Shown one piece after another: positions 1-64,000 of a stretch of 64,000 nt of DNA. The notes beneath the pieces were generated by a model. The model had not been told where the DNA came from, ran no database searches, and worked only from the letters and a program-made list of their open reading frames with translations. A program made the position numbers and the translations under genes. This DNA comes from an uncultured Acidimicrobiia bacterium. Lineage in GTDB: Bacteria > Actinomycetota > Acidimicrobiia > Spongiisociales > Spongiisociaceae. Numbering within the stretch: position 1 is the stretch's first letter; each line of letters starts with the position of its first letter. The DNA lies in assembly GCA_958295745.1 (NCBI GenBank), contig OY282370.1, forward strand, positions 2,020,548 through 2,084,547. Reading direction: 5' to 3'.

Positions 1-176
1 AAGAGGAACGAGAACGGCCACTCTATGACATCGAGTACCGGTTGGAGGTTGAGGACCGTCCATGACACGATGATGTCCATCCATGCACCGAAGGGGATCT
101 CCCATGAGTCGAGGAAGGCATTGTCCCAGAGATAGACGGTGGTCTCCTCGGCGGCGCTCTGGGCGAGGATGCTCAT
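1..176 (-). CDS. Glycine betaine/proline ABC transporter permease (ProW/OpuAB-like), N-terminal part only
   Basis: The reading frame starts at ATG 176-174 and runs off the left edge, so only about 58 residues are visible. They are acidic and aromatic (MSILAQSAAEETTVYLWDNA, then a segment ending WPFSFLF), as in the region before the membrane domain of ProW-type permeases. The start overlaps the stop of the upstream ATPase gene as ATGA, so the two are translationally coupled. The product assignment rests mainly on this coupling and on the neighbour, because the membrane domain itself lies outside the window. Confidence 0.6.
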   Translation of the reverse strand, partial: MSILAQSAAEETTVYLWDNAFLDSWEIPFGAWMDIIVSWTVLNLQPVLDVIEWPFSFL

Positions 177-1390
177 AGGTATGTCTCCCGTTCGAACCCG
201 TCGATCAGCTGCTCCACCCGCCCCATCTCCTCCATGATGCTGCGCGGGTCCAGGTTGCCTACCAGCCGGCCGTCACCGTCCACCACCGCGATCGGCAACC
301 CCCGCCCCGCCGCCGCGTAGACGTTGTTGAGGGTGGTCTCGGGCGAGGCTGTATCGAAGTCGGAGCGGACCGCGGCGGCCAGGTTATCGGCGGCTCGCGT
401 GCAGGCCGCGGCGGTCAGCAGTCCGGTGGGCCGTCCCTTGGTGTCGCACACGAAGGCGCCGGTCCGGTCGCCGATATGGGCCAGCGCCCCGGCCGGCGAC
501 ATGGAAGGGTCGATCGGGTCCGGCGGTGACATGACCTCGCGGCATTCGATCACACGCCCCTGGTCCACGTCCTGGACGAACTCCGCCACGTAGGCGGTGG
601 CGGGCTCGGTGAGTATCTCCTCGGGGGTGCCGATCTGCACCACCGCCCCGTCCCGCATGATGCATACCCGGTCGCCGATCCGCAGCGCCTCGTTGAGATC
701 GTGGGTGATGAACAGGATGGTCTTGTGGACCTCGTTCTGGATTTCCATCAGCTCGTCCTGCATCTGACGGCGGATGAGGGGGTCGAGTGCTGAGAAGGCC
801 TCGTCCATCAGGAGGATGTCGGGGTCGGAGGCCAGCGCCCGGGCCAGCCCCACCCGCTGCTGCATGCCGCCCGAAAGTTGCCGCGGGAGGTTGCGCGAGT
901 AGGGTTCGAGGCCCACCAGCGAGAGGGCCTTCATAGAGGCTTTGTCCCGATCCTCCTTGGTGATCCCCTGCACCTTCAGGCCGTAGCCCACGTTGTCGAT
1001 GACGCTGCGGTGGGGAAACAGGGCGAAGTGCTGGAACACCATGCCCATCTTCTCCCGGCGGAAGGCTTGGAGGTCGGAGCCTTCGAGGGTCTGGACGTTG
1101 GTTCCGTCTACCCAGACGCGGCCGGAGGTGACCTCCAAGAGCTTGTTGACGGTACGGAGGACGGTTGATTTGCCGGACCCCGAGAGACCCATCACCACGA
1201 AGATCTCTCCCTTGGGGACCGCGAAGCTCACATTGTCGATTCCGACCACGTGGCCGGACTGTCGCTGCACCTCGTCTTTGCCGACGCCCGCCTTGACGAG
1301 GTCGAAGGCGCGTCCGTGAGGCTGGGGCCCGAAGATCTTGTAGACGCTCTCGAGGCGGATCAGTTCGTTGCCGTTCTCCTCCAAACCCAC
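173..1390 (-). CDS. Glycine betaine/proline ABC transporter ATP-binding protein with C-terminal CBS domains
   Basis: This is the ATPase that powers uptake of compatible solutes. It shows Walker A (GLSGSGKST), the signature LSGGMQQR and Walker B ILLMDEAFSALD, followed by about 120 C-terminal residues that look like the paired CBS domains of ProV/OpuAA, which sense ionic strength. The insertion before the ATPase core (AFDLVKAGVGKDEV) is typical of ProV. I chose GTG at 1390 as start (405 aa) because AAGGA lies just upstream and the protein then begins at the usual place. An ATG 60 bases further upstream is possible but adds an atypical N-terminus. The gene is coupled to the permease at its 3' end. 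Confidence 0.88.
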   Translation of the reverse strand: MGLEENGNELIRLESVYKIFGPQPHGRAFDLVKAGVGKDEVQRQSGHVVGIDNVSFAVPKGEIFVVMGLSGSGKSTVLRTVNKLLEVTSGRVWVDGTNVQTLEGSDLQAFRREKMGMVFQHFALFPHRSVIDNVGYGLKVQGITKEDRDKASMKALSLVGLEPYSRNLPRQLSGGMQQRVGLARALASDPDILLMDEAFSALDPLIRRQMQDELMEIQNEVHKTILFITHDLNEALRIGDRVCIMRDGAVVQIGTPEEILTEPATAYVAEFVQDVDQGRVIECREVMSPPDPIDPSMSPAGALAHIGDRTGAFVCDTKGRPTGLLTAAACTRAADNLAAAVRSDFDTASPETTLNNVYAAAGRGLPIAVVDGDGRLVGNLDPRSIMEEMGRVEQLIDGFERETYL

Positions 1391-1608
1391 TTTCCTTCTT
1401 CGCTTGTAGGGGTCTTGCGCGCCGCAACGGACGGCAGGGTTGCCGACCACTCCTCAAAACCATAGTAGGGCAAAGGCGGTTTTGCCCCACCGAACGCGAT
1501 TTTTTGTTCTACAATGCGGAACCGTCCCGTATCGTGGTACAAAATGGGCAACGGCGGGCCGGTGCATGAGGTATCGGTTGGCTCTGGATGCAAGTCTTGG
1601 AGTTTTCT
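1391..1608. promoter_or_regulatory. Divergent intergenic region between the osmolyte transporter and fhs
   Basis: This 218-base spacer must hold promoters for both directions. On the plus strand TACAAT at 1510-1515 resembles a -10 box and a second, similar TACAAA lies at 1538-1543. No clear -35 accompanies either. On the minus strand the reverse of 1463-1468 reads TACTAT. A 7-bp inverted repeat (GGGCAAA 1468-1474 with TTTGCCC 1481-1487) lies between the two candidate promoters and could be an operator. All of this is inferred from short motifs. Confidence 0.35.
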
Positions 1609-3381
1609 ATGAATGCAACAACTGGTTTCCCCTCGGACCTCGAAATCGCCCAGGCGGCCGCGCCGCGGCCCATCACCGAGATCGCCGAGTCGATAGGCAT
1701 CCGCCCCGAGGAGCTGATCCTCTACGGTGATACCAAGGCCAAGGTACACCTCGACATCCTCAAGCGGATCGGCGGCCGCCCCGCCGGCAAATACGTCGAC
1801 GTGACCGCCGTTACCCCCACCCCGCTCGGGGAAGGCAAGACCACCACCACCGTCGGGCTGGTGCAGGGTCTCGGCGCCCTCGGCCACAAGGCCATCGCCG
1901 CCATCCGCCAGCCGTCGCTGGGACCCACCTTCGGCATCAAGGGAGGGGCGGCGGGGGGCGGCTACAGCCAGGTGATTCCGATGGACGAGTTCAACTTGCA
2001 CCTGACGGGGGACATGCACGCCGTCGGCGCGGCCCACAACCTGGCGGCGGCGGCCATCGACGCCCGTTGGTATCACGAGCGGAGGATGAGCGACGCCCAG
2101 CTCGAGGCGGTGGGTATCGAGCGCCTGAACATCGATGTGTTCCGGACCCAGTGGCGGCGGGTGGTGGACGTCAACGACCGGGCGCTGCGCAACGTCATCG
2201 TGGGCCTGGGCGGGCGGCTCGACGGTCGGCCATGGGAGACCGGATACGACATCACCGTGGCTTCCGAGTTGATGGCGATCCTCGCCCTGGTCGACGGCCA
2301 CGACTATGCATCGGCGTTGCGCAACCTGCGCAACCGCTGCGGCCGGGTGGTGTTCGGCAGCGACAAGAGCGGCCGGCCGATCACGCTCGAAGAAATCGGG
2401 GTGGCCGGCGCCGTGACGGTGCTCATGCGGGACACCCTCCATCCGACCATCATGCAGACCCTGGAGGGCCAGGCCGCCTTCGTCCATGCCGGACCCTTCG
2501 CCAACATCGCCCACGGCAACTCCTCGATCCTCGCCGACCGAGTGGCCCTGCATCTCGGCGACTACGTGATAACCGAATCCGGGTTCGGCGCCGATATGGG
2601 CATGGAGAAGTTCTTGAACATAAAGTGCCGCGCCTCCGGGATGGTCCCCGATGCGGTGGTCCTGGTGGCGACCGTCCGGGCGCTCAAGACCCATGGCGGA
2701 GGCCCCAAGGTGGTGCCCGGGCGGCCCCTCCACGACGCCTACACCAACGAGAACCTGCCGCTCCTCCAGGCCGGTCTCACGAACATGGCGGCCCACATCG
2801 AGAACGCCCACCGCTTCGGGGTGCGGGTGGTCGTGGCCGTCAACTCGTTTCCCACCGATACCTACAACGAGATCGAGGCCGTCAAGCGGGCGGCGCTGGA
2901 GGCGGGGGCGGCCGCCGCGGTGACCGCCAACCACTGGGCGGAGGGCGGCCAAGGGGCTGTCGAGCTCGCCGAAGCGGTCGTGGAAGCCTGCAAGGAGCCG
3001 AGCAGCGGCTTCCGCTTCCTGTATCCGATGGAGCTCTCAATCGAGCAGAAGATCGAGACCATCGCCCGTGAGATCTACGGCGCCGGGGGTGTCGAGTATT
3101 CGAAGACCGCCCAACTTCAGATAGCGGGCTTCGAGCAGGCCGGGCTCGGATACCTCCCGATCTGCATGGCCAAGACCCCTCTCTCGATCTCCCACGATCC
3201 GACCCTCAAGGGACGTCCTACGGGCTTCACCGTACCGGTGCGGGAAGTAAGGGCCTCGGTGGGCGCCGGGTTCCTCGTTCCGATGCTGGGCGAGATCCGC
3301 ACCATGCCCGGCCTCGGTACCAGACCGGCCTATATGAACGTGGACATCGATGAGGACGGGCGGATCGTCGGCCTCTTCTAA
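1609..3381 (+). CDS. fhs: Formate-tetrahydrofolate ligase
   Basis: This enzyme condenses formate with tetrahydrofolate using ATP, giving 10-formyl-THF in the cytoplasm. The P-loop-like motif TPTPLGEGKTTTTVGL sits near residue 70, and the following blocks (RQPSLGPTFGIKGGAAGGGY, GDMHAVGAAHNLAAA) are characteristic of the family. At 590 aa it is a little longer than the usual 555-560. The chosen start has GGAG six bases upstream; ATG 1588 is in frame but lacks this. The gene ends 24 bases before the formate dehydrogenase genes and is very likely co-transcribed with them, so formate can be either oxidised or fed into the folate pool. Confidence 0.95.
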   Translation: MNATTGFPSDLEIAQAAAPRPITEIAESIGIRPEELILYGDTKAKVHLDILKRIGGRPAGKYVDVTAVTPTPLGEGKTTTTVGLVQGLGALGHKAIAAIRQPSLGPTFGIKGGAAGGGYSQVIPMDEFNLHLTGDMHAVGAAHNLAAAAIDARWYHERRMSDAQLEAVGIERLNIDVFRTQWRRVVDVNDRALRNVIVGLGGRLDGRPWETGYDITVASELMAILALVDGHDYASALRNLRNRCGRVVFGSDKSGRPITLEEIGVAGAVTVLMRDTLHPTIMQTLEGQAAFVHAGPFANIAHGNSSILADRVALHLGDYVITESGFGADMGMEKFLNIKCRASGMVPDAVVLVATVRALKTHGGGPKVVPGRPLHDAYTNENLPLLQAGLTNMAAHIENAHRFGVRVVVAVNSFPTDTYNEIEAVKRAALEAGAAAAVTANHWAEGGQGAVELAEAVVEACKEPSSGFRFLYPMELSIEQKIETIAREIYGAGGVEYSKTAQLQIAGFEQAGLGYLPICMAKTPLSISHDPTLKGRPTGFTVPVREVRASVGAGFLVPMLGEIRTMPGLGTRPAYMNVDIDEDGRIVGLF

Positions 3382-3405
3382 ACTGGAGCAGGAAGGAGGT
3401 GATGA

Positions 3406-5298
3406 ATGCCGAAAACGGCGCTCCCCCGTTTGACCACCCCGTACATCCGGCGGGGAGGCGGGCTGGTGGAGGCTTCTTGGGACGAGGCGCTGGCGGCGGC
3501 CGCAGAAGGGCTGGGCGCCCATCGGGGCGGCTCGTACGCGATGCTCTCGTGTTCCAAGGCTTCCAATGAGGTGAACTACCTCGCCCAGAAGTTCGCCCGG
3601 TTGGTCATGGGGTCCAACAACGTCGATTCGTGCAACCGGACCTGACACGCTCCTTCGGTCGCCGGTCTGGCGTCCATGCTGGGAGCGGGAGGCGGGACCT
3701 GCTCTTACGAAGAGATCGAGACCACCGATGTGATCCTCCTGTGGGGATCCAACGCCCGCGAGGCGCACCCGATCTTCTTCCACCACCTCATGAAGGGGTT
3801 GCGCAACGGCGCCGTCATGTACGCGGTGGACCCGCGGCGCACCACCTCGGCCATGTGGGCGGATGCGTGGCTGGGGATAGACGTGGGTTCCGACATCGCC
3901 TTGGCCAACACGGTCGGGCGGGAGATCATCGCCGCCGGGCTCCATCACCGGGAGTTCATCGAAAGGGCCACCTTCGGGTTCGAGATCTACGCCGAGGCGG
4001 TCGAACCTTGGACCCTGGAGCGGGGGGCGGAGGTCACCGGCGTCCCCGCCGAGGTCATCCGCCGGATGGCTCACGACTATGCCTCGGCGGAGCGGGCCCA
4101 GATCTGCTGGACGTTGGGCATAACCGAACACCACAACGCCACCGACAACGTGCGGGCCCTCATCGACTTGGCCCTGCTCACCGGCCACGTGGGCCGTTAC
4201 GGCTCGGGCCTGGTGCCGATCCGCGGCCAGAACAACGTTCAGGGCGGCGGGGACATGGGGGCGCTGCCCGACAAGCTGCCCGGTTTCCAGGATGTTACGG
4301 AACCGGCGGTCAGGGCGAAGTTCGAGTCGGTGTGGGGCGGTTCCGTGCCCGTCCACCGCGGCAAGCACATCTCGCTGATGATCGAGGCTATGGAGCGCAA
4401 GGAGATCACGGGTCTATACGTGATCGGCGAGAACCCCGCCCAGTCCGAGGCCCGCGCCGAGCACGTGAGGGGGCTGCTGGCCGGTTTGGACTTCATGGTA
4501 TGCCAGGACATCTTCATGACCAAGACCGCGCAGCTGGCCGATGTGGTGTTCCCGGCCGCCGCGGGATGGGCCGAATCCGATGGCACCGTCACCAACTCCG
4601 AGCGGCGGGTGCAGCTGATGCGCCGGGCGGTCGAGCCGCCGGGTGAGAGCAAGGACGACTTGGAGATCATCTCCCTGCTCGCCGAGCGTATGGGATGCGG
4701 ATGGGGGTTTCCCTCCGCCGAGGAAGTGTGGGACGAGGTGCGGCGCCTGTCGTCGATACACGCCGGGATGTCCTACCGCCGGCTCGAAGAGCTGGGCGGC
4801 CTGCAGTGGCCCTGCCCCGACGAGGATCATCCCGGTACGCGGTTCCTCCACGCCCGGCTGTGGGAGGAACCGATGACCTGCACCCCGGCGCCCTTCGTGC
4901 CGACCGACTGGGTTCCGCCGATCGACCCGCTCAGCGGCGACTACCCGATCCGGCTCACAACCGGCCGGCGGCTCGACTCCTACAACACCGGGGTGCAGTC
5001 GAGGGGTTACCGCTCGCCGCTCCGGGCGAAGGCGGCCATCGAGGTGGCGCCGCAGGACGGCGCCGCGCTGGGAGTGTCGGAGGGCGACCTGGTAAGCGTC
5101 ACCTCGCGGCGCGGTTCGATCGACGTTCCGATCTTCTTCCACCGGTCCCTCCGCCCCGGCTTGGCCTTCATGGCGGTCCACGCCCCCGACGAAGCAGACG
5201 TGAACCTGCTGACCAACGACGCATGGGATCCCAAGTCGGGCACCGCGGAGTTCAAGGCGACCGCCGTCCGCATCGAGCCCGCAGCCGCGATGTCGTAA
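3406..5298 (+). CDS. Formate dehydrogenase, selenocysteine-containing molybdopterin catalytic polypeptide (C-terminal part of alpha subunit)
   Basis: The frame reads MPKTALPRLTTPYIRR, then DSCNRT-TGA-HAPSVAGL, and continues open to TAA at 5296-5298. The TGA (3643-3645, residue 80) falls exactly where FdhF-type enzymes carry the Mo-ligating selenocysteine followed by the catalytic His, so it should be read as Sec; a SECIS-like hairpin follows. Downstream blocks (LLWGSNAREAHP, RGQNNVQGGGDMGALP, GENPAQSEA, TKTAQLADVVFPAA and a C-terminal dinucleotide-binding domain starting RLTTGRRLDSYNTG) are those of the bis-MGD catalytic subunit. The N-terminal Fe-S domains are missing and are encoded separately at 7101. 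The start is firm: AAGGAGGTGAT, a near-perfect anti-16S match, lies at 3393-3403. Expression requires SelA/B/C/D, which are not in this window. Confidence 0.92.
3643..3687 (+). promoter_or_regulatory. Selenocysteine UGA codon with bacterial SECIS-like hairpin
   Basis: Right after the UGA the RNA can fold into a lower stem GCUCC (3649-3653) with GGAGC (3682-3686) and an upper stem CGCC (3660-3663) with GGCG (3669-3672), closed by the loop GGUCU (3664-3668). The apical loop starts 18 nt after the UGA, inside the spacing range of bacterial SECIS elements, and GGUCU matches, as I recall it, the apical sequence of the E. coli fdhF element bound by SelB. The stems are seen in the sequence; binding by SelB is inferred from the family. 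Confidence 0.85.
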
Positions 5299-5311
5299 CG
5301 GAGGGTGCGCC

Positions 5312-7108
5312 ATCGACCTGCAATTTTTGTCTGCCGCACCCACTGCAGCCGAGCGGGCGGCGGTGGATGCACTGCTCGGGCCTCCTAAATCCGTATGGGA
5401 GGGCGGCCCCCTGCAGGCATCGGACCACCGCGTCTCCTTCGGGGGCTACCGCCGGTCGGTCGAGAATCGCCGCCTGCTGCTCCCGGCCCTGCACGCCGTC
5501 CAGGACCGGATAGGTTGGATCAGCCAGGGGGCCCTCGGCTACATATGCCGGCGCCTGACGGTTCCTCCGGCGGAGGCTTACGGGGTGGCCGGTTTCTATG
5601 CGCTCTTGTCGATGGAGGAGGGACCGCCCCGCCGGGCCCACGTATGCGACGACGTGGCCTGCCGGAACGCCGGGGGGCTGGACATCCTGGCCGGGCTGGA
5701 TGGCCGCCCCGACGTACACCCGAGCCCCTGCCTCGGCCAATGCGACCGGGGTCCGGCGGTGTTCCTGCAGCGGGCCGGAGAGGAGGACGCCGTCCTGGTG
5801 TCAACGACGGCCCGCCGGGTGGCGGAGGTCTTGGACGGCGGGGCGGTGTCGGCGCCTTCCGTCGCCGTTCCCCAGGCGGGGGATCCGTCCCTGCGGCTGC
5901 TCCGGCGGGTGGGGGTGGTCGATCCTGCCTCCTTGGACGACTACCGGGCGTCGGGGGGGTGCGCGGCGCTGGCACGGGCCGTCGAGATGGGCCCGGACGC
6001 GGTGCTGGCCGAGGTGAAGGCGTCCAACCTGCGGGGCCGGGGAGGGGCGGCCTTTCCGATGGGCGTCAAGTGGGAGGGGGTGGCCCGTTCCCCCGTGAAG
6101 CCCCGGTACCTGATCTGCAACGCCGACGAGTCCGAGCCGGGCACCTTCAAGGACCGGGTTCTCATGGAAGGCGACCCCTTCGCCTTGATCGAGTCGATGA
6201 TCATCGCCGGCCTGGCGGTCGGCGCCGAGCGCGGTTACCTATACATCCGGGCCGAGTATCCCTTGTCGGCGGCCCGACTCGAGGAGGCGCTCGCCCGGAT
6301 GCGGGAGGCCGGGATGTTGGGTGAGGATGCGGCGGGTTCCGGCCAGATGTTCGATATCGAGATCCGGCGGGGGGGCGGCGCCTACATCTGCGGGGAGGAA
6401 ACCGCCCTGATGAACTCGATCGAAGGGAAGCGGGGAGAACCCCGCAACAAGCCCCCTTTCCCCACCCAGGCCGGCCTGTTCGGAATGCCTACCGTGATCA
6501 ACAACGTGGAGACCCTGGTCAACGTGATCGACATCGTGCTGGAAGGGGGCGCCGCCTACGCCGCGACCGGGACGGAACATTCGACAGGGACCAAGCTCTT
6601 CTGCCTGGCCGGGGCGGTGGCCAGGCCCGGGGTGTACGAGGTGGAGTTCGGCGAGACGTTGGGCGGGCTCATAGGGCTGGCGGGCGGGGTGACCGGAACC
6701 GGCCGGCTGGGGGCGGTGCTGCTGGGCGGGGCGGCCGGGATGTTCGTGGGGGAGGAACATCTCGACATGCCCCTGACCTTCGAGGACGCCCGGGACCGCA
6801 GCGCCGCTCTGGGTTCAGGAGTGGTTCTGGTATACGACGACGACGCCGATTTCCGCGACGCGGCCCGCCGGATAGCGCAGTTCTTCCGAGACGAGTCCTG
6901 CGGCCAGTGCGTACCCTGCAGGGTAGGCACCGTGCGCCAGGAGGAGCTGCTGGCCAGACACCTCGGCGGCGCCCGGCTGGAGGAGGATCTGTTCGACGAT
7001 ATCGCCAAGGTGATGATGGACGCCTCGATCTGCGGCCTGGGGCACACCGCCTCTACCGCCATTCGCTCGGCCATCGATCTGGGCCTGCTGGAGAGGGAAG
7101 ATGGCTGA
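5312..7108 (+). CDS. NAD-dependent formate dehydrogenase diaphorase subunit, NuoE-NuoF fusion (HoxF/FdsGB-like)
   Basis: The protein passes electrons from the catalytic subunit to NAD+. The N-terminal part is a NuoE-like thioredoxin-fold [2Fe-2S] domain with Cys107 and Cys112 (CDDVAC) and Cys135 and Cys139 (CLGQC), numbered from TTG 5327. The rest is NuoF-like: NLRGRGGAAFP and YLICNADESEPGTFKDR bind FMN and NADH, and ESCGQCVPCR (Cys525, 528, 531) begins the [4Fe-4S] site. In FdsGBA-type enzymes these are two proteins; here they are fused, as in HoxF. The start is uncertain: GGAGGG at 5300-5305 is ideally placed for an ATC codon at 5312, whereas the first conventional in-frame start, TTG 5327, is 21 bases from it. 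The 3' end overlaps the next gene by 8 bases. Confidence 0.9.
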   Translation: MDLQFLSAAPTAAERAAVDALLGPPKSVWEGGPLQASDHRVSFGGYRRSVENRRLLLPALHAVQDRIGWISQGALGYICRRLTVPPAEAYGVAGFYALLSMEEGPPRRAHVCDDVACRNAGGLDILAGLDGRPDVHPSPCLGQCDRGPAVFLQRAGEEDAVLVSTTARRVAEVLDGGAVSAPSVAVPQAGDPSLRLLRRVGVVDPASLDDYRASGGCAALARAVEMGPDAVLAEVKASNLRGRGGAAFPMGVKWEGVARSPVKPRYLICNADESEPGTFKDRVLMEGDPFALIESMIIAGLAVGAERGYLYIRAEYPLSAARLEEALARMREAGMLGEDAAGSGQMFDIEIRRGGGAYICGEETALMNSIEGKRGEPRNKPPFPTQAGLFGMPTVINNVETLVNVIDIVLEGGAAYAATGTEHSTGTKLFCLAGAVARPGVYEVEFGETLGGLIGLAGGVTGTGRLGAVLLGGAAGMFVGEEHLDMPLTFEDARDRSAALGSGVVLVYDDDADFRDAARRIAQFFRDESCGQCVPCRVGTVRQEELLARHLGGARLEEDLFDDIAKVMMDASICGLGHTASTAIRSAIDLGLLEREDG

Positions 7109-8069
7109 CGGGGCCGACCCGCCCGGGGTGACGCTGACCGTGGACGGCGCGGCGGTGGCGGTGCCGGCAGGGTCCACCATCCTGGATGCCTGCCGGGCGG
7201 CGGGCAAGGATCAGCCCACCCTTTGCTATCTGGACAACCTCACCCCGGTCAACGCCTGCCGGGTGTGTGTGGTGGAGGTGGACGGGAACCGGACCTTGGC
7301 GCCGTCGTGCAGCCGGCCGGTCGAGGAGGGGATGGCGGTGGGCACCGACACCGACCGGGTGCGCCATTCACGCAAGATGGTGTACGAGTTCCTGGCCTCC
7401 TCGGCGGACATGGGTCTGGTCGACGAGCAGACCGTCCGCTGGATGTCCTATTACGGCTGCGATCCGGCCCGCTACGGCCCTCAGGCCGGTCCGGTCGAGG
7501 ATCGGGACGAGCGGACCGCCGGCCATCACCGCATCGGAGACGGCCATGCGGCCGAGACCGTCCACCAGTCGGTCAAGGTGGACAACGAGCTGTATGTGCG
7601 CGACTACTCCCGCTGCATCCTCTGTTACAAGTGTGTGGAGGCCTGCGGGGAGGACGCCCAGAACACCTTCGCCATCGCCGTGGCCGGACGCGGGTTCGAC
7701 GCCCGCATCTCCACCGAGTTCGATGTGGGGCTGACCGACTCGGCCTGCGTTTTCTGCGGCAACTGCATAAGCGTGTGCCCTACCGGCGCCCTGATGTTCC
7801 GGAGCGAGCACGAGCTGCGGGCCGCCGATATGTGGGAGGAGGACCGCCAGACCGTCACCCGCACCGTTTGTTCGTATTGCGGCGTGGGATGCAACCTCGA
7901 CCTGCATGTTCAGGACAACCGGATCGTCAAGGTCACCTCGCCGATCGATCACTCGGTGACCTCGGGCCACCTGTGCATCAAGGGCCGGTTCGGTTACGAA
8001 TACGTGCAGGAGCTGGGCGACCTCGCCGTCACTCCTATCGACGAGGTGCTCCGCCGGGCGCGGGGCTGA
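7101..8069 (+). CDS. Formate dehydrogenase alpha subunit, N-terminal Fe-S part (separate polypeptide)
   Basis: This 322-aa protein holds the iron-sulfur wiring normally at the N-terminus of FdsA/FdhA. A plant-type [2Fe-2S] domain has Cys42, 53, 56 and 70. Two [4Fe-4S] ferredoxin motifs use Cys172/175/178/182 and 216/219/222/226. A molybdopterin-oxidoreductase [4Fe-4S] domain (CSYCGVGC, with GHLCIKGRFGYEYV) has Cys257/260/264/292. It ends about 20 residues later, exactly where the protein encoded at 3406 picks up the alpha-subunit sequence. The His/Cys-ligated NuoG-type cluster motif (HxxxCxxC-x5-C) expected near residues 85-120 is absent. The ATG overlaps the preceding stop by 8 bases, indicating coupled translation. 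Confidence 0.9.
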   Translation: MADGADPPGVTLTVDGAAVAVPAGSTILDACRAAGKDQPTLCYLDNLTPVNACRVCVVEVDGNRTLAPSCSRPVEEGMAVGTDTDRVRHSRKMVYEFLASSADMGLVDEQTVRWMSYYGCDPARYGPQAGPVEDRDERTAGHHRIGDGHAAETVHQSVKVDNELYVRDYSRCILCYKCVEACGEDAQNTFAIAVAGRGFDARISTEFDVGLTDSACVFCGNCISVCPTGALMFRSEHELRAADMWEEDRQTVTRTVCSYCGVGCNLDLHVQDNRIVKVTSPIDHSVTSGHLCIKGRFGYEYVQELGDLAVTPIDEVLRRARG

Positions 8070-8082
8070 CCGGGGCCCGGCG

Positions 8083-9387
8083 GTGGCAAAGGACGGGGGG
8101 CGGTTCGTCGGGTCGCCTGCGGCCGCGGTGTTGTTGGGGGCGGTGATTCTGATCACCCACGGGTTCGGCTCCGGTCTCATACCGGCCCTGCTGCCCCAGA
8201 TCGTAGATTCCTTCCAGTCTGGGTATGGGGTGCTCAGCCTGGCATTGACCGCCGGCATGGCGGCCTACGGGTTGGGGGCGGCCTTGGCGGTCAAGGTCGT
8301 AGATATCGTTCCCCCGCGCGGGTTGCTGATGCTCTGTCTGGCGGTCTGCGCGGCGGCTTTCCTGTCCGCGTCGGCGGCGTCGTCGCCGGGAATGCTGGCC
8401 GCCTGCACGGCGGCGATCGGCCTCTCCGCACCCATCAGCTGGTCGGCGGCCGTCCATATAGCGGGCGAGGCGGTGGACCCGCGGCACCACGGCCGGGTCC
8501 TGGCAGTCGCCAGCGCCGGCACCGGCGTCGGATACGGGCTGAACGGGGTTTTCGTTCAGATATTGGCCGGGCCGGAGGAGTGGAGGACGGCGTTCGCCGC
8601 CGCCTCGGTTGTGTCGGTCTGCACGATCGCGGGGGTGCTGCTGGTGTTCCGGCGGCCGATCGAGATGCCGTTCCAGACGGCGAAGGTGGGGCGCGGCCGG
8701 GGTGTCTGGCGGCGGATCTGGATGGTGCCGGGCGGGCGGGCCGTGATCCTGATGAGCGTGGTGTCGGGCGCCGGTGGGCTGACCTTCGCGACCTACCTCT
8801 CCGAGGTCGCCGTAGACGAGCTGGCTGCGAGCCCGGCGGCGGCCGCCGCTCCGTGGTGGCTGGCCGCCGCGGTCGGGGTGGCGGCCGCCCTGCCTTTGGG
8901 CCTGATGGGTGATCGCGGCTCGCCCGTGAGAGTGGTGTCGGTCATGGTCGGCGCCTACGCGGCCTTGCTGGGGGTGTTGTCGCTCTGGTGGTCCTACCCC
9001 GCCCTGATGGCGGCGGCGTTCGGGTACGGCGTCCTGAACTTCCCGGTCTGGGGGTTGATCGGGCTGGCCGCCCACCGCAGCCTTCCTCCCCGACTGGCCG
9101 TCCGGGCGGTATCGGGGGGATTGGCGGCGGCGGCCGGGGCGGCCGCTCTGTCCATCACCGCGTCGGGCGCGTGGATAGACCGGACCGGGAGCTTCCGGGT
9201 CCCGGCGGCGGTGCTGGCGGTGCTGGTGGCGGTTGCCGCGCTGTGGTTCGGGGCCGGGCGCCGCGCCCCGCCGCAAGATAGGGAAGCCTTCGCCGAGGCC
9301 GTCGACGCGCTGTGGATCGGGGATGAGCCGCCCGCCGGCGCCGGTTCGCCTACGACGCCTTCCGCCGAGCCGGAAGGTACGCGATGA
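8083..9387 (+). CDS. MFS transporter, last gene of the formate operon
   Basis: This 434-aa protein is strongly hydrophobic with roughly twelve membrane segments in two halves and a basic cytoplasmic loop around residues 200-225 (KVGRGRGVWRR). It is a major facilitator superfamily member. The GTG start lies 13 bases after the FDH Fe-S gene, so it belongs to that operon. By position it may move formate, oxalate or another one-carbon acid, but the sequence alone does not show the substrate. The C-terminal 40 residues are hydrophilic and proline-rich. Confidence 0.8.
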   Translation: MAKDGGRFVGSPAAAVLLGAVILITHGFGSGLIPALLPQIVDSFQSGYGVLSLALTAGMAAYGLGAALAVKVVDIVPPRGLLMLCLAVCAAAFLSASAASSPGMLAACTAAIGLSAPISWSAAVHIAGEAVDPRHHGRVLAVASAGTGVGYGLNGVFVQILAGPEEWRTAFAAASVVSVCTIAGVLLVFRRPIEMPFQTAKVGRGRGVWRRIWMVPGGRAVILMSVVSGAGGLTFATYLSEVAVDELAASPAAAAAPWWLAAAVGVAAALPLGLMGDRGSPVRVVSVMVGAYAALLGVLSLWWSYPALMAAAFGYGVLNFPVWGLIGLAAHRSLPPRLAVRAVSGGLAAAAGAAALSITASGAWIDRTGSFRVPAAVLAVLVAVAALWFGAGRRAPPQDREAFAEAVDALWIGDEPPAGAGSPTTPSAEPEGTR

Positions 9388-9528
9388 AAGCACCGCCCTC
9401 CGCCGCAGTGCCTGCCTGCCGGGGCGCCCGAAGACCCCAGACCCCTTGCTGATCCGATCGCCGCGGGACGGCAGGAAAGCATCACAGCCGCCGGGTATCT
9501 TGGTACTAGTTTAGGGAGAGGAGGCCTG

Positions 9529-10386
9529 ATGACGAGCACAACCAGAACCCTGCCGCCGTTGTTTGCCGAAGAGAAAGTCCAGGTCAGCGTGTTTGAAGGA
9601 GACGCGAGCCGGGTACTCAGGGACCTTCCGGCGGAGTCGGTGCATCTGGTGGTCACCTCGCCTCCCTACGCCGATCAGCGGCGGTCCACCTACGGAGGCA
9701 TCCATCCCGATGACTATGTTGAATGGTTCAAGCCGATCGCGGCGGGAATCCACCACGTTCTCCACCCGGAGGGCACCTTTGTTCTCAATATCAAGGAGAA
9801 GGTGGTGAAGGGAGAGCGCCACACCTACGTGCTCGAACTGATTCAGGCAATGCGGGCCGGGGGATGGTTGTGGACAGAGGAGTTCATCTGGCACAAGAAG
9901 AATTGTTATCCCGGCAAGTGGCCGAACCGCTTCCGGGACGCCTGGGAGAGGCTGTTGCAGTTCAACAAGCAGCGCAAGTTCAAGATGCGCCAGGAAGAGG
10001 TGAGAGTTCCGGTGGGAGAATGGGCCAATGGCCGGTTGCGCAACCTGAGCGAGACAGACCGTATTCGGGACGAGTCGAACGTAGGCAGCGGGTTCGGAAA
10101 GAACATATCCAACTGGGTGGGCCGTGACCTGGCTTATCCGACCAACGTGCTTCACATGGCCACCGAGTGCTCGAACAGACGGCATAGCGCGGTCTTCCCC
10201 GAGCCGCTTCCCAGATGGTTCATTCGACTGTTTACTGATGAAGGAGACACCGTACTGGACCCATTCGCGGGGTCAGGCACCACCTTGGCTGCCGCCTCGG
10301 ATCTGAACAGGCGGGCTATAGGAATAGACATCGACCCGGAATACTGTGACCTAGCCCGTGAAAGGCTCGGTATAGGTTTACCCTGA
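9529..10386 (+). CDS. Orphan DNA methyltransferase, beta class (N4-cytosine or N6-adenine)
   Basis: The 285-aa enzyme transfers a methyl group from S-adenosylmethionine to an exocyclic amino group in DNA. The catalytic motif TSPPY (43-47) precedes the SAM-binding motif DPFAGSGTT (244-252), the order of beta-class enzymes. TSPPY is commoner in N4-cytosine enzymes, but the base cannot be settled by eye. A strong RBS (GGAGAGGAGG) precedes the ATG. No restriction gene adjoins it, and the flanking genes are metabolic, so it is probably a solitary methylase. Codon use is less GC-biased than in its neighbours, suggesting acquisition. Confidence 0.88.
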
Positions 10387-10483
10387 ATGGGTTAGGTGTG
10401 GTAACAACAACGGTGTAGTTCGCCGGAGACGGGCGCAACACTGCCCTCGGCGACCTTGCCGCACTGGTTCGCCGGGTTCCTGT

Positions 10484-11500
10484 TCACAGCAGGAGCTCTG
10501 CGATCTGCACGGCGTTGAGGGCCGCCCCCTTGCGGAGGTTGTCGCCCACCACCCACAGGCTGATTCCTCCCGGCGCCCCGAGGGTGCCCCGGATACGGGA
10601 GGCTAGAACCGAGTCCGACCCCGCCGAGTCCAAGGGGGTGGCCACCCGATCGTCCGGCCATACCTCCAGTCCGGGCGCCTCTTCGAGAAGGCGGCGGGCG
10701 GTGTCCGAGTCGACCGGCGAGTCGAACCACATGGTGGCCGAGATGCCGTGCCCCACCATTACCGGAACCCGGACGCAGGTCGGCTCCACCGCGATGTCGT
10801 CCCGCTCGAGGATCTTGCGGGTCTCGGTTATCAGTTTCCACTCCTCGTCGGTGTGACCCTCATCGGCTATGGCGCCGGCCATCGGCAGGACGTTGAAACC
10901 GATCGGCCGCTGGAAAGGACCGCTTCCCGGGTCTTTCCAGTCCCCCGAAACCAGCGCCTCCCGGTCTTGGAGGAGTAACCCGGTCTGGTGGATCAGGGTT
11001 TCCATCCCGGTCATTCCGGTGCCCGAAACGGACTGGTAGGACATGGCCACCATCCGCGACAGCCCGGCATGGCGGTGCAGCGGGGCGGCGGCCATCATCA
11101 GGGTCATGGTGGTGCAGTTGGGGTTGGCGATCGTCCCCCTGTGGGCATCCGCTGCATGGTCGTTGACCCCCGCCACTACCAGGGGCACCTCGGGTGTTCC
11201 CCGGAAGGCCGAAGAGTTGTCGATCACCGCCGCGCCGGCGGCGGTGAACTCCGGTGCGTACCGGCGGCTGCGGGAGGCGCCGGCGGAGAAGAGGGCGATG
11301 TCGATGCCGTCCGGGTCGGCCGCAGCCAGATCCTCTACCTCCACCTCACCCCAGCGGGTAGGGATGACGGTCCCGGCGGAGCGGGCCGAGGCCATCAGGC
11401 GCAGATCGGCGAGCGGGAAGTCCCGTTCCTCGAGGATGGCCAGCATGGTGCGCCCCACCGCCCCCGTGGCGCCTACGACCGCCAGCCGCGGATCAGCCAC
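10484..11500 (-). CDS. asd: Aspartate-semialdehyde dehydrogenase
   Basis: The enzyme reduces aspartyl phosphate to aspartate semialdehyde with NADPH, on the route to lysine, threonine and methionine. The N-terminal Rossmann motif [20 protein letters not shown] and the active-site block IANPNCTTM, with its catalytic Cys, are clear; 338 aa is the normal length. The ATG overlaps the end of the aspartate kinase gene by 8 bases, so the two consecutive pathway enzymes form one operon. The 97-base gap to the convergent methyltransferase shows no obvious terminator. Confidence 0.95.
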
Positions 11501-12731
11501 CGGCCCCTGCCTCCTCGATGATCACAGGCGGGTCGAACTCGGTGTGGAGGGCCCGCACCGCCCTCTCCACGTTTTCGCTTCGCACCACGCACGAAACGCG
11601 GATGGTCGAGGTGGAGATCATCTCGATGTTGATCCCGGCGTCGGCCAGGGTGCGGAACACCCGGGCCGCCACCCCCGGATTCGACTTCATGCCGGCCCCC
11701 ACCAGCGACACCTTGGCGATGTCGGAGTCGACGCTCAGGCCGCCCGCGCCCAGCTCGGCCACCAAGGGGGCGGTGGCCCGGCGGGCGGTCTCGGCCTGGG
11801 AGGCGGGCACGGTGAAGCTGAGGTCGGTGTTGCCGTCCTCCCCCGAGTTCTGCACGATCATGTCGATGTTCACCCGGGCCTCGGCCAGGGTCTCGAAGAT
11901 GTCGGCCGCCACACCGGGGCGGTCGGGGACGCTCCGCAGGGTTACTTTGGCTTCCGAGGTGTCGTGTGCGATGCCCCTGATGATCGCTTCTTCCATGGTG
12001 CTCTCCTTTACCCAGGTGCCCGGCTTGTCCACGAAGGACGACCGGACATGGATGGGTACGTTGAACCTCCGGCCGATCTCCACGGATCGGGCCATCAAGA
12101 CCCCGGCGCCTCCCGCCGCCAGCTCCATCATCTCGTCGAACGACACTTCGTCCAGTTTGCGCGCCTCCGGCGCCAGCCTGGGGTCGGCGGTGTAGACCCC
12201 TTCGACGTCGGTGTATATCTCGCAGGCGTCGGCGCCGTGGGCGGAGGCTAGGGCCACCGCGGTGGTGTCGGACCCGCCCCTGCCCAGGGTAGTCACCTCC
12301 TTCGAGGCGGGGTCCACCCCTTGGAACCCCGCCACGATCACCACGTTGCCGCCCTTCAGTCCATCCCGCACTCGGACCCCGCGTATCTCGGTGATCTTGG
12401 CCTGGCCGTGGGCTGCGTCGGTGAGGATGCCGGCCTGGGAGCCGGTGAGGCTGAGCGCCGGAATCCCCTCGTCGTGGAGGGCCATCGCCAGCAGGGCCAT
12501 CGAAATTCGCTCTCCCGCCGTTAGGAGCATGTCCATCTCCCTGGCGGGTGGATTCGAGCTGACCCGGCGGGCCAAGTCGATCAGGTCGTCGGTGGAGCTC
12601 CCCATGGCCGACACCACCACGATCAGCTCGTTCTCGGCGCGGCGCGTCTCGGCCACCCGCCGGGAAACCCGCCTGATACGTTCGGGGTCGGCAACCGAAG
12701 TGCCGCCGTATTTCTGCACGACCAAAGGCAT
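11493..12731 (-). CDS. lysC: Aspartate kinase
   Basis: This enzyme phosphorylates aspartate, the first step of the aspartate-family pathway. The kinase domain begins with [16 protein letters not shown] and includes [13 protein letters not shown]; the C-terminal third contains two ACT domains (NIDMIVQNS and [16 protein letters not shown]) that normally mediate feedback inhibition by lysine and threonine. I start at ATG 12731 (412 aa), which gives the usual N-terminus [11 protein letters not shown] longer in-frame extension exists but overlaps the divergent gene and has no family counterpart. It is coupled to asd. Confidence 0.95.
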
Positions 12732-12771
12732 AGGCGCCAGTGTATTGACTTTCGGCGGACAACCCGCCGCC

Positions 12772-13086
12772 ATGGACGACCTTCCGGAGAATTCATATCT
12801 AGAATGGATCCGAATGGGAAGCGAGAAGCGAGCGCGCCAGAAAGAAAACCGCCGGGCCCGGCAGGAGGCCGAGCAGCGGGAGGCCCGCCGCGTCAAATGG
12901 CGGCGCCGGGTGGTGATGTGGTCGGCGATCGCGGTCTTGGTGATCGCGGTCTTCGTGATCGGCAACCTGATCACCGCCGGCGATGACCCGGCCCCCCAAC
13001 CGCCGGTGGTGGTGACCGACACCACCACGGCCGACAGCCCCCGGGTAATCGTGCCGACCGACACCACCGCGCCCGAGGATTCCTGA
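12772..13086 (+). CDS. Small single-pass membrane protein of unknown function (resembles the N-terminus of membrane PPIases)
   Basis: The 104-aa product has a strongly basic segment ([20 protein letters not shown]) followed by one hydrophobic helix ([16 protein letters not shown]) and a short Thr/Pro-rich extracellular tail. The basic block and helix resemble the N-terminal anchor of actinobacterial membrane-bound peptidyl-prolyl isomerases, but the isomerase domain is missing. The start could be ATG 12814 (90 aa), directly at the basic block. It diverges from lysC. No function can be assigned. Confidence 0.6.
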
Positions 13087-13155
13087 ACGGCTGAGGCGCT
13101 CTCCTATCCGGTTCGGTCCCGGCCCTGAACGATCAGGGTTAGCCTTGCCCTTCGG

Positions 13156-14004
13156 ATGGCTGTCGATCTCCATGTTCACTCCACCGCCTCTGACGGCAGC
13201 GAAACTCCGTCAGAAACGGTAAGGCTCGCGGCCCGGGCCGGACTCACCGCGGTGGCCCTGACCGACCACGACTCCCTGGAAGGAGTGGAGGAAGCCCGGG
13301 CAGAGGCGGAACGGCAGGGGATCGAGCTTATACCCGGGGTGGAGCTGTCCTGCGAGTGGGATCGGGGTGGTCTGCATATCGTGGTGTTGTTCCTGGAACC
13401 CGGCCCCGGGCCGCTGCAGGATCGCCTGGGAGAACTCCGGGAGGGCAGGGAAGGCCGCACCCTGGTCATGATCGAGCGCCTGGCCTGCCTGGACATCCAC
13501 ATCGACTACGAGGAGGTGGTCCGCCAGGCGAAGGGCGGCAGCATCGGGCGTCCTCACATAGCGGCGGTGATGCAGCGCAAGGGTTACGTTCCCGACATCC
13601 CTTCCGCCTTCGCCTGTTACCTGGGTCGCGGGCGCCCCGCCTATGCCCCCCGCCCGTTGCTCCGACCCGAGGAAGCCATCGGGTTGGCCGGCCGATCCGG
13701 GGCGGTGTCGGTAGCGGCCCATCCCCATACGATCGGGCTCGACAGCGCCGCCGAGTACGCCGCCTTCTACCGGCGGATGGCCGGCCTCGGCTTGGCGGGG
13801 GTGGAGTGCTACTACCCGGAGTACGACCTCCGGATGCGCCGGGACCTGGCGCAGACGGTTGGCGCCCACGGTCTGCTCCCCTCCGGCGGGTCGGATTTCC
13901 ACGGGACGTACAAGCCGGGCCTCCGGGTAGGGGTCGGCCGCGGTGACCTGATAGTTCCCGACCGGATACTGGAAGACTTGCGGGCTGCCCGCCCGGACCG
14001 GTAG
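13156..14004 (+). CDS. PHP-domain phosphoesterase (TrpH/RNase AM family)
   Basis: The 282-aa protein opens with the metal-binding signature DLHVHSTASDGS and LTDHDSLEGVEEA, followed by PGVELSCEW, HPHTIGLDS and a C-terminal GGSDFHGTYKPG. All are metal ligand blocks of the PHP family. Characterised members hydrolyse 3',5'-nucleoside bisphosphates or short RNA 5' ends with manganese. The gene ends two bases before murJ and probably shares its transcript. Confidence 0.88.
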   Translation: MAVDLHVHSTASDGSETPSETVRLAARAGLTAVALTDHDSLEGVEEARAEAERQGIELIPGVELSCEWDRGGLHIVVLFLEPGPGPLQDRLGELREGREGRTLVMIERLACLDIHIDYEEVVRQAKGGSIGRPHIAAVMQRKGYVPDIPSAFACYLGRGRPAYAPRPLLRPEEAIGLAGRSGAVSVAAHPHTIGLDSAAEYAAFYRRMAGLGLAGVECYYPEYDLRMRRDLAQTVGAHGLLPSGGSDFHGTYKPGLRVGVGRGDLIVPDRILEDLRAARPDR

Positions 14005-14006
14005 AG

Positions 14007-15587
14007 ATGAAGCCCGCCGGCGCCGCCGGGGGTATGGCCCGGGCAGCCGGGGTGGTGGCGGCCGGGATACTGCTGTCCAGGCTGTTGGGCTTCGCTCGGA
14101 ACGTGGTCCTGGCCAACAGGCTGGGGGACGGTCCGGCAGCCGATGCCTACGAGGTCGCTTTCATCGTGCCGGATTTCCTCAACTATCTGCTGGCCGGGGG
14201 TTTCCTGGCCATCACCTTCATTCCAATCCTGAGCCGGTTCCGGGCGGCGGGAGATCCCGACGGGGCGGCGGCGGCCTTCAACGCCGTGTTCCGCCCGGCG
14301 GCGGTGCTGATCGTTCTTCTGACCGCGGCGGCAGCAGCGGGGGCGGAAGTGATCGTGGATCGGCTGTTCGGATCGGGGGGCCGGCTCGACGCCGACCAGC
14401 TGGCCGAGGTGACCAGGCTGACCAGGCTGGTATTGCCCGCCCAGGTCTTCTTCGTGCTCGGCGGGCTGTTCATGGCGGTGCAGTACGTCCACGGGCGGTT
14501 CGTGATACCCACCCTGGCGCCGATCATCTACAACGCCGGCATCATCCTGGGAGGGCTGGCGGGTGCCCGGTCGGACGAGGTGTCGGCCACCGGGTTCATC
14601 CTCGGCGCAGTCGGCGGGGCCTTTGCCGGGAACCTGGTCCTCCAGTGGTGGGGCGCCCGCCGCACGGGGCTGCGGATATCGGCCGGCCTGCCCGATTTCC
14701 GCCACCCCGCCTTCCGGGAATACCTGGTTCTGGCCATCCCCCTGATGGTGGGTCAGTCCATCGTGGTGCTGGACGAGTCGATCGGGAAGATAGTGGCGGC
14801 GGCCGCTTCCGACGGCGCCGTCTTCAGCCTCAACCTGGCCCGCCGGGTGAACATGGTGCCGGTGGGGGTGATCGCCCAGGCGGCGGGGGTGGCGGCCTAT
14901 CCGTACCTGGCCCGCCTAGCCGCGGAGGGCCGCCGGAGCGAGTTGGCGTCGTCGATGGGCCGGGCGGTCCGCACGGTGTTGTTCGCCGGGGGGGCGGCGG
15001 CGGCCGGGGTGATCGCGGTCAGCCAACCGGCCGTTCGGGCCGCCTTCCAGCACGGCCGGTTCAGCGAGGAGGGAACGGTGCTCACGGCGGCCGCTCTGGT
15101 CGGGTATGCGCTGAGCATCCCCGCCTGGGGCGCCCATCAGATATTCGCCCGCGGCTTCTACGCCCACCGCCAGATGTGGGCGCCGGTGATCGCCGGTACG
15201 GCCTGGACGGTTCCGGCCGTCCCGTTGTTCCTGGCCGGGTTCCGGATAGGCGGGGTGCCGGGAGTGGCGGCGGCCTCCTCGATCGTCATCACCGGGCATG
15301 CCGTCACCCTGTGGCTGCTGTGGCGGCGCTTCCACACGTCCGAAGGGCTGGAAGGAGCGCTGCGGACCGTCATCCACTCGTCGATGGGCGCCGCGGCGGC
15401 GGCGGTTCTGGGATGGCTGGCGGCCGATGCGGTAACCGGAGGCCGGGTTCCCGGTTTCGGGACCGGAGCGGCGGCAACCGTTATCGGGTTGGCGGTCGCG
15501 GGGGCGGCCTACCTGGCCGTTACCTGGTCGTTGGGGTCAACCGAGGCGCGCTCGGTCTTGCGTGGCCGTTGGCCGACCCGTTCATGA
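14007..15587 (+). CDS. murJ: Lipid II flippase MurJ (MviN)
   Basis: The 526-aa integral membrane protein translocates lipid II to the outer face of the membrane for peptidoglycan synthesis. The family N-terminus is clear (GILLSRLLGFARNVVLANRL, then ADAYEVAFIVPDFLNYLLAGG), as are about fourteen hydrophobic segments and conserved basic residues such as SLNLARRVNMVP. Length is normal for the family without an extra cytoplasmic domain. Its last 68 bases overlap the antisense end of the acyl-CoA carboxylase epsilon-like gene. Confidence 0.92.
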   Translation: MKPAGAAGGMARAAGVVAAGILLSRLLGFARNVVLANRLGDGPAADAYEVAFIVPDFLNYLLAGGFLAITFIPILSRFRAAGDPDGAAAAFNAVFRPAAVLIVLLTAAAAAGAEVIVDRLFGSGGRLDADQLAEVTRLTRLVLPAQVFFVLGGLFMAVQYVHGRFVIPTLAPIIYNAGIILGGLAGARSDEVSATGFILGAVGGAFAGNLVLQWWGARRTGLRISAGLPDFRHPAFREYLVLAIPLMVGQSIVVLDESIGKIVAAAASDGAVFSLNLARRVNMVPVGVIAQAAGVAAYPYLARLAAEGRRSELASSMGRAVRTVLFAGGAAAAGVIAVSQPAVRAAFQHGRFSEEGTVLTAAALVGYALSIPAWGAHQIFARGFYAHRQMWAPVIAGTAWTVPAVPLFLAGFRIGGVPGVAAASSIVITGHAVTLWLLWRRFHTSEGLEGALRTVIHSSMGAAAAAVLGWLAADAVTGGRVPGFGTGAAATVIGLAVAGAAYLAVTWSLGSTEARSVLRGRWPTRS

Positions 15588-15792
15588 TCACCCGGGGAGG
15601 GACGAAAGGCTCCATCCGGGCCGCCATCATCCAGTTGGAGAAACGCCGGATCGGCGGGGAAGCGGCGCGCCGTTCCTCCGCCAAGGCGTGCTCGACCGCG
15701 GTCGCGATAGCCGCCGCCTCGTAAGGCCCGGCGCCGCCGGTGATGTGGAACTCGACCGCGCCTCGGCGGTTATCTCCGTTGTCCATACCCAT
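15520..15792 (-). CDS. Acyl-CoA carboxylase epsilon-like small subunit
   Basis: This 90-aa protein has the pattern of the small epsilon subunits of actinobacterial acyl-CoA carboxylases: a beta strand and helix block (EFHITGGAGPYEAAAIATAV) and, after a short linker, a W-x-x-AAR motif (NWMMAAR). Epsilon subunits bridge or stabilise the biotin carboxylase-carboxyltransferase complex. The start overlaps the 3' end of the methylmalonyl-CoA epimerase gene by 23 bases, which fits a propionyl-CoA carboxylation context. Assignment is by pattern; the protein is too short for certainty. Confidence 0.6.
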   Translation of the reverse strand: MGMDNGDNRRGAVEFHITGGAGPYEAAAIATAVEHALAEERRAASPPIRRFSNWMMAARMEPFVPPRVIMNGSANGHARPSAPRLTPTTR

Positions 15793-16189
15793 ATTCGACC
15801 AGCTCGATCAGGGTTTGGTTTCCACCCTTCGGATGCACGAAGGCGATCCGGGTGCCGCGCCCGCCCGTCCTGGGCGTCTCGTCCACCAACCGCGCCCCCT
15901 TCTCCTTCAGATGGGCGAGGGCCGCTTCGATGTCCACCACCGTGTAGGCCACGTGGTGGAGCCCCTCTCCCCGCCGTTCCAGGAACCGGCCCACCGGAGT
16001 GTCGGGGCGGAGGGCGGACAGCAGCTGGACGAAGGACCCGCCCATCGGAATCATGGCTTCCTCGACCCCCTGGTCCTCGACCACCTCGCGGTACATCGGC
16101 GCCGCCCGGTACCTCCGGCGGTAGTCGTCGACGGCCGAGTCGAGGTCGTGGACGGCGATGGCCACGTGGTCGAGGTTGAGGAGTTTCAT
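15770..16189 (-). CDS. mce: Methylmalonyl-CoA epimerase
   Basis: The 139-aa protein is a glyoxalase-fold metalloenzyme that interconverts (S)- and (R)-methylmalonyl-CoA between propionyl-CoA carboxylase and methylmalonyl-CoA mutase. The opening LDHVAIAVHDLDSAVDDYRR, the central GEGLHHVAYTVVDI and the end FVHPKGGNQTLIELVEY carry the paired His and Glu metal ligands. Length is normal. The neighbouring epsilon-like gene, translated in overlap, supports a role in propionate metabolism. Confidence 0.92.
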   Translation of the reverse strand: MKLLNLDHVAIAVHDLDSAVDDYRRRYRAAPMYREVVEDQGVEEAMIPMGGSFVQLLSALRPDTPVGRFLERRGEGLHHVAYTVVDIEAALAHLKEKGARLVDETPRTGGRGTRIAFVHPKGGNQTLIELVEYGYGQRR

Positions 16190-16299
16190 CCGGCCAGGGT
16201 ACCCGGCGCCGGCGCACCGGCTATCCCTACCCGTTCGGGTAGCGTTCCATGGACCCCATGGACCGGGGTCACCGGTACCGAACGGACGGAGGCATGACG

Positions 16300-17445
16300 A
16301 TGCGAATTGGGATCCTGACCGGCGGCGGAGACGTTCCGGGCCTCAACCCGGTCATCAAGGCCTTCGTGGAAAGGGCCGAGGAAGCCGGGCACTCCGTGCT
16401 AGGCCTGCGCCGGGGATGGGCGGCGGTCCTGAACATCGATCCGGACGACCCCCGTTCGGCGGCCGCTCATACGACGGCGCTCGACCGAGCCGCGGTGCGG
16501 ACCATCGACCGGACCGGCGGGACCATCCTCCACAGCAGCCGCACCAACCCGGGGCGGGTGGCGGAGCGGGACCTCCCCGCCTTCCTGACGCCCCTGCCTG
16601 ACGGGCCGCCCTTCGACCTCACCGGCCACGCGGTGCGGGTGATCGAGAGCCTCGGCCTCGACGCCCTGGTGGCGATCGGCGGCGACGACACCCTCTCCTA
16701 TGCACTGCGCATGCATGAAGAAGGGGTTCCGGTGGTGGCGGTGCCCAAGACCATGGACAACGACGTGCCCGGGACCGACTACTGCATCGGCTTCTCGACC
16801 GCCGTAACCCGCTCGGTGAAGTTCATCAACGATCTCCGTAGCGCGGTGGGCAGCCACGAGCGGGTGGCGGTGGTCGAGCTGTTCGGGCGTTACTCGGGTG
16901 CGACCAGCCTGATGTCCGGATACCTGTCCTCGGCGGACCGGACCCTCATCGCCGAGGTGCCTTTCGACATCGAGCGCCTAGCGGAGATGGTGGTGTCCGA
17001 CCGGGCCGCCAACCCCAGCCGTTACGCCGTGGCGGTGGTATCGGAAGGGGCTTCGCTCCTGGGTGGAGAGCGGGTGGAGAGCGGCGCCGCCGACGCCTAC
17101 GGCCACCGCAAGCTGGGCGGCATCGGGGAGATGACCGGCAGCCTGATCAAGGAGATCACCGGCATCAACATCATGAACCAGCGGGTGGGATACCTGATGC
17201 GGAGCGGCCCTCCGGACGTCCTGGACCTGATGGTGGGTTTCAACTTCGGGACCATGGCGGCGGAAATGCTGATCTCCGGCGTCAGCGGGCGCATGGCGGC
17301 GGTGCAGGGCGGTGTCTACGCCGTCAGCAGCCTTTCCGTGCTGGCCGCCGGGGCGCGCCGGGTGGACGTGGACGCCTTCTACGACTCGGACGAGTACCGC
17401 CCCCGCATCCGGGCGCTGGCCGGCAAGCCGATGTTCCTGTACTGA
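16300..17445 (+). CDS. 6-phosphofructokinase, probably pyrophosphate-dependent
   Basis: The 381-aa enzyme phosphorylates fructose 6-phosphate. It begins [19 protein letters not shown] and has GGDDTLS at 127-133 and PKTMDND at 149-155. The second Asp of GGDD and the Lys of PKTMDND replace two glycines of ATP-dependent enzymes and are the known signature of PPi use, making the reaction reversible. [12 protein letters not shown] and FGRYSG are typical substrate-binding blocks. I chose ATG 16300 because GGAGG (16288-16292) is seven bases upstream; ATG 16294 is too close. Confidence 0.9.
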
Positions 17446-17565
17446 CGGAAGGGATATCACGCAGGCGGTGCGAACGGGTTGCCGATATTATGCTTCGAAG
17501 CCTCGGTGACTGGGAATGGAGGACGGCGTGAACACGGAACTGCTGAACCGGGAGGTCGAGGGATC

Positions 17566-18741
17566 ATGACCGGGTGGGTGACATTAGGCAACGGCCAACA
17601 GCGCGCCTTGGCCGGTTTCGACAGGCGCCTAGGGGCGAGGATCATCGACTGGATCCTGATCGGAATAGCGACCTACCTGTTGTGGTTGGCATTCTCGTCC
17701 CGTATCAGCGGATGGTTCGCCGTTTTGTTCTTCCTCGCTCTGTTCTGCCTGATCTTGGGCATTGCGTACGAAGTGGTGCTGACCGCCCTCTTCGGTCGAA
17801 CCCTGGGCAAACTGGCCGTCGGGGCGAAGGTGGTCAGGGTCGACGACGGCCGGGCGCCCGGGTGGGGGAGGTCACTCGGCCGGTACCTTACGCTGAACCT
17901 GGCAAACCTCATCCCTGTCTTGGGGAACGCCGTCACCCTGTTCGTTTACCTCTCCCCGGTCTTCTCCGAATTACTCCAGGGTTTGCACGACAAGGCAGCA
18001 GCCACGGTGGTTATCAACGTCAGACACAAACAGGACGCCCCCGCCGAATATGACGGTGGTGATGAAGGTCGGCCTTCCACCGCCGGTACACATCCGGTGG
18101 CCGCTGCCGGAAAGGTGGTGCTGAGCAACGGGGATGAACACAAGTTGGCCGGCTTCGGCCGCCGCCTGAGCGCCAGGATTCTCGACTTCATCATCCTCAT
18201 GATCGCGGCGGTTCTGCTGTTGATCCTGTGGTTCACCAGGTCGGTCGACCTCATCCAGCAGGTCATACAGGATGCGCTCCAGCAACTGACGTCGTCGTTG
18301 GAGTCGACGGTCGGCTCTCTGGGAGATATCGACCTGACGGGCGGCGCCGATTCGATCTGGGATACGCTTCGTTCCCTGTGGGATTCGGTACAGCAGCTTT
18401 GGCAGCTGTTCGTTCAAGCGGTCAACGACGTGGTGTCGGCTTTCGTATCGGCGATGCGCCGGCTGTTCACAACCTTGATCGGCATCGTCATAGGGGCTGT
18501 CCTCTACGAAATAGTGCTGATCGCCCTGCTCGGGCGGACCCTGGGCAAGATGATCGTCAGGGCGAAGGTGGTGCGAGCCGACGACGGCCGGGTGCCCGGG
18601 TGGGTGAACTCGATCATCCGGTATCTAACGCTGCGCGTCCCGTTGCTCTCCACGCTGATCAAGCTCTCTCCCGCCTTCTACGACAGTCGGCGGGGATGGC
18701 ACGACCGGGCCGCCTCCACGGTGGTGATCAGACCCCGGTAA
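17566..18741 (+). CDS. Membrane protein with two tandem RDD domains
   Basis: The 391-aa protein consists of two similar halves. Each starts with LAGF-x-RRL-x-ARI-x-D, has hydrophobic helices, and ends with LGRTLGK-x-x-V-x-AKVVR-x-DDGR followed by a last helix and a short W/LHD(K/R)AA motif. These are RDD domains. The second half has a long acidic insert between its helices (about residues 235-290). RDD proteins are membrane proteins of largely unknown role, sometimes Na+/H+ antiporters. The internal similarity indicates a gene-internal duplication. ATG 17566 gives the normal domain start. Confidence 0.82.
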   Translation: MTGWVTLGNGQQRALAGFDRRLGARIIDWILIGIATYLLWLAFSSRISGWFAVLFFLALFCLILGIAYEVVLTALFGRTLGKLAVGAKVVRVDDGRAPGWGRSLGRYLTLNLANLIPVLGNAVTLFVYLSPVFSELLQGLHDKAAATVVINVRHKQDAPAEYDGGDEGRPSTAGTHPVAAAGKVVLSNGDEHKLAGFGRRLSARILDFIILMIAAVLLLILWFTRSVDLIQQVIQDALQQLTSSLESTVGSLGDIDLTGGADSIWDTLRSLWDSVQQLWQLFVQAVNDVVSAFVSAMRRLFTTLIGIVIGAVLYEIVLIALLGRTLGKMIVRAKVVRADDGRVPGWVNSIIRYLTLRVPLLSTLIKLSPAFYDSRRGWHDRAASTVVIRPR

Positions 18742-18841
18742 CGGCGCAGACACCGGGTCGAGGCCTACGCCGGCCGGGGGTCGAGGACGGACCCCCGGCA
18801 ACGGATGAACGGTCCCTTTTGGCGGGCGGCCCCCGCGAGGC

Positions 18842-20224
18842 TCAGTCCTCCTCGCCGAGCTCTTCGGGCATCAGCACGAACTCGGGATAGGCCTCTATGC
18901 CCAGCTCGCCGCTGTCCTGGCCCAGGCGTTCTACCTGGCGTGACACCCGCAGGCCGCCCAGCACCTTGTCCACTATCTGCCAACCGATCCATGAGGTTGC
19001 GAAGACGAAGGCGCCGATCGACACCACGCCGAGCAGCTGGACGCCGAACTGTCCGCCCGCCGCGATGACGGTGGCCAGGGTTCCCCAGATGCCGGCGACC
19101 AAGTGGACGGGAATCGCACCGACCACATCGTCCAGCTTGAGCTTCTCCAGGAGCCTGGTTCCGTAGATGCTCACCACGCCGCCCACCGCGCCGATGATGA
19201 TGGCCCAATAGTGATCGGTCATGGTGGGGCCGGCGGTGATGGACACCAGCCCGGCCAAGGCGCCGTTGAGTCCGGTGAACAGGTCCATGCGCCCCAGGAT
19301 GGGCCGGGAGATGAACAGGGCGACCAGGAACCCGGCCGAGGCCGCGATATTGGTGTTGACCAGCACGATGGCCATGGAGACCGCGTCCACCGCACTCCCC
19401 AGAGCCAGCTGCGATCCGCCGTTGAACCCGAGCCAACCCAGCCAGAGGATGAAGACCCCCAGGGTCACCACCAAGACGTTGGAGGGGGGTGTTGTCTTGA
19501 CGCTGCCGTCCTTGCGGAACTTGCCGAGCCTGGGACCGATGATGATCACACCCGCCAGCGCCGCCCAGCCTCCGGTGCTGTGGACGATCGTCGAGCCGGC
19601 GAAGTCCGTGAACCCCATCTCCGACAACCAGCCCCCGCCCCACGTCCATGCTCCCACGATGGGGTAGATGAAGGCGGTCAGGATCATGGTGAAGAGGAAG
19701 AACGCCCCCATCTTGATCCGCTCCGCGATGGCGCCGGACACTATCGAGGCCGTCGCCGCCACGAACACCATCTGGAAGAACCAGTCCGACATGACCGAGT
19801 ATCCGTTCGAGATCACGTTGACCGTTGCGGCGGCGGTCGCCTCGCCGTTGACCAGGGCGACCTCGGCGGCTGACGATGTGTAGAAGATGTTGAAGGAACC
19901 GATGAAGCCGCCCACGTCTACGTACATGAGGTTGTAGCCGATGACGTAGTAGGCCAGCCCGGCGATCGAGTAGATGCCCACGTTCTTCAGACAGATCATG
20001 GAGGCGTTCTTGGTTCGCACCGCCCCGGACTCGAGCATCGTGAAGCCGGCGGCCATCCACATCACCAGCGCCCCCCAGATCAGGAACGCAAAGGTGTTCA
20101 AGACGAACTGGGTCTCGTTGTCGGTGGCTGCGTAGGCGGCGGCCGGCAGCCCTACGAGCAGTCCGATCACCAGAAGTACTACTGCCGTCTTTCGGACGGT
20201 GGGCTTGCGTCGGGTGGGTTGCAT
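18842..20224 (-). CDS. amt: Ammonium transporter
   Basis: The 460-aa protein has a cleavable-looking signal segment (AVVLLVIGLLVGLPAAAYA) followed by eleven or so membrane helices with the Amt/MEP blocks FTMLESGAVRTKNASMICLKN, DFAGSTIVHSTGGWAAL and GTLATVI. The conserved histidine-containing pore segments are present. It imports ammonium or ammonia. No glnK lies next to it, unlike the common amt-glnK arrangement. It is divergent from rpmB. Confidence 0.95.
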   Translation of the reverse strand: MQPTRRKPTVRKTAVVLLVIGLLVGLPAAAYAATDNETQFVLNTFAFLIWGALVMWMAAGFTMLESGAVRTKNASMICLKNVGIYSIAGLAYYVIGYNLMYVDVGGFIGSFNIFYTSSAAEVALVNGEATAAATVNVISNGYSVMSDWFFQMVFVAATASIVSGAIAERIKMGAFFLFTMILTAFIYPIVGAWTWGGGWLSEMGFTDFAGSTIVHSTGGWAALAGVIIIGPRLGKFRKDGSVKTTPPSNVLVVTLGVFILWLGWLGFNGGSQLALGSAVDAVSMAIVLVNTNIAASAGFLVALFISRPILGRMDLFTGLNGALAGLVSITAGPTMTDHYWAIIIGAVGGVVSIYGTRLLEKLKLDDVVGAIPVHLVAGIWGTLATVIAAGGQFGVQLLGVVSIGAFVFATSWIGWQIVDKVLGGLRVSRQVERLGQDSGELGIEAYPEFVLMPEELGEED

Positions 20225-20390
20225 GTCGGTCGGCCTCCCAGGTCGATGTTGATTGCGCGCGTCAGAAACTTAGCAGGGTAGACTGGGCCTCGGCGGGGGC
20301 GCCGTAGGCGAGAGGCGGCAGTTTTGCTTCTCCGCCGCCTGCTCTAAAATTGGTCCCGCTCATCCTGTCCGACCGCTCCGGGGGTTCGAA

Positions 20391-20627
20391 ATGTCCAAGA
20401 TCTGCATGGTGACGGGGAAGAAGCCGTCGTTCGGGAAGAAGGTCTCCTTCTCCCACAAGCGTTCGAGCCGCCGGTGGACCCCGAACGTCCAGAAGAAGCG
20501 CTACTGGGTTCCCTCGCAGCGCCGGTACGTGACCCTCACCGTGAGCACCAAGGGGATCAAGACCATCGACCGCAAGGGCATCGAGGCGGTGATCGCCGAC
20601 ATGCGCCGCCGAGGCATCGAGGCCTGA
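20391..20627 (+). CDS. rpmB: 50S ribosomal protein L28
   Basis: The 78-aa basic protein starts [20 protein letters not shown] and continues with [13 protein letters not shown], the family pattern. It has a single N-terminal Cys, not the paired cysteines of zinc-binding L28 forms. A TAAAAT box at 20345-20350 lies about 40 bases upstream and may be the -10 of its promoter; no convincing -35 is seen. Confidence 0.95.
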
Positions 20628-20733
20628 CCCCGAGTACCGGGGGCACCGCCTCGCCCGACCGGGACAAGGCCGACCTCCCTCGCGCGGGCGGGTGATAAGC
20701 TCAGGACGGCCAAGCGGCGAATCGGGGTGTGTG

Positions 20734-21042
20734 ATGGCGGCATCGGATCAGATCCAGGATCATGTAGACCGCAACTACGCGGCGTTCGAGGAATTACTAC
20801 CGGAGCTCATGGAGACGAGCGCCGGTAAATGGGCTTTGCTCCACAACGAGAACCTCAAGGCGGTATTCGATACGGCGAGGGACGCATATACCGCAGGTCA
20901 GTTGCTCTATCCCGACGGGCTCTTTTCGATACAAGAAGTTAGAGATCGTCCCATATATATCTTATGTAGGGCTTCAGCACCAACTACAGTCGGGCCAACC
21001 TCAATACATGGACCCATCCCTCTACACCTCACGTTTTCGTGA
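20734..21042 (+). CDS. Small conserved hypothetical protein (DUF5678-like)
   Basis: The 102-aa product contains the block FEELLPELMETSAGKWALLH, followed by AVFDTARDAYTAGQLLYPDGLFSIQEV. This resembles a widespread family of small bacterial proteins sometimes labelled DUF5678; function is unknown. GTG 20731 is an alternative start. The last 40 residues are encoded by clearly AT-richer DNA and look less conserved, so the C-terminus may be recently altered. It converges with the ABC ATPase gene. Confidence 0.6.
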   Translation: MAASDQIQDHVDRNYAAFEELLPELMETSAGKWALLHNENLKAVFDTARDAYTAGQLLYPDGLFSIQEVRDRPIYILCRASAPTTVGPTSIHGPIPLHLTFS

Positions 21043-21067
21043 AGCCTCAGGTTCTCCAAGGTTGCCA

Positions 21068-21868
21068 TTAGTACAGGGCGGCCTGCGAGCCGACGGCCCG
21101 GTAGCGGCCGTTGTCAGACCGCACCGCCAGCGGCATCCCGTAGATGGCTGTCAAGCTCTCTCCGGTCAGGACCTGGCTGATCGGTCCGGCGGCCGCCGCT
21201 TTTCCTTCCGCCAGGATCAGCATCCGGTCGAATCCGGGCGGTATCTCCTCGACGTGGTGGGTTACCAGGATCACGGTGATGTTCTCTTCGCGCTCGGCCA
21301 TACCGGACAGGGAGGCGATCAGGCGTTCGCGGGCGCCCAGGTCGAGGCCGGTGCCCGGCTCGTCGAGCAGCAACAGGTCGGGGCGGGACATCAGGGCCCG
21401 GGCGATCAACACCCGCTTCATTTCCCCGTTCGACAGGGTGGCGAACTCGCGATCCGCCATCTGGGACACCCCCATCAGATCCATTTGGCGCTCGGCGTAC
21501 TCCCAATCCTCCTCGGTGTAGTTGTGCCATCTGGTGTCGACGAAGGCGGCGTGGCGCCCAGTTACCACGATGTCCCGGCACGGCAGGTGGCGGCGCACCA
21601 GGGCGGCCGGCGCGGGCCCCACGTATCCGATCCGGGGGCGGAGCCGGCGCACGTCGGTGCGGCCCATGCGCTCGCCTAGGACGGCGGCGGCGCCCCGCGC
21701 CGGGAACTGGTAGGTGGACACCACCTGCAGGAGGGTGGTCTTGCCTGCTCCGTTCGGCCCGAAGAGCACCCATCGTTCGCCCGGCGCCACCTTCCAGTCG
21801 ATATCCGAGATAAGCCGCTTACCGGCTTTCATCACTGTTACGCCGCTGAGATCGACAGCCAGATCCAT
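21068..21868 (-). CDS. ABC transporter ATP-binding protein
   Basis: The 266-aa ATPase has Walker A GPNGAGKTT, signature LSNGEMKR and Walker B LLLLDEPGTGLD, then LVTHHVEEIP. The signature reads LSNGE, not LSGGQ, a variant typical of the ModF/YlmA-like branch whose members often lack a dedicated permease. No permease gene adjoins it; the gene upstream is a dehydrogenase whose stop overlaps this start by one base (TGATG). Substrate is unknown. Confidence 0.85.
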   Translation of the reverse strand: MDLAVDLSGVTVMKAGKRLISDIDWKVAPGERWVLFGPNGAGKTTLLQVVSTYQFPARGAAAVLGERMGRTDVRRLRPRIGYVGPAPAALVRRHLPCRDIVVTGRHAAFVDTRWHNYTEEDWEYAERQMDLMGVSQMADREFATLSNGEMKRVLIARALMSRPDLLLLDEPGTGLDLGARERLIASLSGMAEREENITVILVTHHVEEIPPGFDRMLILAEGKAAAAGPISQVLTGESLTAIYGMPLAVRSDNGRYRAVGSQAALY

Positions 21869-22788
21869 CAGTAGCCGCGTTGCGGATCGTAGAGGGGGAG
21901 GGGCTGTTCACCCCGTTGGATGCGCCGGATGTTCTCGGCTATCAGGGGGCCGGCCGTTCGGGCTCTCGTGAAACCGGACATATGGGGGGTGATGCGAACC
22001 CGAGGATGATCCCACAGCGGGGATGAGGCCGGGAGGGGTTCGGTTTCGGTCACGTCCAACACCGCCGCCCCGAGCGGCCCGCTGTCCAGCGCGGCTGCCA
22101 GGTCCGCCTCGACCGTGGTACCCCCGCGTCCGATGGAAAGGTACAGGGCGCCTTCCCGAAAACAGGCGAAGCGCCCGGCGTCCATCAGGCCGGCGGTCTC
22201 CGGGGTCAGGGGGAGGATGTTTATCACCGCCTTGGAGGACCGCAGCAAATCCTCCAAGCCCCCGGGTCCCCGGTAGTGGGTGACGCCGTGGTCCTTTCCG
22301 CCGGTCCGGGTCCAGGCGCCGATCGGGTATCCCAGCCCGGAGAGCGCTCCACCCACCCGGCGGCCCATCACCCCGTATCCGAGGATGCCCACCGGGTGCC
22401 GGTACGCCTCGGCGGGGCGGATCGCCCGCCATTCCCGGTCCTTCTGCATGTCCAGGTAAGCGTCGATGTTGCGGTGGAAATGGATTACCCAATGCGTCGC
22501 GTAGGCCGCCATCTCGTCGGCCATCGCCTCGTCGGACAGCCGGACGATCGGTACGTCCGGGTACTCCGGGCCCATCAGCTTGTCCACCCCGGCGGTTATC
22601 GCCAGGATCGCCCGCAGGTTGCGGTAGCGGCGCAGGTCGTCGGGGTCGTGCTTCCACAAGACGGCGAACTCGACCGAGTCCGGATCGTCGATGTCCGGCC
22701 ATACCTGAATCCGCATACCGGGCAGCTCGGCGGCGAGGATTTCAAGCCACGCTCCGCCTTCCCAGATGGGGTTCAGCAAGATCGACAC
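21868..22788 (-). CDS. D-isomer 2-hydroxyacid dehydrogenase (GhrA-like)
   Basis: The enzyme reduces glyoxylate, hydroxypyruvate or related 2-oxoacids with NAD(P)H. The C-terminal domain has the nucleotide-binding motif GILGYGVMGRRVGGALSGLG, then INILPLTPETAGLMDA and GRGGTTVEADLAAAL, the NAD-binding and catalytic Arg blocks, and ends with the Glu and His of TETEPL and ITPHMSG. GTG 22788 (306 aa) places the start at SILLNPIWEGG; an upstream ATG is possible. Translation is coupled to the downstream ATPase. Confidence 0.85.
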   Translation of the reverse strand: MSILLNPIWEGGAWLEILAAELPGMRIQVWPDIDDPDSVEFAVLWKHDPDDLRRYRNLRAILAITAGVDKLMGPEYPDVPIVRLSDEAMADEMAAYATHWVIHFHRNIDAYLDMQKDREWRAIRPAEAYRHPVGILGYGVMGRRVGGALSGLGYPIGAWTRTGGKDHGVTHYRGPGGLEDLLRSSKAVINILPLTPETAGLMDAGRFACFREGALYLSIGRGGTTVEADLAAALDSGPLGAAVLDVTETEPLPASSPLWDHPRVRITPHMSGFTRARTAGPLIAENIRRIQRGEQPLPLYDPQRGY

Positions 22789-22864
22789 ACACCTAGTCAA
22801 CCATATGCGCCGGTGTGACTCCACCCCGGCCGGGCGCTACCGTTTGGGGAGAGAGGAGGATCGG

Positions 22865-23437
22865 ATGCCGGACGCACTGCCCTGGACCCACTCGGAGGAG
22901 GCCAACCGCCTGCTGGCCTCCAGCCCGCTCGCCCTGATGATCGGCATGCTGCTGGATCAACAGATCAAGATGGAGATGGCCTTCCACTCGCCCTTCGCCC
23001 TCCAGGAGCGGCTGGGGCGCCCGCTCGACGCCGCCGACATCGCTTCGGTAGACGGCGGGCAGATGGAAGCCATCTTCAGGGGCCCGCCGGCCCTGCACCG
23101 TTTTCCGAAGGCGATGGGGCAGCGCACCCAGGCGCTGTGCCGGGCCATCGCCGACGACTACGGCGGAGACGCGGCGGCCGTATGGCGCACCGCCGCCGAC
23201 GGACGGGAGCTTTTGAAGCGATTGAAGGAGCTACCCGGCTTCGGGGTTGTCAAGTCCCGCATCTTCGTAGGCATAGTGGGCAAGCGCCTGGGCGAAGGCC
23301 CCGAAGGCTGGGAAGGGGCGGCGGCCGACTGGCCTTCCATCGCCGATATAGCCGAGTTCGAGCAGATCGACGGGCTGCGGCAGCACAAGGCGCGCATGAA
23401 AGCCGAGCAGAAAGCCCGGGCGGGCGGGGGGCGGTGA
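22865..23437 (+). CDS. HhH-GPD-type base excision repair family protein
   Basis: The 190-aa protein has the helix-hairpin-helix-like block LLKRLKELPGFGVVKSRIFVG preceded by a helical domain (ALMIGMLLDQQIKMEMAF). It matches a short actinobacterial family annotated as HhH-GPD DNA glycosylases. The Lys/Asp pair of classic glycosylases is not evident and activity is unproven. A good RBS (GAGGAGG) precedes ATG 22865. It overlaps or abuts proC. Confidence 0.75.
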   Translation: MPDALPWTHSEEANRLLASSPLALMIGMLLDQQIKMEMAFHSPFALQERLGRPLDAADIASVDGGQMEAIFRGPPALHRFPKAMGQRTQALCRAIADDYGGDAAAVWRTAADGRELLKRLKELPGFGVVKSRIFVGIVGKRLGEGPEGWEGAAADWPSIADIAEFEQIDGLRQHKARMKAEQKARAGGGR

Positions 23438-23475
23438 ATCCTGCCGGTGCAGCCGCGCACCTGCATATAGATCAC

Positions 23476-24300
23476 ATGGATAGACCTTCCATAGCGGTCG
23501 TCGGGGTGGGGGCGATGGGCGGCGCCCTGGCCAGTGGGTTGCTGAGGGCCGGGTGGACGCCCGAAGAGATAACGCTGGTCGAAGCCTACGAGCCGCGCGC
23601 CGCCGAAATGCGGGCCGCCACCGGATGCCGGACGGTGGCCGGCGCGGACGAAGGCATCCGCCGCCAAGAAGTGGTGGTGCTGGCCGTCAAACCCCAGGAC
23701 ATAGCCCCGGCGTTGGCGCAGCTGGCCGGGGTGATGACCCCCGATCAGGTGTTGGTGGCGTTGGTGGCCGGGGTGCCTATCTCGGTCTACGAGCGCAGCT
23801 TGGCGGGGGTGCCTGTGGTCCGCACCATGCCCAACACTCCGGCGCTGATCGGTGAAGGAATCACCGCCTGCGCTCCCGGCGCCTACGCGGAGGCTCGTCA
23901 CATGGCCTTGGCTCTGACGGTGCTGGCGGCGGTCGGGGAGGTGGAGGAAGTAGAGGAATCCATGCTCGATGCGGTGACGGCGGTTTCGGGGAGCGGCCCT
24001 GCCTACGCCTATCTGTTGGCCGAGGCCATGGTCGCGGAAGGGGTCCGCCAAGGCCTGGACCCGGACACGGCCCTGCGGTTGGCCGCCCGCACCATCGAGG
24101 GAGCGGGGGCGATGATGGCGGCTTCCGAGGAAAGCCCCGCCGAGCTGCGCCGCAAGGTCGCCTCGCCGGGGGGCACCACCGCCGCCGCCTTGGCCGTGAT
24201 GGACAGGGCGGGGTTCACCGGGGTGGTCGGCAATGCGGTCGAAGCCGCCGCGGAGCGGTCCAGACAGCTGGGGGCGGAGGCCGCCGGGAGAAAGTTGTGA
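23476..24300 (+). CDS. proC: Pyrroline-5-carboxylate reductase
   Basis: The enzyme performs the last step of proline synthesis. The N-terminal Rossmann motif is VVGVGAMGGALASGLLRAG, and the C-terminal dimer domain has VVRTMPNTPALIGEG, TAVSGSGPAYAYLLAEA and SPGGTTAAAL, all diagnostic. From ATG 23476 the protein is 274 aa. An in-frame GTG at 23434 overlaps the preceding stop as GTGA and would add 14 residues; its purine-rich upstream sequence makes it a real alternative. Confidence 0.94.
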   Translation: MDRPSIAVVGVGAMGGALASGLLRAGWTPEEITLVEAYEPRAAEMRAATGCRTVAGADEGIRRQEVVVLAVKPQDIAPALAQLAGVMTPDQVLVALVAGVPISVYERSLAGVPVVRTMPNTPALIGEGITACAPGAYAEARHMALALTVLAAVGEVEEVEESMLDAVTAVSGSGPAYAYLLAEAMVAEGVRQGLDPDTALRLAARTIEGAGAMMAASEESPAELRRKVASPGGTTAAALAVMDRAGFTGVVGNAVEAAAERSRQLGAEAAGRKL

Positions 24301-24310
24301 TCCGGTGGGG

Positions 24311-25411
24311 CTAATGGAACCTACCCCATCCGTATGTGTCCAAACCGGAAGTTTTTGAGGCTTCAAGGAATCGAGTCCAGATTTCTTGCCGATCCCAAGA
24401 TTGGAGTTTGTTGCGAAGATCAATGTGTTTCTTGACGATTGGAGCAGCTTGGGCCCAATTTTTCAAAGATCTTGCAGCTAGGGTGTGTTCTTCGACTTGT
24501 CTAAAGGGTGTTTCAGAAAAGAATTTTACTATACTTGGCTGAGGAGTTGCAGGGTCATCAAGGAAAACAGTATCCCTTAGGCTAAGTTCACTTGTTACAC
24601 GGTATAATCTTTCCTGGCTTAAGTAGTGACGTTGTGTGGGTAAAATGCCTGGGCTTGTAAACCATTGCCGCTTTGTTTCATGGCCGATAGCTCCAATTGC
24701 TTTAAAAAATTTGAAGGTTATATGATGGATACGCCGAGCGACGAGAATTGGAATAACCATTGGAAAATCACTTAACTTAGCTAACAGACCCCATAATTCA
24801 CTATCCCATGGATAGATCCACTTTCGCATATTCTTTATCTCAACAGCGAACGGAATAACACCAGCAGGTGGATTGGAACGTTCTCTGAGCCAATATCCGC
24901 CTGCATCAAGAGGGCCCAAGGATAGTTCTTTATCTCCTATTGTATTGAAGTTACCAGGTTGTCCATTTGCTAGCCATAGCTCCCGGCCAGCTCGACTATT
25001 CATAGATGCATACACCACTTGTTCAGCTGCATGTCCACAGAGCATTGTGTTGCTGGTCCAGCCTAGGTAGGTTCGGTATAGGCGCCGTTTGGCAGCTTCT
25101 GCTCGTGAGACTTCGGTCTTGCGGCCTCTGGTGCTCAGCGCGTGGGCGTCTACCCAAACAGGGACATCTCGGTTGTTCAACCTTTCGGTTCTGTGGGTGA
25201 GGTCGCCGGAGCGGGCGAGGCGAGTACGAGCAGTTGTGACGTGGTGTGGCTGGGGACGAAGGTCCTGAGAGAGGCGGAGGGTGTCGCGGACCCAGGTAGT
25301 TTCGCCGAGGATGGCTTCGGCTTCAGGACGAACCAGCGCGCCCCGCTCGAGAAGCAACCGGTGAAGGGCCTCTGTCGCTAGGTGTTCCCATTGCTGTACG
25401 GTGCGGCTCAC
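24311..25411 (-). CDS. Putative PD-(D/E)XK nuclease with N-terminal winged-helix region, low GC
   Basis: I do not recognise a named family. The 366-aa protein has an N-terminal helical region (1-80) that reads like a winged helix, then a block with Glu130 (GHAAEQVV), Asp169 (GPLDAGGYW) and Glu191-Ile-Lys193 (FAVEIKNMRKW). These are spaced like the E...D...ExK active site of PD-(D/E)XK nucleases and Holliday-junction-like endonucleases. Bases 24,311-25,060 are far AT-richer than the rest of the window, while the N-terminal coding part is closer to host composition. It lies alone between proC and an oxidoreductase gene, a likely acquired defence or DNA-processing gene. Confidence 0.55.
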   Translation of the reverse strand: MSRTVQQWEHLATEALHRLLLERGALVRPEAEAILGETTWVRDTLRLSQDLRPQPHHVTTARTRLARSGDLTHRTERLNNRDVPVWVDAHALSTRGRKTEVSRAEAAKRRLYRTYLGWTSNTMLCGHAAEQVVYASMNSRAGRELWLANGQPGNFNTIGDKELSLGPLDAGGYWLRERSNPPAGVIPFAVEIKNMRKWIYPWDSELWGLLAKLSDFPMVIPILVARRIHHITFKFFKAIGAIGHETKRQWFTSPGILPTQRHYLSQERLYRVTSELSLRDTVFLDDPATPQPSIVKFFSETPFRQVEEHTLAARSLKNWAQAAPIVKKHIDLRNKLQSWDRQEIWTRFLEASKTSGLDTYGWGRFH

Positions 25412-25519
25412 GAGAGTCTGATTTTACGTTTCGAGGACCCTCCGACCGCAGATATAGAAACACTTGCCCCTCCTACGCCTCCGATAGACTGAAGGTTCCG
25501 CCGAGGATGAGGTGTCTGG

Positions 25520-27673
25520 ATGCGCCGCAAGTTTACCGCCGCCGAGATATTGATGGCCTTGGGCGTAGTTGCGGCGGCTGGCACGCTGGCCAGCTGGTTC
25601 GTCGGCCAGTTCCCGGGCCATGCCGAGAGTCCGGTCTCCCGCGAGGTGTTCGTCAACATCCCTCCGGCGCTGAAGGCTGTGTTCTACGTGGGGGTGGCCG
25701 GGTTCCTGTTCCTCGCCTTCTATCTGTTCTCCCTGCGGGCCAGGAACTGGCAGCGGGGCGGCCCCGACCGGAGAACCGGGATGTGGAAGGAGCGGTTGGC
25801 CGCCATGGGGGTCGGACTGCGCATGCAGACCCTGATGCGGGATCGTTGGGCCGGTCTCATGCACTCCATGGTCTACTACGGATTCCTGGTTCTTTTCCTG
25901 GGCACGGTGACCCTGGAGATCGACCATCTTCTCCCCGCCGGCTTCAAGTTCCTCCAAGGCAACGTATACCGGGGGTATTCGTTCGTGCTCGACGGAGCGG
26001 CTCTGGTGTTCCTGGGCGGTCTTGTGTGGGCCGGTGCGCGGAGGTATCTACAGAAGCCGTGGCGTCTGCGGTCCAAGACCCGCCCCGAGGACCTGTGGAT
26101 ACTGGTGACGCTCGCCCTCATCGGCGTCACGGGCATCGCCACGGAGGCGGCCCGGATCGCGGTGGAGGGCCGGCCCTCCTACGAGGTGTGGTCGTTCGTC
26201 GGCTACCCGTTGTCGATGCTGGTCCCGCTGTCGTCGGCGGGGGTCGTCCATCAGGTCATATGGGTCCTCCACGTCGTTTCCTTCGCGGCCTTTCTGGTGA
26301 TGCTGCCCACCACCAAGCTCCGTCACATGGTCACCTCGCCGGCCAACATGTTCCTGGCGCCCCGAGAGCGTCCGCCCGGCGCCATGCGGGAGATGCCCAA
26401 CCTCATGGAGGCGGAGGACATCGAGTCGGTGGGCGCCTCCCTCGTGGGTGAGTTCACGTGGAAGCAGCTGCTGGACACCGATGCCTGCACGGTTTGCGGG
26501 CGCTGCACCTCGGTGTGCCCCGCCAACGCCACCGGCAAGGCCCTCGACCCCCGCGAGATCGTGCTCAAGCTGGGCGAGGTGGCGGCCCGCACCGCCGACC
26601 CGGCGGTGACCACTCCTGTCACCGTGGACCAGGCCATCACGGTCTCGGCGGAGAATGTGTTCGAGCGGATCACCCCCGAGGAGCTGTGGGCCTGCACCTC
26701 ATGCAGGGCATGCGACGAGATCTGCCCGGTGGATATCGAGATCCTCGACAAGATCCTCGACATGCGGCGCTATCTGACCCTCATGGAGGCCGACTTTCCC
26801 AGCGAGCTGGGCAAGGCCTACCTGTCGATGGAGAACTCCTCCAACCCGTACGGGATGGGCCAGGCCGACCGGGCCGGCTGGACCGCCAAGCTGGACTTCG
26901 AGGTCCCGATCCTGGGCCGGGGAACGGATTCGGCCGAGTACCTGTACTGGGTGGGCTGCGCCGGATCCTTCGACGACCGCAACCAGAAAGTGACGGTGGC
27001 TACCGCCCGCCTGCTGCGCGAAGCCGGGGTGGACTACGCCATTCTCGGCCCGGCGGAGCTATGCACCGGTGACCCGGCCCGCCGATCTGGGAACGAGTTC
27101 GTCTTCCAGATGCTGGCCCTCCAGAACATCGAAACCCTGGGGGAGCTGGGGGTGAAGAAGGTCATCACCCAGTGCCCCCACTGCTTCAACACCCTGAAGA
27201 ACGAGTATCCGCAGTTCGGCGGGGATTACGAGGTGATCCACCACAGCCAGCTGCTGGCCGAGCTCGTGGAGATGGGCCTGCTCCGCCCCAAGGAGGGGGA
27301 AGCCCGCAAGGTCACCTACCACGACTCCTGCTACCTGGGCCGCCACAACGACGTCTACATGGCGCCCCGGGGGGTAGTGGCCTCCATCGGCGGCATCGAG
27401 GTGGTCGAGATGGGCCGATCCGGCACCCGCTCGTTCTGCTGCGGGGCGGGCGGTTCCCAGATGTGGATGGAGGAGCACGTCGGCAAGAAGGTCAACGTCG
27501 ACCGGGCCGAGGAGGCCGTCGCCACCGGTGCCGTAGAGGTGGCCGTGGCCTGCCCCTTCTGCTACGTGATGCTCGACGACGGGGTGAAGGAGATAGGAAG
27601 CGGCGATTCGGTTGCGGTCAGGGACGTCTCGATGATCCTGGCCGACTCGGTCTTCGGGCGGGAGGGCGGCTGA
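25520..27673 (+). CDS. Membrane-bound Fe-S oxidoreductase, EtfAB:quinone oxidoreductase type (DUF224/HdrD-like)
   Basis: The 717-aa protein has an N-terminal NarI-like membrane domain (residues 1-280, about six helices with histidines for haem b), then two [4Fe-4S] motifs (CTVCGRCTSVCP from Cys323 and CTSCRACDEICP from Cys392) and two CCG domains. The first CCG domain shows VGCAGS, ELCTGDPARR and CPHC; the second shows DSCYLGRHN, FCCGAGG and CPFC. This layout matches proteins described as EtfAB:(mena)quinone oxidoreductases, which pass electrons from acyl-CoA dehydrogenases via electron-transfer flavoprotein to quinone. No etf genes adjoin it. The electron donor is inferred from family knowledge. 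Confidence 0.85.
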   Translation: MRRKFTAAEILMALGVVAAAGTLASWFVGQFPGHAESPVSREVFVNIPPALKAVFYVGVAGFLFLAFYLFSLRARNWQRGGPDRRTGMWKERLAAMGVGLRMQTLMRDRWAGLMHSMVYYGFLVLFLGTVTLEIDHLLPAGFKFLQGNVYRGYSFVLDGAALVFLGGLVWAGARRYLQKPWRLRSKTRPEDLWILVTLALIGVTGIATEAARIAVEGRPSYEVWSFVGYPLSMLVPLSSAGVVHQVIWVLHVVSFAAFLVMLPTTKLRHMVTSPANMFLAPRERPPGAMREMPNLMEAEDIESVGASLVGEFTWKQLLDTDACTVCGRCTSVCPANATGKALDPREIVLKLGEVAARTADPAVTTPVTVDQAITVSAENVFERITPEELWACTSCRACDEICPVDIEILDKILDMRRYLTLMEADFPSELGKAYLSMENSSNPYGMGQADRAGWTAKLDFEVPILGRGTDSAEYLYWVGCAGSFDDRNQKVTVATARLLREAGVDYAILGPAELCTGDPARRSGNEFVFQMLALQNIETLGELGVKKVITQCPHCFNTLKNEYPQFGGDYEVIHHSQLLAELVEMGLLRPKEGEARKVTYHDSCYLGRHNDVYMAPRGVVASIGGIEVVEMGRSGTRSFCCGAGGSQMWMEEHVGKKVNVDRAEEAVATGAVEVAVACPFCYVMLDDGVKEIGSGDSVAVRDVSMILADSVFGREGG

Positions 27674-27815
27674 ACCTTTTCAATGAGCGGCGTTGTCGGG
27701 CATTTTGCAACCGCCGATCGGTTCTGTCGCCCAAGGGTGGTACCATGTGGAGCGAGTCCCCCTGGTTGCCTCGGCGGCTAGGTGCAGGGCCCGCCCGCAG
27801 CGGCGGGCCCTTGCG
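27674..27815 (+). terminator. Intergenic region ending in an intrinsic terminator
   Basis: A perfect 9-bp stem, GGGCCCGCC (27787-27795) with GGCGGGCCC (27802-27810), closes a six-base loop and is followed by TTGCGTTTTA. It ends the plus-strand oxidoreductase transcript and sits just beyond the stop of the convergent thioesterase gene, so it may act in both directions. The 110 bases between the oxidoreductase stop and the stem contain no gene that I can see; a short RNA is possible. Confidence 0.7.
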
Positions 27816-27817
27816 TT

Positions 27818-28303
27818 TTACCGGTTGCCCGGTTCCGGATCCGGCGCCGCGGCGAACGGGAGTAGGGCGAACACTCCGATCAGTTGGCCTATTCGGCGGT
27901 CGTCGGCGTCGTGGACCACTGCTTCTACGGTGATCCTTCCCTTGCCGCGGCGATCGAGGGCGTCGAGCAGCTCCCGCCAGCGCTGCGGATCGATCACCGC
28001 CCGCGCCGTCACGGCGGTAACGGCGGGGCGTTCGTAAGAGTAGGTGCTGCGCTGTATGACGATCCGGTGGTCGAGGTCGATGGTCTGCAGCCGGTGGCGC
28101 AGCGCCGCGTACCCCGTAAGGAGGGCCAGCGAGGTCAGGCTCCCGCCGAACATGCTGCCCTGGTGGTTGATGTTGTCTTCGCGGGGAGCGGCGAGGACGG
28201 CGGCGTCCCAAGAGGTCTCGACCACCCGGATACGCATGGCCGCAGTCAGCGGAATGGACCGGTGGAGGAAAGCGGTCAGCTCTTCGGACGAATCGGGTTT
28301 CAT
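27818..28303 (-). CDS. Thioesterase, YiiD C-terminal-domain type (hotdog fold)
   Basis: The 161-aa protein contains the block NINHQGSMFGGSLTSLALLTGY, split across the central hotdog helix, with the NHQG/MFGG pattern of YiiD_C-like thioesterases. In E. coli this domain is the C-terminal half of a fusion protein; here it stands alone. Substrate is unknown; acyl thioesters are expected for the fold. ATG 28303 is a natural start. Confidence 0.75.
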   Translation of the reverse strand: MKPDSSEELTAFLHRSIPLTAAMRIRVVETSWDAAVLAAPREDNINHQGSMFGGSLTSLALLTGYAALRHRLQTIDLDHRIVIQRSTYSYERPAVTAVTARAVIDPQRWRELLDALDRRGKGRITVEAVVHDADDRRIGQLIGVFALLPFAAAPDPEPGNR

Positions 28304-28339
28304 GACTGCATCATGGTATCGGGACCGGGCGCCCTGTCC

Positions 28340-28600
28340 CTACCGGCCCGCGGCCGCCTCGGATACGGCGTCGAGGAACACCGCGAAGCTGCGGGAACTA
28401 TTGCGGTCGGGGTCGAAGTGGGTTGCCACGGCTCGTGCGGCCTCTATCTTGCACAGTCCTGTCCTGAAGTAGCCAAAGTGCTGAGCCGACGTTGTCCGGA
28501 AATTGGTCGGATCCGAGAGTCGGCCTCCCATGTTGTACCAGTGGATTCCCAGCACGAAAGTAGCCTTCCAGCCATAAGGAACCCAGTTGAGTCCTTTCAT
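28340..28600 (-). CDS. Hypothetical protein
   Basis: An 86-residue frame (starting MKGLNWVPYGWKATFV) occupies the otherwise empty stretch between the thioesterase and pheA. Third codon positions favour G/C and the composition is protein-like, with several aromatic residues. I recognise no domain, and there is no good RBS before ATG 28600. It could be a real small gene, a remnant, or chance. Confidence 0.35.
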   Translation of the reverse strand: MKGLNWVPYGWKATFVLGIHWYNMGGRLSDPTNFRTTSAQHFGYFRTGLCKIEAARAVATHFDPDRNSSRSFAVFLDAVSEAAAGR

Positions 28601-28688
28601 CGACACAGGACCCGTCCGCAACCCCCGACCCGGCGGTCGGTCGAGAAGCGATTCAGAGGGATGCGGTGGAGCGGGTACCCTGCGGCGG

Positions 28689-29504
28689 GTGATAGTCGGT
28701 TACCAGGGTGAGTGGCGCTCCTACTCCGATCAGGCGGCTCGGGAGCTGTTCCCGGATGCGGTCCGGGTCGGTTTCGGCGGGTTCGCGCACGCCTTCGGCG
28801 CTCTGCGGGAGGGCGAGGTGGACCTTTTGGTGCTGCCGATCGAGAACTCGACCACAGGAAGCGTTCTGCCGGTTCTGGATCGGCTGACCCGCAACCTGGT
28901 GTCCATCATCGCCGAGCATCTGGTCAGGGTTCGCCATGCTCTCATCGGTCTTCCCGGGGCCGATCTCGAAAAGATCAAGACCGTGCGTTCCCATCCGCAG
29001 GCCCTCGCCCAAGCCGACGACCGGATCGAGCAAGCCGGGTGGGAGCCTCTAGCCGTTCACGACACGGCGGGTGCGGTCCGCCTGATAGCCGAGATGGGGG
29101 ATGTTTCGGCGGCCGCGCTGGCGCCGCCAGAGACCGCCGCCGATCATGGGGCCGAGGTGCTGGCCTACGACTTCATGGACCGGCCCCACAACACCACCCG
29201 CTTCGTGGTTCTGGCCCCCGACGGGCGGGAGGTGGCCGACGACGCCGACAAGACATCGTTCATGTTCGCCACGGCCCACACCCCCGGCGCGCTTGCTCTG
29301 GCCCTGACCGAATTGGGTCTGCGGGGCGCCAACCTCACCCGGCTGGAGTCGCGTCCCGCCGCAGAGCCCTGGAAGTATCGGTTCTATGCGGACATGCTCC
29401 ACCGACCGGGCCCCGGCGGGGTCAGGGAGATACTGGAGCCCCGCCTGTCCACGCTGGCCGAGATGCACCTGCTGGGCACCTACCGGGCGGCCGCGCAGCC
29501 CTGA
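28689..29504 (+). CDS. pheA: Prephenate dehydratase
   Basis: The enzyme converts prephenate to phenylpyruvate for phenylalanine synthesis. The N-terminal catalytic domain shows GYQGEWRSYSDQAA, LPIENSTTGSV and PHNTTRFVVL (the conserved T-R-F), and the C-terminal ACT domain has TPGALALALTELGLRGANLT and ESRPAAEPWKYRFYAD for phenylalanine feedback. GTG 28689 begins directly at IVGYQG (271 aa); no strong RBS is visible. There is no chorismate mutase domain. Confidence 0.93.
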   Translation: MIVGYQGEWRSYSDQAARELFPDAVRVGFGGFAHAFGALREGEVDLLVLPIENSTTGSVLPVLDRLTRNLVSIIAEHLVRVRHALIGLPGADLEKIKTVRSHPQALAQADDRIEQAGWEPLAVHDTAGAVRLIAEMGDVSAAALAPPETAADHGAEVLAYDFMDRPHNTTRFVVLAPDGREVADDADKTSFMFATAHTPGALALALTELGLRGANLTRLESRPAAEPWKYRFYADMLHRPGPGGVREILEPRLSTLAEMHLLGTYRAAAQP

Positions 29505-29531
29505 ACCCCTGAACTGAACCGTCTCCGGACG

Positions 29532-29765
29532 TCACCATGCGACGCTCTCGATGTAGAAGAGGGCGATGTCGACCGGACGGTCCTCGGTTTGGATCTCCGC
29601 GAAGTCGATCCCCACCTCGGTGAGCACCCCGGCCAGGCTGCGCCCTCCGGCGGTGATCAGCCGGACCGGATGGCGGAGCTGCTCGGCTTCGATCAGTGAG
29701 TCACGGAGCGTCCGCCGCAAGGGCGGGCTCTGTGTGGATGGTTTGAAGTCATATGTATCGTTCAT
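29532..29765 (-). CDS. Small conserved-looking hypothetical protein, possibly Sm-like fold
   Basis: The 77-aa product has an acidic N-terminus, a helix (LRDSLIEAEQ), then an alternating strand-like stretch (HPVRLITAGGRSLAGVLTEV, DFAEIQ, DIALFYIESVAW). That order recalls an N-terminal helix plus five-stranded Sm-like barrel, but this is only inference from the strand pattern. The AT-rich sequence upstream (29,765-29,805), unlike the GC-rich surroundings, probably contains its promoter. Confidence 0.55.
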   Translation of the reverse strand: MNDTYDFKPSTQSPPLRRTLRDSLIEAEQLRHPVRLITAGGRSLAGVLTEVGIDFAEIQTEDRPVDIALFYIESVAW

Positions 29766-29868
29766 ACAATGATTCTATCCTAAACTATGATAGATTACAA
29801 TACCCTTGTTTTTTCCCGGTCTGCCCTGAGTGGTGTCGAGGCCCCACGAAGCGGATATCCTGGCAAAC

Positions 29869-30198
29869 ATGATTCCGCATCCGGTGAGGAGACCGTCGTC
29901 CAGGTTCCTGATGGCCGTCCTGCCTGGAACCATCGAGATGCCGGATATCGACGAGAAGATCGATCACAGCCGAGGCTGGAACGTCGTGGTCTGGAACGAT
30001 CCCGTGAACCTGATGTCCTATGTGGTGCTGGTATTCCGCAAGGTGTTCGGATACACGGAGGAAAAAGCCACCCGGCTCATGCTCGAGGTGCACCACGAGG
30101 GCCGTTCGGTGGTCAACACGGCGCCTCGCGAGAAGGCGGAGATGGACTGCTACACGCTGCACCGCTACGGGTTGTGGGCCACCATCGAGCGGGTTTGA
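29869..30198 (+). CDS. clpS: ATP-dependent Clp protease adaptor ClpS
   Basis: ClpS delivers N-degron substrates to ClpAP or ClpCP. The core motifs are clear: WNVVVWNDPVNLMSYVVLVF, FGYTEEKATRLMLEVHHEGR and a final REKAEMDCYTLHRYGLWATI. From ATG 29869 the protein is 109 aa, normal length. A TATCCT box ends eight bases before this ATG, so the mRNA may be leaderless. ATG 29830 is in frame and would add 13 residues. The stop overlaps the next start as TGATG. Confidence 0.9.
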   Translation: MIPHPVRRPSSRFLMAVLPGTIEMPDIDEKIDHSRGWNVVVWNDPVNLMSYVVLVFRKVFGYTEEKATRLMLEVHHEGRSVVNTAPREKAEMDCYTLHRYGLWATIERV

Positions 30199-30677
30199 TG
30201 GCGCGCTTCGGCCGTTCCCGGCCCGGTTTCATCCGCCTCCGGCTTCGCGAGGAAGAGGTGGACGCCCTGTCGCTGATGGAGGACCTGCTGTCGTCGGTGG
30301 GTTTGCGGGAGGGGGATCCGGCCGAGGAGCGCCTGACCGTACCCGCCTATCCCGACGACGCCGAGGCGCAGGACGAGTACGGGCGGTTCATGGCCTCGGA
30401 GCTGGAAGGGCAGCGCCGACGGGATCGGGCGGCGGTGTTCCGCCTGCTCCAAGACGCCCGGGCGGGGCCGTTGGACCTCGCCTTGGACGAGGCCGAGGCG
30501 TGGTTGATGGTCTTGAACGAGGCCCGTCTTGCTCTGGCGGCCCGGCTCGGGATCGAGGAGGAAGGCTGGGGGGAGCTCGAGGAAGGGGAAGGCCCCCCGA
30601 CGCCGGCGAAGATGCTTCTGATCTACCTGACCGAAGTGCAGGGCGGTCTGATCGAGGCGCTGGCGGATCAGATCTAG
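30198..30677 (+). CDS. DUF2017 family protein
   Basis: The 159-aa acidic protein starts MARFGRSRPGFIRLRLREEE and contains RLTVPAYPDDAEAQDEYGRF and ALDEAEAWLMVLNEARLALA. It matches DUF2017, a family of unknown function that in actinobacteria is nearly always directly downstream of clpS, as here, with a one-base overlap. A role connected with ClpS-mediated proteolysis is inferred only from this linkage. Confidence 0.85.
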   Translation: MARFGRSRPGFIRLRLREEEVDALSLMEDLLSSVGLREGDPAEERLTVPAYPDDAEAQDEYGRFMASELEGQRRRDRAAVFRLLQDARAGPLDLALDEAEAWLMVLNEARLALAARLGIEEEGWGELEEGEGPPTPAKMLLIYLTEVQGGLIEALADQI

Positions 30678-30791
30678 GCGGCCCTGATCTCCTGCCCTGT
30701 CGATATCCGCCCTCGGAGGTTCCGGGATAGGCTGTTCATGATGAGGTTCGTGTGATGGTGATGGAAGCGGAGCGCCGGTCTGATGATTGGA

Positions 30792-30844
30792 AGCGCCTGA
30801 TGAAAGGGAGCGCCTGATGAATGGGGAGCGCCTGATGAATGGGG
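30792..30844 (+). repeat. Short tandem repeat carrying a ribosome binding site and start codon
   Basis: Three copies of AGCGCCTGATGAATGGGG (17-18 bp) begin at 30792, 30809 and 30827. The first copy has AAAGGG in place of ATGGGG. Each copy carries an ATG, and the GGGAG of one copy is placed as an RBS for the ATG of the next, so the repeat multiplies the initiation region of the downstream oxidoreductase gene. Confidence 0.85.
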
Positions 30845-31701
30845 ACATCCGGTTCGGGATATGCACCGATCAGGCGGAACCCTATGCCGTCTTGGCGGAC
30901 AGATGGCGTTACTTCGAGGAACTCGGGTTCGACAGCCTGTGGGACTGTGATCACTTCCTCCGGCCCAGCGACCCCTCCTGCCCCTACTTTGAGGGTTGGA
31001 CGCTGCTGGCCGCTCTGGCCGCCCGGACCAGCCGGATACGGGTGGGGGTGCTGGTGAGCAGCAACACGTTCAGGCATCCGGCTCTTTTGGCCCAACAGGC
31101 CATCACCCTCGACCACATCTCGGAGGGGCGCTTGGAGCTGGGCCTGGGCGCCGGGTGGTTCAGGGAGGAACACGAGCGGTTCGGGATACCCTTCGATGAT
31201 CCGCCTGTGCTGGTGGGGAAGTTCAGGGAGGCGGTCGAGATCATCGACTCCCTCCTGCGCGGCCGGACCACCACCTACGACGGTCGGTATTACCGGCTCC
31301 AGGACGCCCGGCTCCGGCCCCGTCCGGTCCAGTCTCCCCGGCCGCCCTTCACGCTCGGTGCGCACCGCCCCCGCATGCTGAAGGTCTGCGCCCGCCTCGC
31401 CGACCGGTGGAACTCGTACGGAACGGTGGAGGAGATGGCCCGCCGCAATCGGCTGCTCGACGAGGCCTGCCTCGAGATAGGGAGGGACCCCGCCGAGATA
31501 ACCCGTTCCTTCTACGTATGGGTTTCCGTCATGAAAGCACAGGGGCTGCCCGATCCTTGGGCGAGCTCCGACGCTTTCTCGGAGGTGGTGGGCAGATACC
31601 TGGATGCAGGCGTTAACGAGTTCATATTCGACCAACCCCTGCCCGAACAGTTCGGGATCGCCGAGCGGATCGCCTCGGAGGTCATCAGGGCCGGGCGTTG
31701 A
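30835..31701 (+). CDS. LLM-class oxidoreductase, probably F420-dependent
   Basis: The 288-aa protein is a luciferase-like TIM-barrel flavin/F420 oxidoreductase: FGICTDQAEPYAVLADRWRY, FDSLWDCDHFL, TSRIRVGVLVSSNTFRHPAL, LDHISEGRLELGLGAGWFR and EEHERFGIPF are standard blocks. In actinobacteria such proteins generally use F420; the substrate is unknown. Start choice is complicated by the preceding repeat: ATG 30817 and 30835 are both in frame with similar GGGAG sites; 30835 gives the usual N-terminus. Confidence 0.85.
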   Translation: MNGDIRFGICTDQAEPYAVLADRWRYFEELGFDSLWDCDHFLRPSDPSCPYFEGWTLLAALAARTSRIRVGVLVSSNTFRHPALLAQQAITLDHISEGRLELGLGAGWFREEHERFGIPFDDPPVLVGKFREAVEIIDSLLRGRTTTYDGRYYRLQDARLRPRPVQSPRPPFTLGAHRPRMLKVCARLADRWNSYGTVEEMARRNRLLDEACLEIGRDPAEITRSFYVWVSVMKAQGLPDPWASSDAFSEVVGRYLDAGVNEFIFDQPLPEQFGIAERIASEVIRAGR

Positions 31702-31849
31702 TCCCCGTTGCTGGTACAGCGCCGGCGGACCGGGGTTCCGGTTTCAGATTTTCGGTACAGGCGGGTGAGAAAACCGGGGTATATTCCGACATAGCATCGG
31801 AGGGTTTGATAGTTTGAGGTCAGCGACCCACGTCGAAAGGAGATCCTGT

Positions 31850-32343
<494 letters not shown>

Positions 32344-32347
<4 letters not shown>

Positions 32348-34719
32348 GTTCCACGAGTGTGCTGGGCGGCGTAGTAAGGCGCCGTGAAGATCCGGCGCTG
32401 ATTCGGGGCGGCGGCCTCTACACCGATGACGTGAAGCTGGCCGGTACCGCCCATGCCGCGTTCGTGCGCAGTCCGTACGCCCACGCCCGGGTCGTCTCCG
32501 TCGACACCTCGGCGGCGGAGGCGATGGAGGGCGTGGCGGCCGTCTACACGGCGGCCGATGTGGAGCACCTGGGGCCGCTGATCGCCCAGGCCCCGGTCGG
32601 CGCCTTGCGTCCGCTGCTCAACAACGGGACCGTCAAGCACGTCGGTGAGGCGGTTGCGATGGTGATGGCGGAAGATCCGTATCTGGCGCGTGATGCGGCC
32701 GATGCGGTCGAGGTCGACTACGACCCCCTGCCCGCGGTGGTAGATCTGAAAGAGTCGCTCGGCGGTGCGATGAAGGTCCACGACGACATGGATTCGAACA
32801 CGCTGGTCACGTGGGCCGGCCCGTTCGGGGCGGACGAGGATGCTCTGGCGGAGCTGCGGGCGGGCATCGACGCCGCCAAGTCCCGGGACGACACCGTGGT
32901 GGTTTCCCAGGAGATGATCAACCAGCGTCTGATACCGGTGCCTATCGAGCCGAGGTCGGTACTGGCCGACTACCAGGCCGGTTACGGACGGTTCGACATC
33001 TATTCGTCCACCCAGATACCTTCGGCGCTGGCCGGGGCGATCGGCAGGTACTTCGGTATGGCCCTCAACCAGGTGACCGTCAAGGCGATGGAGGTGGGGG
33101 GCGGCTTCGGCTGCAAGCTGAACGTCTACAACGACGAGGTGCTGACGGCCTACGCCTCCAAGCAGCTGGGTCGTCCGGTGAAGTGGACAGAGACCCGTCG
33201 GGAGGCGGCCAACTCCACCATTCAGGGCCGGGGATGGGTGGCCACTGCCACCATGACCGGTACCAACGACGGCGAGATACTCGGGTTCGAGCTGGAGGGC
33301 ATCGCCGACATGGGCGCCTACTCGCAGAACTTCACCGTGGCCATCCCCTTCCTGGGGTTGTTCGTGGGGTCGGGCCAGTACCGGTTCCCCACCTACTGGA
33401 AGATGGACTGCGTGACCACCCACACGATGACCACCGACGCCTACCGGGGGGCGGGGCGCCCGGAGGCGGCCTACTACCTGGAGCGGATCATCGACATGTA
33501 CTCGAGGGAGATAGGGATGGACCCGACCGAGGTGCGCCGGCGCAACTACATCCCCGCTTCCGACTTCCCCGCCGCCGTGTCGCCCATGGGTTTCGCCATG
33601 GACACCGGGGACTACGAGGCCAACCTGGATGCGGCTTTGGAGTCGGCCGGCTGGTCCGGTCTGCTGGCCGAGCGTGACGCCGCCCGCGCCGAGGGCCGTT
33701 GCGTCGGGGTCGGAATCGCCACCTACGTCGAGGTGTGCGGCTTCGGGCCGGCGCCCCTCGTGGACCTCGGTTTCTCTTGGGCCGAATACCAGATGCCTTC
33801 GGCCTTCAACGGTTCGGGCCTGGTGCGGATACACCCGGACGGATCGGCCACCGTGTCGATCGGCACCGGGCCTTCCGGCCAGGGCCACCAGACCACTTGG
33901 GCGCAGATAGTGGGCGACGGCCTCGGCATGGACGTGGAACGGATCCGCGTGATCCACGGCGACACCGAGGAGGCCCCTCCGAGCATCGGCTCCTTCGGAT
34001 CCCGCTCGGCGGCGGTGGACGGTTCCGCCTGCTACGAAGCCACCCGGAAGGTGCAAGCCAAGGCCGCCCGGATCGCCGCCCATCTGCTGGAAGCTTCCGA
34101 AGAGGACATCGAGTTCGGTGACGGCGGGGCCCGCGTGGCCGGTACCGACAGCTCGGTGAGCTGGGAGGAGATCGCCAAGACCGCCTATCAGCCCCATCTG
34201 CTTCCGGAAGGAATGGAGGGCGGCCTGGAGGCTCATGCGATATTCAGCCCCGGCAACGCCACCTGGCCGTTCGGAACCCATATCGCCGTGGTCGAGGTGG
34301 ATCCCGACACGGGGAACGTGCAGATCCTGCGGTACATAGGCATGGACGACTGCGGGAACGTGATCAGCCCCATGATCGTGGACGGCCAGATCCACGGCGG
34401 CATCGCCCAAGGGATCGGCCAGGCCCTGTTCGAGGATGCGGTCTACGACGGGGACGGGAACCTGCTGGCCGGATCGCTGATGGACTACATACTGCCCACG
34501 GCGGCCGACCTTCCGTTCTTCGAGCTGGACCGCACGGTCACACCCACCGACATCAACCCGCTGGGGGTGAAGGGCATCGGCGAGGCGGGCACCATCGGCG
34601 CCGCCCAGACCGTGGTCAACGCGGTGGTCGACGCGCTCGAGTCCCTCGGCGTGACCCATATCGACATGCCGCTCCGACCTAGGCGGGTCTGGCAGGCCAT
34701 ACAGGACGCCCGGACGTAG
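32344..34719 (+). CDS. Molybdenum hydroxylase large subunit, form II CoxL-like
   Basis: The 791-aa Mo-MCD (molybdopterin cytosine dinucleotide) subunit shows the N-terminal [20 protein letters not shown], Mo-cofactor blocks [14 protein letters not shown] and [13 protein letters not shown], and the catalytic Glu of [13 protein letters not shown]. The active-site loop is AYRGAGR (366-372), the form II signature, not AYxCSFR of true CO dehydrogenases. Substrate is therefore probably an aldehyde, heterocycle or other hydroxylatable compound; CO oxidation is unlikely on sequence grounds. A small insertion near residue 165 ([17 protein letters not shown]) looks unusual for the family. Confidence 0.92.
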
Positions 34720-34733
34720 GGGAGGAGGAACCC

Positions 34734-35600
34734 ATGTATCCACGACAGTTCGAATACGTCGCACCGTCCGGCTTGGACGAGGCGCTGGCCTTACTGGACG
34801 ACAACCCGGGCGCCAAGGTGTTGGCCGGCGGCATGAGCCTGCTGCCGTTGATGAAGATGCGCCTGCTCTCTCCGGAGCTGGTGGTGGACATCGGCCGGAT
34901 CGGCGGGCTGGGGGACATCACCGACAACGGTGACACCATCTCGATCGGCGCCCTGGTGCGTCACGCCGAGGTGGCTTCCAGCAGCCTGATCCAGGCGCAA
35001 GGCGCCGCGCTGGCCGCCGCCGCCTCCTGGACCGGCGACCGCCAGGTCCGCAACCGCGGCACCTGCTGCGGGTCGATGGCGCACGCCGATGTAGCCGCCG
35101 ATCAGCCGGTGGCGGCGCTGGCCCTCGGCGCCACGATGGTGGCGGCCTCGTCGAGCGGTGTCCGAGAGATCGCCGCCGCCGATTTCTTCGTCGATGTGAT
35201 GACATCGGCGCTGGCGCCCAACGAGATCCTCACCGAGGTGCGTATCCCGAAGGCGGGGGCGGGTGCCGGTTCGGCCTACGACAAGTTGGGCCGCCGGGGC
35301 GGACACAGCGACTATGCAGTGGCCGGGGCGGCGGCTTCGGTCACCCGCTCCAACGGTTCCGTCAGCGCGGCCTCGGTGGCAGTCACCGGGGTAGGCGTCC
35401 GTCCGGTGCTGGCCGGGGCGGTTGCGGAAGCCTTGGTCGGTTCGGACGGTTCGGACGCCGCCGTGGAGGCTGCGGCCGCCCACGCCGTCGCGGGGGTGGA
35501 GGTGCTGGAGGACCTGTACGGATCGGTCGAATACAAGATCCATCTGGCCAAGGTGTTCACCGCCCGGGCCGTGAAGGCGGCCTTGGCCGCCGCCGGTTGA
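34734..35600 (+). CDS. Molybdenum hydroxylase FAD-binding medium subunit (CoxM-like)
   Basis: The 288-aa FAD subunit has the isoalloxazine and pyrophosphate motifs [17 protein letters not shown] and [17 protein letters not shown], the latter a TxGGxxxxxxxxD-type block, and a C-terminal CO-dehydrogenase flavoprotein domain ([20 protein letters not shown]). Its position last in an S-L-M operon is characteristic of form II systems. It lies 14 bases after the large subunit gene with GGAGGAGG as RBS. Confidence 0.92.
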
Positions 35601-35773
35601 CGGCCGGGATCCCCACAAGTACAACGGGTCGAGGAACGCTCGGCGGGCGCCTTCCCGGCGCAGGGCATCGGACCGCCGCAGGCGGGAGTCTCCGGCTTTC
35701 ACGTTCCGCCGTCGCCCGTCTCGCGAATACCGGGTTCTGTCATAGGCGCGTGTTACTTTGGACGGGATAGACG

Positions 35774-36742
35774 ATGGTGCATTATGAGGCCTCCGCCAAA
35801 CGCCGCAACGGTCGTTATTTCACGGCCGGCAACCCGTTCGACCATCCGGCGTTCGAGGACTGGTCGTCGGGTGCCGGTTTGTCCGAAAGCCGGGTGTTGG
35901 AACCCTTCGCCGGTGCCAACAGCCTGATCGACCACTTGCAGCGGATGGGTTTGTGCCGGGAGTTCAGAGCGTTCGACATCGATCCCGCCCACTCTCAGGT
36001 CCGGTATCGCGACACCATCGCCGATTTCCCCACCGGCTTCGAGGTATGCGTTACCAATCCTCCCTGGTTGGCCCGCAACAGCGCCACGGTGCGGGGTATG
36101 CCTTTCCCGGATACCCCTTACGATGATCTATATAAGGCGGCGTTGGAAAAGTGCCTGGACAATTGCGCGTTTGTGGCCGCCTTGGTACCGGAATCCTTCG
36201 TTCGCACGGACCTGTTCACGGACAGGCTGGCGGCCTTCGTGTCGCTGACCTCCAGTCTTTTCCTCGATACGGGTCATCCGGTCGGATTGGCCTTGTTCGT
36301 AGAGAAGCCGGTTGCCGAGACCGATGTATGGTCGGGGGGTACTTACATCGGCAGTCTGGACAGGTTGAAGGAGATGCGTCCTATACCGAAGCCGGACGGC
36401 TCGCGGGTGCGCTTCAACGTAGAGGGCGGCAACGTGGGTCTGATTGCGTTGGACAATACGGTCGAGGCTTCTATACGGTTTTGTGATGTGCGTGAGCTGG
36501 CCGATTACAGGGTCAAGAGAACCGGCAGGCACATAACCAAGATCATGGTGGACGGCCCGATCGATCTGGTTCGCTGGAACTCCTTCTTGAACGGCTTCCG
36601 GCTTGAAACCTGGGATGTTCTGATGACCAGCTACAAAGGTATGAGAAAAGACGGTATGTATAGACGCAGGTTGGATTGGCAATTAGCCAGAGGGATCATC
36701 CATAGACCCTTTGGATTCAAGAGACCTTGTGTAGATCACTGA
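35774..36742 (+). CDS. Orphan DNA adenine methyltransferase-like protein (NPPW)
   Basis: The 322-aa protein has a SAM-binding motif LEPFAGANSL (42-51), an acidic AFDIDP strand and the catalytic motif TNPPW (94-98), the order of gamma-class N6-adenine methyltransferases. The C-terminal part (VKRTGRHITKIMVDG onwards) is the likely target recognition region. No restriction enzyme gene is adjacent. Base composition is lower in GC than neighbours, notably in the last 250 bases, consistent with transfer. RNA or protein methylation cannot be excluded. Confidence 0.8.
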   Translation: MVHYEASAKRRNGRYFTAGNPFDHPAFEDWSSGAGLSESRVLEPFAGANSLIDHLQRMGLCREFRAFDIDPAHSQVRYRDTIADFPTGFEVCVTNPPWLARNSATVRGMPFPDTPYDDLYKAALEKCLDNCAFVAALVPESFVRTDLFTDRLAAFVSLTSSLFLDTGHPVGLALFVEKPVAETDVWSGGTYIGSLDRLKEMRPIPKPDGSRVRFNVEGGNVGLIALDNTVEASIRFCDVRELADYRVKRTGRHITKIMVDGPIDLVRWNSFLNGFRLETWDVLMTSYKGMRKDGMYRRRLDWQLARGIIHRPFGFKRPCVDH

Positions 36743-36799
36743 TTCTGGATTCTTCCAGGCGACCGGCCATGTTGTCGAGGGTTCGATGGGGTTTGCCCC

Positions 36800-37609
36800 A
36801 TGGATGATTCCCGGGTGTTGCTCGCCGGATCGAGGCTTCCTGCGCATGAGGTGGAGCGGCTCTTGCGGGCGGTGACCGGCGCCTCCCGTACGGCGTTGCT
36901 GGGCGGGATGGCGGTCGGCCGAGACCAGAAGGTGCGTTTCCGCAGGCTGGCGGTCCGGCGGCTGGCCGGCGAGCCGTTGCAGTACCTGGAAGGAACCGCC
37001 GCGTTCGGGCCCATAGAAGTGCGGGTGGATCCCAGGGTGCTGATACCCCGCCCCGAGACCGAACAGCTCTGGGATCTGGCGATGGGGATGCTCCCCGCCG
37101 GACCCTGCACGGTTGTGGATCTGGGGACGGGGTCGGGCTGTCTGGCGCTGGCGGTCAAGCACCGGCGCCCCGATGTCAGGGTGGTCGCCGCCGACATCTC
37201 CGCCGCCGTCCTCGAGGTGGCCTGCCTCAACGCCCGCCGCTTGGGCTTGGAGGTGGATCTCTGCCATGGGGACGGGCTGGCCGCCCTGGATCCGGCCCTG
37301 CGGGGAAGGGTGGAGATGATCCTGACCAACCCCCCTTACATAGCCGAGTCTGAATGGGAAGATCTCCCCTCCGAAGTGCGGGATCACGAGCCCAGATCGG
37401 CGTTGGTGATGGGTGACGGCTTGGATATGTACCGGCGCCTGGCGGCGGAGGCAGCCCATTGGTTGTCTCCGGACGGAGTGCTGGCCGCAGAGATCGGGGC
37501 GGCTCAGGGCGAGGCCGTCGTTTCCATCTTCGCGCAGGCAGGTTGGGAATCGGAGATATCGCAGGACCTGTCCGGACGGGACCGATTCCTGACCGCGAGG
37601 CCCGGCTGA
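36800..37609 (+). CDS. prmC: Peptide chain release factor N5-glutamine methyltransferase
   Basis: PrmC methylates the GGQ glutamine of release factors. The N-terminal helical domain leads into RRLAGEPLQYLEGTAAFG, the SAM motif VVDLGTGSGCLALAVKHRRP and the catalytic NPPYI with flanking residues (MILTNPPYIAESEWEDLP). 269 aa is a normal length. The stop overlaps the tsaC start (TGATG), a common gene pair. Confidence 0.93.
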   Translation: MDDSRVLLAGSRLPAHEVERLLRAVTGASRTALLGGMAVGRDQKVRFRRLAVRRLAGEPLQYLEGTAAFGPIEVRVDPRVLIPRPETEQLWDLAMGMLPAGPCTVVDLGTGSGCLALAVKHRRPDVRVVAADISAAVLEVACLNARRLGLEVDLCHGDGLAALDPALRGRVEMILTNPPYIAESEWEDLPSEVRDHEPRSALVMGDGLDMYRRLAAEAAHWLSPDGVLAAEIGAAQGEAVVSIFAQAGWESEISQDLSGRDRFLTARPG

Positions 37610-38184
37610 TGCCGATGGAAGCCGCTTTGTCGGCCCTTCGCAGGGGGGAGGTGGTGGGCGTTCCCACCGACACCGTATACGGGTTGGCGGTCGATCCCGC
37701 AGATCCCGAGGCGGTCCGGGCTCTGTTCGATCTGAAGGGGCGGGGCGGTCACCTTCCGCTGGTGGTGCTGGCGGCGTCGTTGGCCCAGGCCGAGCCGCTG
37801 GTCGAGATGTCAGATAGTCGGCGCCGCCTGCTGGAACAGCACTGGCCCGGGCCGCTCACCGCGGTTCTGCGATCCAAGGTCACCCTGGCGCCGCTGGTGG
37901 GAGACCACGACAGAGGCACCCTGGCCGTACGGATACCCGATCACCGCTTTCTGCTGGATTTGCTGGGAAGTTCGGGGCCGCTGGCGGTTACCAGCGCCAA
38001 CCGCAGCGGCGCCCCGCCGGCCCGCTCCTCCGATGAAGCCAGAGCGGCGCTCGGTGATGGGCCGGCGGTCTACCTGGAAGGAAATTGCCCCGGCGGTATA
38101 CCTTCCACGGTGGTGGACCTCACCCGCTTCCCGCCTACGGTGCTGCGGGAAGGGCCGGTGCGCCTCCACCCATCCCTCTGGTGA
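37609..38184 (+). CDS. tsaC: L-threonylcarbamoyladenylate synthase (Sua5/YrdC family)
   Basis: The enzyme makes threonylcarbamoyl-AMP from threonine, bicarbonate and ATP for the t6A37 modification of tRNAs. The signature GEVVGVPTDTVYGLAVDP, the LVVLAAS strand, HWPGPLTAVL and LAVTSANRSG are all present. At 191 aa it is the short TsaC form without the C-terminal Sua5 domain. ATG 37609 overlaps the stop of prmC by one base. Confidence 0.92.
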   Translation: MPMEAALSALRRGEVVGVPTDTVYGLAVDPADPEAVRALFDLKGRGGHLPLVVLAASLAQAEPLVEMSDSRRRLLEQHWPGPLTAVLRSKVTLAPLVGDHDRGTLAVRIPDHRFLLDLLGSSGPLAVTSANRSGAPPARSSDEARAALGDGPAVYLEGNCPGGIPSTVVDLTRFPPTVLREGPVRLHPSLW

Positions 38185-38196
38185 CGGTGACGCAGC

Positions 38197-38223
38197 GCGG
38201 GGAACCGGTTCGAGTTCCCCCGC
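38197..38223 (+). terminator. Hairpin between tsaC and glyA
   Basis: The stem GCGGGGAAC (38197-38205) pairs with GTTCCCC-C-GC (38214-38223), with one bulged C and an eight-base loop. It follows the tsaC stop by 13 bases. No U-run follows, so it is a weak terminator, a processing signal or part of the glyA leader. Confidence 0.4.
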
Positions 38224-38321
38224 CATGAACAATCGAGGGTGGAATCGGTTCCGTGCTCGAATGCCGCCGTAGGCTGCCCGCTACCCTCGTAGCCGGTCGA
38301 ACAAGCGAGGAACGGGAACAC

Positions 38322-39593
38322 ATGACCGATATGCAGGCTATCGAGCAGGTGGATCCTGCTGTAGCCGAACTCATACGGGCGGATGTCCGCCGGCAGAACA
38401 CCCACATCCATCTGATCGCCTCCGAGAACTTCGCCTCTCCGGCGGTCATGCAGGCCTGCGGCTCGGTCTACACCAACAAGTATGCGGAGGGATATCCGGG
38501 CCGCCGATACTACGAGGGGTGCCAGGTCGTGGACCGGCTCGAAGGCCTGGCGATAGAACGGGCCCAGGCCCTGTTCGGCGCCGAGTACGTCAACGTCCAG
38601 CCTCATTCCGGCGCCCAGGCCAACATGGGGGTGTACTTCTCGCTTCTGGCACCGGGAGACACGGTGCTGGGGCTCAGCTTGGCCGAAGGCGGACACCTCA
38701 CTCACGGCTCGCCGGTCAACTTCTCCGGACGGCTCTACCGTTTCGTCGCCTACGGGGTGGACCGCCGGACGGAGATGATCGACATGGACGAGGTCAGGGC
38801 CAAGGCCCTCGAACACCGCCCCAAGATCCTCCTGGCCGGTTACTCGGCCTACTCCCGGCACCTCGACTATCAGGCTTTCCGTTCGATCGCCGACGAGGTG
38901 GGGGCGGTTTTCATGGTGGACGCCGCCCACTTCATCGGGCTGGTGGCCGGCAAGGCCCTGCCCAACCCCACCCCGATCGCCGACATCGTGACCGCCACCA
39001 CCCACAAGGCGCTGCGGGGTCCCCGGGGAGGCATGATCATGGCCAAGGAGGAGTACGGCGCCGGGCTGAACAAGGCCGTGTTCCCCGACATGCAGGGCGG
39101 TCCGATCATCAACCAGATCGCCGGCAAGGCGGTGTGCTTCCACGAGGCATCCACCGAGAATTTCCAGTCCTACGCGGCGCAGATCGTCGCCAACGCCTCG
39201 GCCATGGCCGACGCCTTCACGGCGCAAGGGGTGCGGGTGGTGTCGGGAGGAACCGACAATCACCTGATGCTGCTGGACATGCGCTCCATAGATGAAGACC
39301 TGACCGGCAAGGAGGCGTCCGCCCTGCTCGATTCGGTGGGAATCACCCTCAACCGCAACGGGATTCCCTTCGACCCCCGCCCGCCCTACATCACCAGCGG
39401 CCTGCGGATAGGGACGCCCGGCATCACCACCTGCGGCATGAAAGAGACGGCGGCGGTACAGGTGGCCACCTTGATAACCCGCACGCTGCGCAAGCGGGCC
39501 GACCAAGGCGCCGTGGAGGCCTCCGCACGGGAGGCGGCGGCTCTGGCGGCCGAGTACCCGCCCTATCCGCCCGACTTCGCAGGTCACGTCTGA
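38322..39593 (+). CDS. glyA: Serine hydroxymethyltransferase
   Basis: GlyA interconverts serine and glycine while passing a one-carbon unit to tetrahydrofolate; it uses PLP. Diagnostic blocks include HLIASENFASPAVMQACGS, YPGRRYYEGC, PHSGAQANMGVYFSLL and TTHKALRGPRGG with the PLP lysine Lys229. The 423-aa length is normal. The usual DMAH motif reads VDAAH here. Together with fhs this enzyme links the formate pathway to serine and glycine. Confidence 0.95.
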   Translation: MTDMQAIEQVDPAVAELIRADVRRQNTHIHLIASENFASPAVMQACGSVYTNKYAEGYPGRRYYEGCQVVDRLEGLAIERAQALFGAEYVNVQPHSGAQANMGVYFSLLAPGDTVLGLSLAEGGHLTHGSPVNFSGRLYRFVAYGVDRRTEMIDMDEVRAKALEHRPKILLAGYSAYSRHLDYQAFRSIADEVGAVFMVDAAHFIGLVAGKALPNPTPIADIVTATTHKALRGPRGGMIMAKEEYGAGLNKAVFPDMQGGPIINQIAGKAVCFHEASTENFQSYAAQIVANASAMADAFTAQGVRVVSGGTDNHLMLLDMRSIDEDLTGKEASALLDSVGITLNRNGIPFDPRPPYITSGLRIGTPGITTCGMKETAAVQVATLITRTLRKRADQGAVEASAREAAALAAEYPPYPPDFAGHV

Positions 39594-39768
39594 CCGTTCC
39601 CCGGCTGCCTCTGGCCATCACCGGGGGGTGGTTGATGCCGGGTTCGTGATGAATCCGCTCATATTTCGTGATATGGTTGGGGTGGGGCGGCGAACATCCT
39701 TACGGCGTCGGGTTCGACCCGGCTGATAGGGGTAGGTAGAGCGTATGGTCGTACTGGAAGGGGATACG

Positions 39769-40040
39769 ATGACGAAAGCCATTGCATTCGACTCCCACAG
39801 GTTCGTCAAGAACCTCACCTCATCCGGGTTCACCGAGCAACAGGCCGAGGTTCTGGCCAACGACAGGTCGGCCTGTTGAACAGCAACCTGGCCACCAAGG
39901 CCGACATCGCCGCCCCCAAGGTTGACATCGCCGATCTCAAGGCCGACTTCGCAACCCTCAAGACGGATCTGTTGAAATGGATGATCGGTGCCATGGTCGT
40001 CCAGACAGGGGTGATCGTCGCCCTTGTGAAGTTGCTGTAA
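39769..40040 (+). pseudogene. Frameshifted DUF1640-like small coiled-coil protein
   Basis: The first frame (MTKAIAFDSHRFVKNLTSSG, then FTEQQAEVLAND) stops at TGA 39877-39879. The matching continuation, QVGLLNSNLATKADIA, then KTDLLKWMIGAMVVQTG and VIVALVKLL, is in another frame and ends at TAA 40038-40040. Adding one base near 39863 restores a continuous protein of about 90 aa with the N-terminal domain, coiled coil and C-terminal membrane anchor of DUF1640/CCDC90-type proteins. The deletion could be real decay or a sequence error. GGAAGGGG precedes the ATG. Confidence 0.65.
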
Positions 40041-40207
40041 CCCGACCATCCGGGGGTGCCGCGGGCATTGGCGGGTTCAATGAGACACACCACCCCGACC
40101 GTGCCGGCAGCGATCAGCACGCACTGGAACAGGTCGGCTCTCTTGGACATCGCGGCGGATGGGCCGCAGTTCGTGAAACGAATCACAATCTTCTAGGATC
40201 GGGCGCG

Positions 40208-40513
40208 ATGACAGATTCCGCCGGTTCGTCGGCTCCCCTGTCCGCGCCCTCGGCGGAAAACACTGCGCCGGTCGCCGTTCGGACGGCCCATCGCGGGGCT
40301 ACCTCGGCCGTGGCGGACGGATGGGTGGCGGGGGGTTCCTTCTTCGGTTCGATAATGGCCGGGGCGTTGCTGGGATGGCTGGCGGACCGCTGGCTCGACA
40401 CGGATCCCTGGCTGGTGGTGACCGGGATCGTGCTGGGTTCGGTCAGCGGCTTCATCCGCATGTGGGAGCTGGTCGGGAAGCCGACCGGTAAGCAGTCGGT
40501 CCGTGGCCGCTGA
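40208..40513 (+). CDS. atpZ: AtpZ-like small membrane protein at the start of the ATP synthase operon
   Basis: The 101-aa protein has a polar N-terminus and two membrane helices (FFGSIMAGALLGWLADRWL and VVTGIVLGSVSGFIRMWELV) with the G-x-L-AD-x-WL-x-T pattern of AtpZ/AtpQ-like proteins, which aid assembly or carry divalent ions. A TAGGAT box at 40194-40199 lies just before ATG 40208, so transcription may begin almost at the start codon. It overlaps atpI by 11 bases. Confidence 0.75.
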   Translation: MTDSAGSSAPLSAPSAENTAPVAVRTAHRGATSAVADGWVAGGSFFGSIMAGALLGWLADRWLDTDPWLVVTGIVLGSVSGFIRMWELVGKPTGKQSVRGR

Positions 40514-40961
40514 GACCCGGGCCGGGCAGGGCCTCGACCGCTCCGAGGTGGAGCGCTACATCGCCGGGCGCCCTCCGGTGGAGCTGGCGATGGCCCGGTC
40601 GATCGTGCGCCGGGCGGTGGTGGTTGGCCCGGTTATGCTGGTGGTGTTCGGCCTGCTGAGGGGTCTTGAGGGTTTGGTGGCGGCCGCGATAGGGGTGGTC
40701 ATCGTAACGGGCTACTATCTTCTGGGCGGCGCCATGATGTCTCGGTTGGCGAGGATTTCCCTCGGGGCTTATCATGCGGGTGCCCTCTTCGGGTTCGTCG
40801 TCCGACTCGGCCTGATCGCGGCAACGATGCTGGCGGTCATCACCCTGTTCGAGGTCGATAGGATGGCGCTCGGGTTGGCGGTGGTCGCGGCCTACGTGAT
40901 ACTGCTGGTCTGGGAGGCCGCCGCCCTGGGCAGCGCCAAGAGCAAGCACCGAGAACGATAG
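40503..40961 (+). CDS. atpI: ATP synthase subunit I (AtpI-like)
   Basis: The 152-aa protein has four hydrophobic helices and the small, weakly conserved character of AtpI, which helps assemble the c-ring. It begins at GTG 40503 inside atpZ and precedes atpB, the usual position. Assignment is by topology and synteny; the sequence itself has few diagnostic residues. Confidence 0.75.
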   Translation: MAAETRAGQGLDRSEVERYIAGRPPVELAMARSIVRRAVVVGPVMLVVFGLLRGLEGLVAAAIGVVIVTGYYLLGGAMMSRLARISLGAYHAGALFGFVVRLGLIAATMLAVITLFEVDRMALGLAVVAAYVILLVWEAAALGSAKSKHRER

Positions 40962-40980
40962 AGAAGGAGAAAGCACCCGC

Positions 40981-42730
<1,750 letters not shown>

Positions 42731-43264
42731 ATGGTCGACGAACGGGTCCGGGGTTACGCCGCCGCCATCTTCGAGATGGCCCGGGGCGAGGGCGTGGTGG
42801 AACGGGTCGAGAGCGAGCTGTTCCGGGTAGCCAGGGCTTTGGAAGGGTCCGACGATCTGAAAGAGGCCCTCGGCGACATCCGGCTGCCCATGGAGCGCAA
42901 GCAGGCGGTGATCGACGAACTTTTGAGCGCCAGCGCCCACCGGCTGACCACCGCCTTCGTGAGTTTCGCGGTGGGTCTGGGTCTGGCCGGAGGCCTCGAG
43001 GACATCGCCGACGAGCTCACCGCCCATTCGGCGGCGGCCCAGGGCCGGGCGGTGGCCGAGGTGCGCAGCGCCATCCCGCTGGACCAGGAGGCGGTCGACC
43101 GGCTGTCCCGCGGTTTGTCCGCCCGGATAGGAAACCAGGTGGAGGTTCGGGTGGTGGTAGACGAAACGATCATGGGCGGTCTGGTGGCGCGGGTGGGCGA
43201 CACCGTGATCGATGGGTCCGTGAAGAAACGACTCGAGCGGCTGCGCGAGGCGGTGACCGGATGA
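42731..43264 (+). CDS. atpH: ATP synthase F1 subunit delta
   Basis: The 177-aa soluble subunit starts VRGYAAAIFEMARGEGVVER and ends with VRVVVDETIMGGLVARVGDT, followed by IDGSVKKRLERL, the standard OSCP/delta pattern. It connects the peripheral stalk to the top of F1. Here it is a separate protein, unlike the b-delta fusion found in mycobacteria. Confidence 0.92.
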   Translation: MVDERVRGYAAAIFEMARGEGVVERVESELFRVARALEGSDDLKEALGDIRLPMERKQAVIDELLSASAHRLTTAFVSFAVGLGLAGGLEDIADELTAHSAAAQGRAVAEVRSAIPLDQEAVDRLSRGLSARIGNQVEVRVVVDETIMGGLVARVGDTVIDGSVKKRLERLREAVTG

Positions 43265-43306
43265 CCGCACGATCGATCCACGAACGAAGCCAAGAGAGGA
43301 TTGTCG

Positions 43307-44839
43307 ATGGCTGAACTGACGATTAGCCCCCAGGACATCACCGCCGCCCTCCGCCGACACGTAGCGGACTGGTCGCCGAGCCTCGAACAGGAGACGGTCG
43401 GCTACGTAATCTCCATCGCCGACGGAGTGGCCCGGGTGTCGGGGCTGCCCAACGCCGCCGCCTCCGAGCTGCTGGAGTTTCCGGGGGGTCTGCTGGGGGT
43501 GACCCTCAACCTCGACGAGCTGGATCTCGGAGTGGTGCTCATGGGCGACCCCTCCCACATCGAGGAGGGCGACCCCGTTCACCAGACCGGCCGGGTGCTG
43601 TCGGTGCCGGTGGGGGACGGCCTGCTGGGCCGGGTCATCGACCCGGTGGGCAATCCGCTCGACGGAAAGGGCGACATCCCCCAAGGCGAACGCAGGCTGC
43701 TGGAGACCCAGGCCCCGTCGGTGGTGCAGCGCCAGCCGGTTCACGAGCCTCTCCAGACCGGCATAAAGGCCATCGACTCGATGACCCCCATCGGGAAGGG
43801 CCAGCGCCAGCTGATCATCGGCGACCGGCAGACCGGCAAGACCGCCATCGTGGTGGACACGATCATCAACCAGAAGCAGTTCCAGGGCACCCCCGACGAG
43901 GTCAAATGCGTCTACGTGGCGATCGGGCAGAAGGCCTCCACGGTGGCGGAGGTGGTGGCCTCCCTCGAGGAGGCGGGGGCCATGGAGTACACCGTGGTGG
44001 TGACCGCGGCCGCCTCGCTGCCGCCCGCCCTCCAGATGTACGCGCCTTACGCCGGGTCGGCCATCGGCCAGTACTGGATGTACAACGGCCAGCACGCCCT
44101 GGTCATCTTCGACGACCTGTCCAAGCAGGCGGTTGCCTATAGGGAGATATCGCTCCTGCTGCGCCGCCCCCCCGGGCGGGAGGCCTTCCCCGGCGACGTT
44201 TTCTATCTGCACAGCCGGTTGCTGGAACGGTGCGCCAAGCTGTCGGACGAGCTGGGCGGGGGTTCGCTCACGGGGCTGCCCCTGATCGAGACCAAGGCCA
44301 ACGACGTGTCGGCTTACATCCCCACCAACGTCATCTCGATCACAGACGGCCAGATCTTCCTGGAGACCGACCTGTTCTTCTCGGGTATCCGCCCTGCCAT
44401 GAACGCCGGCATCTCGGTTTCCCGGGTGGGGGGCAACGCCCAGATCGGCGCCATGAAGAAGGTGGCGGGCCCGCTGCGACTCAACCTCGCCCAGTACCGG
44501 GAGCTGGAGGCCTTCGCCGAGTTCGGTTCCGAGCTGGACGCGGTCTCCCTGGCCCAGCTGGAGAGAGGCCGCCGGGTGGTGGAAGTTCTCAAGCAGCCGC
44601 AGTACGCCCCGGTTCCGGTCGAGGAGCAGGTGCTGGCGATCTATGCGGTGACCGAAGGCCATCTGGACGTCATCCCGGTGGAGGACATCTCCCGGGCCGA
44701 GCACGAGCTGAGGGAGTTCGTGAGGGTGCGGCACCCCCACCTCCTGGATGTCATCAGACGCACCGGCAACCTCCCGGAGGCAGACGAGACAGCCGCCGCC
44801 CTCGCCGCCTTCCTGGAAGTTTTCGGAGGAGGGGAGTAG
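43307..44839 (+). CDS. atpA: ATP synthase F1 subunit alpha
   Basis: The 510-aa noncatalytic nucleotide-binding subunit has the P-loop [26 protein letters not shown] and [20 protein letters not shown], followed by [12 protein letters not shown], with the conserved arginine finger region. AGAGAGGA precedes ATG 43307. Length is normal. Confidence 0.96.
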
Positions 44840-44848
44840 CGCTCCGCG

Positions 44849-47188
<2,340 letters not shown>

Positions 47189-47189
<1 letters not shown>

Positions 47190-47464
47190 TGGTCGCCGCC
47201 TCCGTCCCTATGCGGGTCGATGTGGTGTCGCCCGAAGCCGTCCTGTGGTCCGGCGAGGCCGAGTTCGTGGTGGCCCGGACGGTGGACGGGGAGATCGGCA
47301 TCCTCGCCAACCACGAACCGCTGATGGCCGCCCTGGCCGCCGGAACGGTGGAGATCCAGGCGGGTGAGGACCGGGTTCCGGTACAGGTGGGAGGCGGCTT
47401 CCTCCAGATAGTGGACAACACCGTCACCTTGCTCGCCGACGAGGCCGCCCTCGCCACCGACTGA
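47189..47464 (+). CDS. atpC: ATP synthase F1 subunit epsilon, short form
   Basis: The 91-aa protein covers only the N-terminal beta-sandwich: MRVDVVSPEAVLWSGEAEFV, then GEIGILANHEPLMAALAAGT and GGFLQIVDNTVTLLADEA. The C-terminal helical hairpin, which inhibits ATP hydrolysis in E. coli-type epsilon (about 139 aa), is absent. The stop lies in a normal position and there is no frameshifted remainder before the toxin gene, so the short form looks genuine. Confidence 0.9.
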
Positions 47465-47472
47465 GCAACCGA

Positions 47473-47859
47473 TCAGATGGTGTAGATCAACAGAGCTCCG
47501 CCTAGAGCATCCGATATCTGCTTGATATCACCGGCATCGTTGGTGACCACTTGGTCGCCGCGTCCGAGGGCACCGACCACTACGGAGATATCAACCACGT
47601 CAGGGGAGGTCAATCCTTTGCTCGTTTTGCCCACCTGCTTGGCCAAGGTTTCGTCCAAGGGTTCGATTTCGCACTGTTTCAGCATCTGTGCCACCGGGGC
47701 CTGTCGTCCGCTTCCGCCCCTCCACACCTGGGCCAGGACCCCGGCGGGAACCACCGGCGTTATTCCTCTCATCACCAGGTCATTATGCAGACCCAGCACA
47801 GTGATGTCTTGGCGCTCGACGGCTATCAGAACGCCTGCGTCATAGGTAGCGCCGGTCAC
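47473..47859 (-). CDS. PIN-domain toxin (VapC-like)
   Basis: The 128-aa protein starts TYDAGVLIAVERQDI with the first acidic residue of a PIN nuclease, has an acidic PLDETLAKQVGKT block (Glu) and ends with SPDVVDISVVVGALGRGD and VVTNDAGDIKQI, giving the later Asp residues. PIN toxins cleave tRNA or rRNA. GTG 47859 overlaps the stop of the upstream small gene as GTGA, the typical antitoxin-toxin coupling. Confidence 0.75.
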   Translation of the reverse strand: MTGATYDAGVLIAVERQDITVLGLHNDLVMRGITPVVPAGVLAQVWRGGSGRQAPVAQMLKQCEIEPLDETLAKQVGKTSKGLTSPDVVDISVVVGALGRGDQVVTNDAGDIKQISDALGGALLIYTI

Positions 47860-48203
47860 TCGGTCTCGGTCTTCCCGTCCGAGTTGTGGATTCCCATCCG
47901 TTCCAGGACGGCGTCCAGTTCAGCTCGCATCTCCGGGGTTTGTACGTAGCCCCATTCTTCCAGCAACTTCTGGTTTTCGGCGGTTGCCTCGGCAATCCGC
48001 TTGGCCTTCTCTTCGGGGGTTTCTTTGTTCTTGCGCTGGAAGACGCTCAGGTCCAGGCCCAGGCGCTCGGCCCACTCCTCCCGGGTTTCGTGCTCGTATT
48101 CCTCTGGGATGACCCTGATTTCTCGATAGTTGCCCAGCGGGCTGGTCCATTCCTCGATGCGCAGACCCGGCCGCGGCCAACTTGTCTTTACTTCGTCCGA
48201 CAT
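47856..48203 (-). CDS. Probable antitoxin partner of the PIN toxin
   Basis: The 115-aa acidic, helix-rich protein precedes the toxin and overlaps it by 4 bases. It is not a recognisable AbrB, RHH or Phd protein; the assignment rests on position, size and charge. GGGAG six bases before ATG 48203 supports this start. Upstream on the minus strand, TTGTAT (48256-48251) and TAATCA (48234-48229), separated by 16 bases, could be its promoter. Confidence 0.5.
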   Translation of the reverse strand: MSDEVKTSWPRPGLRIEEWTSPLGNYREIRVIPEEYEHETREEWAERLGLDLSVFQRKNKETPEEKAKRIAEATAENQKLLEEWGYVQTPEMRAELDAVLERMGIHNSDGKTETE

Positions 48204-48337
48204 TGCCGTCTCCCGGTTCACACCCATATGATTACCCAGATCGGTATTCGATACAAACCACTCCGGCAGATTTTTTTGTCGTTTTGCCGCCGGGGGTGCG
48301 GGGGGCGGTGTTGGTACTGTTGACGGTGCGTCGTCTC

Positions 48338-49561
48338 TCAAAGCACGGCCAGCTCGAGGGAGCTGAAGCCGCGCAGGACGAACCGGGGCGGGCGGACCGG
48401 TTCCTCAGCCAGCTCCAGCCGGGGGCAGCGGGCGGCGAGCCTGGCTAGGGCCGCCGTCGTCTCGAGCCGGGCCAGCGGCGCTCCGAGGCAGTGGTGTATA
48501 CCTCCGCCGAAGCTGACATGGCTCGGATCGCCCCTTCCGATCCGGAACGAATCAGGTTCCTCGAACCGGCGGGGGTCCCGGTTGGCGCATCCGAGCAGCA
48601 CGGTCACCTGCTCGTACTTCTCCAGCGTCCGGCCGCCCACCTCGCAGCCGTCTGCCAGAACCCACCTGTCGAAGGTCTGGATGGGGGCGTCCCAGCGGAA
48701 CAGTTCCTCGACGGCGGTTCTGGCCGCCACCGAGCCCTCGGTCAGCAGACGCCATTGATCCGGATGGCGCATCAGGGCCAACATGCCGTTGGCCAGCGTG
48801 TTGACCGTGGCCTCGTGGCCCGCGTTGAGCAGGGTGATGATCATCGAGACGATCTGGGGGTCGGTCAGGACGCCGTCCTCGGTCTCGGCGAAGCACAGGG
48901 CGGTGATCAGGTCGTCGCGCGGCTCGGCCCGGCGGTCCGCCATCATCTCCAGGCAGTACTCCCTGAACTCGACGCAGGCCGTAACCGCCGACCGTTCCTC
49001 CGCCTCTGTGGTGTTCATCTCGTACATCCGGGTGATCCGGTGCGACCAGTCGAGCATCTGGCGCCAGTCGGAGGCGGGGGCGCCCAGCAGCTCGGCGATC
49101 ACGTACACCGACAGGGGCGCCGCATAGTCTTCCACCAAGTCCATCCGGCCCCGTTCGACAACGGCGTCGAGGAAGCGGTCGGCGCGGCGGCGGATATGCG
49201 GTTCCAACTCGGCCACCCGTCGGGGGGTGAACGCCTTCACGACCAGATTGCGGATCCTCGTGTGGTCGGGCGGTTCGAGCCATACGACCGACCCGTACTC
49301 CACTTCGTAGAAATCGGCCAGGTCGTCGCGGAGCGGGGGGAGGCCCCACTCGGCGCGGTCTACGGCCTGCTGGTGTATCCGGCCCAGCCGCCGGTCTCGC
49401 AGCGCCTTGCGGACGTCGTCGTGGCGGGTCAGGAACCAGACCGGACGCCCGTCGTGGCCTCCCAGTCCGGGGAAGATGGGCGTCTCCTCCCGGATACGCT
49501 CGTACACCGAGTAGGGATCCTGCAGGAATTCGGGGTTGTAGGGATCGAAATTCACCGCCAT
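48338..49561 (-). CDS. Cytochrome P450
   Basis: The 407-aa haem monooxygenase has the I-helix motif LLNAGHEATVNTLANG, the ExxR motif in VEELFRWDAPIQT and the haem loop FGGGIHHCLGAPLAR with Cys358 as iron ligand. It is a soluble class I type bacterial P450 needing a ferredoxin and reductase, neither of which adjoins it. The AGHEAT variant replaces the usual AGxxTT of the I helix but is common in bacterial P450s. Substrate unknown. Confidence 0.93.
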   Translation of the reverse strand: MAVNFDPYNPEFLQDPYSVYERIREETPIFPGLGGHDGRPVWFLTRHDDVRKALRDRRLGRIHQQAVDRAEWGLPPLRDDLADFYEVEYGSVVWLEPPDHTRIRNLVVKAFTPRRVAELEPHIRRRADRFLDAVVERGRMDLVEDYAAPLSVYVIAELLGAPASDWRQMLDWSHRITRMYEMNTTEAEERSAVTACVEFREYCLEMMADRRAEPRDDLITALCFAETEDGVLTDPQIVSMIITLLNAGHEATVNTLANGMLALMRHPDQWRLLTEGSVAARTAVEELFRWDAPIQTFDRWVLADGCEVGGRTLEKYEQVTVLLGCANRDPRRFEEPDSFRIGRGDPSHVSFGGGIHHCLGAPLARLETTAALARLAARCPRLELAEEPVRPPRFVLRGFSSLELAVL

Positions 49562-49625
49562 CGCCTGACCGTAGCAATGCGTTGCGGCCGCGGCGGCCCG
49601 GAGACAGGCGGGGCCCGGTATTCAG

Positions 49626-51068
49626 TCAGTCGACGAGGGGCCAGACGGCGAAGGTGGATGCGCCGATCCCCGCCTCGAAGGCGGCCGCGGCCTCGTCGAT
49701 CATCCGGTAGGCCTCCTCAGCGTCGAACCTGGTGAATCGGCCCTTGTCGAGGATGGCCTCGCCGTCTACGAACACGGTGTCCACGGTGCTCGACCCCCGG
49801 AAGTACACCAGGTTGTCCACGGGATCCCGGAACCGGGGATGGGCCTCCGGGCGGTCGAGGGTGTGGACCACCAGGTCGGCCCGCTTTCCGACCTCGATCG
49901 ACCCCACCTCGTCCTCGAGGCCGAGCGCTTTCGCCCCGTGCAGGGTGGCCATCTCCAGCACCGCTTCGCCGGTCAGCACCGGCAGCTCGCCCCTGAACTC
50001 CCGGAAACCCACCGCCGCCAGGTAAGCCTGGCGGAGCACGTCCCGCCGCCCGCTGTAGCCGTCGGAGCCGAGGGCCACCGAAACCCCCATCGCCAGCATC
50101 TCAGGAAAGGCGCCGCTGCGGACGGCGCCCATGCCCCTCCGCAGCGAGGCCGCCGGGCAGTGGACCACCCGGGCGCCCGACCCCGCCACCAGCTCCACCT
50201 CGGCCGGGTCCAGATGGTTCATGTGGACCAGGGTGAGGTTGCCGTCCAGCACACCGATGTCGTCCAGATGCTGGACGGGGCGGCGGCCGTACAGGGCTTC
50301 GGATACGGCGGCCTCTTCGGGGTCCCACGATTGGTGCATGATCATCGGCGCCCCGTGCCGTTCCGCCAGCGCCTTCGCCCCGATCAGCAGCTCGTCGGAG
50401 CAGCGCATGCACCCGTAGAGGGTCGCCGCCCCCCGCACCCTCCCGCCGCCGCGGAACGGGTAACGCACCATCTGATCCTCCAGCCGCTCCAGGCATTCCC
50501 CGGTGGAGGCGCGCAGCATCTCGCCCTCCTCCTCGGACATGGCGCCGGAGGAGGTGTCCCGACCGGGGACCGCGGGGTTGTCGTCGAGGACCACGTAGCC
50601 CGGCATGCCCCGCATCCCCACCTTCTCGACGGCCCGCACCGTCTCCTCCAGGAAGAACGACCCGCCCGTGTCGCTGTAGGCGGTGGCGCCGTTCATAACC
50701 ATCTCCATGCACGACAGCAGGGCGCCCAGATGGTCGGTCTCGGGGCGCCGGTGGGCGAACAGCCACCCGTCCACGGCGCCGTAGTCGGCGTGGTCCTTCG
50801 GGGCCAGGCCCCGGCTCAGCTCCGAGTTGCCGGCGTGTACGTGGGCGTCCACTAGGCCCGGATGGACCAGCGCCCCCTTCAGGTCCCGCGTAACCGCGGC
50901 GGTGACAGAAGAGGACACTTCACGGTCGGGGCCCACCGCGGCGAAGAGGCCGTCCCGGACGGCGACCGCCCCGTCCACGAGGATGCGGCGGCGTCGGTCC
51001 ATCGTCACGATCCGCCCGCGCCGGAGCAGGAGGTCGACCTGACCGCCGTGGTTGTTCCCGCTGTTCAC
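49626..51068 (-). CDS. Amidohydrolase family metal-dependent deaminase/hydrolase (TRZ/ATZ-like)
   Basis: The 480-aa enzyme has the metal-binding HxH (HPGLVDAHVHAG), a later His (MIMHQSWDP), VHMNHLDPAE, HCPAASLRRGMG and GVSVALGSDG, the set seen in guanine deaminase/chlorohydrolase-type amidohydrolases. It should deaminate or dechlorinate a heterocycle or amidine. Start is taken at GTG 51068, giving MNSGNNHGG before the first barrel strand; it is divergent from the phosphotriesterase-like gene. Confidence 0.82.
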   Translation of the reverse strand: MNSGNNHGGQVDLLLRRGRIVTMDRRRRILVDGAVAVRDGLFAAVGPDREVSSSVTAAVTRDLKGALVHPGLVDAHVHAGNSELSRGLAPKDHADYGAVDGWLFAHRRPETDHLGALLSCMEMVMNGATAYSDTGGSFFLEETVRAVEKVGMRGMPGYVVLDDNPAVPGRDTSSGAMSEEEGEMLRASTGECLERLEDQMVRYPFRGGGRVRGAATLYGCMRCSDELLIGAKALAERHGAPMIMHQSWDPEEAAVSEALYGRRPVQHLDDIGVLDGNLTLVHMNHLDPAEVELVAGSGARVVHCPAASLRRGMGAVRSGAFPEMLAMGVSVALGSDGYSGRRDVLRQAYLAAVGFREFRGELPVLTGEAVLEMATLHGAKALGLEDEVGSIEVGKRADLVVHTLDRPEAHPRFRDPVDNLVYFRGSSTVDTVFVDGEAILDKGRFTRFDAEEAYRMIDEAAAAFEAGIGASTFAVWPLVD

Positions 51069-51193
51069 GTGTTTACTTCCAATGCTCCGCAAGCCTACGG
51101 CCCGACCGGATGGTCCGCCGCGGCCTCGGCCCCCCCCGGTAGAGTCAGAGTTGCCGCCCGGGTACCCGGGGCTGCGATCCGGAGGAGGGTGGA

Positions 51194-52135
51194 TTGGGCG
51201 CCGACGCAACCGTCATGACCGTACTGGGGCCGATCCCCGCCGACCGGCTCGGGTTCACCCTTCCCCACGAGCACATCTACTGCCGGCTCCAGCAGGCCGA
51301 CTACCGGTACACGGGAGGGGACCAGTTCGACGACGACGACGTCATGGCCTCCGAGGTCTCGGCCTTCGCGGAGAGGGGAGGGGCGACCATCTTCGACCTC
51401 AGCGTGCCCGACAACGGTCGGTCCCCGGAACGGCTGCGCGCCCTGTCCGAGCGGACCGGCGTGCATATCGTCATGGGCTGCGGCTGGTACCGCGAGAACT
51501 ACTACCTGCCCGAGGAGCGCATCGACCGGCGTCCGGTGGGCGACCTAGCCGAGGAGCTGGTCAGGGAGATCACCGAGGGGGCGGGGGGCGCCGGGATCAG
51601 GCCGGGCGTGATCGGCGAGATCGGCGCCGAGAAGACCTGGGTGTCGCCTGCCGAGGAGCGGGTGCTGCGCGCCGCGGCCCGGGCCCACCGGGAGACCGGC
51701 TTGGCGGTCGGGGCTCTTCATGCCGTAGGCCCCGCCGCCCCCGAGCAGCTCACCATCCTCGAGGAGGAGGACGTCGACATGAGCCGGGTGGCCGTCGCTC
51801 ACTGCGAGTCGTATCCACACCTCCGCTACCTGCTGGGCCTGCTCGAGCGCGACGTGTACATAATGTTCGACAACTGCGGGCAGTACCGCGGCATGGGAGA
51901 GTTCGAGGACCGGATCATCGACCTGATCCGCGAGCTGATCGACCGAGGCTTCGCCGACCGTTTGATGCTGTCCCACGATGTCTGCAAGTTCGGGCAGCTG
52001 CGCATCCACGGAGGAACCGGGTTCGTCTACCTGCCGGAGACCTTCCTTCCCGCCCTTTTGGAGCGGGGTGTGGATGCCTCGGCCATAGAGACCATGACCC
52101 ATGACAATCCTCGGCGTTGGCTGGCCGGGATATGA
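51194..52135 (+). CDS. Phosphotriesterase/lactonase family protein
   Basis: The 313-aa TIM-barrel metalloenzyme begins VLGPIPADRLGFTLPHEHIY with the HxH metal motif. It has Glu in GVIGEIGAEKTW where classical phosphotriesterase has a carbamylated Lys, AHCESYPHLRY and the final catalytic Asp in MLSHDVCKFGQL. Glu in that position is typical of the PTE-homology branch, which includes lactonases and esterases. TTG 51194 is the likely start; ATG 51215 is an alternative. It runs 13 bases short of the next gene. Confidence 0.82.
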   Translation: MGADATVMTVLGPIPADRLGFTLPHEHIYCRLQQADYRYTGGDQFDDDDVMASEVSAFAERGGATIFDLSVPDNGRSPERLRALSERTGVHIVMGCGWYRENYYLPEERIDRRPVGDLAEELVREITEGAGGAGIRPGVIGEIGAEKTWVSPAEERVLRAAARAHRETGLAVGALHAVGPAAPEQLTILEEEDVDMSRVAVAHCESYPHLRYLLGLLERDVYIMFDNCGQYRGMGEFEDRIIDLIRELIDRGFADRLMLSHDVCKFGQLRIHGGTGFVYLPETFLPALLERGVDASAIETMTHDNPRRWLAGI

Positions 52136-52148
52136 ATACGGCGGGTGC

Positions 52149-53456
52149 ATGAGCGTCGAGGAGCGCCTCGGTCGCTGGTACGGGGAGGCGGCGGGCGAAT
52201 ACCGCAGGCTCACGCCCGGCTCGGCGGCCCTCTTCGTGCGGGGCGGCGGGGTGCTACCCGGCGGGGATACCCGTTACTCGATCACCACCAAGCCCCATCC
52301 CCTCTACTTCGAGAAAGGGGAAGGCCCCTACATATGGGATGTGGATGGGAACCGGCGCCTCGACCTGAACAACAACTCCACCGCGTTGATCCACGGCCAC
52401 GCCCACCCCGAGATCGCGGCGGCGGTCAGCGCCCAGGCCGCCGAGGGAACCGCCTGGGGCGGGCACAGTCCGATCGAGGTCGAATGGGCGCAGATGATCT
52501 GCGGGCGGGTTCCGTCGATCGAGCGGGTGCGGTTCGCCAACTCGGGTACCGAGGCCAACATGCACATGCTCAAGGTGGCCCGGGCGTTCACCGGGCGGGA
52601 CGGAGTGCTCAAGCTGGACGGGGCCTATCACGGAACCTACGACGGCTTCGAGTTCGCGGCCGCGCCGGGCGGCGGCCTCGCTCCGAGTACGGGCGGCGTC
52701 CCTTCCAACCTCTCGGCCAACGTCCTCCTAGGCCGGTGGGGGGATGCGGAGGGGGCGGCCCGCATGGTGTCGGACAACGCGGAACGGCTCGCCGCGGTGA
52801 TCCTCACCCCGTTCCGCTCGGCCGGCGGCTTCGCTGAGCCTCCGCCGGGTTTTCTGGAGTCTCTGCGCGAGGCGACCGCCGAGGCCGGCGTCCTACTCCT
52901 GTTCGACGAGGTGATCTCGCTGCGGCTAGGGACGGGGGGCGCCCAGGGCCGCTACGGGGTGGTTCCCGACATGACGGCCCTCGGCAAGCTGATCGGGGGC
53001 GGGCTGCCGGTAGGGGCCTTCGGCGGGCGGGCCGACATCATGTCGGTCACCGACCCGATGGGTGACATGAAGGTGGCGCTGGCGGGGACGTTCAACGCCA
53101 ACCCGTTGACCGCCGCGGCGGGTGTAGCGGGCCTGCGGCTACTCACGCCGGAGGTCTACGAACGAATCGACCGATTGGGCGGGCGGCTGCGGTCGGGCCT
53201 AGCCGAGGCGGTCGAGGAACGGCGCCTTCCGCTGCAGGTGGAGGGGGGCGGATCGCTGGTAAGCGCCGCTGCGGAGACAGGGTTCGCCGCCGCGGACCTG
53301 CTGATGACCGGCCTCTCCCTGGCCTTCGCAAACCGCGGGGTGTTCGGCTTCCCCTTCCTTTCCACCTCGTCGGTGATGGAAGACCACCATATAGACGATG
53401 TGTTGGACACCGCAGCCGCCGTCTTCACCGACCTCGCCGCCGCCTTGGACAGTTAG
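52149..53456 (+). CDS. PLP-dependent class III aminotransferase, glutamate-1-semialdehyde aminomutase-like
   Basis: The 435-aa enzyme resembles HemL: VLPGGDTRYSITTKPHPLYF, FANSGTEANMHMLKVARAFT, DGAYHGTYDGFEF and the PLP lysine in MTALGKLIGGGLPVGAFGG. The HemL-like N-terminus FVRGGGVLPGGDTR is present. In a catabolic neighbourhood it is more likely an aminomutase or transaminase of an unknown substrate than tetrapyrrole HemL. It follows the phosphotriesterase-like gene and probably shares its transcript. Confidence 0.85.
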   Translation: MSVEERLGRWYGEAAGEYRRLTPGSAALFVRGGGVLPGGDTRYSITTKPHPLYFEKGEGPYIWDVDGNRRLDLNNNSTALIHGHAHPEIAAAVSAQAAEGTAWGGHSPIEVEWAQMICGRVPSIERVRFANSGTEANMHMLKVARAFTGRDGVLKLDGAYHGTYDGFEFAAAPGGGLAPSTGGVPSNLSANVLLGRWGDAEGAARMVSDNAERLAAVILTPFRSAGGFAEPPPGFLESLREATAEAGVLLLFDEVISLRLGTGGAQGRYGVVPDMTALGKLIGGGLPVGAFGGRADIMSVTDPMGDMKVALAGTFNANPLTAAAGVAGLRLLTPEVYERIDRLGGRLRSGLAEAVEERRLPLQVEGGGSLVSAAAETGFAAADLLMTGLSLAFANRGVFGFPFLSTSSVMEDHHIDDVLDTAAAVFTDLAAALDS

Positions 53457-53622
53457 CGCGTGAGCCGCAGATTAGTCCGTCACGCTGGTTGTTTACCGGT
53501 ACCCGCCGACCGAATCCTCGAAGCGGCTGGCGCGCGCTGTCCGATTTGACAAATCGCGGCGATTGTGCTACTAATATCGGCGTTGTGCCAGGAAGTCGGT
53601 ATCGGATTGAGCAGAGGGCATC

Positions 53623-53646
53623 ATGACGATGTCCTTACGCTCCTGA
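53623..53646 (+). CDS. Possible leader peptide
   Basis: A seven-codon frame (MTMSLRS) lies about 40 bases after the putative transcription start, with AGAGGG shortly before its ATG. Its codons do not form an obvious amino-acid sensor. It could couple ribosome passage to the downstream attenuator, or be chance. Confidence 0.25.
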   Translation: MTMSLRS

Positions 53647-53823
53647 GGGAAAATCAAAAGAGTCGGCAGTCTGGGTTGCTGTAGGTTGTTCGCCGCCCAC
53701 AGGGCAGTGGATTTTCTGACGAAAAATTGCTGATATTTTTTTACAGATATCTAAGTCTTTTTTGGAAGAAAAAATCAAGAAGAAAGGGAAGGAAAAAATG
53801 ATGTAAAGAAGGAAGCCGAAAAA

Positions 53824-53871
53824 AAACAAACCAAATTGTTTGTTTCAGACAAACAATTTCTTGATCTGAAA
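53824..53871 (+). promoter_or_regulatory. Three mutually exclusive hairpins in the NYN leader
   Basis: Stem A is a perfect 11-bp pair, AAATTGTTTGT (53833-53843) with ACAAACAATTT (53849-53859). Stem C pairs AAACAAA (53824-53830) with TTTGTTT (53839-53845). Stem B pairs TTTCAGA (53843-53849) with TCTGAAA (53865-53871). A excludes both B and C, and B also uses bases at the foot of the terminator. Such overlap is what an attenuation switch requires. Confidence 0.6.
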
Positions 53872-53897
53872 GCCCCCCTTTTTTTCGGGGGTTTTTT
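53869..53897 (+). terminator. Intrinsic terminator in the NYN leader
   Basis: AAAGCCCCC (53869-53877) pairs with GGGGGTTTT (53887-53895, including one G-U pair) around a T-rich loop, ending in a T-run (53892-53897). It lies before the coding region, not after a gene, so it would abort transcription unless overridden. Confidence 0.7.
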
Positions 53898-53980
53898 CGT
53901 GTCGACATGGAGGTTGTAAAGAAATGAAAAACGCCAATCTACAAAAAGAAAATCTGAATCACGAAAAAAAGGAGATGATG

Positions 53981-54508
53981 ATGAGAAAAAACAACATTCT
54001 TAAAATTATGGAAGCCCAGGTTCCGGAGCGACGAATCCCCAGGGAGAAGTACGTTCCGGAGAATCGGAGTCTCCACCTGGTCGACATCGAGAACCTGATG
54101 GGTGGGCCAAGAGCCGGGCCGTCGGTGATCGAGTGGGCAGTCTCCGCCTACCAGGGTACGGTGCCGTTGGCTGAGGGTGATCACCCTGTCATAGGATCGA
54201 ACCCATATCTCTGGCCATGTGTCGATCGTTGTTGGTCATCGGCGAGGCTGGTCGGAAGGCACGGCCCCGACGGCGCGGATAAAGCGCTCAAGGAAGTAGT
54301 GAAGAACGTCGACTTCATCCTTCCCCGGTACGACCGGATCGTGGTCGGCTCGGGCGACGGCGACTTCTTGGACGTGGTCTGGAAGTACAGGGCCCGCCAT
54401 CTGGTAGTGGAAGTGGTGGCGCGTCGGCGGAGCCTGTCGCGTGAGCTCGCGGAAGCGGCTTCCCGCGTCTGGATCCTTCCCGAGCCCGACTTCGATCTGG
54501 CCGCATGA
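53981..54508 (+). CDS. NYN-domain (PIN-like) putative ribonuclease
   Basis: The protein has the LabA/NYN pattern: LHLVDIENLMGG (Asp54 and Asn57 counted from ATG 53924), GPDGADKALKEVV (Asp116, Asp119), and RIVVGSGDGDFLDVVW (Asp145, Asp147), followed by VVEVVARRRSLSRELAEAAS. These acidic residues bind metal in NYN nucleases, which cut RNA. AAAAAAAGGAG six bases before ATG 53981 favours a 175-aa product. An upstream ATG at 53924, itself overlapping a six-codon frame (MEVVKK), would add 19 residues. The N-terminal codons are extremely A-rich, while the domain is GC-rich like the host. Confidence 0.8.
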   Translation: MRKNNILKIMEAQVPERRIPREKYVPENRSLHLVDIENLMGGPRAGPSVIEWAVSAYQGTVPLAEGDHPVIGSNPYLWPCVDRCWSSARLVGRHGPDGADKALKEVVKNVDFILPRYDRIVVGSGDGDFLDVVWKYRARHLVVEVVARRRSLSRELAEAASRVWILPEPDFDLAA

Positions 54509-54550
54509 CGAACGCGGTCGGGTCATAGTCAGAGGCCCTGCCCGGCGATA

Positions 54551-54588
54551 CATGCCCGCCCCCGCCTGTATGGATGGGGGCGGGCATG
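54551..54588 (+). terminator. Hairpin between two convergent genes
   Basis: CATGCCCGCCCCC (54551-54563) pairs perfectly with GGGGGCGGGCATG (54576-54588) over a 12-base loop. It lies between the ends of the NYN gene and the D-aminoacylase gene. There is no T-run on either strand, so it may stall both transcripts or protect their 3' ends. Confidence 0.6.
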
Positions 54589-54610
54589 CCGCGTCCTTCG
54601 GATATTCCCC

Positions 54611-56194
54611 TTACCTGCGGCGGGCGACTTGGCCGCGGCGGCTTCCGGTGAGGCCGTTCGGGTCGACCGCCGGCTCGCCGCCTACGATGACCCATTCGAT
54701 TCCCGCAGGCGGTCGGTCGGGTTCGTCGTAGGTCGCTTCGTCGATCAGCGCGTCGGGGTCGAAGGCGACCAGGTCGGCGCGCCGGCCCTCCGCTATCTCG
54801 CCCCGGTCGCGCAGCCCGATGCGCCGGGCGGCTCGAACCGTCAGTCTGGCCACCGCCTCGCGAACCGTCATCGAACCTTCCCGTATGACGTATCGGCCCA
54901 GGAACCGGGGCGCGGTTCCCCACAGACGCGGGTGGGGTTTGGCGGCGAAGACCGCATCGCTGCCCACCAGCATCGCCGGATGCCGGGTGATGTTCCGCAC
55001 GATGGACTCGTCCGCGTAGTGCAGGGTCACCAGGGCGCGCATCCCCGTTTCAAGCAGCAGGTCGATCACGACCCGTTCGGGCTCGACCCTCTGGGAGGCG
55101 GCGATCTCGGCCAAGGACCTTCCGATCACATCCTCGGGGCCGTCCGGCCCGCAGTCAGCCATCACGATCGAGCCGGGGCCGCATTGGTAGTAGAAGCTCT
55201 CGGGGCCCGAGCCGGGGTCTCCGAGGTCGCGGAACAGGCGGTCCACCGTCCGGCGGTTCCGCAACCGGGCGGTCATTTCGGCGAAGCCGCCTTCATGGGC
55301 CCACGGGGGCAGCAGGGCGGAGAGCAGCGTCACCCCGGCGCCGTAGGGATACTGGTCGAAGGTGATGTCCACCCCCTCCTCGATGGCGTCGTCGATCATC
55401 CCGAGCAGTCGGTCCAGCTTCCACGCGTTGCGGCGCCCCAGCACCTTCAGATGGGACAGGTGGAGCGGCGCGCCGCTGCGGCGCGACACTTCGATCATCT
55501 CCTCGACCGCCTCGAGCAGGTTGTGGCTCTCGCCCCGGATATGCACCGAGACGAGACCGCCGCGGCGGGCCGCTTCGGCGGACAAGGCCAAGACCTCGGC
55601 CCGGTCGGCGTAGGCGCCCGGCGGGTAGACCAAGCCGAAGGAGACGCCCCACGCCCCGGCTTCCATCCCTTTGGCCGCCTCGCGGGTCATCGCCGCCAGC
55701 TCGCCGCCGGTCGGCGCCCGCCTTTCCCCGCCCAGCACGACCTCCCGCACCGCGCCGTGGGGAACCAGCGGGCACAGGGATGCGGCGGGGCCGGTGCCTT
55801 CCAGGCAGTCGAGGTATTCGTCGATCGACCGCCACGGCCACTCCGGCGGGCCTGGCCCCTCGGACACGGCGAGCAGGGTCCTCCGGTCGCCGAGGCACTC
55901 CGCGGTCACCGGCGCCGGCCCCATCCCGTCGGGGTTTATGAACTCGGTGGTGAAGCCCTGACGGAGCTTCGGTTCGAGGCTCGGATCATCGAAGGATCGC
56001 AACGCGCTGTGGGCGTGCATGTCCACGAATCCGGGGGCGAGCGCCAAGCCGCGGAGATCGATGGTCCTGGCCGCCTCTGGCCGCAGACCGGCGCCCACCG
56101 CTACGATGACCCCGTCTTCGATTGCGACATCCCCCCGCTGAGGCTCGGCGTCGCCGGGGTAGATCATCGCATCCGTCAACAGAAGATCGACCAT
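54611..56194 (-). CDS. N-acyl-D-amino-acid deacylase (D-aminoacylase family)
   Basis: The 527-aa amidohydrolase has the metal motif PGFVDMHAHSALRSFDDPSL, then GFTTEFINPDGMGPAP, VSVHIRGESHNLLEAVEEMI, PLHLSHLKVLGR and the C-terminal GSDAVFAAKPHPRLWGTAPR. This set is typical of D-aminoacylases that release D-amino acids from N-acyl forms. It is divergent from the ThDP enzyme gene, with 29 bases between them. The neighbouring peptide transporter suggests use of D-amino-acid-containing peptides. Confidence 0.88.
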   Translation of the reverse strand: MVDLLLTDAMIYPGDAEPQRGDVAIEDGVIVAVGAGLRPEAARTIDLRGLALAPGFVDMHAHSALRSFDDPSLEPKLRQGFTTEFINPDGMGPAPVTAECLGDRRTLLAVSEGPGPPEWPWRSIDEYLDCLEGTGPAASLCPLVPHGAVREVVLGGERRAPTGGELAAMTREAAKGMEAGAWGVSFGLVYPPGAYADRAEVLALSAEAARRGGLVSVHIRGESHNLLEAVEEMIEVSRRSGAPLHLSHLKVLGRRNAWKLDRLLGMIDDAIEEGVDITFDQYPYGAGVTLLSALLPPWAHEGGFAEMTARLRNRRTVDRLFRDLGDPGSGPESFYYQCGPGSIVMADCGPDGPEDVIGRSLAEIAASQRVEPERVVIDLLLETGMRALVTLHYADESIVRNITRHPAMLVGSDAVFAAKPHPRLWGTAPRFLGRYVIREGSMTVREAVARLTVRAARRIGLRDRGEIAEGRRADLVAFDPDALIDEATYDEPDRPPAGIEWVIVGGEPAVDPNGLTGSRRGQVARRR

Positions 56195-56223
56195 GCGCCG
56201 AGCCTACCCGTAGGAGGTGCGCG

Positions 56224-57801
56224 ATCACCGGCGCAGAGGCACTGATCGAATCACTCCGGCTCAACGGCGTCCGCCGCATCTTCGGCATTCCCAGCACCCA
56301 CACCCTGGAGATCTACCGGGCGCTCGGCGCGGCGGACGGGATCGAACACGTCACCACCAGCCACGAGCAGGGCGCCGCCTTCATGGCGGACGGGTACGCC
56401 CGGGTGACAGGCCGGCCGGGGGTGTGCCTGGTCACGACCGGGCCGGGCGTGACGAACGCGGCGACGGCGATCGCCGAGGCCTACTCCGACTCGATCCCCG
56501 TGCTCTGCATAACCGCCCACATCGTGAGCAGTGACATAGGGCTGGGCAGGGGTCATTCCCACGAGCTCCGCTCCCAGGAGAGCGTGCTGGCAGGCATAAC
56601 CGACCGCTCCGTCCTTCTCCGTTCGCCCGACCGGATCCCCGCCGCGGTGCACGACGCCTTCCGGCGCTTCCGAACCGGGCGGCCCCGGCCGGTGTGCCTG
56701 GCGGTTCCCGTCGACGTACAGGAGGCCGCGGCGGCCGTCCGGGTTCCGCCCGCTCCCCGGTACGCCCCGCCCCGCCCCGACGGGGAGGCGGTGGAGCGGG
56801 CCGCCGCCCTTCTCGCATCGGCCGGGCGGCCCGCCATGATCGTGGGGGGCGGGGCCCAGGCGGCGGCTGACCGGGTGATCCGGCTCGCCGAACACCTCGA
56901 TGCGCCGGTGGTGACCACCCTGAACGGCAAGGGCGCCATCCCGACCCGCCATCCACTCTCCGCCTCGCTGGCCATCTACCGGTCGGCGGCCGGTTTTCTG
57001 GAGGAATGCGACGCGGTGCTCGCGGTGGGGACGGAGCTCAGCCCGGCTGACTTCTGGACCGGGCCGCTGCGCCTCGGCGGAACCCTGGTACAGGTGGACA
57101 TCGACGCCGGACAGTTCGGGGTGAACCATCCGGTGGACGCGCCCGTGGAAGGGGACGCCGGCGCCGCCTTGGAGATGCTCGAAGCGGCGCTGCCTCCCGC
57201 CCCCGCTCCGCACGACGGCGCCTCCCGGGCCGCCGCAGTACGCGCCGCGGCCTACGAGGAAGCGATGGTCATGGGCCGCCCCTACCTTCCTTGGATGAGA
57301 GCCCTGCGCCGGGCCATGCCCGAAGATTCCGCTCTCTTCATGGACGTGGCGATGGCGGCGGGGTTCGGCGCCTACCCCTTCTACGACCTGCCGGGACCGC
57401 GGACCTGGATGAATCCGTCCGGTCTGGGGACGCTGGGATACGCCCTGCCGGCGGCGATCGGGGCCAAGATCGCCCGGCCCGACCGGGCGGCGGCCGTTCT
57501 GGCCGGAGACGGGGGTTTCATGTTCACGATGCCGGAGCTGATGGCGGCGGCGGAGCACCGCCTCTCCCTGCCGGTGGTGATCTGGAACGACCGCTCCTTC
57601 GGTGAGATACACCGCCTGATGCGCGAACGCGGCTTCGAGCCGTACGCCACCGACCTGCACGTCCCCGACCTAGCGGCTCTGGCCGCCTCCTACGGTGCGG
57701 AGTGGGTGCGGACGGACGAGCCCGATGACCTAGCCGGCGCGGTGGAACGGGCCCTCCAAACCGAAGGCCCCACCCTGGTGGAGGTCCCGGCGTGGACCTG
57801 A
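56224..57801 (+). CDS. Thiamine diphosphate-dependent enzyme, acetolactate synthase-like
   Basis: The 525-aa enzyme has the catalytic Glu in TSHEQGAAFMADGYARVTG, the central domain AMIVGGGAQAA and the ThDP/Mg motif AGDGGFMFTMPELMAA, followed by VIWNDRSFGEI. The segment GLGRGHSHELRSQ resembles arginine-pathway 2-oxoacid decarboxylases (AruI type), so 5-guanidino-2-oxopentanoate decarboxylation is one possibility. No ATG, GTG or TTG is well placed: AGGAGG at 56212-56217 sits six bases before an ATC, which would give a protein beginning (M)TGAEALIESL, the family start. Confidence 0.85.
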   Translation: MTGAEALIESLRLNGVRRIFGIPSTHTLEIYRALGAADGIEHVTTSHEQGAAFMADGYARVTGRPGVCLVTTGPGVTNAATAIAEAYSDSIPVLCITAHIVSSDIGLGRGHSHELRSQESVLAGITDRSVLLRSPDRIPAAVHDAFRRFRTGRPRPVCLAVPVDVQEAAAAVRVPPAPRYAPPRPDGEAVERAAALLASAGRPAMIVGGGAQAAADRVIRLAEHLDAPVVTTLNGKGAIPTRHPLSASLAIYRSAAGFLEECDAVLAVGTELSPADFWTGPLRLGGTLVQVDIDAGQFGVNHPVDAPVEGDAGAALEMLEAALPPAPAPHDGASRAAAVRAAAYEEAMVMGRPYLPWMRALRRAMPEDSALFMDVAMAAGFGAYPFYDLPGPRTWMNPSGLGTLGYALPAAIGAKIARPDRAAAVLAGDGGFMFTMPELMAAAEHRLSLPVVIWNDRSFGEIHRLMRERGFEPYATDLHVPDLAALAASYGAEWVRTDEPDDLAGAVERALQTEGPTLVEVPAWT

Positions 57802-58937
57802 CCGGACGCTTCCGCTCGCTCTTTCCGATCACCGAGACGCGCGCCTACCTGTTCGCGGGCGGTCTGGCCCCGGCTGCCACCCCGGTGAGGGCCGCCCTCG
57901 ACGAGTGGACGGACCGCTGGATGTTCGACCCCGCCTACCACCGGGCCCGCTACTTCGAGGAATGGGGGCTGCTGCGGTCCCGCCTGGCGGCGGTGGTGGG
58001 CGGCGAGCCGGAGGAGATTGCCTTGGTGGACAACACCTCGCGCGGCTCCAACCTGGCGGTCCAGATGATCGAGACCGCTCCCGGCGCCAACATCGTCACC
58101 GACGAGACCTCACATCCGAGCGCCGTGTGGCCCTGGCTGCTGCCCGGCCGCGATCCGGTGGAGATCCGGACGGCCCCCCGCGGGGACTACTCCACCGCGG
58201 CGGAGCGGCTCGAAAGCATGGTCGACGAGCGGACGGCCGCCGTGGTCGCCTCCCACATAGACGCCCGCACCGGGTTCCGCCACGACCTCCGCCGTCTCGC
58301 CGAGATCGTTCACGGCGTCGGCGGGTACCTGATCGTCGACGCCGCCCAGTCGGCGGGCGCCGCGCCGATCGACGCGGCGGGCGCCGGGATCGACTTCTTG
58401 AGCGGCACGGTGATGAAATGGCTGCTGGGCCCGCCCGGCCTCGGGTTCTTCTACGCCCCCCGCCACATCCTCGACGCCCTTGCGCCGCCCCACGTCGGGT
58501 ATGTGGGCGCCGAGGGCCCGCCCGGCTCGGCGGACCTCTCGCTCGGTACGGGCGGGGTCCGCCATGAGATCGGGCTGGCCAACCTGCCGGGCATAGCGGC
58601 GGCGCGCCGGGGGGTGGACATCATCCTCGAGGCGGGCGTTTCCGCCATAGAGGCTCATGTCCTGGACCTGACCGGACGGCTCATCGAGGGGCTGGCGGAA
58701 CGCGGGATCGAGGTGCTCACCCCGCCCGTCCGAGCCGAGCGGGGAGGGGTGGCGGCGTTCCGTTTCGGCGGCGCGGCGGCGCTCTGCCGGCATCTGCGGA
58801 CGGTGGGGGTGGACGTCTGGGGGTACGACGAGGACGACCGGGTGCGGGCGGATCCTCACCTCTACAACACGCCCGACGACATCGACCGCCTCCTCGACGG
58901 GATCGACGGATTCATGGGCGGGTCCGAGCGCATCTGA
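57792..58937 (+). CDS. PLP-dependent class V aminotransferase family protein
   Basis: The 381-aa enzyme has the class V fold: FAGGLAPAATPVRAALDEW, VDNTSRGSNLAVQMIE, DETSHPSAVWPWLLPG, VASHIDARTGFRHDL, LIVDAAQSAGAAPID and the PLP lysine in SGTVMKWLLGPPGLGFFYAP. It resembles cysteine desulfurase, isopenicillin-N epimerase and kynureninase-like proteins; the reaction is not evident. GTG 57792 overlaps the end of the ThDP gene by 10 bases, so the pair forms an operon. Confidence 0.85.
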   Translation: MDLTGRFRSLFPITETRAYLFAGGLAPAATPVRAALDEWTDRWMFDPAYHRARYFEEWGLLRSRLAAVVGGEPEEIALVDNTSRGSNLAVQMIETAPGANIVTDETSHPSAVWPWLLPGRDPVEIRTAPRGDYSTAAERLESMVDERTAAVVASHIDARTGFRHDLRRLAEIVHGVGGYLIVDAAQSAGAAPIDAAGAGIDFLSGTVMKWLLGPPGLGFFYAPRHILDALAPPHVGYVGAEGPPGSADLSLGTGGVRHEIGLANLPGIAAARRGVDIILEAGVSAIEAHVLDLTGRLIEGLAERGIEVLTPPVRAERGGVAAFRFGGAAALCRHLRTVGVDVWGYDEDDRVRADPHLYNTPDDIDRLLDGIDGFMGGSERI

Positions 58938-59021
58938 ACGGCCTGATTGCCGCCGTCGGTCACATTCGAGCGGTAACAGTCGGACGACCGTCTGACCGTA
59001 AGAGTTGTCAGAACGTCTCGG

Positions 59022-60149
59022 CTAATCGGAGATCTCTGGTTCTTCCACCGGGACTTCCCTGCAACCTTTCGCGCCTCCGGACGCGCCGGTCAGGGCCTGC
59101 AGGGTCTCCTGGAGCTCCGAGGAACCCGCCACCTCGTGGGGGAAGTGGCAGGCCGCCGCTCCGGCGGTTCCGGACTCCCCGATCGGCGTCAGCGGCGGGG
59201 GATCGGTGGCGCACACCTCCGGATTTCCGAGCTTCTGCCTGAGCCAGCAACGGGTGTGGAAACGGCAGCCCGAGGGCGGGTCGGCGGGGCTGGGCACGTC
59301 GCCCTCCAGGACGATCCGCCTCCGCGCCTGCTCGGCCGCGGTGTCCGGGATCGGCGCCGAGGACAGGAGGGCGACGGTGTAGGGGTGGCGCGGCCGCCGG
59401 TAGAGCTCCTCGGTGGGCCGGAGCTCCACTATCCCCCCCAGGTACATGACCGCCACCCGGTCGGTCACCTGCCGGACCAGGGCGAGGTCGTGGGCGATGA
59501 TGACGTAGGTGAGGCCGAACTCCTCTTGGAGGTCTCCGAGCAGGTTGAGGATCTGGGCGCGGATGCTGACATCGAGGGCGCTGACCGGTTCGTCGGCGAC
59601 GATCAGGTCGGGCCGCAGCGCCATGGCGCGGGCGATGGCGATGCGCTGCCGCTGGCCGCCGCTGAAGGCGTGCGGGTACCGCGTCGCGGCGTCCGGCGGG
59701 AGCCCCACGGTTGCCAGGAGCTCCGAGACCCGCGCCCGCCGCTCCGCCGCCGATCCCTGACGGTGGATGACGAGGGGTTCGGCGACGACGGCTTCCACGG
59801 TTCGCTTCGGGTTGAGGCTGGCGAAGGGATCCTGGAAGATCGGCTGCATCCGGCGGCGCATCCGGCGGAGCTCCCGGCGGGGGATGGCCGACAGGTCGAC
59901 GCCGTCGAACAAGATCCTTCCCTCGGTGGGGTCGAGGAGTTTCAGGACGGCGCGGGCGGTGGTGGTCTTGCCGCATCCGGACTCGCCCACCAGCCCCAGC
60001 GTCTCTCCCCGGTGGACGGTGAAAGACACCCCGTCGACCGCCTTGATGAACCGGCGCCGCTTCACCGCCGGGCCCCTTCCGGCCGGGAACCAGACCCGGA
60101 GGTCTTCGACTTCGAGCAACGGCGGGGCGGCCGCGGGGCCTTCACTCAT
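59022..60149 (-). CDS. Oligopeptide/dipeptide ABC transporter ATP-binding protein (OppF/DppF-like)
   Basis: The 375-aa ATPase has Walker [23 protein letters not shown], the signature [15 protein letters not shown] and Walker [13 protein letters not shown], then the C-terminal OppF/DppF extension with [10 protein letters not shown] and a Cys cluster (Fe-S or structural). It works with the DppD-like partner next to it, whose stop overlaps this start by 8 bases. It imports peptides or nickel. Confidence 0.9.
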
Positions 60150-61263
60150 CCGGGCTTCCTTCCGCCGGCGGAGGGGGGTTCCAGCAGGCCGTCAGCTGCG
60201 GGGCCGCCGGTCCGGGGAACAGGGCGCCGCCGTCCTGTTCCCGGATCATCCGGCGGTCCCAGCCCTCGGCGGCGGCCCGGCGGGCGGTGGGCACGGTCAT
60301 CAACGGCGGGTCCTCCATCGTGCACCGGTCGATCCGGGCGGAACAGCGCGGGGCGAACGGGCATCCCGCGATCGGGCGGCTCGGGTCGGGGGGCTGGCCT
60401 TCGATGGTCATCAGCCGTTCCCGGCGCTCGTCTATGCGGGGCAGAGAGCGGTGCAGGGCGACCGTGTAGGGATGGGCGGGCCGGGTGAACACGTCTTCGG
60501 TGGAGGAGGCCTCCACTATGCGGCCCGCGTACATGACCATGACCCTCCGGGTGATACCGGCCACCACCGCCAGATCGTGGGTGATGAGCAGCATGGTGGT
60601 TCCGTGCTCGGAGGTGAGATCTTGGAGGAGCTCCAGTATCTGGGCCTGGACGGTCACGTCGAGGGCGGTGGTCGGTTCGTCGGCGATGAGCAGGGCCGGG
60701 CGGGGCGAGACCGCCATGGCGATGACCGCCCGCTGCCGCATACCGCCCGAATACTGGTGGGGGTAGTCGGAGATGCGCTCCGCCGCGTTGGGTACGCCGA
60801 CCGATTCGAGCAGCCGGGCCGCTTCCGCCCGAGCCTTCCCGGCCCTCACCCGGCTGTGCCGCCGTACGACCTCGGTGAGCTGCTTCTCGATGGTCAGGAC
60901 CGGGTTGAGCGAGCTGAACGGATCCTGGTACACGATGCCCACCCGGCGGCCCCGCACATCGCGAAGTTCCCGCTCGGTGAGCCGGGCCAGGTCCACCCCG
61001 TCGAGCATCACCTGCCCCTCTATCTCGGCGTAGTCGGGGACCAGCCTCACCAGCGCCAAGGCACCGGCGCTCTTTCCCGAACCGCTCTCGCCCACCAGAC
61101 CGACGTGTTCGCCGGCCCCCAGGTCGTAGGAGATGCCGTTTACAGCCCGAACCTCGGCGTGGGCGTGGAAGGTGACGCTCAGATCGCGCACCGACAGCAG
61201 CGGCGCCGCCGGCGCCCCAGAGGTGTCAGCCGCCCCGGCGGGATCAGCGGCCGGGGATTTCAT
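60142..61263 (-). CDS. Oligopeptide/dipeptide ABC transporter ATP-binding protein (OppD/DppD-like)
   Basis: The 373-aa ATPase has Walker [28 protein letters not shown], the signature [15 protein letters not shown] and Walker [13 protein letters not shown], and the C-terminal Cys motif [20 protein letters not shown] of the OppD family. It overlaps the permease gene upstream by 20 bases and the OppF-like gene downstream by 8, so translation of the operon is tightly coupled. Confidence 0.9.
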
Positions 61264-62134
61264 GAACCGACCGGGTAACGATCCCCCCGGCGAAGTTGAT
61301 GGCGGAGACGAACAGCATCAGGGCGAGGCCGGGGCTGAGGATCAGCCACCAGGAGTTCGGGAACTGCAGGGCCTCGCGGATCATAACCCCCCACTCAGGG
61401 GTGGGCAGCGACACCCCCAGCCCTAGAAAGCTCAGGGTGGATCCGGCCAGGATGGCGTACCCGATGTCGAGCACGAAGATGGTCTTCATCACCCCCAGAC
61501 TGTTGGGCAGCACCGTCTGGAACAGGTTCCTCATCGGCCCGGCGCCGAGGGCGCGGGAGGCCGTTACATACTCGCGCTCCTTGACGACGATGACCTGGCC
61601 GCGGATCAGCCGGGCGTACACGGGCCACCAAGCCGCGGCGATGGCGAGGATCACGTTGCGGATGGTGGGACCCAGGGCTGCGCTGATCAGCAGTGCCAGC
61701 ATGATGGCCGGAAACGACAGGAAGATATCGACCACCCGCATCATGACGGCGTCGACGATGCCGCCGAGGTATCCCGATATCGCTCCGTACACCACCCCGA
61801 CCGTGCCGGCCGCGATCAGCACGAACAGGCCGATCACCAGGGAGACCCTGCCTCCGTTGAGGATGCGGGACCAGATGTCGCGGCCCAGGTTGTCGGTTCC
61901 CATCCAGTGGTCGGCGCTCGGTCCGGTCAGGGCGACGGACAGATCCTGTTCGAGCGGGTCCGAGGCCAGCAAGGGCGCCGCCGCGATGGCCGCCACCATG
62001 ACGACGATCACCACCACGCCGTAGGCTTCGAGGAAGGTGCGGGGCCGCAGGTTGGCGATGGCCGCCCCCATCCGCCCGCTCTCTTCGTTGCGCCGGGAGG
62101 CGGCCTCCTCGAGCCTTTTGGTGCGCCGCGTCAC
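61244..62134 (-). CDS. Peptide ABC transporter permease (DppC/OppC-like)
   Basis: The 296-aa protein has a cytoplasmic N-terminus, one lone helix (VVVIVVMVAAIAAAPLLA), the DppC motif HWMGTDNLGRDIWSRILNGG, and the permease EAA loop YVTASRALGAGPMRNLFQTV followed by ILPNSL-like residues. GTG 62134 overlaps the stop of the DppB-like gene (GTGA), favouring this start over upstream codons. Confidence 0.9.
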   Translation of the reverse strand: MTRRTKRLEEAASRRNEESGRMGAAIANLRPRTFLEAYGVVVIVVMVAAIAAAPLLASDPLEQDLSVALTGPSADHWMGTDNLGRDIWSRILNGGRVSLVIGLFVLIAAGTVGVVYGAISGYLGGIVDAVMMRVVDIFLSFPAIMLALLISAALGPTIRNVILAIAAAWWPVYARLIRGQVIVVKEREYVTASRALGAGPMRNLFQTVLPNSLGVMKTIFVLDIGYAILAGSTLSFLGLGVSLPTPEWGVMIREALQFPNSWWLILSPGLALMLFVSAINFAGGIVTRSVHEIPGR

Positions 62135-63168
62135 GTTCCCATGCCCTCCCGCACTCGCGGATCGGCCACCGTGTACAGCAGGTCGACCGCCAGGTTGACC
62201 ATCACGTAGGCCAGGCTGATGACCATGACCACCCCGGCTATCCCGTTGAGGTCGAGGCGGGTGGCGGCCCGGAAGGCGTACTCCCCGAGGCCCGGCCATC
62301 CCACCACGTGCTCGATGACGATGACGCTGGTGAGCAGCGAACCGAAGGCCAGCCCCGAGAGGGTGATCATCGGGATGATGGCGTTCCGCAGGCCGTGTCG
62401 GTAGAGGACCAGGGACCTCTTCAGGCCCTTGCCCCGGGCGGTGCGGACGTAGTCCGATTCAAGGGCTTCGACCATCTCGGAGCGGACCACCCGGGCGAAG
62501 TAGAACCCGATCACCGTCCCCAGCAACAGGGCCGGGTAGGCGAGATGGTGGAGGGCGTCCCACAGGGCGTCCCAGCGCCGGGCGATGATCGAGTCGAGCA
62601 CGACCATCCTGGTGACCGCCGGGGGCGCGCGGGTGAAGATGTCCAGCTGCCCCGGCCCGGCGGCCCATCCCAGCCGGCCGTAGAAGATGGTGAACCCGAC
62701 GATGGCCAGCCAGAACACCGGAACCGAGATGGCCAGCGTGGACACCACCTTGAACCCTTCGTCCCAGAACCGGCCCTTGCGCGAGGCGGCGAACACCCCC
62801 AGCGGGATGCCTATCGCCAGCGCCGCCAACATGGCGGCCAGCACCAGCTCGATGGTGGGCGGCACCACCTTCGCCAAGTCGGTGGTGACGGGGCGCAGGG
62901 TGTTGCTGGCCTCGCCCAAGTCGCCCTTCGTCAGGTTGGTGAGGTAGATCCAGTAGCGCTCCAGGATCGGCCTGTCCCACCCCCAGCGGGCGTTGAGGGC
63001 GTTGAGGATGTTCTGTTCCGCCTCGTCGGTGTGGACGGCGCCGCGCCCCCCCAGATAGGCGGCCGCCGGGTCGATGGGAATCAGCTGGGAGACGACGAAG
63101 GTGATGAAGGTCATACCGAGGAGCACGAACGGCATCAAGGACAGCCGCCGCAGGATGAACCACCGCAT
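62131..63168 (-). CDS. Peptide ABC transporter permease (DppB/OppB-like)
   Basis: The 345-aa permease begins MRWFILRRLSLMPFVLLGMT with the typical first helix, has the EAA loop block YVRTARGKGLKRSLVLYRHG leading into NAIIPMITLSGL, and GSLLTSVIVIEHVVGWPGLG near the C-terminus. Six membrane helices are evident. It follows the substrate-binding protein gene after a 120-base gap containing a stable hairpin. Confidence 0.9.
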   Translation of the reverse strand: MRWFILRRLSLMPFVLLGMTFITFVVSQLIPIDPAAAYLGGRGAVHTDEAEQNILNALNARWGWDRPILERYWIYLTNLTKGDLGEASNTLRPVTTDLAKVVPPTIELVLAAMLAALAIGIPLGVFAASRKGRFWDEGFKVVSTLAISVPVFWLAIVGFTIFYGRLGWAAGPGQLDIFTRAPPAVTRMVVLDSIIARRWDALWDALHHLAYPALLLGTVIGFYFARVVRSEMVEALESDYVRTARGKGLKRSLVLYRHGLRNAIIPMITLSGLAFGSLLTSVIVIEHVVGWPGLGEYAFRAATRLDLNGIAGVVMVISLAYVMVNLAVDLLYTVADPRVREGMGT

Positions 63169-63222
63169 CGTTACCCCTCTACCGACAGGCGCCTAACGGA
63201 GGCCGAGGCGCGGGGGTTTTCG

Positions 63223-63257
63223 GGTTGCGGGCGGCCGAAGACCGGCCGCCCGCAACC
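63223..63257 (-). other. Stable hairpin between the binding protein and permease genes
   Basis: GGTTGCGGGCGGCC (63223-63236) pairs perfectly (14 bp) with GGCCGCCCGCAACC (63244-63257) around a seven-base loop. On the transcribed minus strand no U-run follows, so it is more likely an mRNA stabiliser or partial terminator that raises binding-protein output relative to the transporter. Confidence 0.6.
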
Positions 63258-63288
63258 TGCCGCTGCTTCTGATCTGCGCAGACCGCCG

Positions 63289-64000
63289 CTACGAACCTGC
63301 GCGGCCCATCCGGTAGGGCTCGAACCGGTACACGGCGTGGTAGTAGACGCCGGTGAGGCTGTTGACGTGCGGATACCACTCGGGCACCTCGGTCAGCAGG
63401 TGGATCGGGCTGCTCTCCAGGCTCAGCGTTTCGGTTTCGTTGAGCAGGCGGATCCGCTCGTCTGGGTCTACCGCCGCCAGGGTGGCCTCGCCCAGCGCCT
63501 TTATCTCCGCGTAGTTGGGCCAACCCGCGCCGTTGTCGTCCCACCTGGCGCGTCCTGACAGAACGCCTCCGGGGAACGAGACCGACGCCGAGCTGACCGC
63601 CGAGGGGAACTCCGGGAACCAGTCGCTCACGTTGATGTCGAGGTCTCCGTTGCGGAAGTCGGTGAAGAAGACGCCCGCATCGCGGATCTGGACGTCGGTC
63701 ACCACGCCGATGTCCTTCCAGTCCTGTGCGAGCTTCTGCACCACATCTCCGAAGATCGGGCAGAACCCGGTCCACTGGAAGGTCTGCAGACGGATCGGCT
63801 TGTACCCGGGCGTATCGGAGTTGTAGCCGTCGGGGTAACCCGCCTCCGCCAGCAGCGCCTTGGCCTGATCGAGGTCACGCTCGTAGCCGGACGAGATCCC
63901 GCCGAGGCGGACCGGCGCCAAGCCGTAGGCGCGCAGGGCGGGGAAGCCGGGGCACAGCCGCTGCAGGCCGTCGTAGTCGATGGCCAGCTTGAGGGCCTTC
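63289..64000 (-). CDS. ABC transporter substrate-binding protein, family 5 (C-terminal part)
   Basis: The frame enters from the right edge (KALKLAIDYDGLQRL) and ends at TAG 63291-63289; 237 residues are visible. YERDLDQAKALLAEAGYPDG, then LQTFQWTGF and LAQDWKDIGVVTDVQI, is the standard C-terminal lobe of extracellular family 5 peptide-binding proteins. The signal peptide lies outside the window. It is the first visible gene of the peptide transport operon. Confidence 0.88.
   Translation of the reverse strand, partial: KALKLAIDYDGLQRLCPGFPALRAYGLAPVRLGGISSGYERDLDQAKALLAEAGYPDGYNSDTPGYKPIRLQTFQWTGFCPIFGDVVQKLAQDWKDIGVVTDVQIRDAGVFFTDFRNGDLDINVSDWFPEFPSAVSSASVSFPGGVLSGRARWDDNGAGWPNYAEIKALGEATLAAVDPDERIRLLNETETLSLESSPIHLLTEVPEWYPHVNSLTGVYYHAVYRFEPYRMGRAGS

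Follow-up and report, generated by a model that had tools for sequence, protein, structure and literature searches.

Does the TGA that interrupts a formate dehydrogenase gene of an uncultured Acidimicrobiia bacterium end the protein or encode selenocysteine (Sec, U), and what kind of enzyme would result? The gene, fdhA, lies on the plus strand at 3406-5298 of a 64,000-nucleotide stretch of contig OY282370.1 (the window) and ends in TAA. With TGA translated as Sec, the frame 3406-5295 is open for 630 amino acids and its sole TGA is codon 80 (3643-3645), in the motif DSCNRT-U-HAPSVAGL. An earlier note on this DNA had placed this TGA at the catalytic Sec position of a formate dehydrogenase and warned that gene callers would begin a truncated protein at 3676; under the standard code, the longest piece in the list of open reading frames is indeed 3676-5298 (540 amino acids).

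The catalytic subunit and the selenocysteine machinery

Alignment of the fdhA product placed U80 on the Sec of E. coli FdhF, in agreement with the note. A strong fdhA match was found in 106 of 149 relatives, nearly all of the close ones having one internal TGA, and all 89 close homologues from these relatives carry TGA at the position of codon 80. In a scan of named loci (one genome per species) the same was true of 80/80 of the best loci, although that scan relied on peptide patterns, of which one had Cys at this place, and covers the best 80 only, so that Cys forms may exist beyond them. Four orthologues have Cys at this position. A coding gap there, which the note had named among the results that would speak against Sec, occurred in none of the orthologues, the codon being always TGA or Cys.

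Pfam analysis of the product revealed the molybdopterin (PF00384) and dinucleotide-binding (PF01568) domains of a molybdopterin (bis-MGD) catalytic subunit, and no N-terminal or other Fe4S4 domain. Against TIGR01591 (formate dehydrogenase alpha) it scored 623.8 bits with a match from profile position 51 onward, which is below the cut-off of 666.25 bits that applies to the full-length protein with three domains in one chain. The formate motif RGQNNVQG..DMG is present, and His81 and Arg273 are invariant among the 21 aligned members of the family; these residues correspond to His141 and Arg333 of E. coli FdhF. The best relatives with solved structures are formate dehydrogenases or HDCR. Judged from these comparisons, fdhA is a genuine, if predicted, Sec formate dehydrogenase.

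The genome (3.31 Mb, 97% complete) was searched for the machinery that Sec insertion would need, a check proposed in the note, and selA, selB, selD and tRNA-Sec (selC) were all found. SelB scored 332 bits, above its cut-off, in the genome profile search; SelA, encoded directly upstream of selB, scored 360 bits; and the tRNA-Sec, with anticodon UCA, scored 78.9 bits against the tRNA-Sec model. ARAGORN found no tRNA in the window, and the tRNA-Sec is located elsewhere in the genome. SelD (378 bits) has an in-frame TGA of its own, at GGG-U-ACK. Downstream of that selD TGA (L015, G000:C1:842510-843433, minus strand), the RNA could form CGCAGGUUCUGCG, with an apical loop unlike that of fdhA. The genome also encodes FdhD, the formate dehydrogenase maturation factor, and a second molybdopterin oxidoreductase (L017, L018; G000:C1:783298-784980) with a frame of 1029 amino acids and a weak formate dehydrogenase alpha match of about 120 bits.

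A hairpin 3' of the TGA

The RNA that begins with the UGA contains a bacterial SECIS element (3643-3690, plus strand). Its lower stem, GCUCC/GGAGC, pairs 3649-3653 with 3682-3686, and its upper stem, GUCGCC/GGCGUC, pairs 3658-3663 with 3669-3674 around the apical loop GGUCU (3664-3668), 22-26 nt from the UGA. A single-sequence fold returned the two-part stem and this loop at -22.1 kcal/mol, with a z score of only -1.6. Rfam SECIS_3 (RF01989) matched 3640-3698 with 31.7 bits (E 4e-5), short of its gathering score of 63, and an Rfam search of the window at the gathering threshold gave no match. The fold alone is no proof of a SECIS element, and it is the comparison of sequences that decides the assignment. 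In E. coli fdhF (NC_000913.3) GGUCU occupies positions +22 to +26 relative to the UGA, in the identical register. The likeness to the fdhF loop that the note had pointed out thus extends to its register, and the two-part stem that it had described was returned by folding, with comparative support for the upper part. The end of its stretch 3406-3687 fits the RNA element, which runs to about 3687-3690, but the enzyme reaches 5298 and the functional unit 8069.

Codon use across the loop is fixed. The Gly87 codon is GGT and the Leu88 codon CTG in 89/89 close homologues, against a general use in these genes of 19% for GGT among Gly codons and 36% for CTG. Only four codons are invariant among 198 conserved protein positions, Gly87 and Leu88 included, and of 32 conserved Gly positions just one besides Gly87 uses GGT more than any other codon, at 35%. 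Across 79 unique sequences, the upper stem with its six pairs remains paired in 470 of 474 cells, a value reached by none of 2000 shuffles (maximum 466), which ignore the relatedness of the sequences. Two-sided compensating changes, from C-G to G-C and from G-C to A-U, were seen in this stem. The lower stem pairs well except for its outermost pair, and its covariation is no better than that of the shuffles. Among homologues of about 40% identity, those with TGA retain the loop and the upper stem and those with Cys do not. By this comparative evidence the hairpin 3' of the UGA is evidently under selection at the RNA level. In two Rokubacteria MAGs (L160 and L198), a split Sec fdhA with UGA has the apical loop GGGCU instead of GGUCU; these were the sole two exceptions among the TGA-bearing split loci seen, and may reflect a SelB of different loop preference.

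Two other readings of the TGA were weighed against Sec. If it were a real stop, or the mark of a pseudogene or a sequencing error, the protein would begin at 3676, as standard ORF calling has it; we consider this very improbable, since the TGA is the same codon in 89/89 relatives, the 80 upstream codons are conserved in frame, the loop codons are fixed and the sel genes and tRNA-Sec are present. The pseudogene reading of fdhA was rejected on the conserved TGA, frame and loop codons. An in-frame TGA within a conserved gene would also be expected if the codon had been reassigned and were read generally as an amino acid. That reading has next to no probability: TGA is the stop codon of three genes of the same operon, namely the nuoEF gene (fdhB), fdhC and an MFS gene, and is therefore not generally recoded; in FdhA and SelD alike it stands where Sec is expected; and the UCA-anticodon tRNA fits the tRNA-Sec model. 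General reassignment was accordingly rejected on the TGA stops within the operon. With UGA 3643 taken as a Sec codon, SelB and Sec-tRNA would read it because the adjoining hairpin presents the loop GGUCU.

A catalytic subunit divided between two chains

Downstream of fdhA on the plus strand, fdhB (5327-7108, 593 amino acids, stop TGA) encodes a diaphorase subunit, a NuoE-NuoF fusion with 2Fe-2S thioredoxin-like, FMN/NAD, SLBB and 4Fe-4S domains. It is followed by fdhC (7101-8069, plus strand, 322 amino acids, stop TGA), for a HoxU/NuoG-N-like 2Fe-2S and 4Fe-4S subunit. The C-terminus of the fdhC product (about residues 251-303, Pfam Molybdop_Fe4S4) is the Fe4S4 domain of a formate dehydrogenase; the start of TIGR01591 (positions 1-51), missing from the fdhA product, aligns here with residues 255-305. 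The whole of this chain (chain C) aligns with residues 25-304 of FdsA from an NAD-dependent formate dehydrogenase of solved structure, and the fdhA product (chain A) with residues 324-932, so that chains C and A would together make up one FdsA. By alignment, FdsA is cut here between its Fe4S4 and molybdopterin domains, and the second piece is placed ahead of the NuoE-NuoF gene, a division that the note had missed. In chain C, Cys257, Cys260, Cys264, Cys292 and Lys294 are invariant among the 21 aligned members; Lys294 occupies the place of E. coli Lys44.

The order catalytic gene, NuoF, HoxU, Fe4S4 on one strand was found at 94 of 108 split-type loci, a set in which some genomes are counted twice and most of the other loci leave the contig or the stretch examined. 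The Fe4S4 domain preceded the catalytic gene at 0/108. Between fdhA and nuoEF some Chloroflexi loci have intervening DNA, which was dismissed because its genes looked unrelated and varied by locus. AlphaFold models of the chains, built from alignments of 21 and 12 rows, had mean pLDDT values of 57 and 66, too low to judge how the chains dock or to serve for a fold search.

Upstream, fhs (1588-3381, plus strand) encodes formate-tetrahydrofolate ligase; it lies 24 bases before fdhA and is probably part of the same operon, and its proximity suggests that the enzyme is used in one-carbon metabolism. Immediately downstream of fdhC is an MFS transporter gene (8083-9387, plus strand, stop TGA), also found downstream in two genomes of the same family and possibly co-transcribed with the fdh genes. 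Shortly past the operon, an N6/N4 adenine-specific DNA methyltransferase (PF01555) is encoded at 9529-10386 of the window.

Taken as a whole, the operon very probably encodes a cytoplasmic, probably NAD-reducing, Mo or W formate dehydrogenase with a Sec ligand, whose FdsA-type subunit comes in two pieces. One of them, chain A (3406-5298), carrying Sec80, His81 and Arg273, would bind the bis-MGD cofactor, and formate would be oxidised at its Mo/W-Sec centre. Chain C (7101-8069) would assemble with it and supply the proximal [4Fe-4S] domain, with a Lys beside the cofactor, plus further clusters. Electrons would then pass from chain A to the [4Fe-4S] cluster of chain C and follow the Fe-S chain of that subunit until they reach the NuoE-NuoF chain, whose FMN would hand them to NAD+. 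A split molybdoenzyme might instead act on another substrate, or serve mainly as a CO2 reductase or an electron-bifurcating enzyme, as the TIGR01591 score under the cut-off (623.8 against 666, with the first 50 positions missing) and the occurrence of NuoF-like subunits in bifurcating complexes would allow. We regard this as unlikely, given that the best matches of known structure are formate dehydrogenases or HDCR, that the formate motif and the Arg and His are conserved, and that fhs adjoins; in addition, the main text of a report on Actinomycetospora chiangmaiensis describes up-regulation of its FDH3 during formate-making growth (PMC7176365).

History and comparison with known enzymes

In a tree of 55 sequences a branch with full support (100/100) brings all split forms together, and the fused forms nearest to them contain Sec and come from another actinobacterial family. 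Fused FdsA-type forms coexist with the split ones as paralogues of about 35-45% identity in the same order of bacteria. Four of these fused paralogues (L113-L116) also have TGA and the GGUCU hairpin and, by that signature, are a second, predicted type of selenoprotein formate dehydrogenase. The Cys split forms make up one supported clade nested within the Sec forms, which suggests a change from Sec to Cys, a reading that requires the root to lie among the fused forms. These four orthologues (L213-L216, one genus, genomes of 6-10 Mb, 59-63% identity) have TGC or TGT at U80. They are the most telling control for the hairpin: their peptide DSCNRTCHAPSVAGL is unchanged and is encoded by GGACTG, GGACTC or GGGCTG, with loss of the GGUCU loop. 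In three of the four genomes the SelB-like matches are no stronger than those to be had from other translation factors, and in the fourth one such match lies just below the cut-off. The named records nearest to the window's genes are labelled Acidimicrobiia, which makes this very probably the class of the host. Named carriers of the split form include Acidimicrobiia, Pseudonocardia, Chloroflexota, Dormibacterota, Rokubacteria, Acidobacteriota and Planctomycetota MAGs, some of whose names are possibly wrong through binning.

The open-access papers searched gave no link between Acidimicrobiia and a Sec formate dehydrogenase and no selenoproteins of Ilumatobacter. Nor, supplements aside, did they yield a split or Fe4S4-relocated formate dehydrogenase or an explicit statement of the domain relocation and its breadth, a weak negative; an Fe4S4 domain acting in trans seems to have been little noticed. 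We put at about even chances the full reconstruction in which gene fission placed the proximal [4Fe-4S] domain and the cofactor-touching Lys on a chain separate from the Sec active site, giving one monophyletic, overwhelmingly Sec-dependent lineage of mostly uncultured bacteria from many phyla, in which one clade went back to Cys and lost the SECIS loop, and whose relocation is undescribed.

At the level of sequence these results secure Sec use for a family of uncultured Acidimicrobiia; they also correct the annotation of a gene that gene callers truncate, and reveal a split Sec formate dehydrogenase that is common among environmental bacteria of several phyla. The enzyme, available in two chains by nature, could be used to ask what purpose the usual covalent attachment of the Fe4S4 domain serves, and in the nested Cys clade nature has supplied a before-and-after test of the SECIS element.

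Among known enzymes, FdsABG and MeFDH1 have the HoxU-like, Fe4S4 and molybdopterin domains in one chain, with Cys. FdsABG (Rhodobacter/Cupriavidus) and MeFDH1 (Methylorubrum; PDB 6tg9, 7vw6) have the same domain set as the window, and the beta subunit of MeFDH1 (7e5z_B) is a NuoE-NuoF fusion like that of fdhB; the window differs in the split between the Fe4S4 and molybdopterin domains, in the changed order and in Sec. E. coli FdhF (formate dehydrogenase H) shares with fdhA the position of Sec and the register of GGUCU, but has its own Fe4S4 domain and is part of formate hydrogenlyase. In HylCBA-FdhF2 of Clostridium acidurici, an electron-bifurcating enzyme, the Sec catalytic subunit is separate from HylA and the NuoE/NuoF-like subunits, as in the window, but it is described as retaining a 4Fe-4S cluster-binding domain (PMC5736913).

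A counterpart of matching subunit sizes is FDH3 (FdhA3-FdhB3-FdhC3) of A. chiangmaiensis DSM 45062, whose host belongs to a different actinobacterial class. The main text of Rohwerder et al. 2020 (PMC7176365) describes a cytoplasmic NAD type with a Sec catalytic subunit of 640 amino acids and further subunits of 614 and 316, which is expressed and whose level rises two- to three-fold on a substrate that yields formate; formate removal by the strain is selenite-dependent and unaffected by tungstate. The likeness is one of gene set and subunit size (640/614/316 against 630/593/322 amino acids in the window), and the location of the Fe4S4 domain is not discussed in the passages of that text consulted. 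Two Pseudonocardia homologues of fdhA have 63% identity, and one has subunit sizes matching FDH3; in Pseudonocardia alaniniphila the first subunit has 641 amino acids and the third 317. Going by the main text of PMC7176365, the three-subunit Sec formate dehydrogenase is a type already reported, in one cultured actinobacterium.
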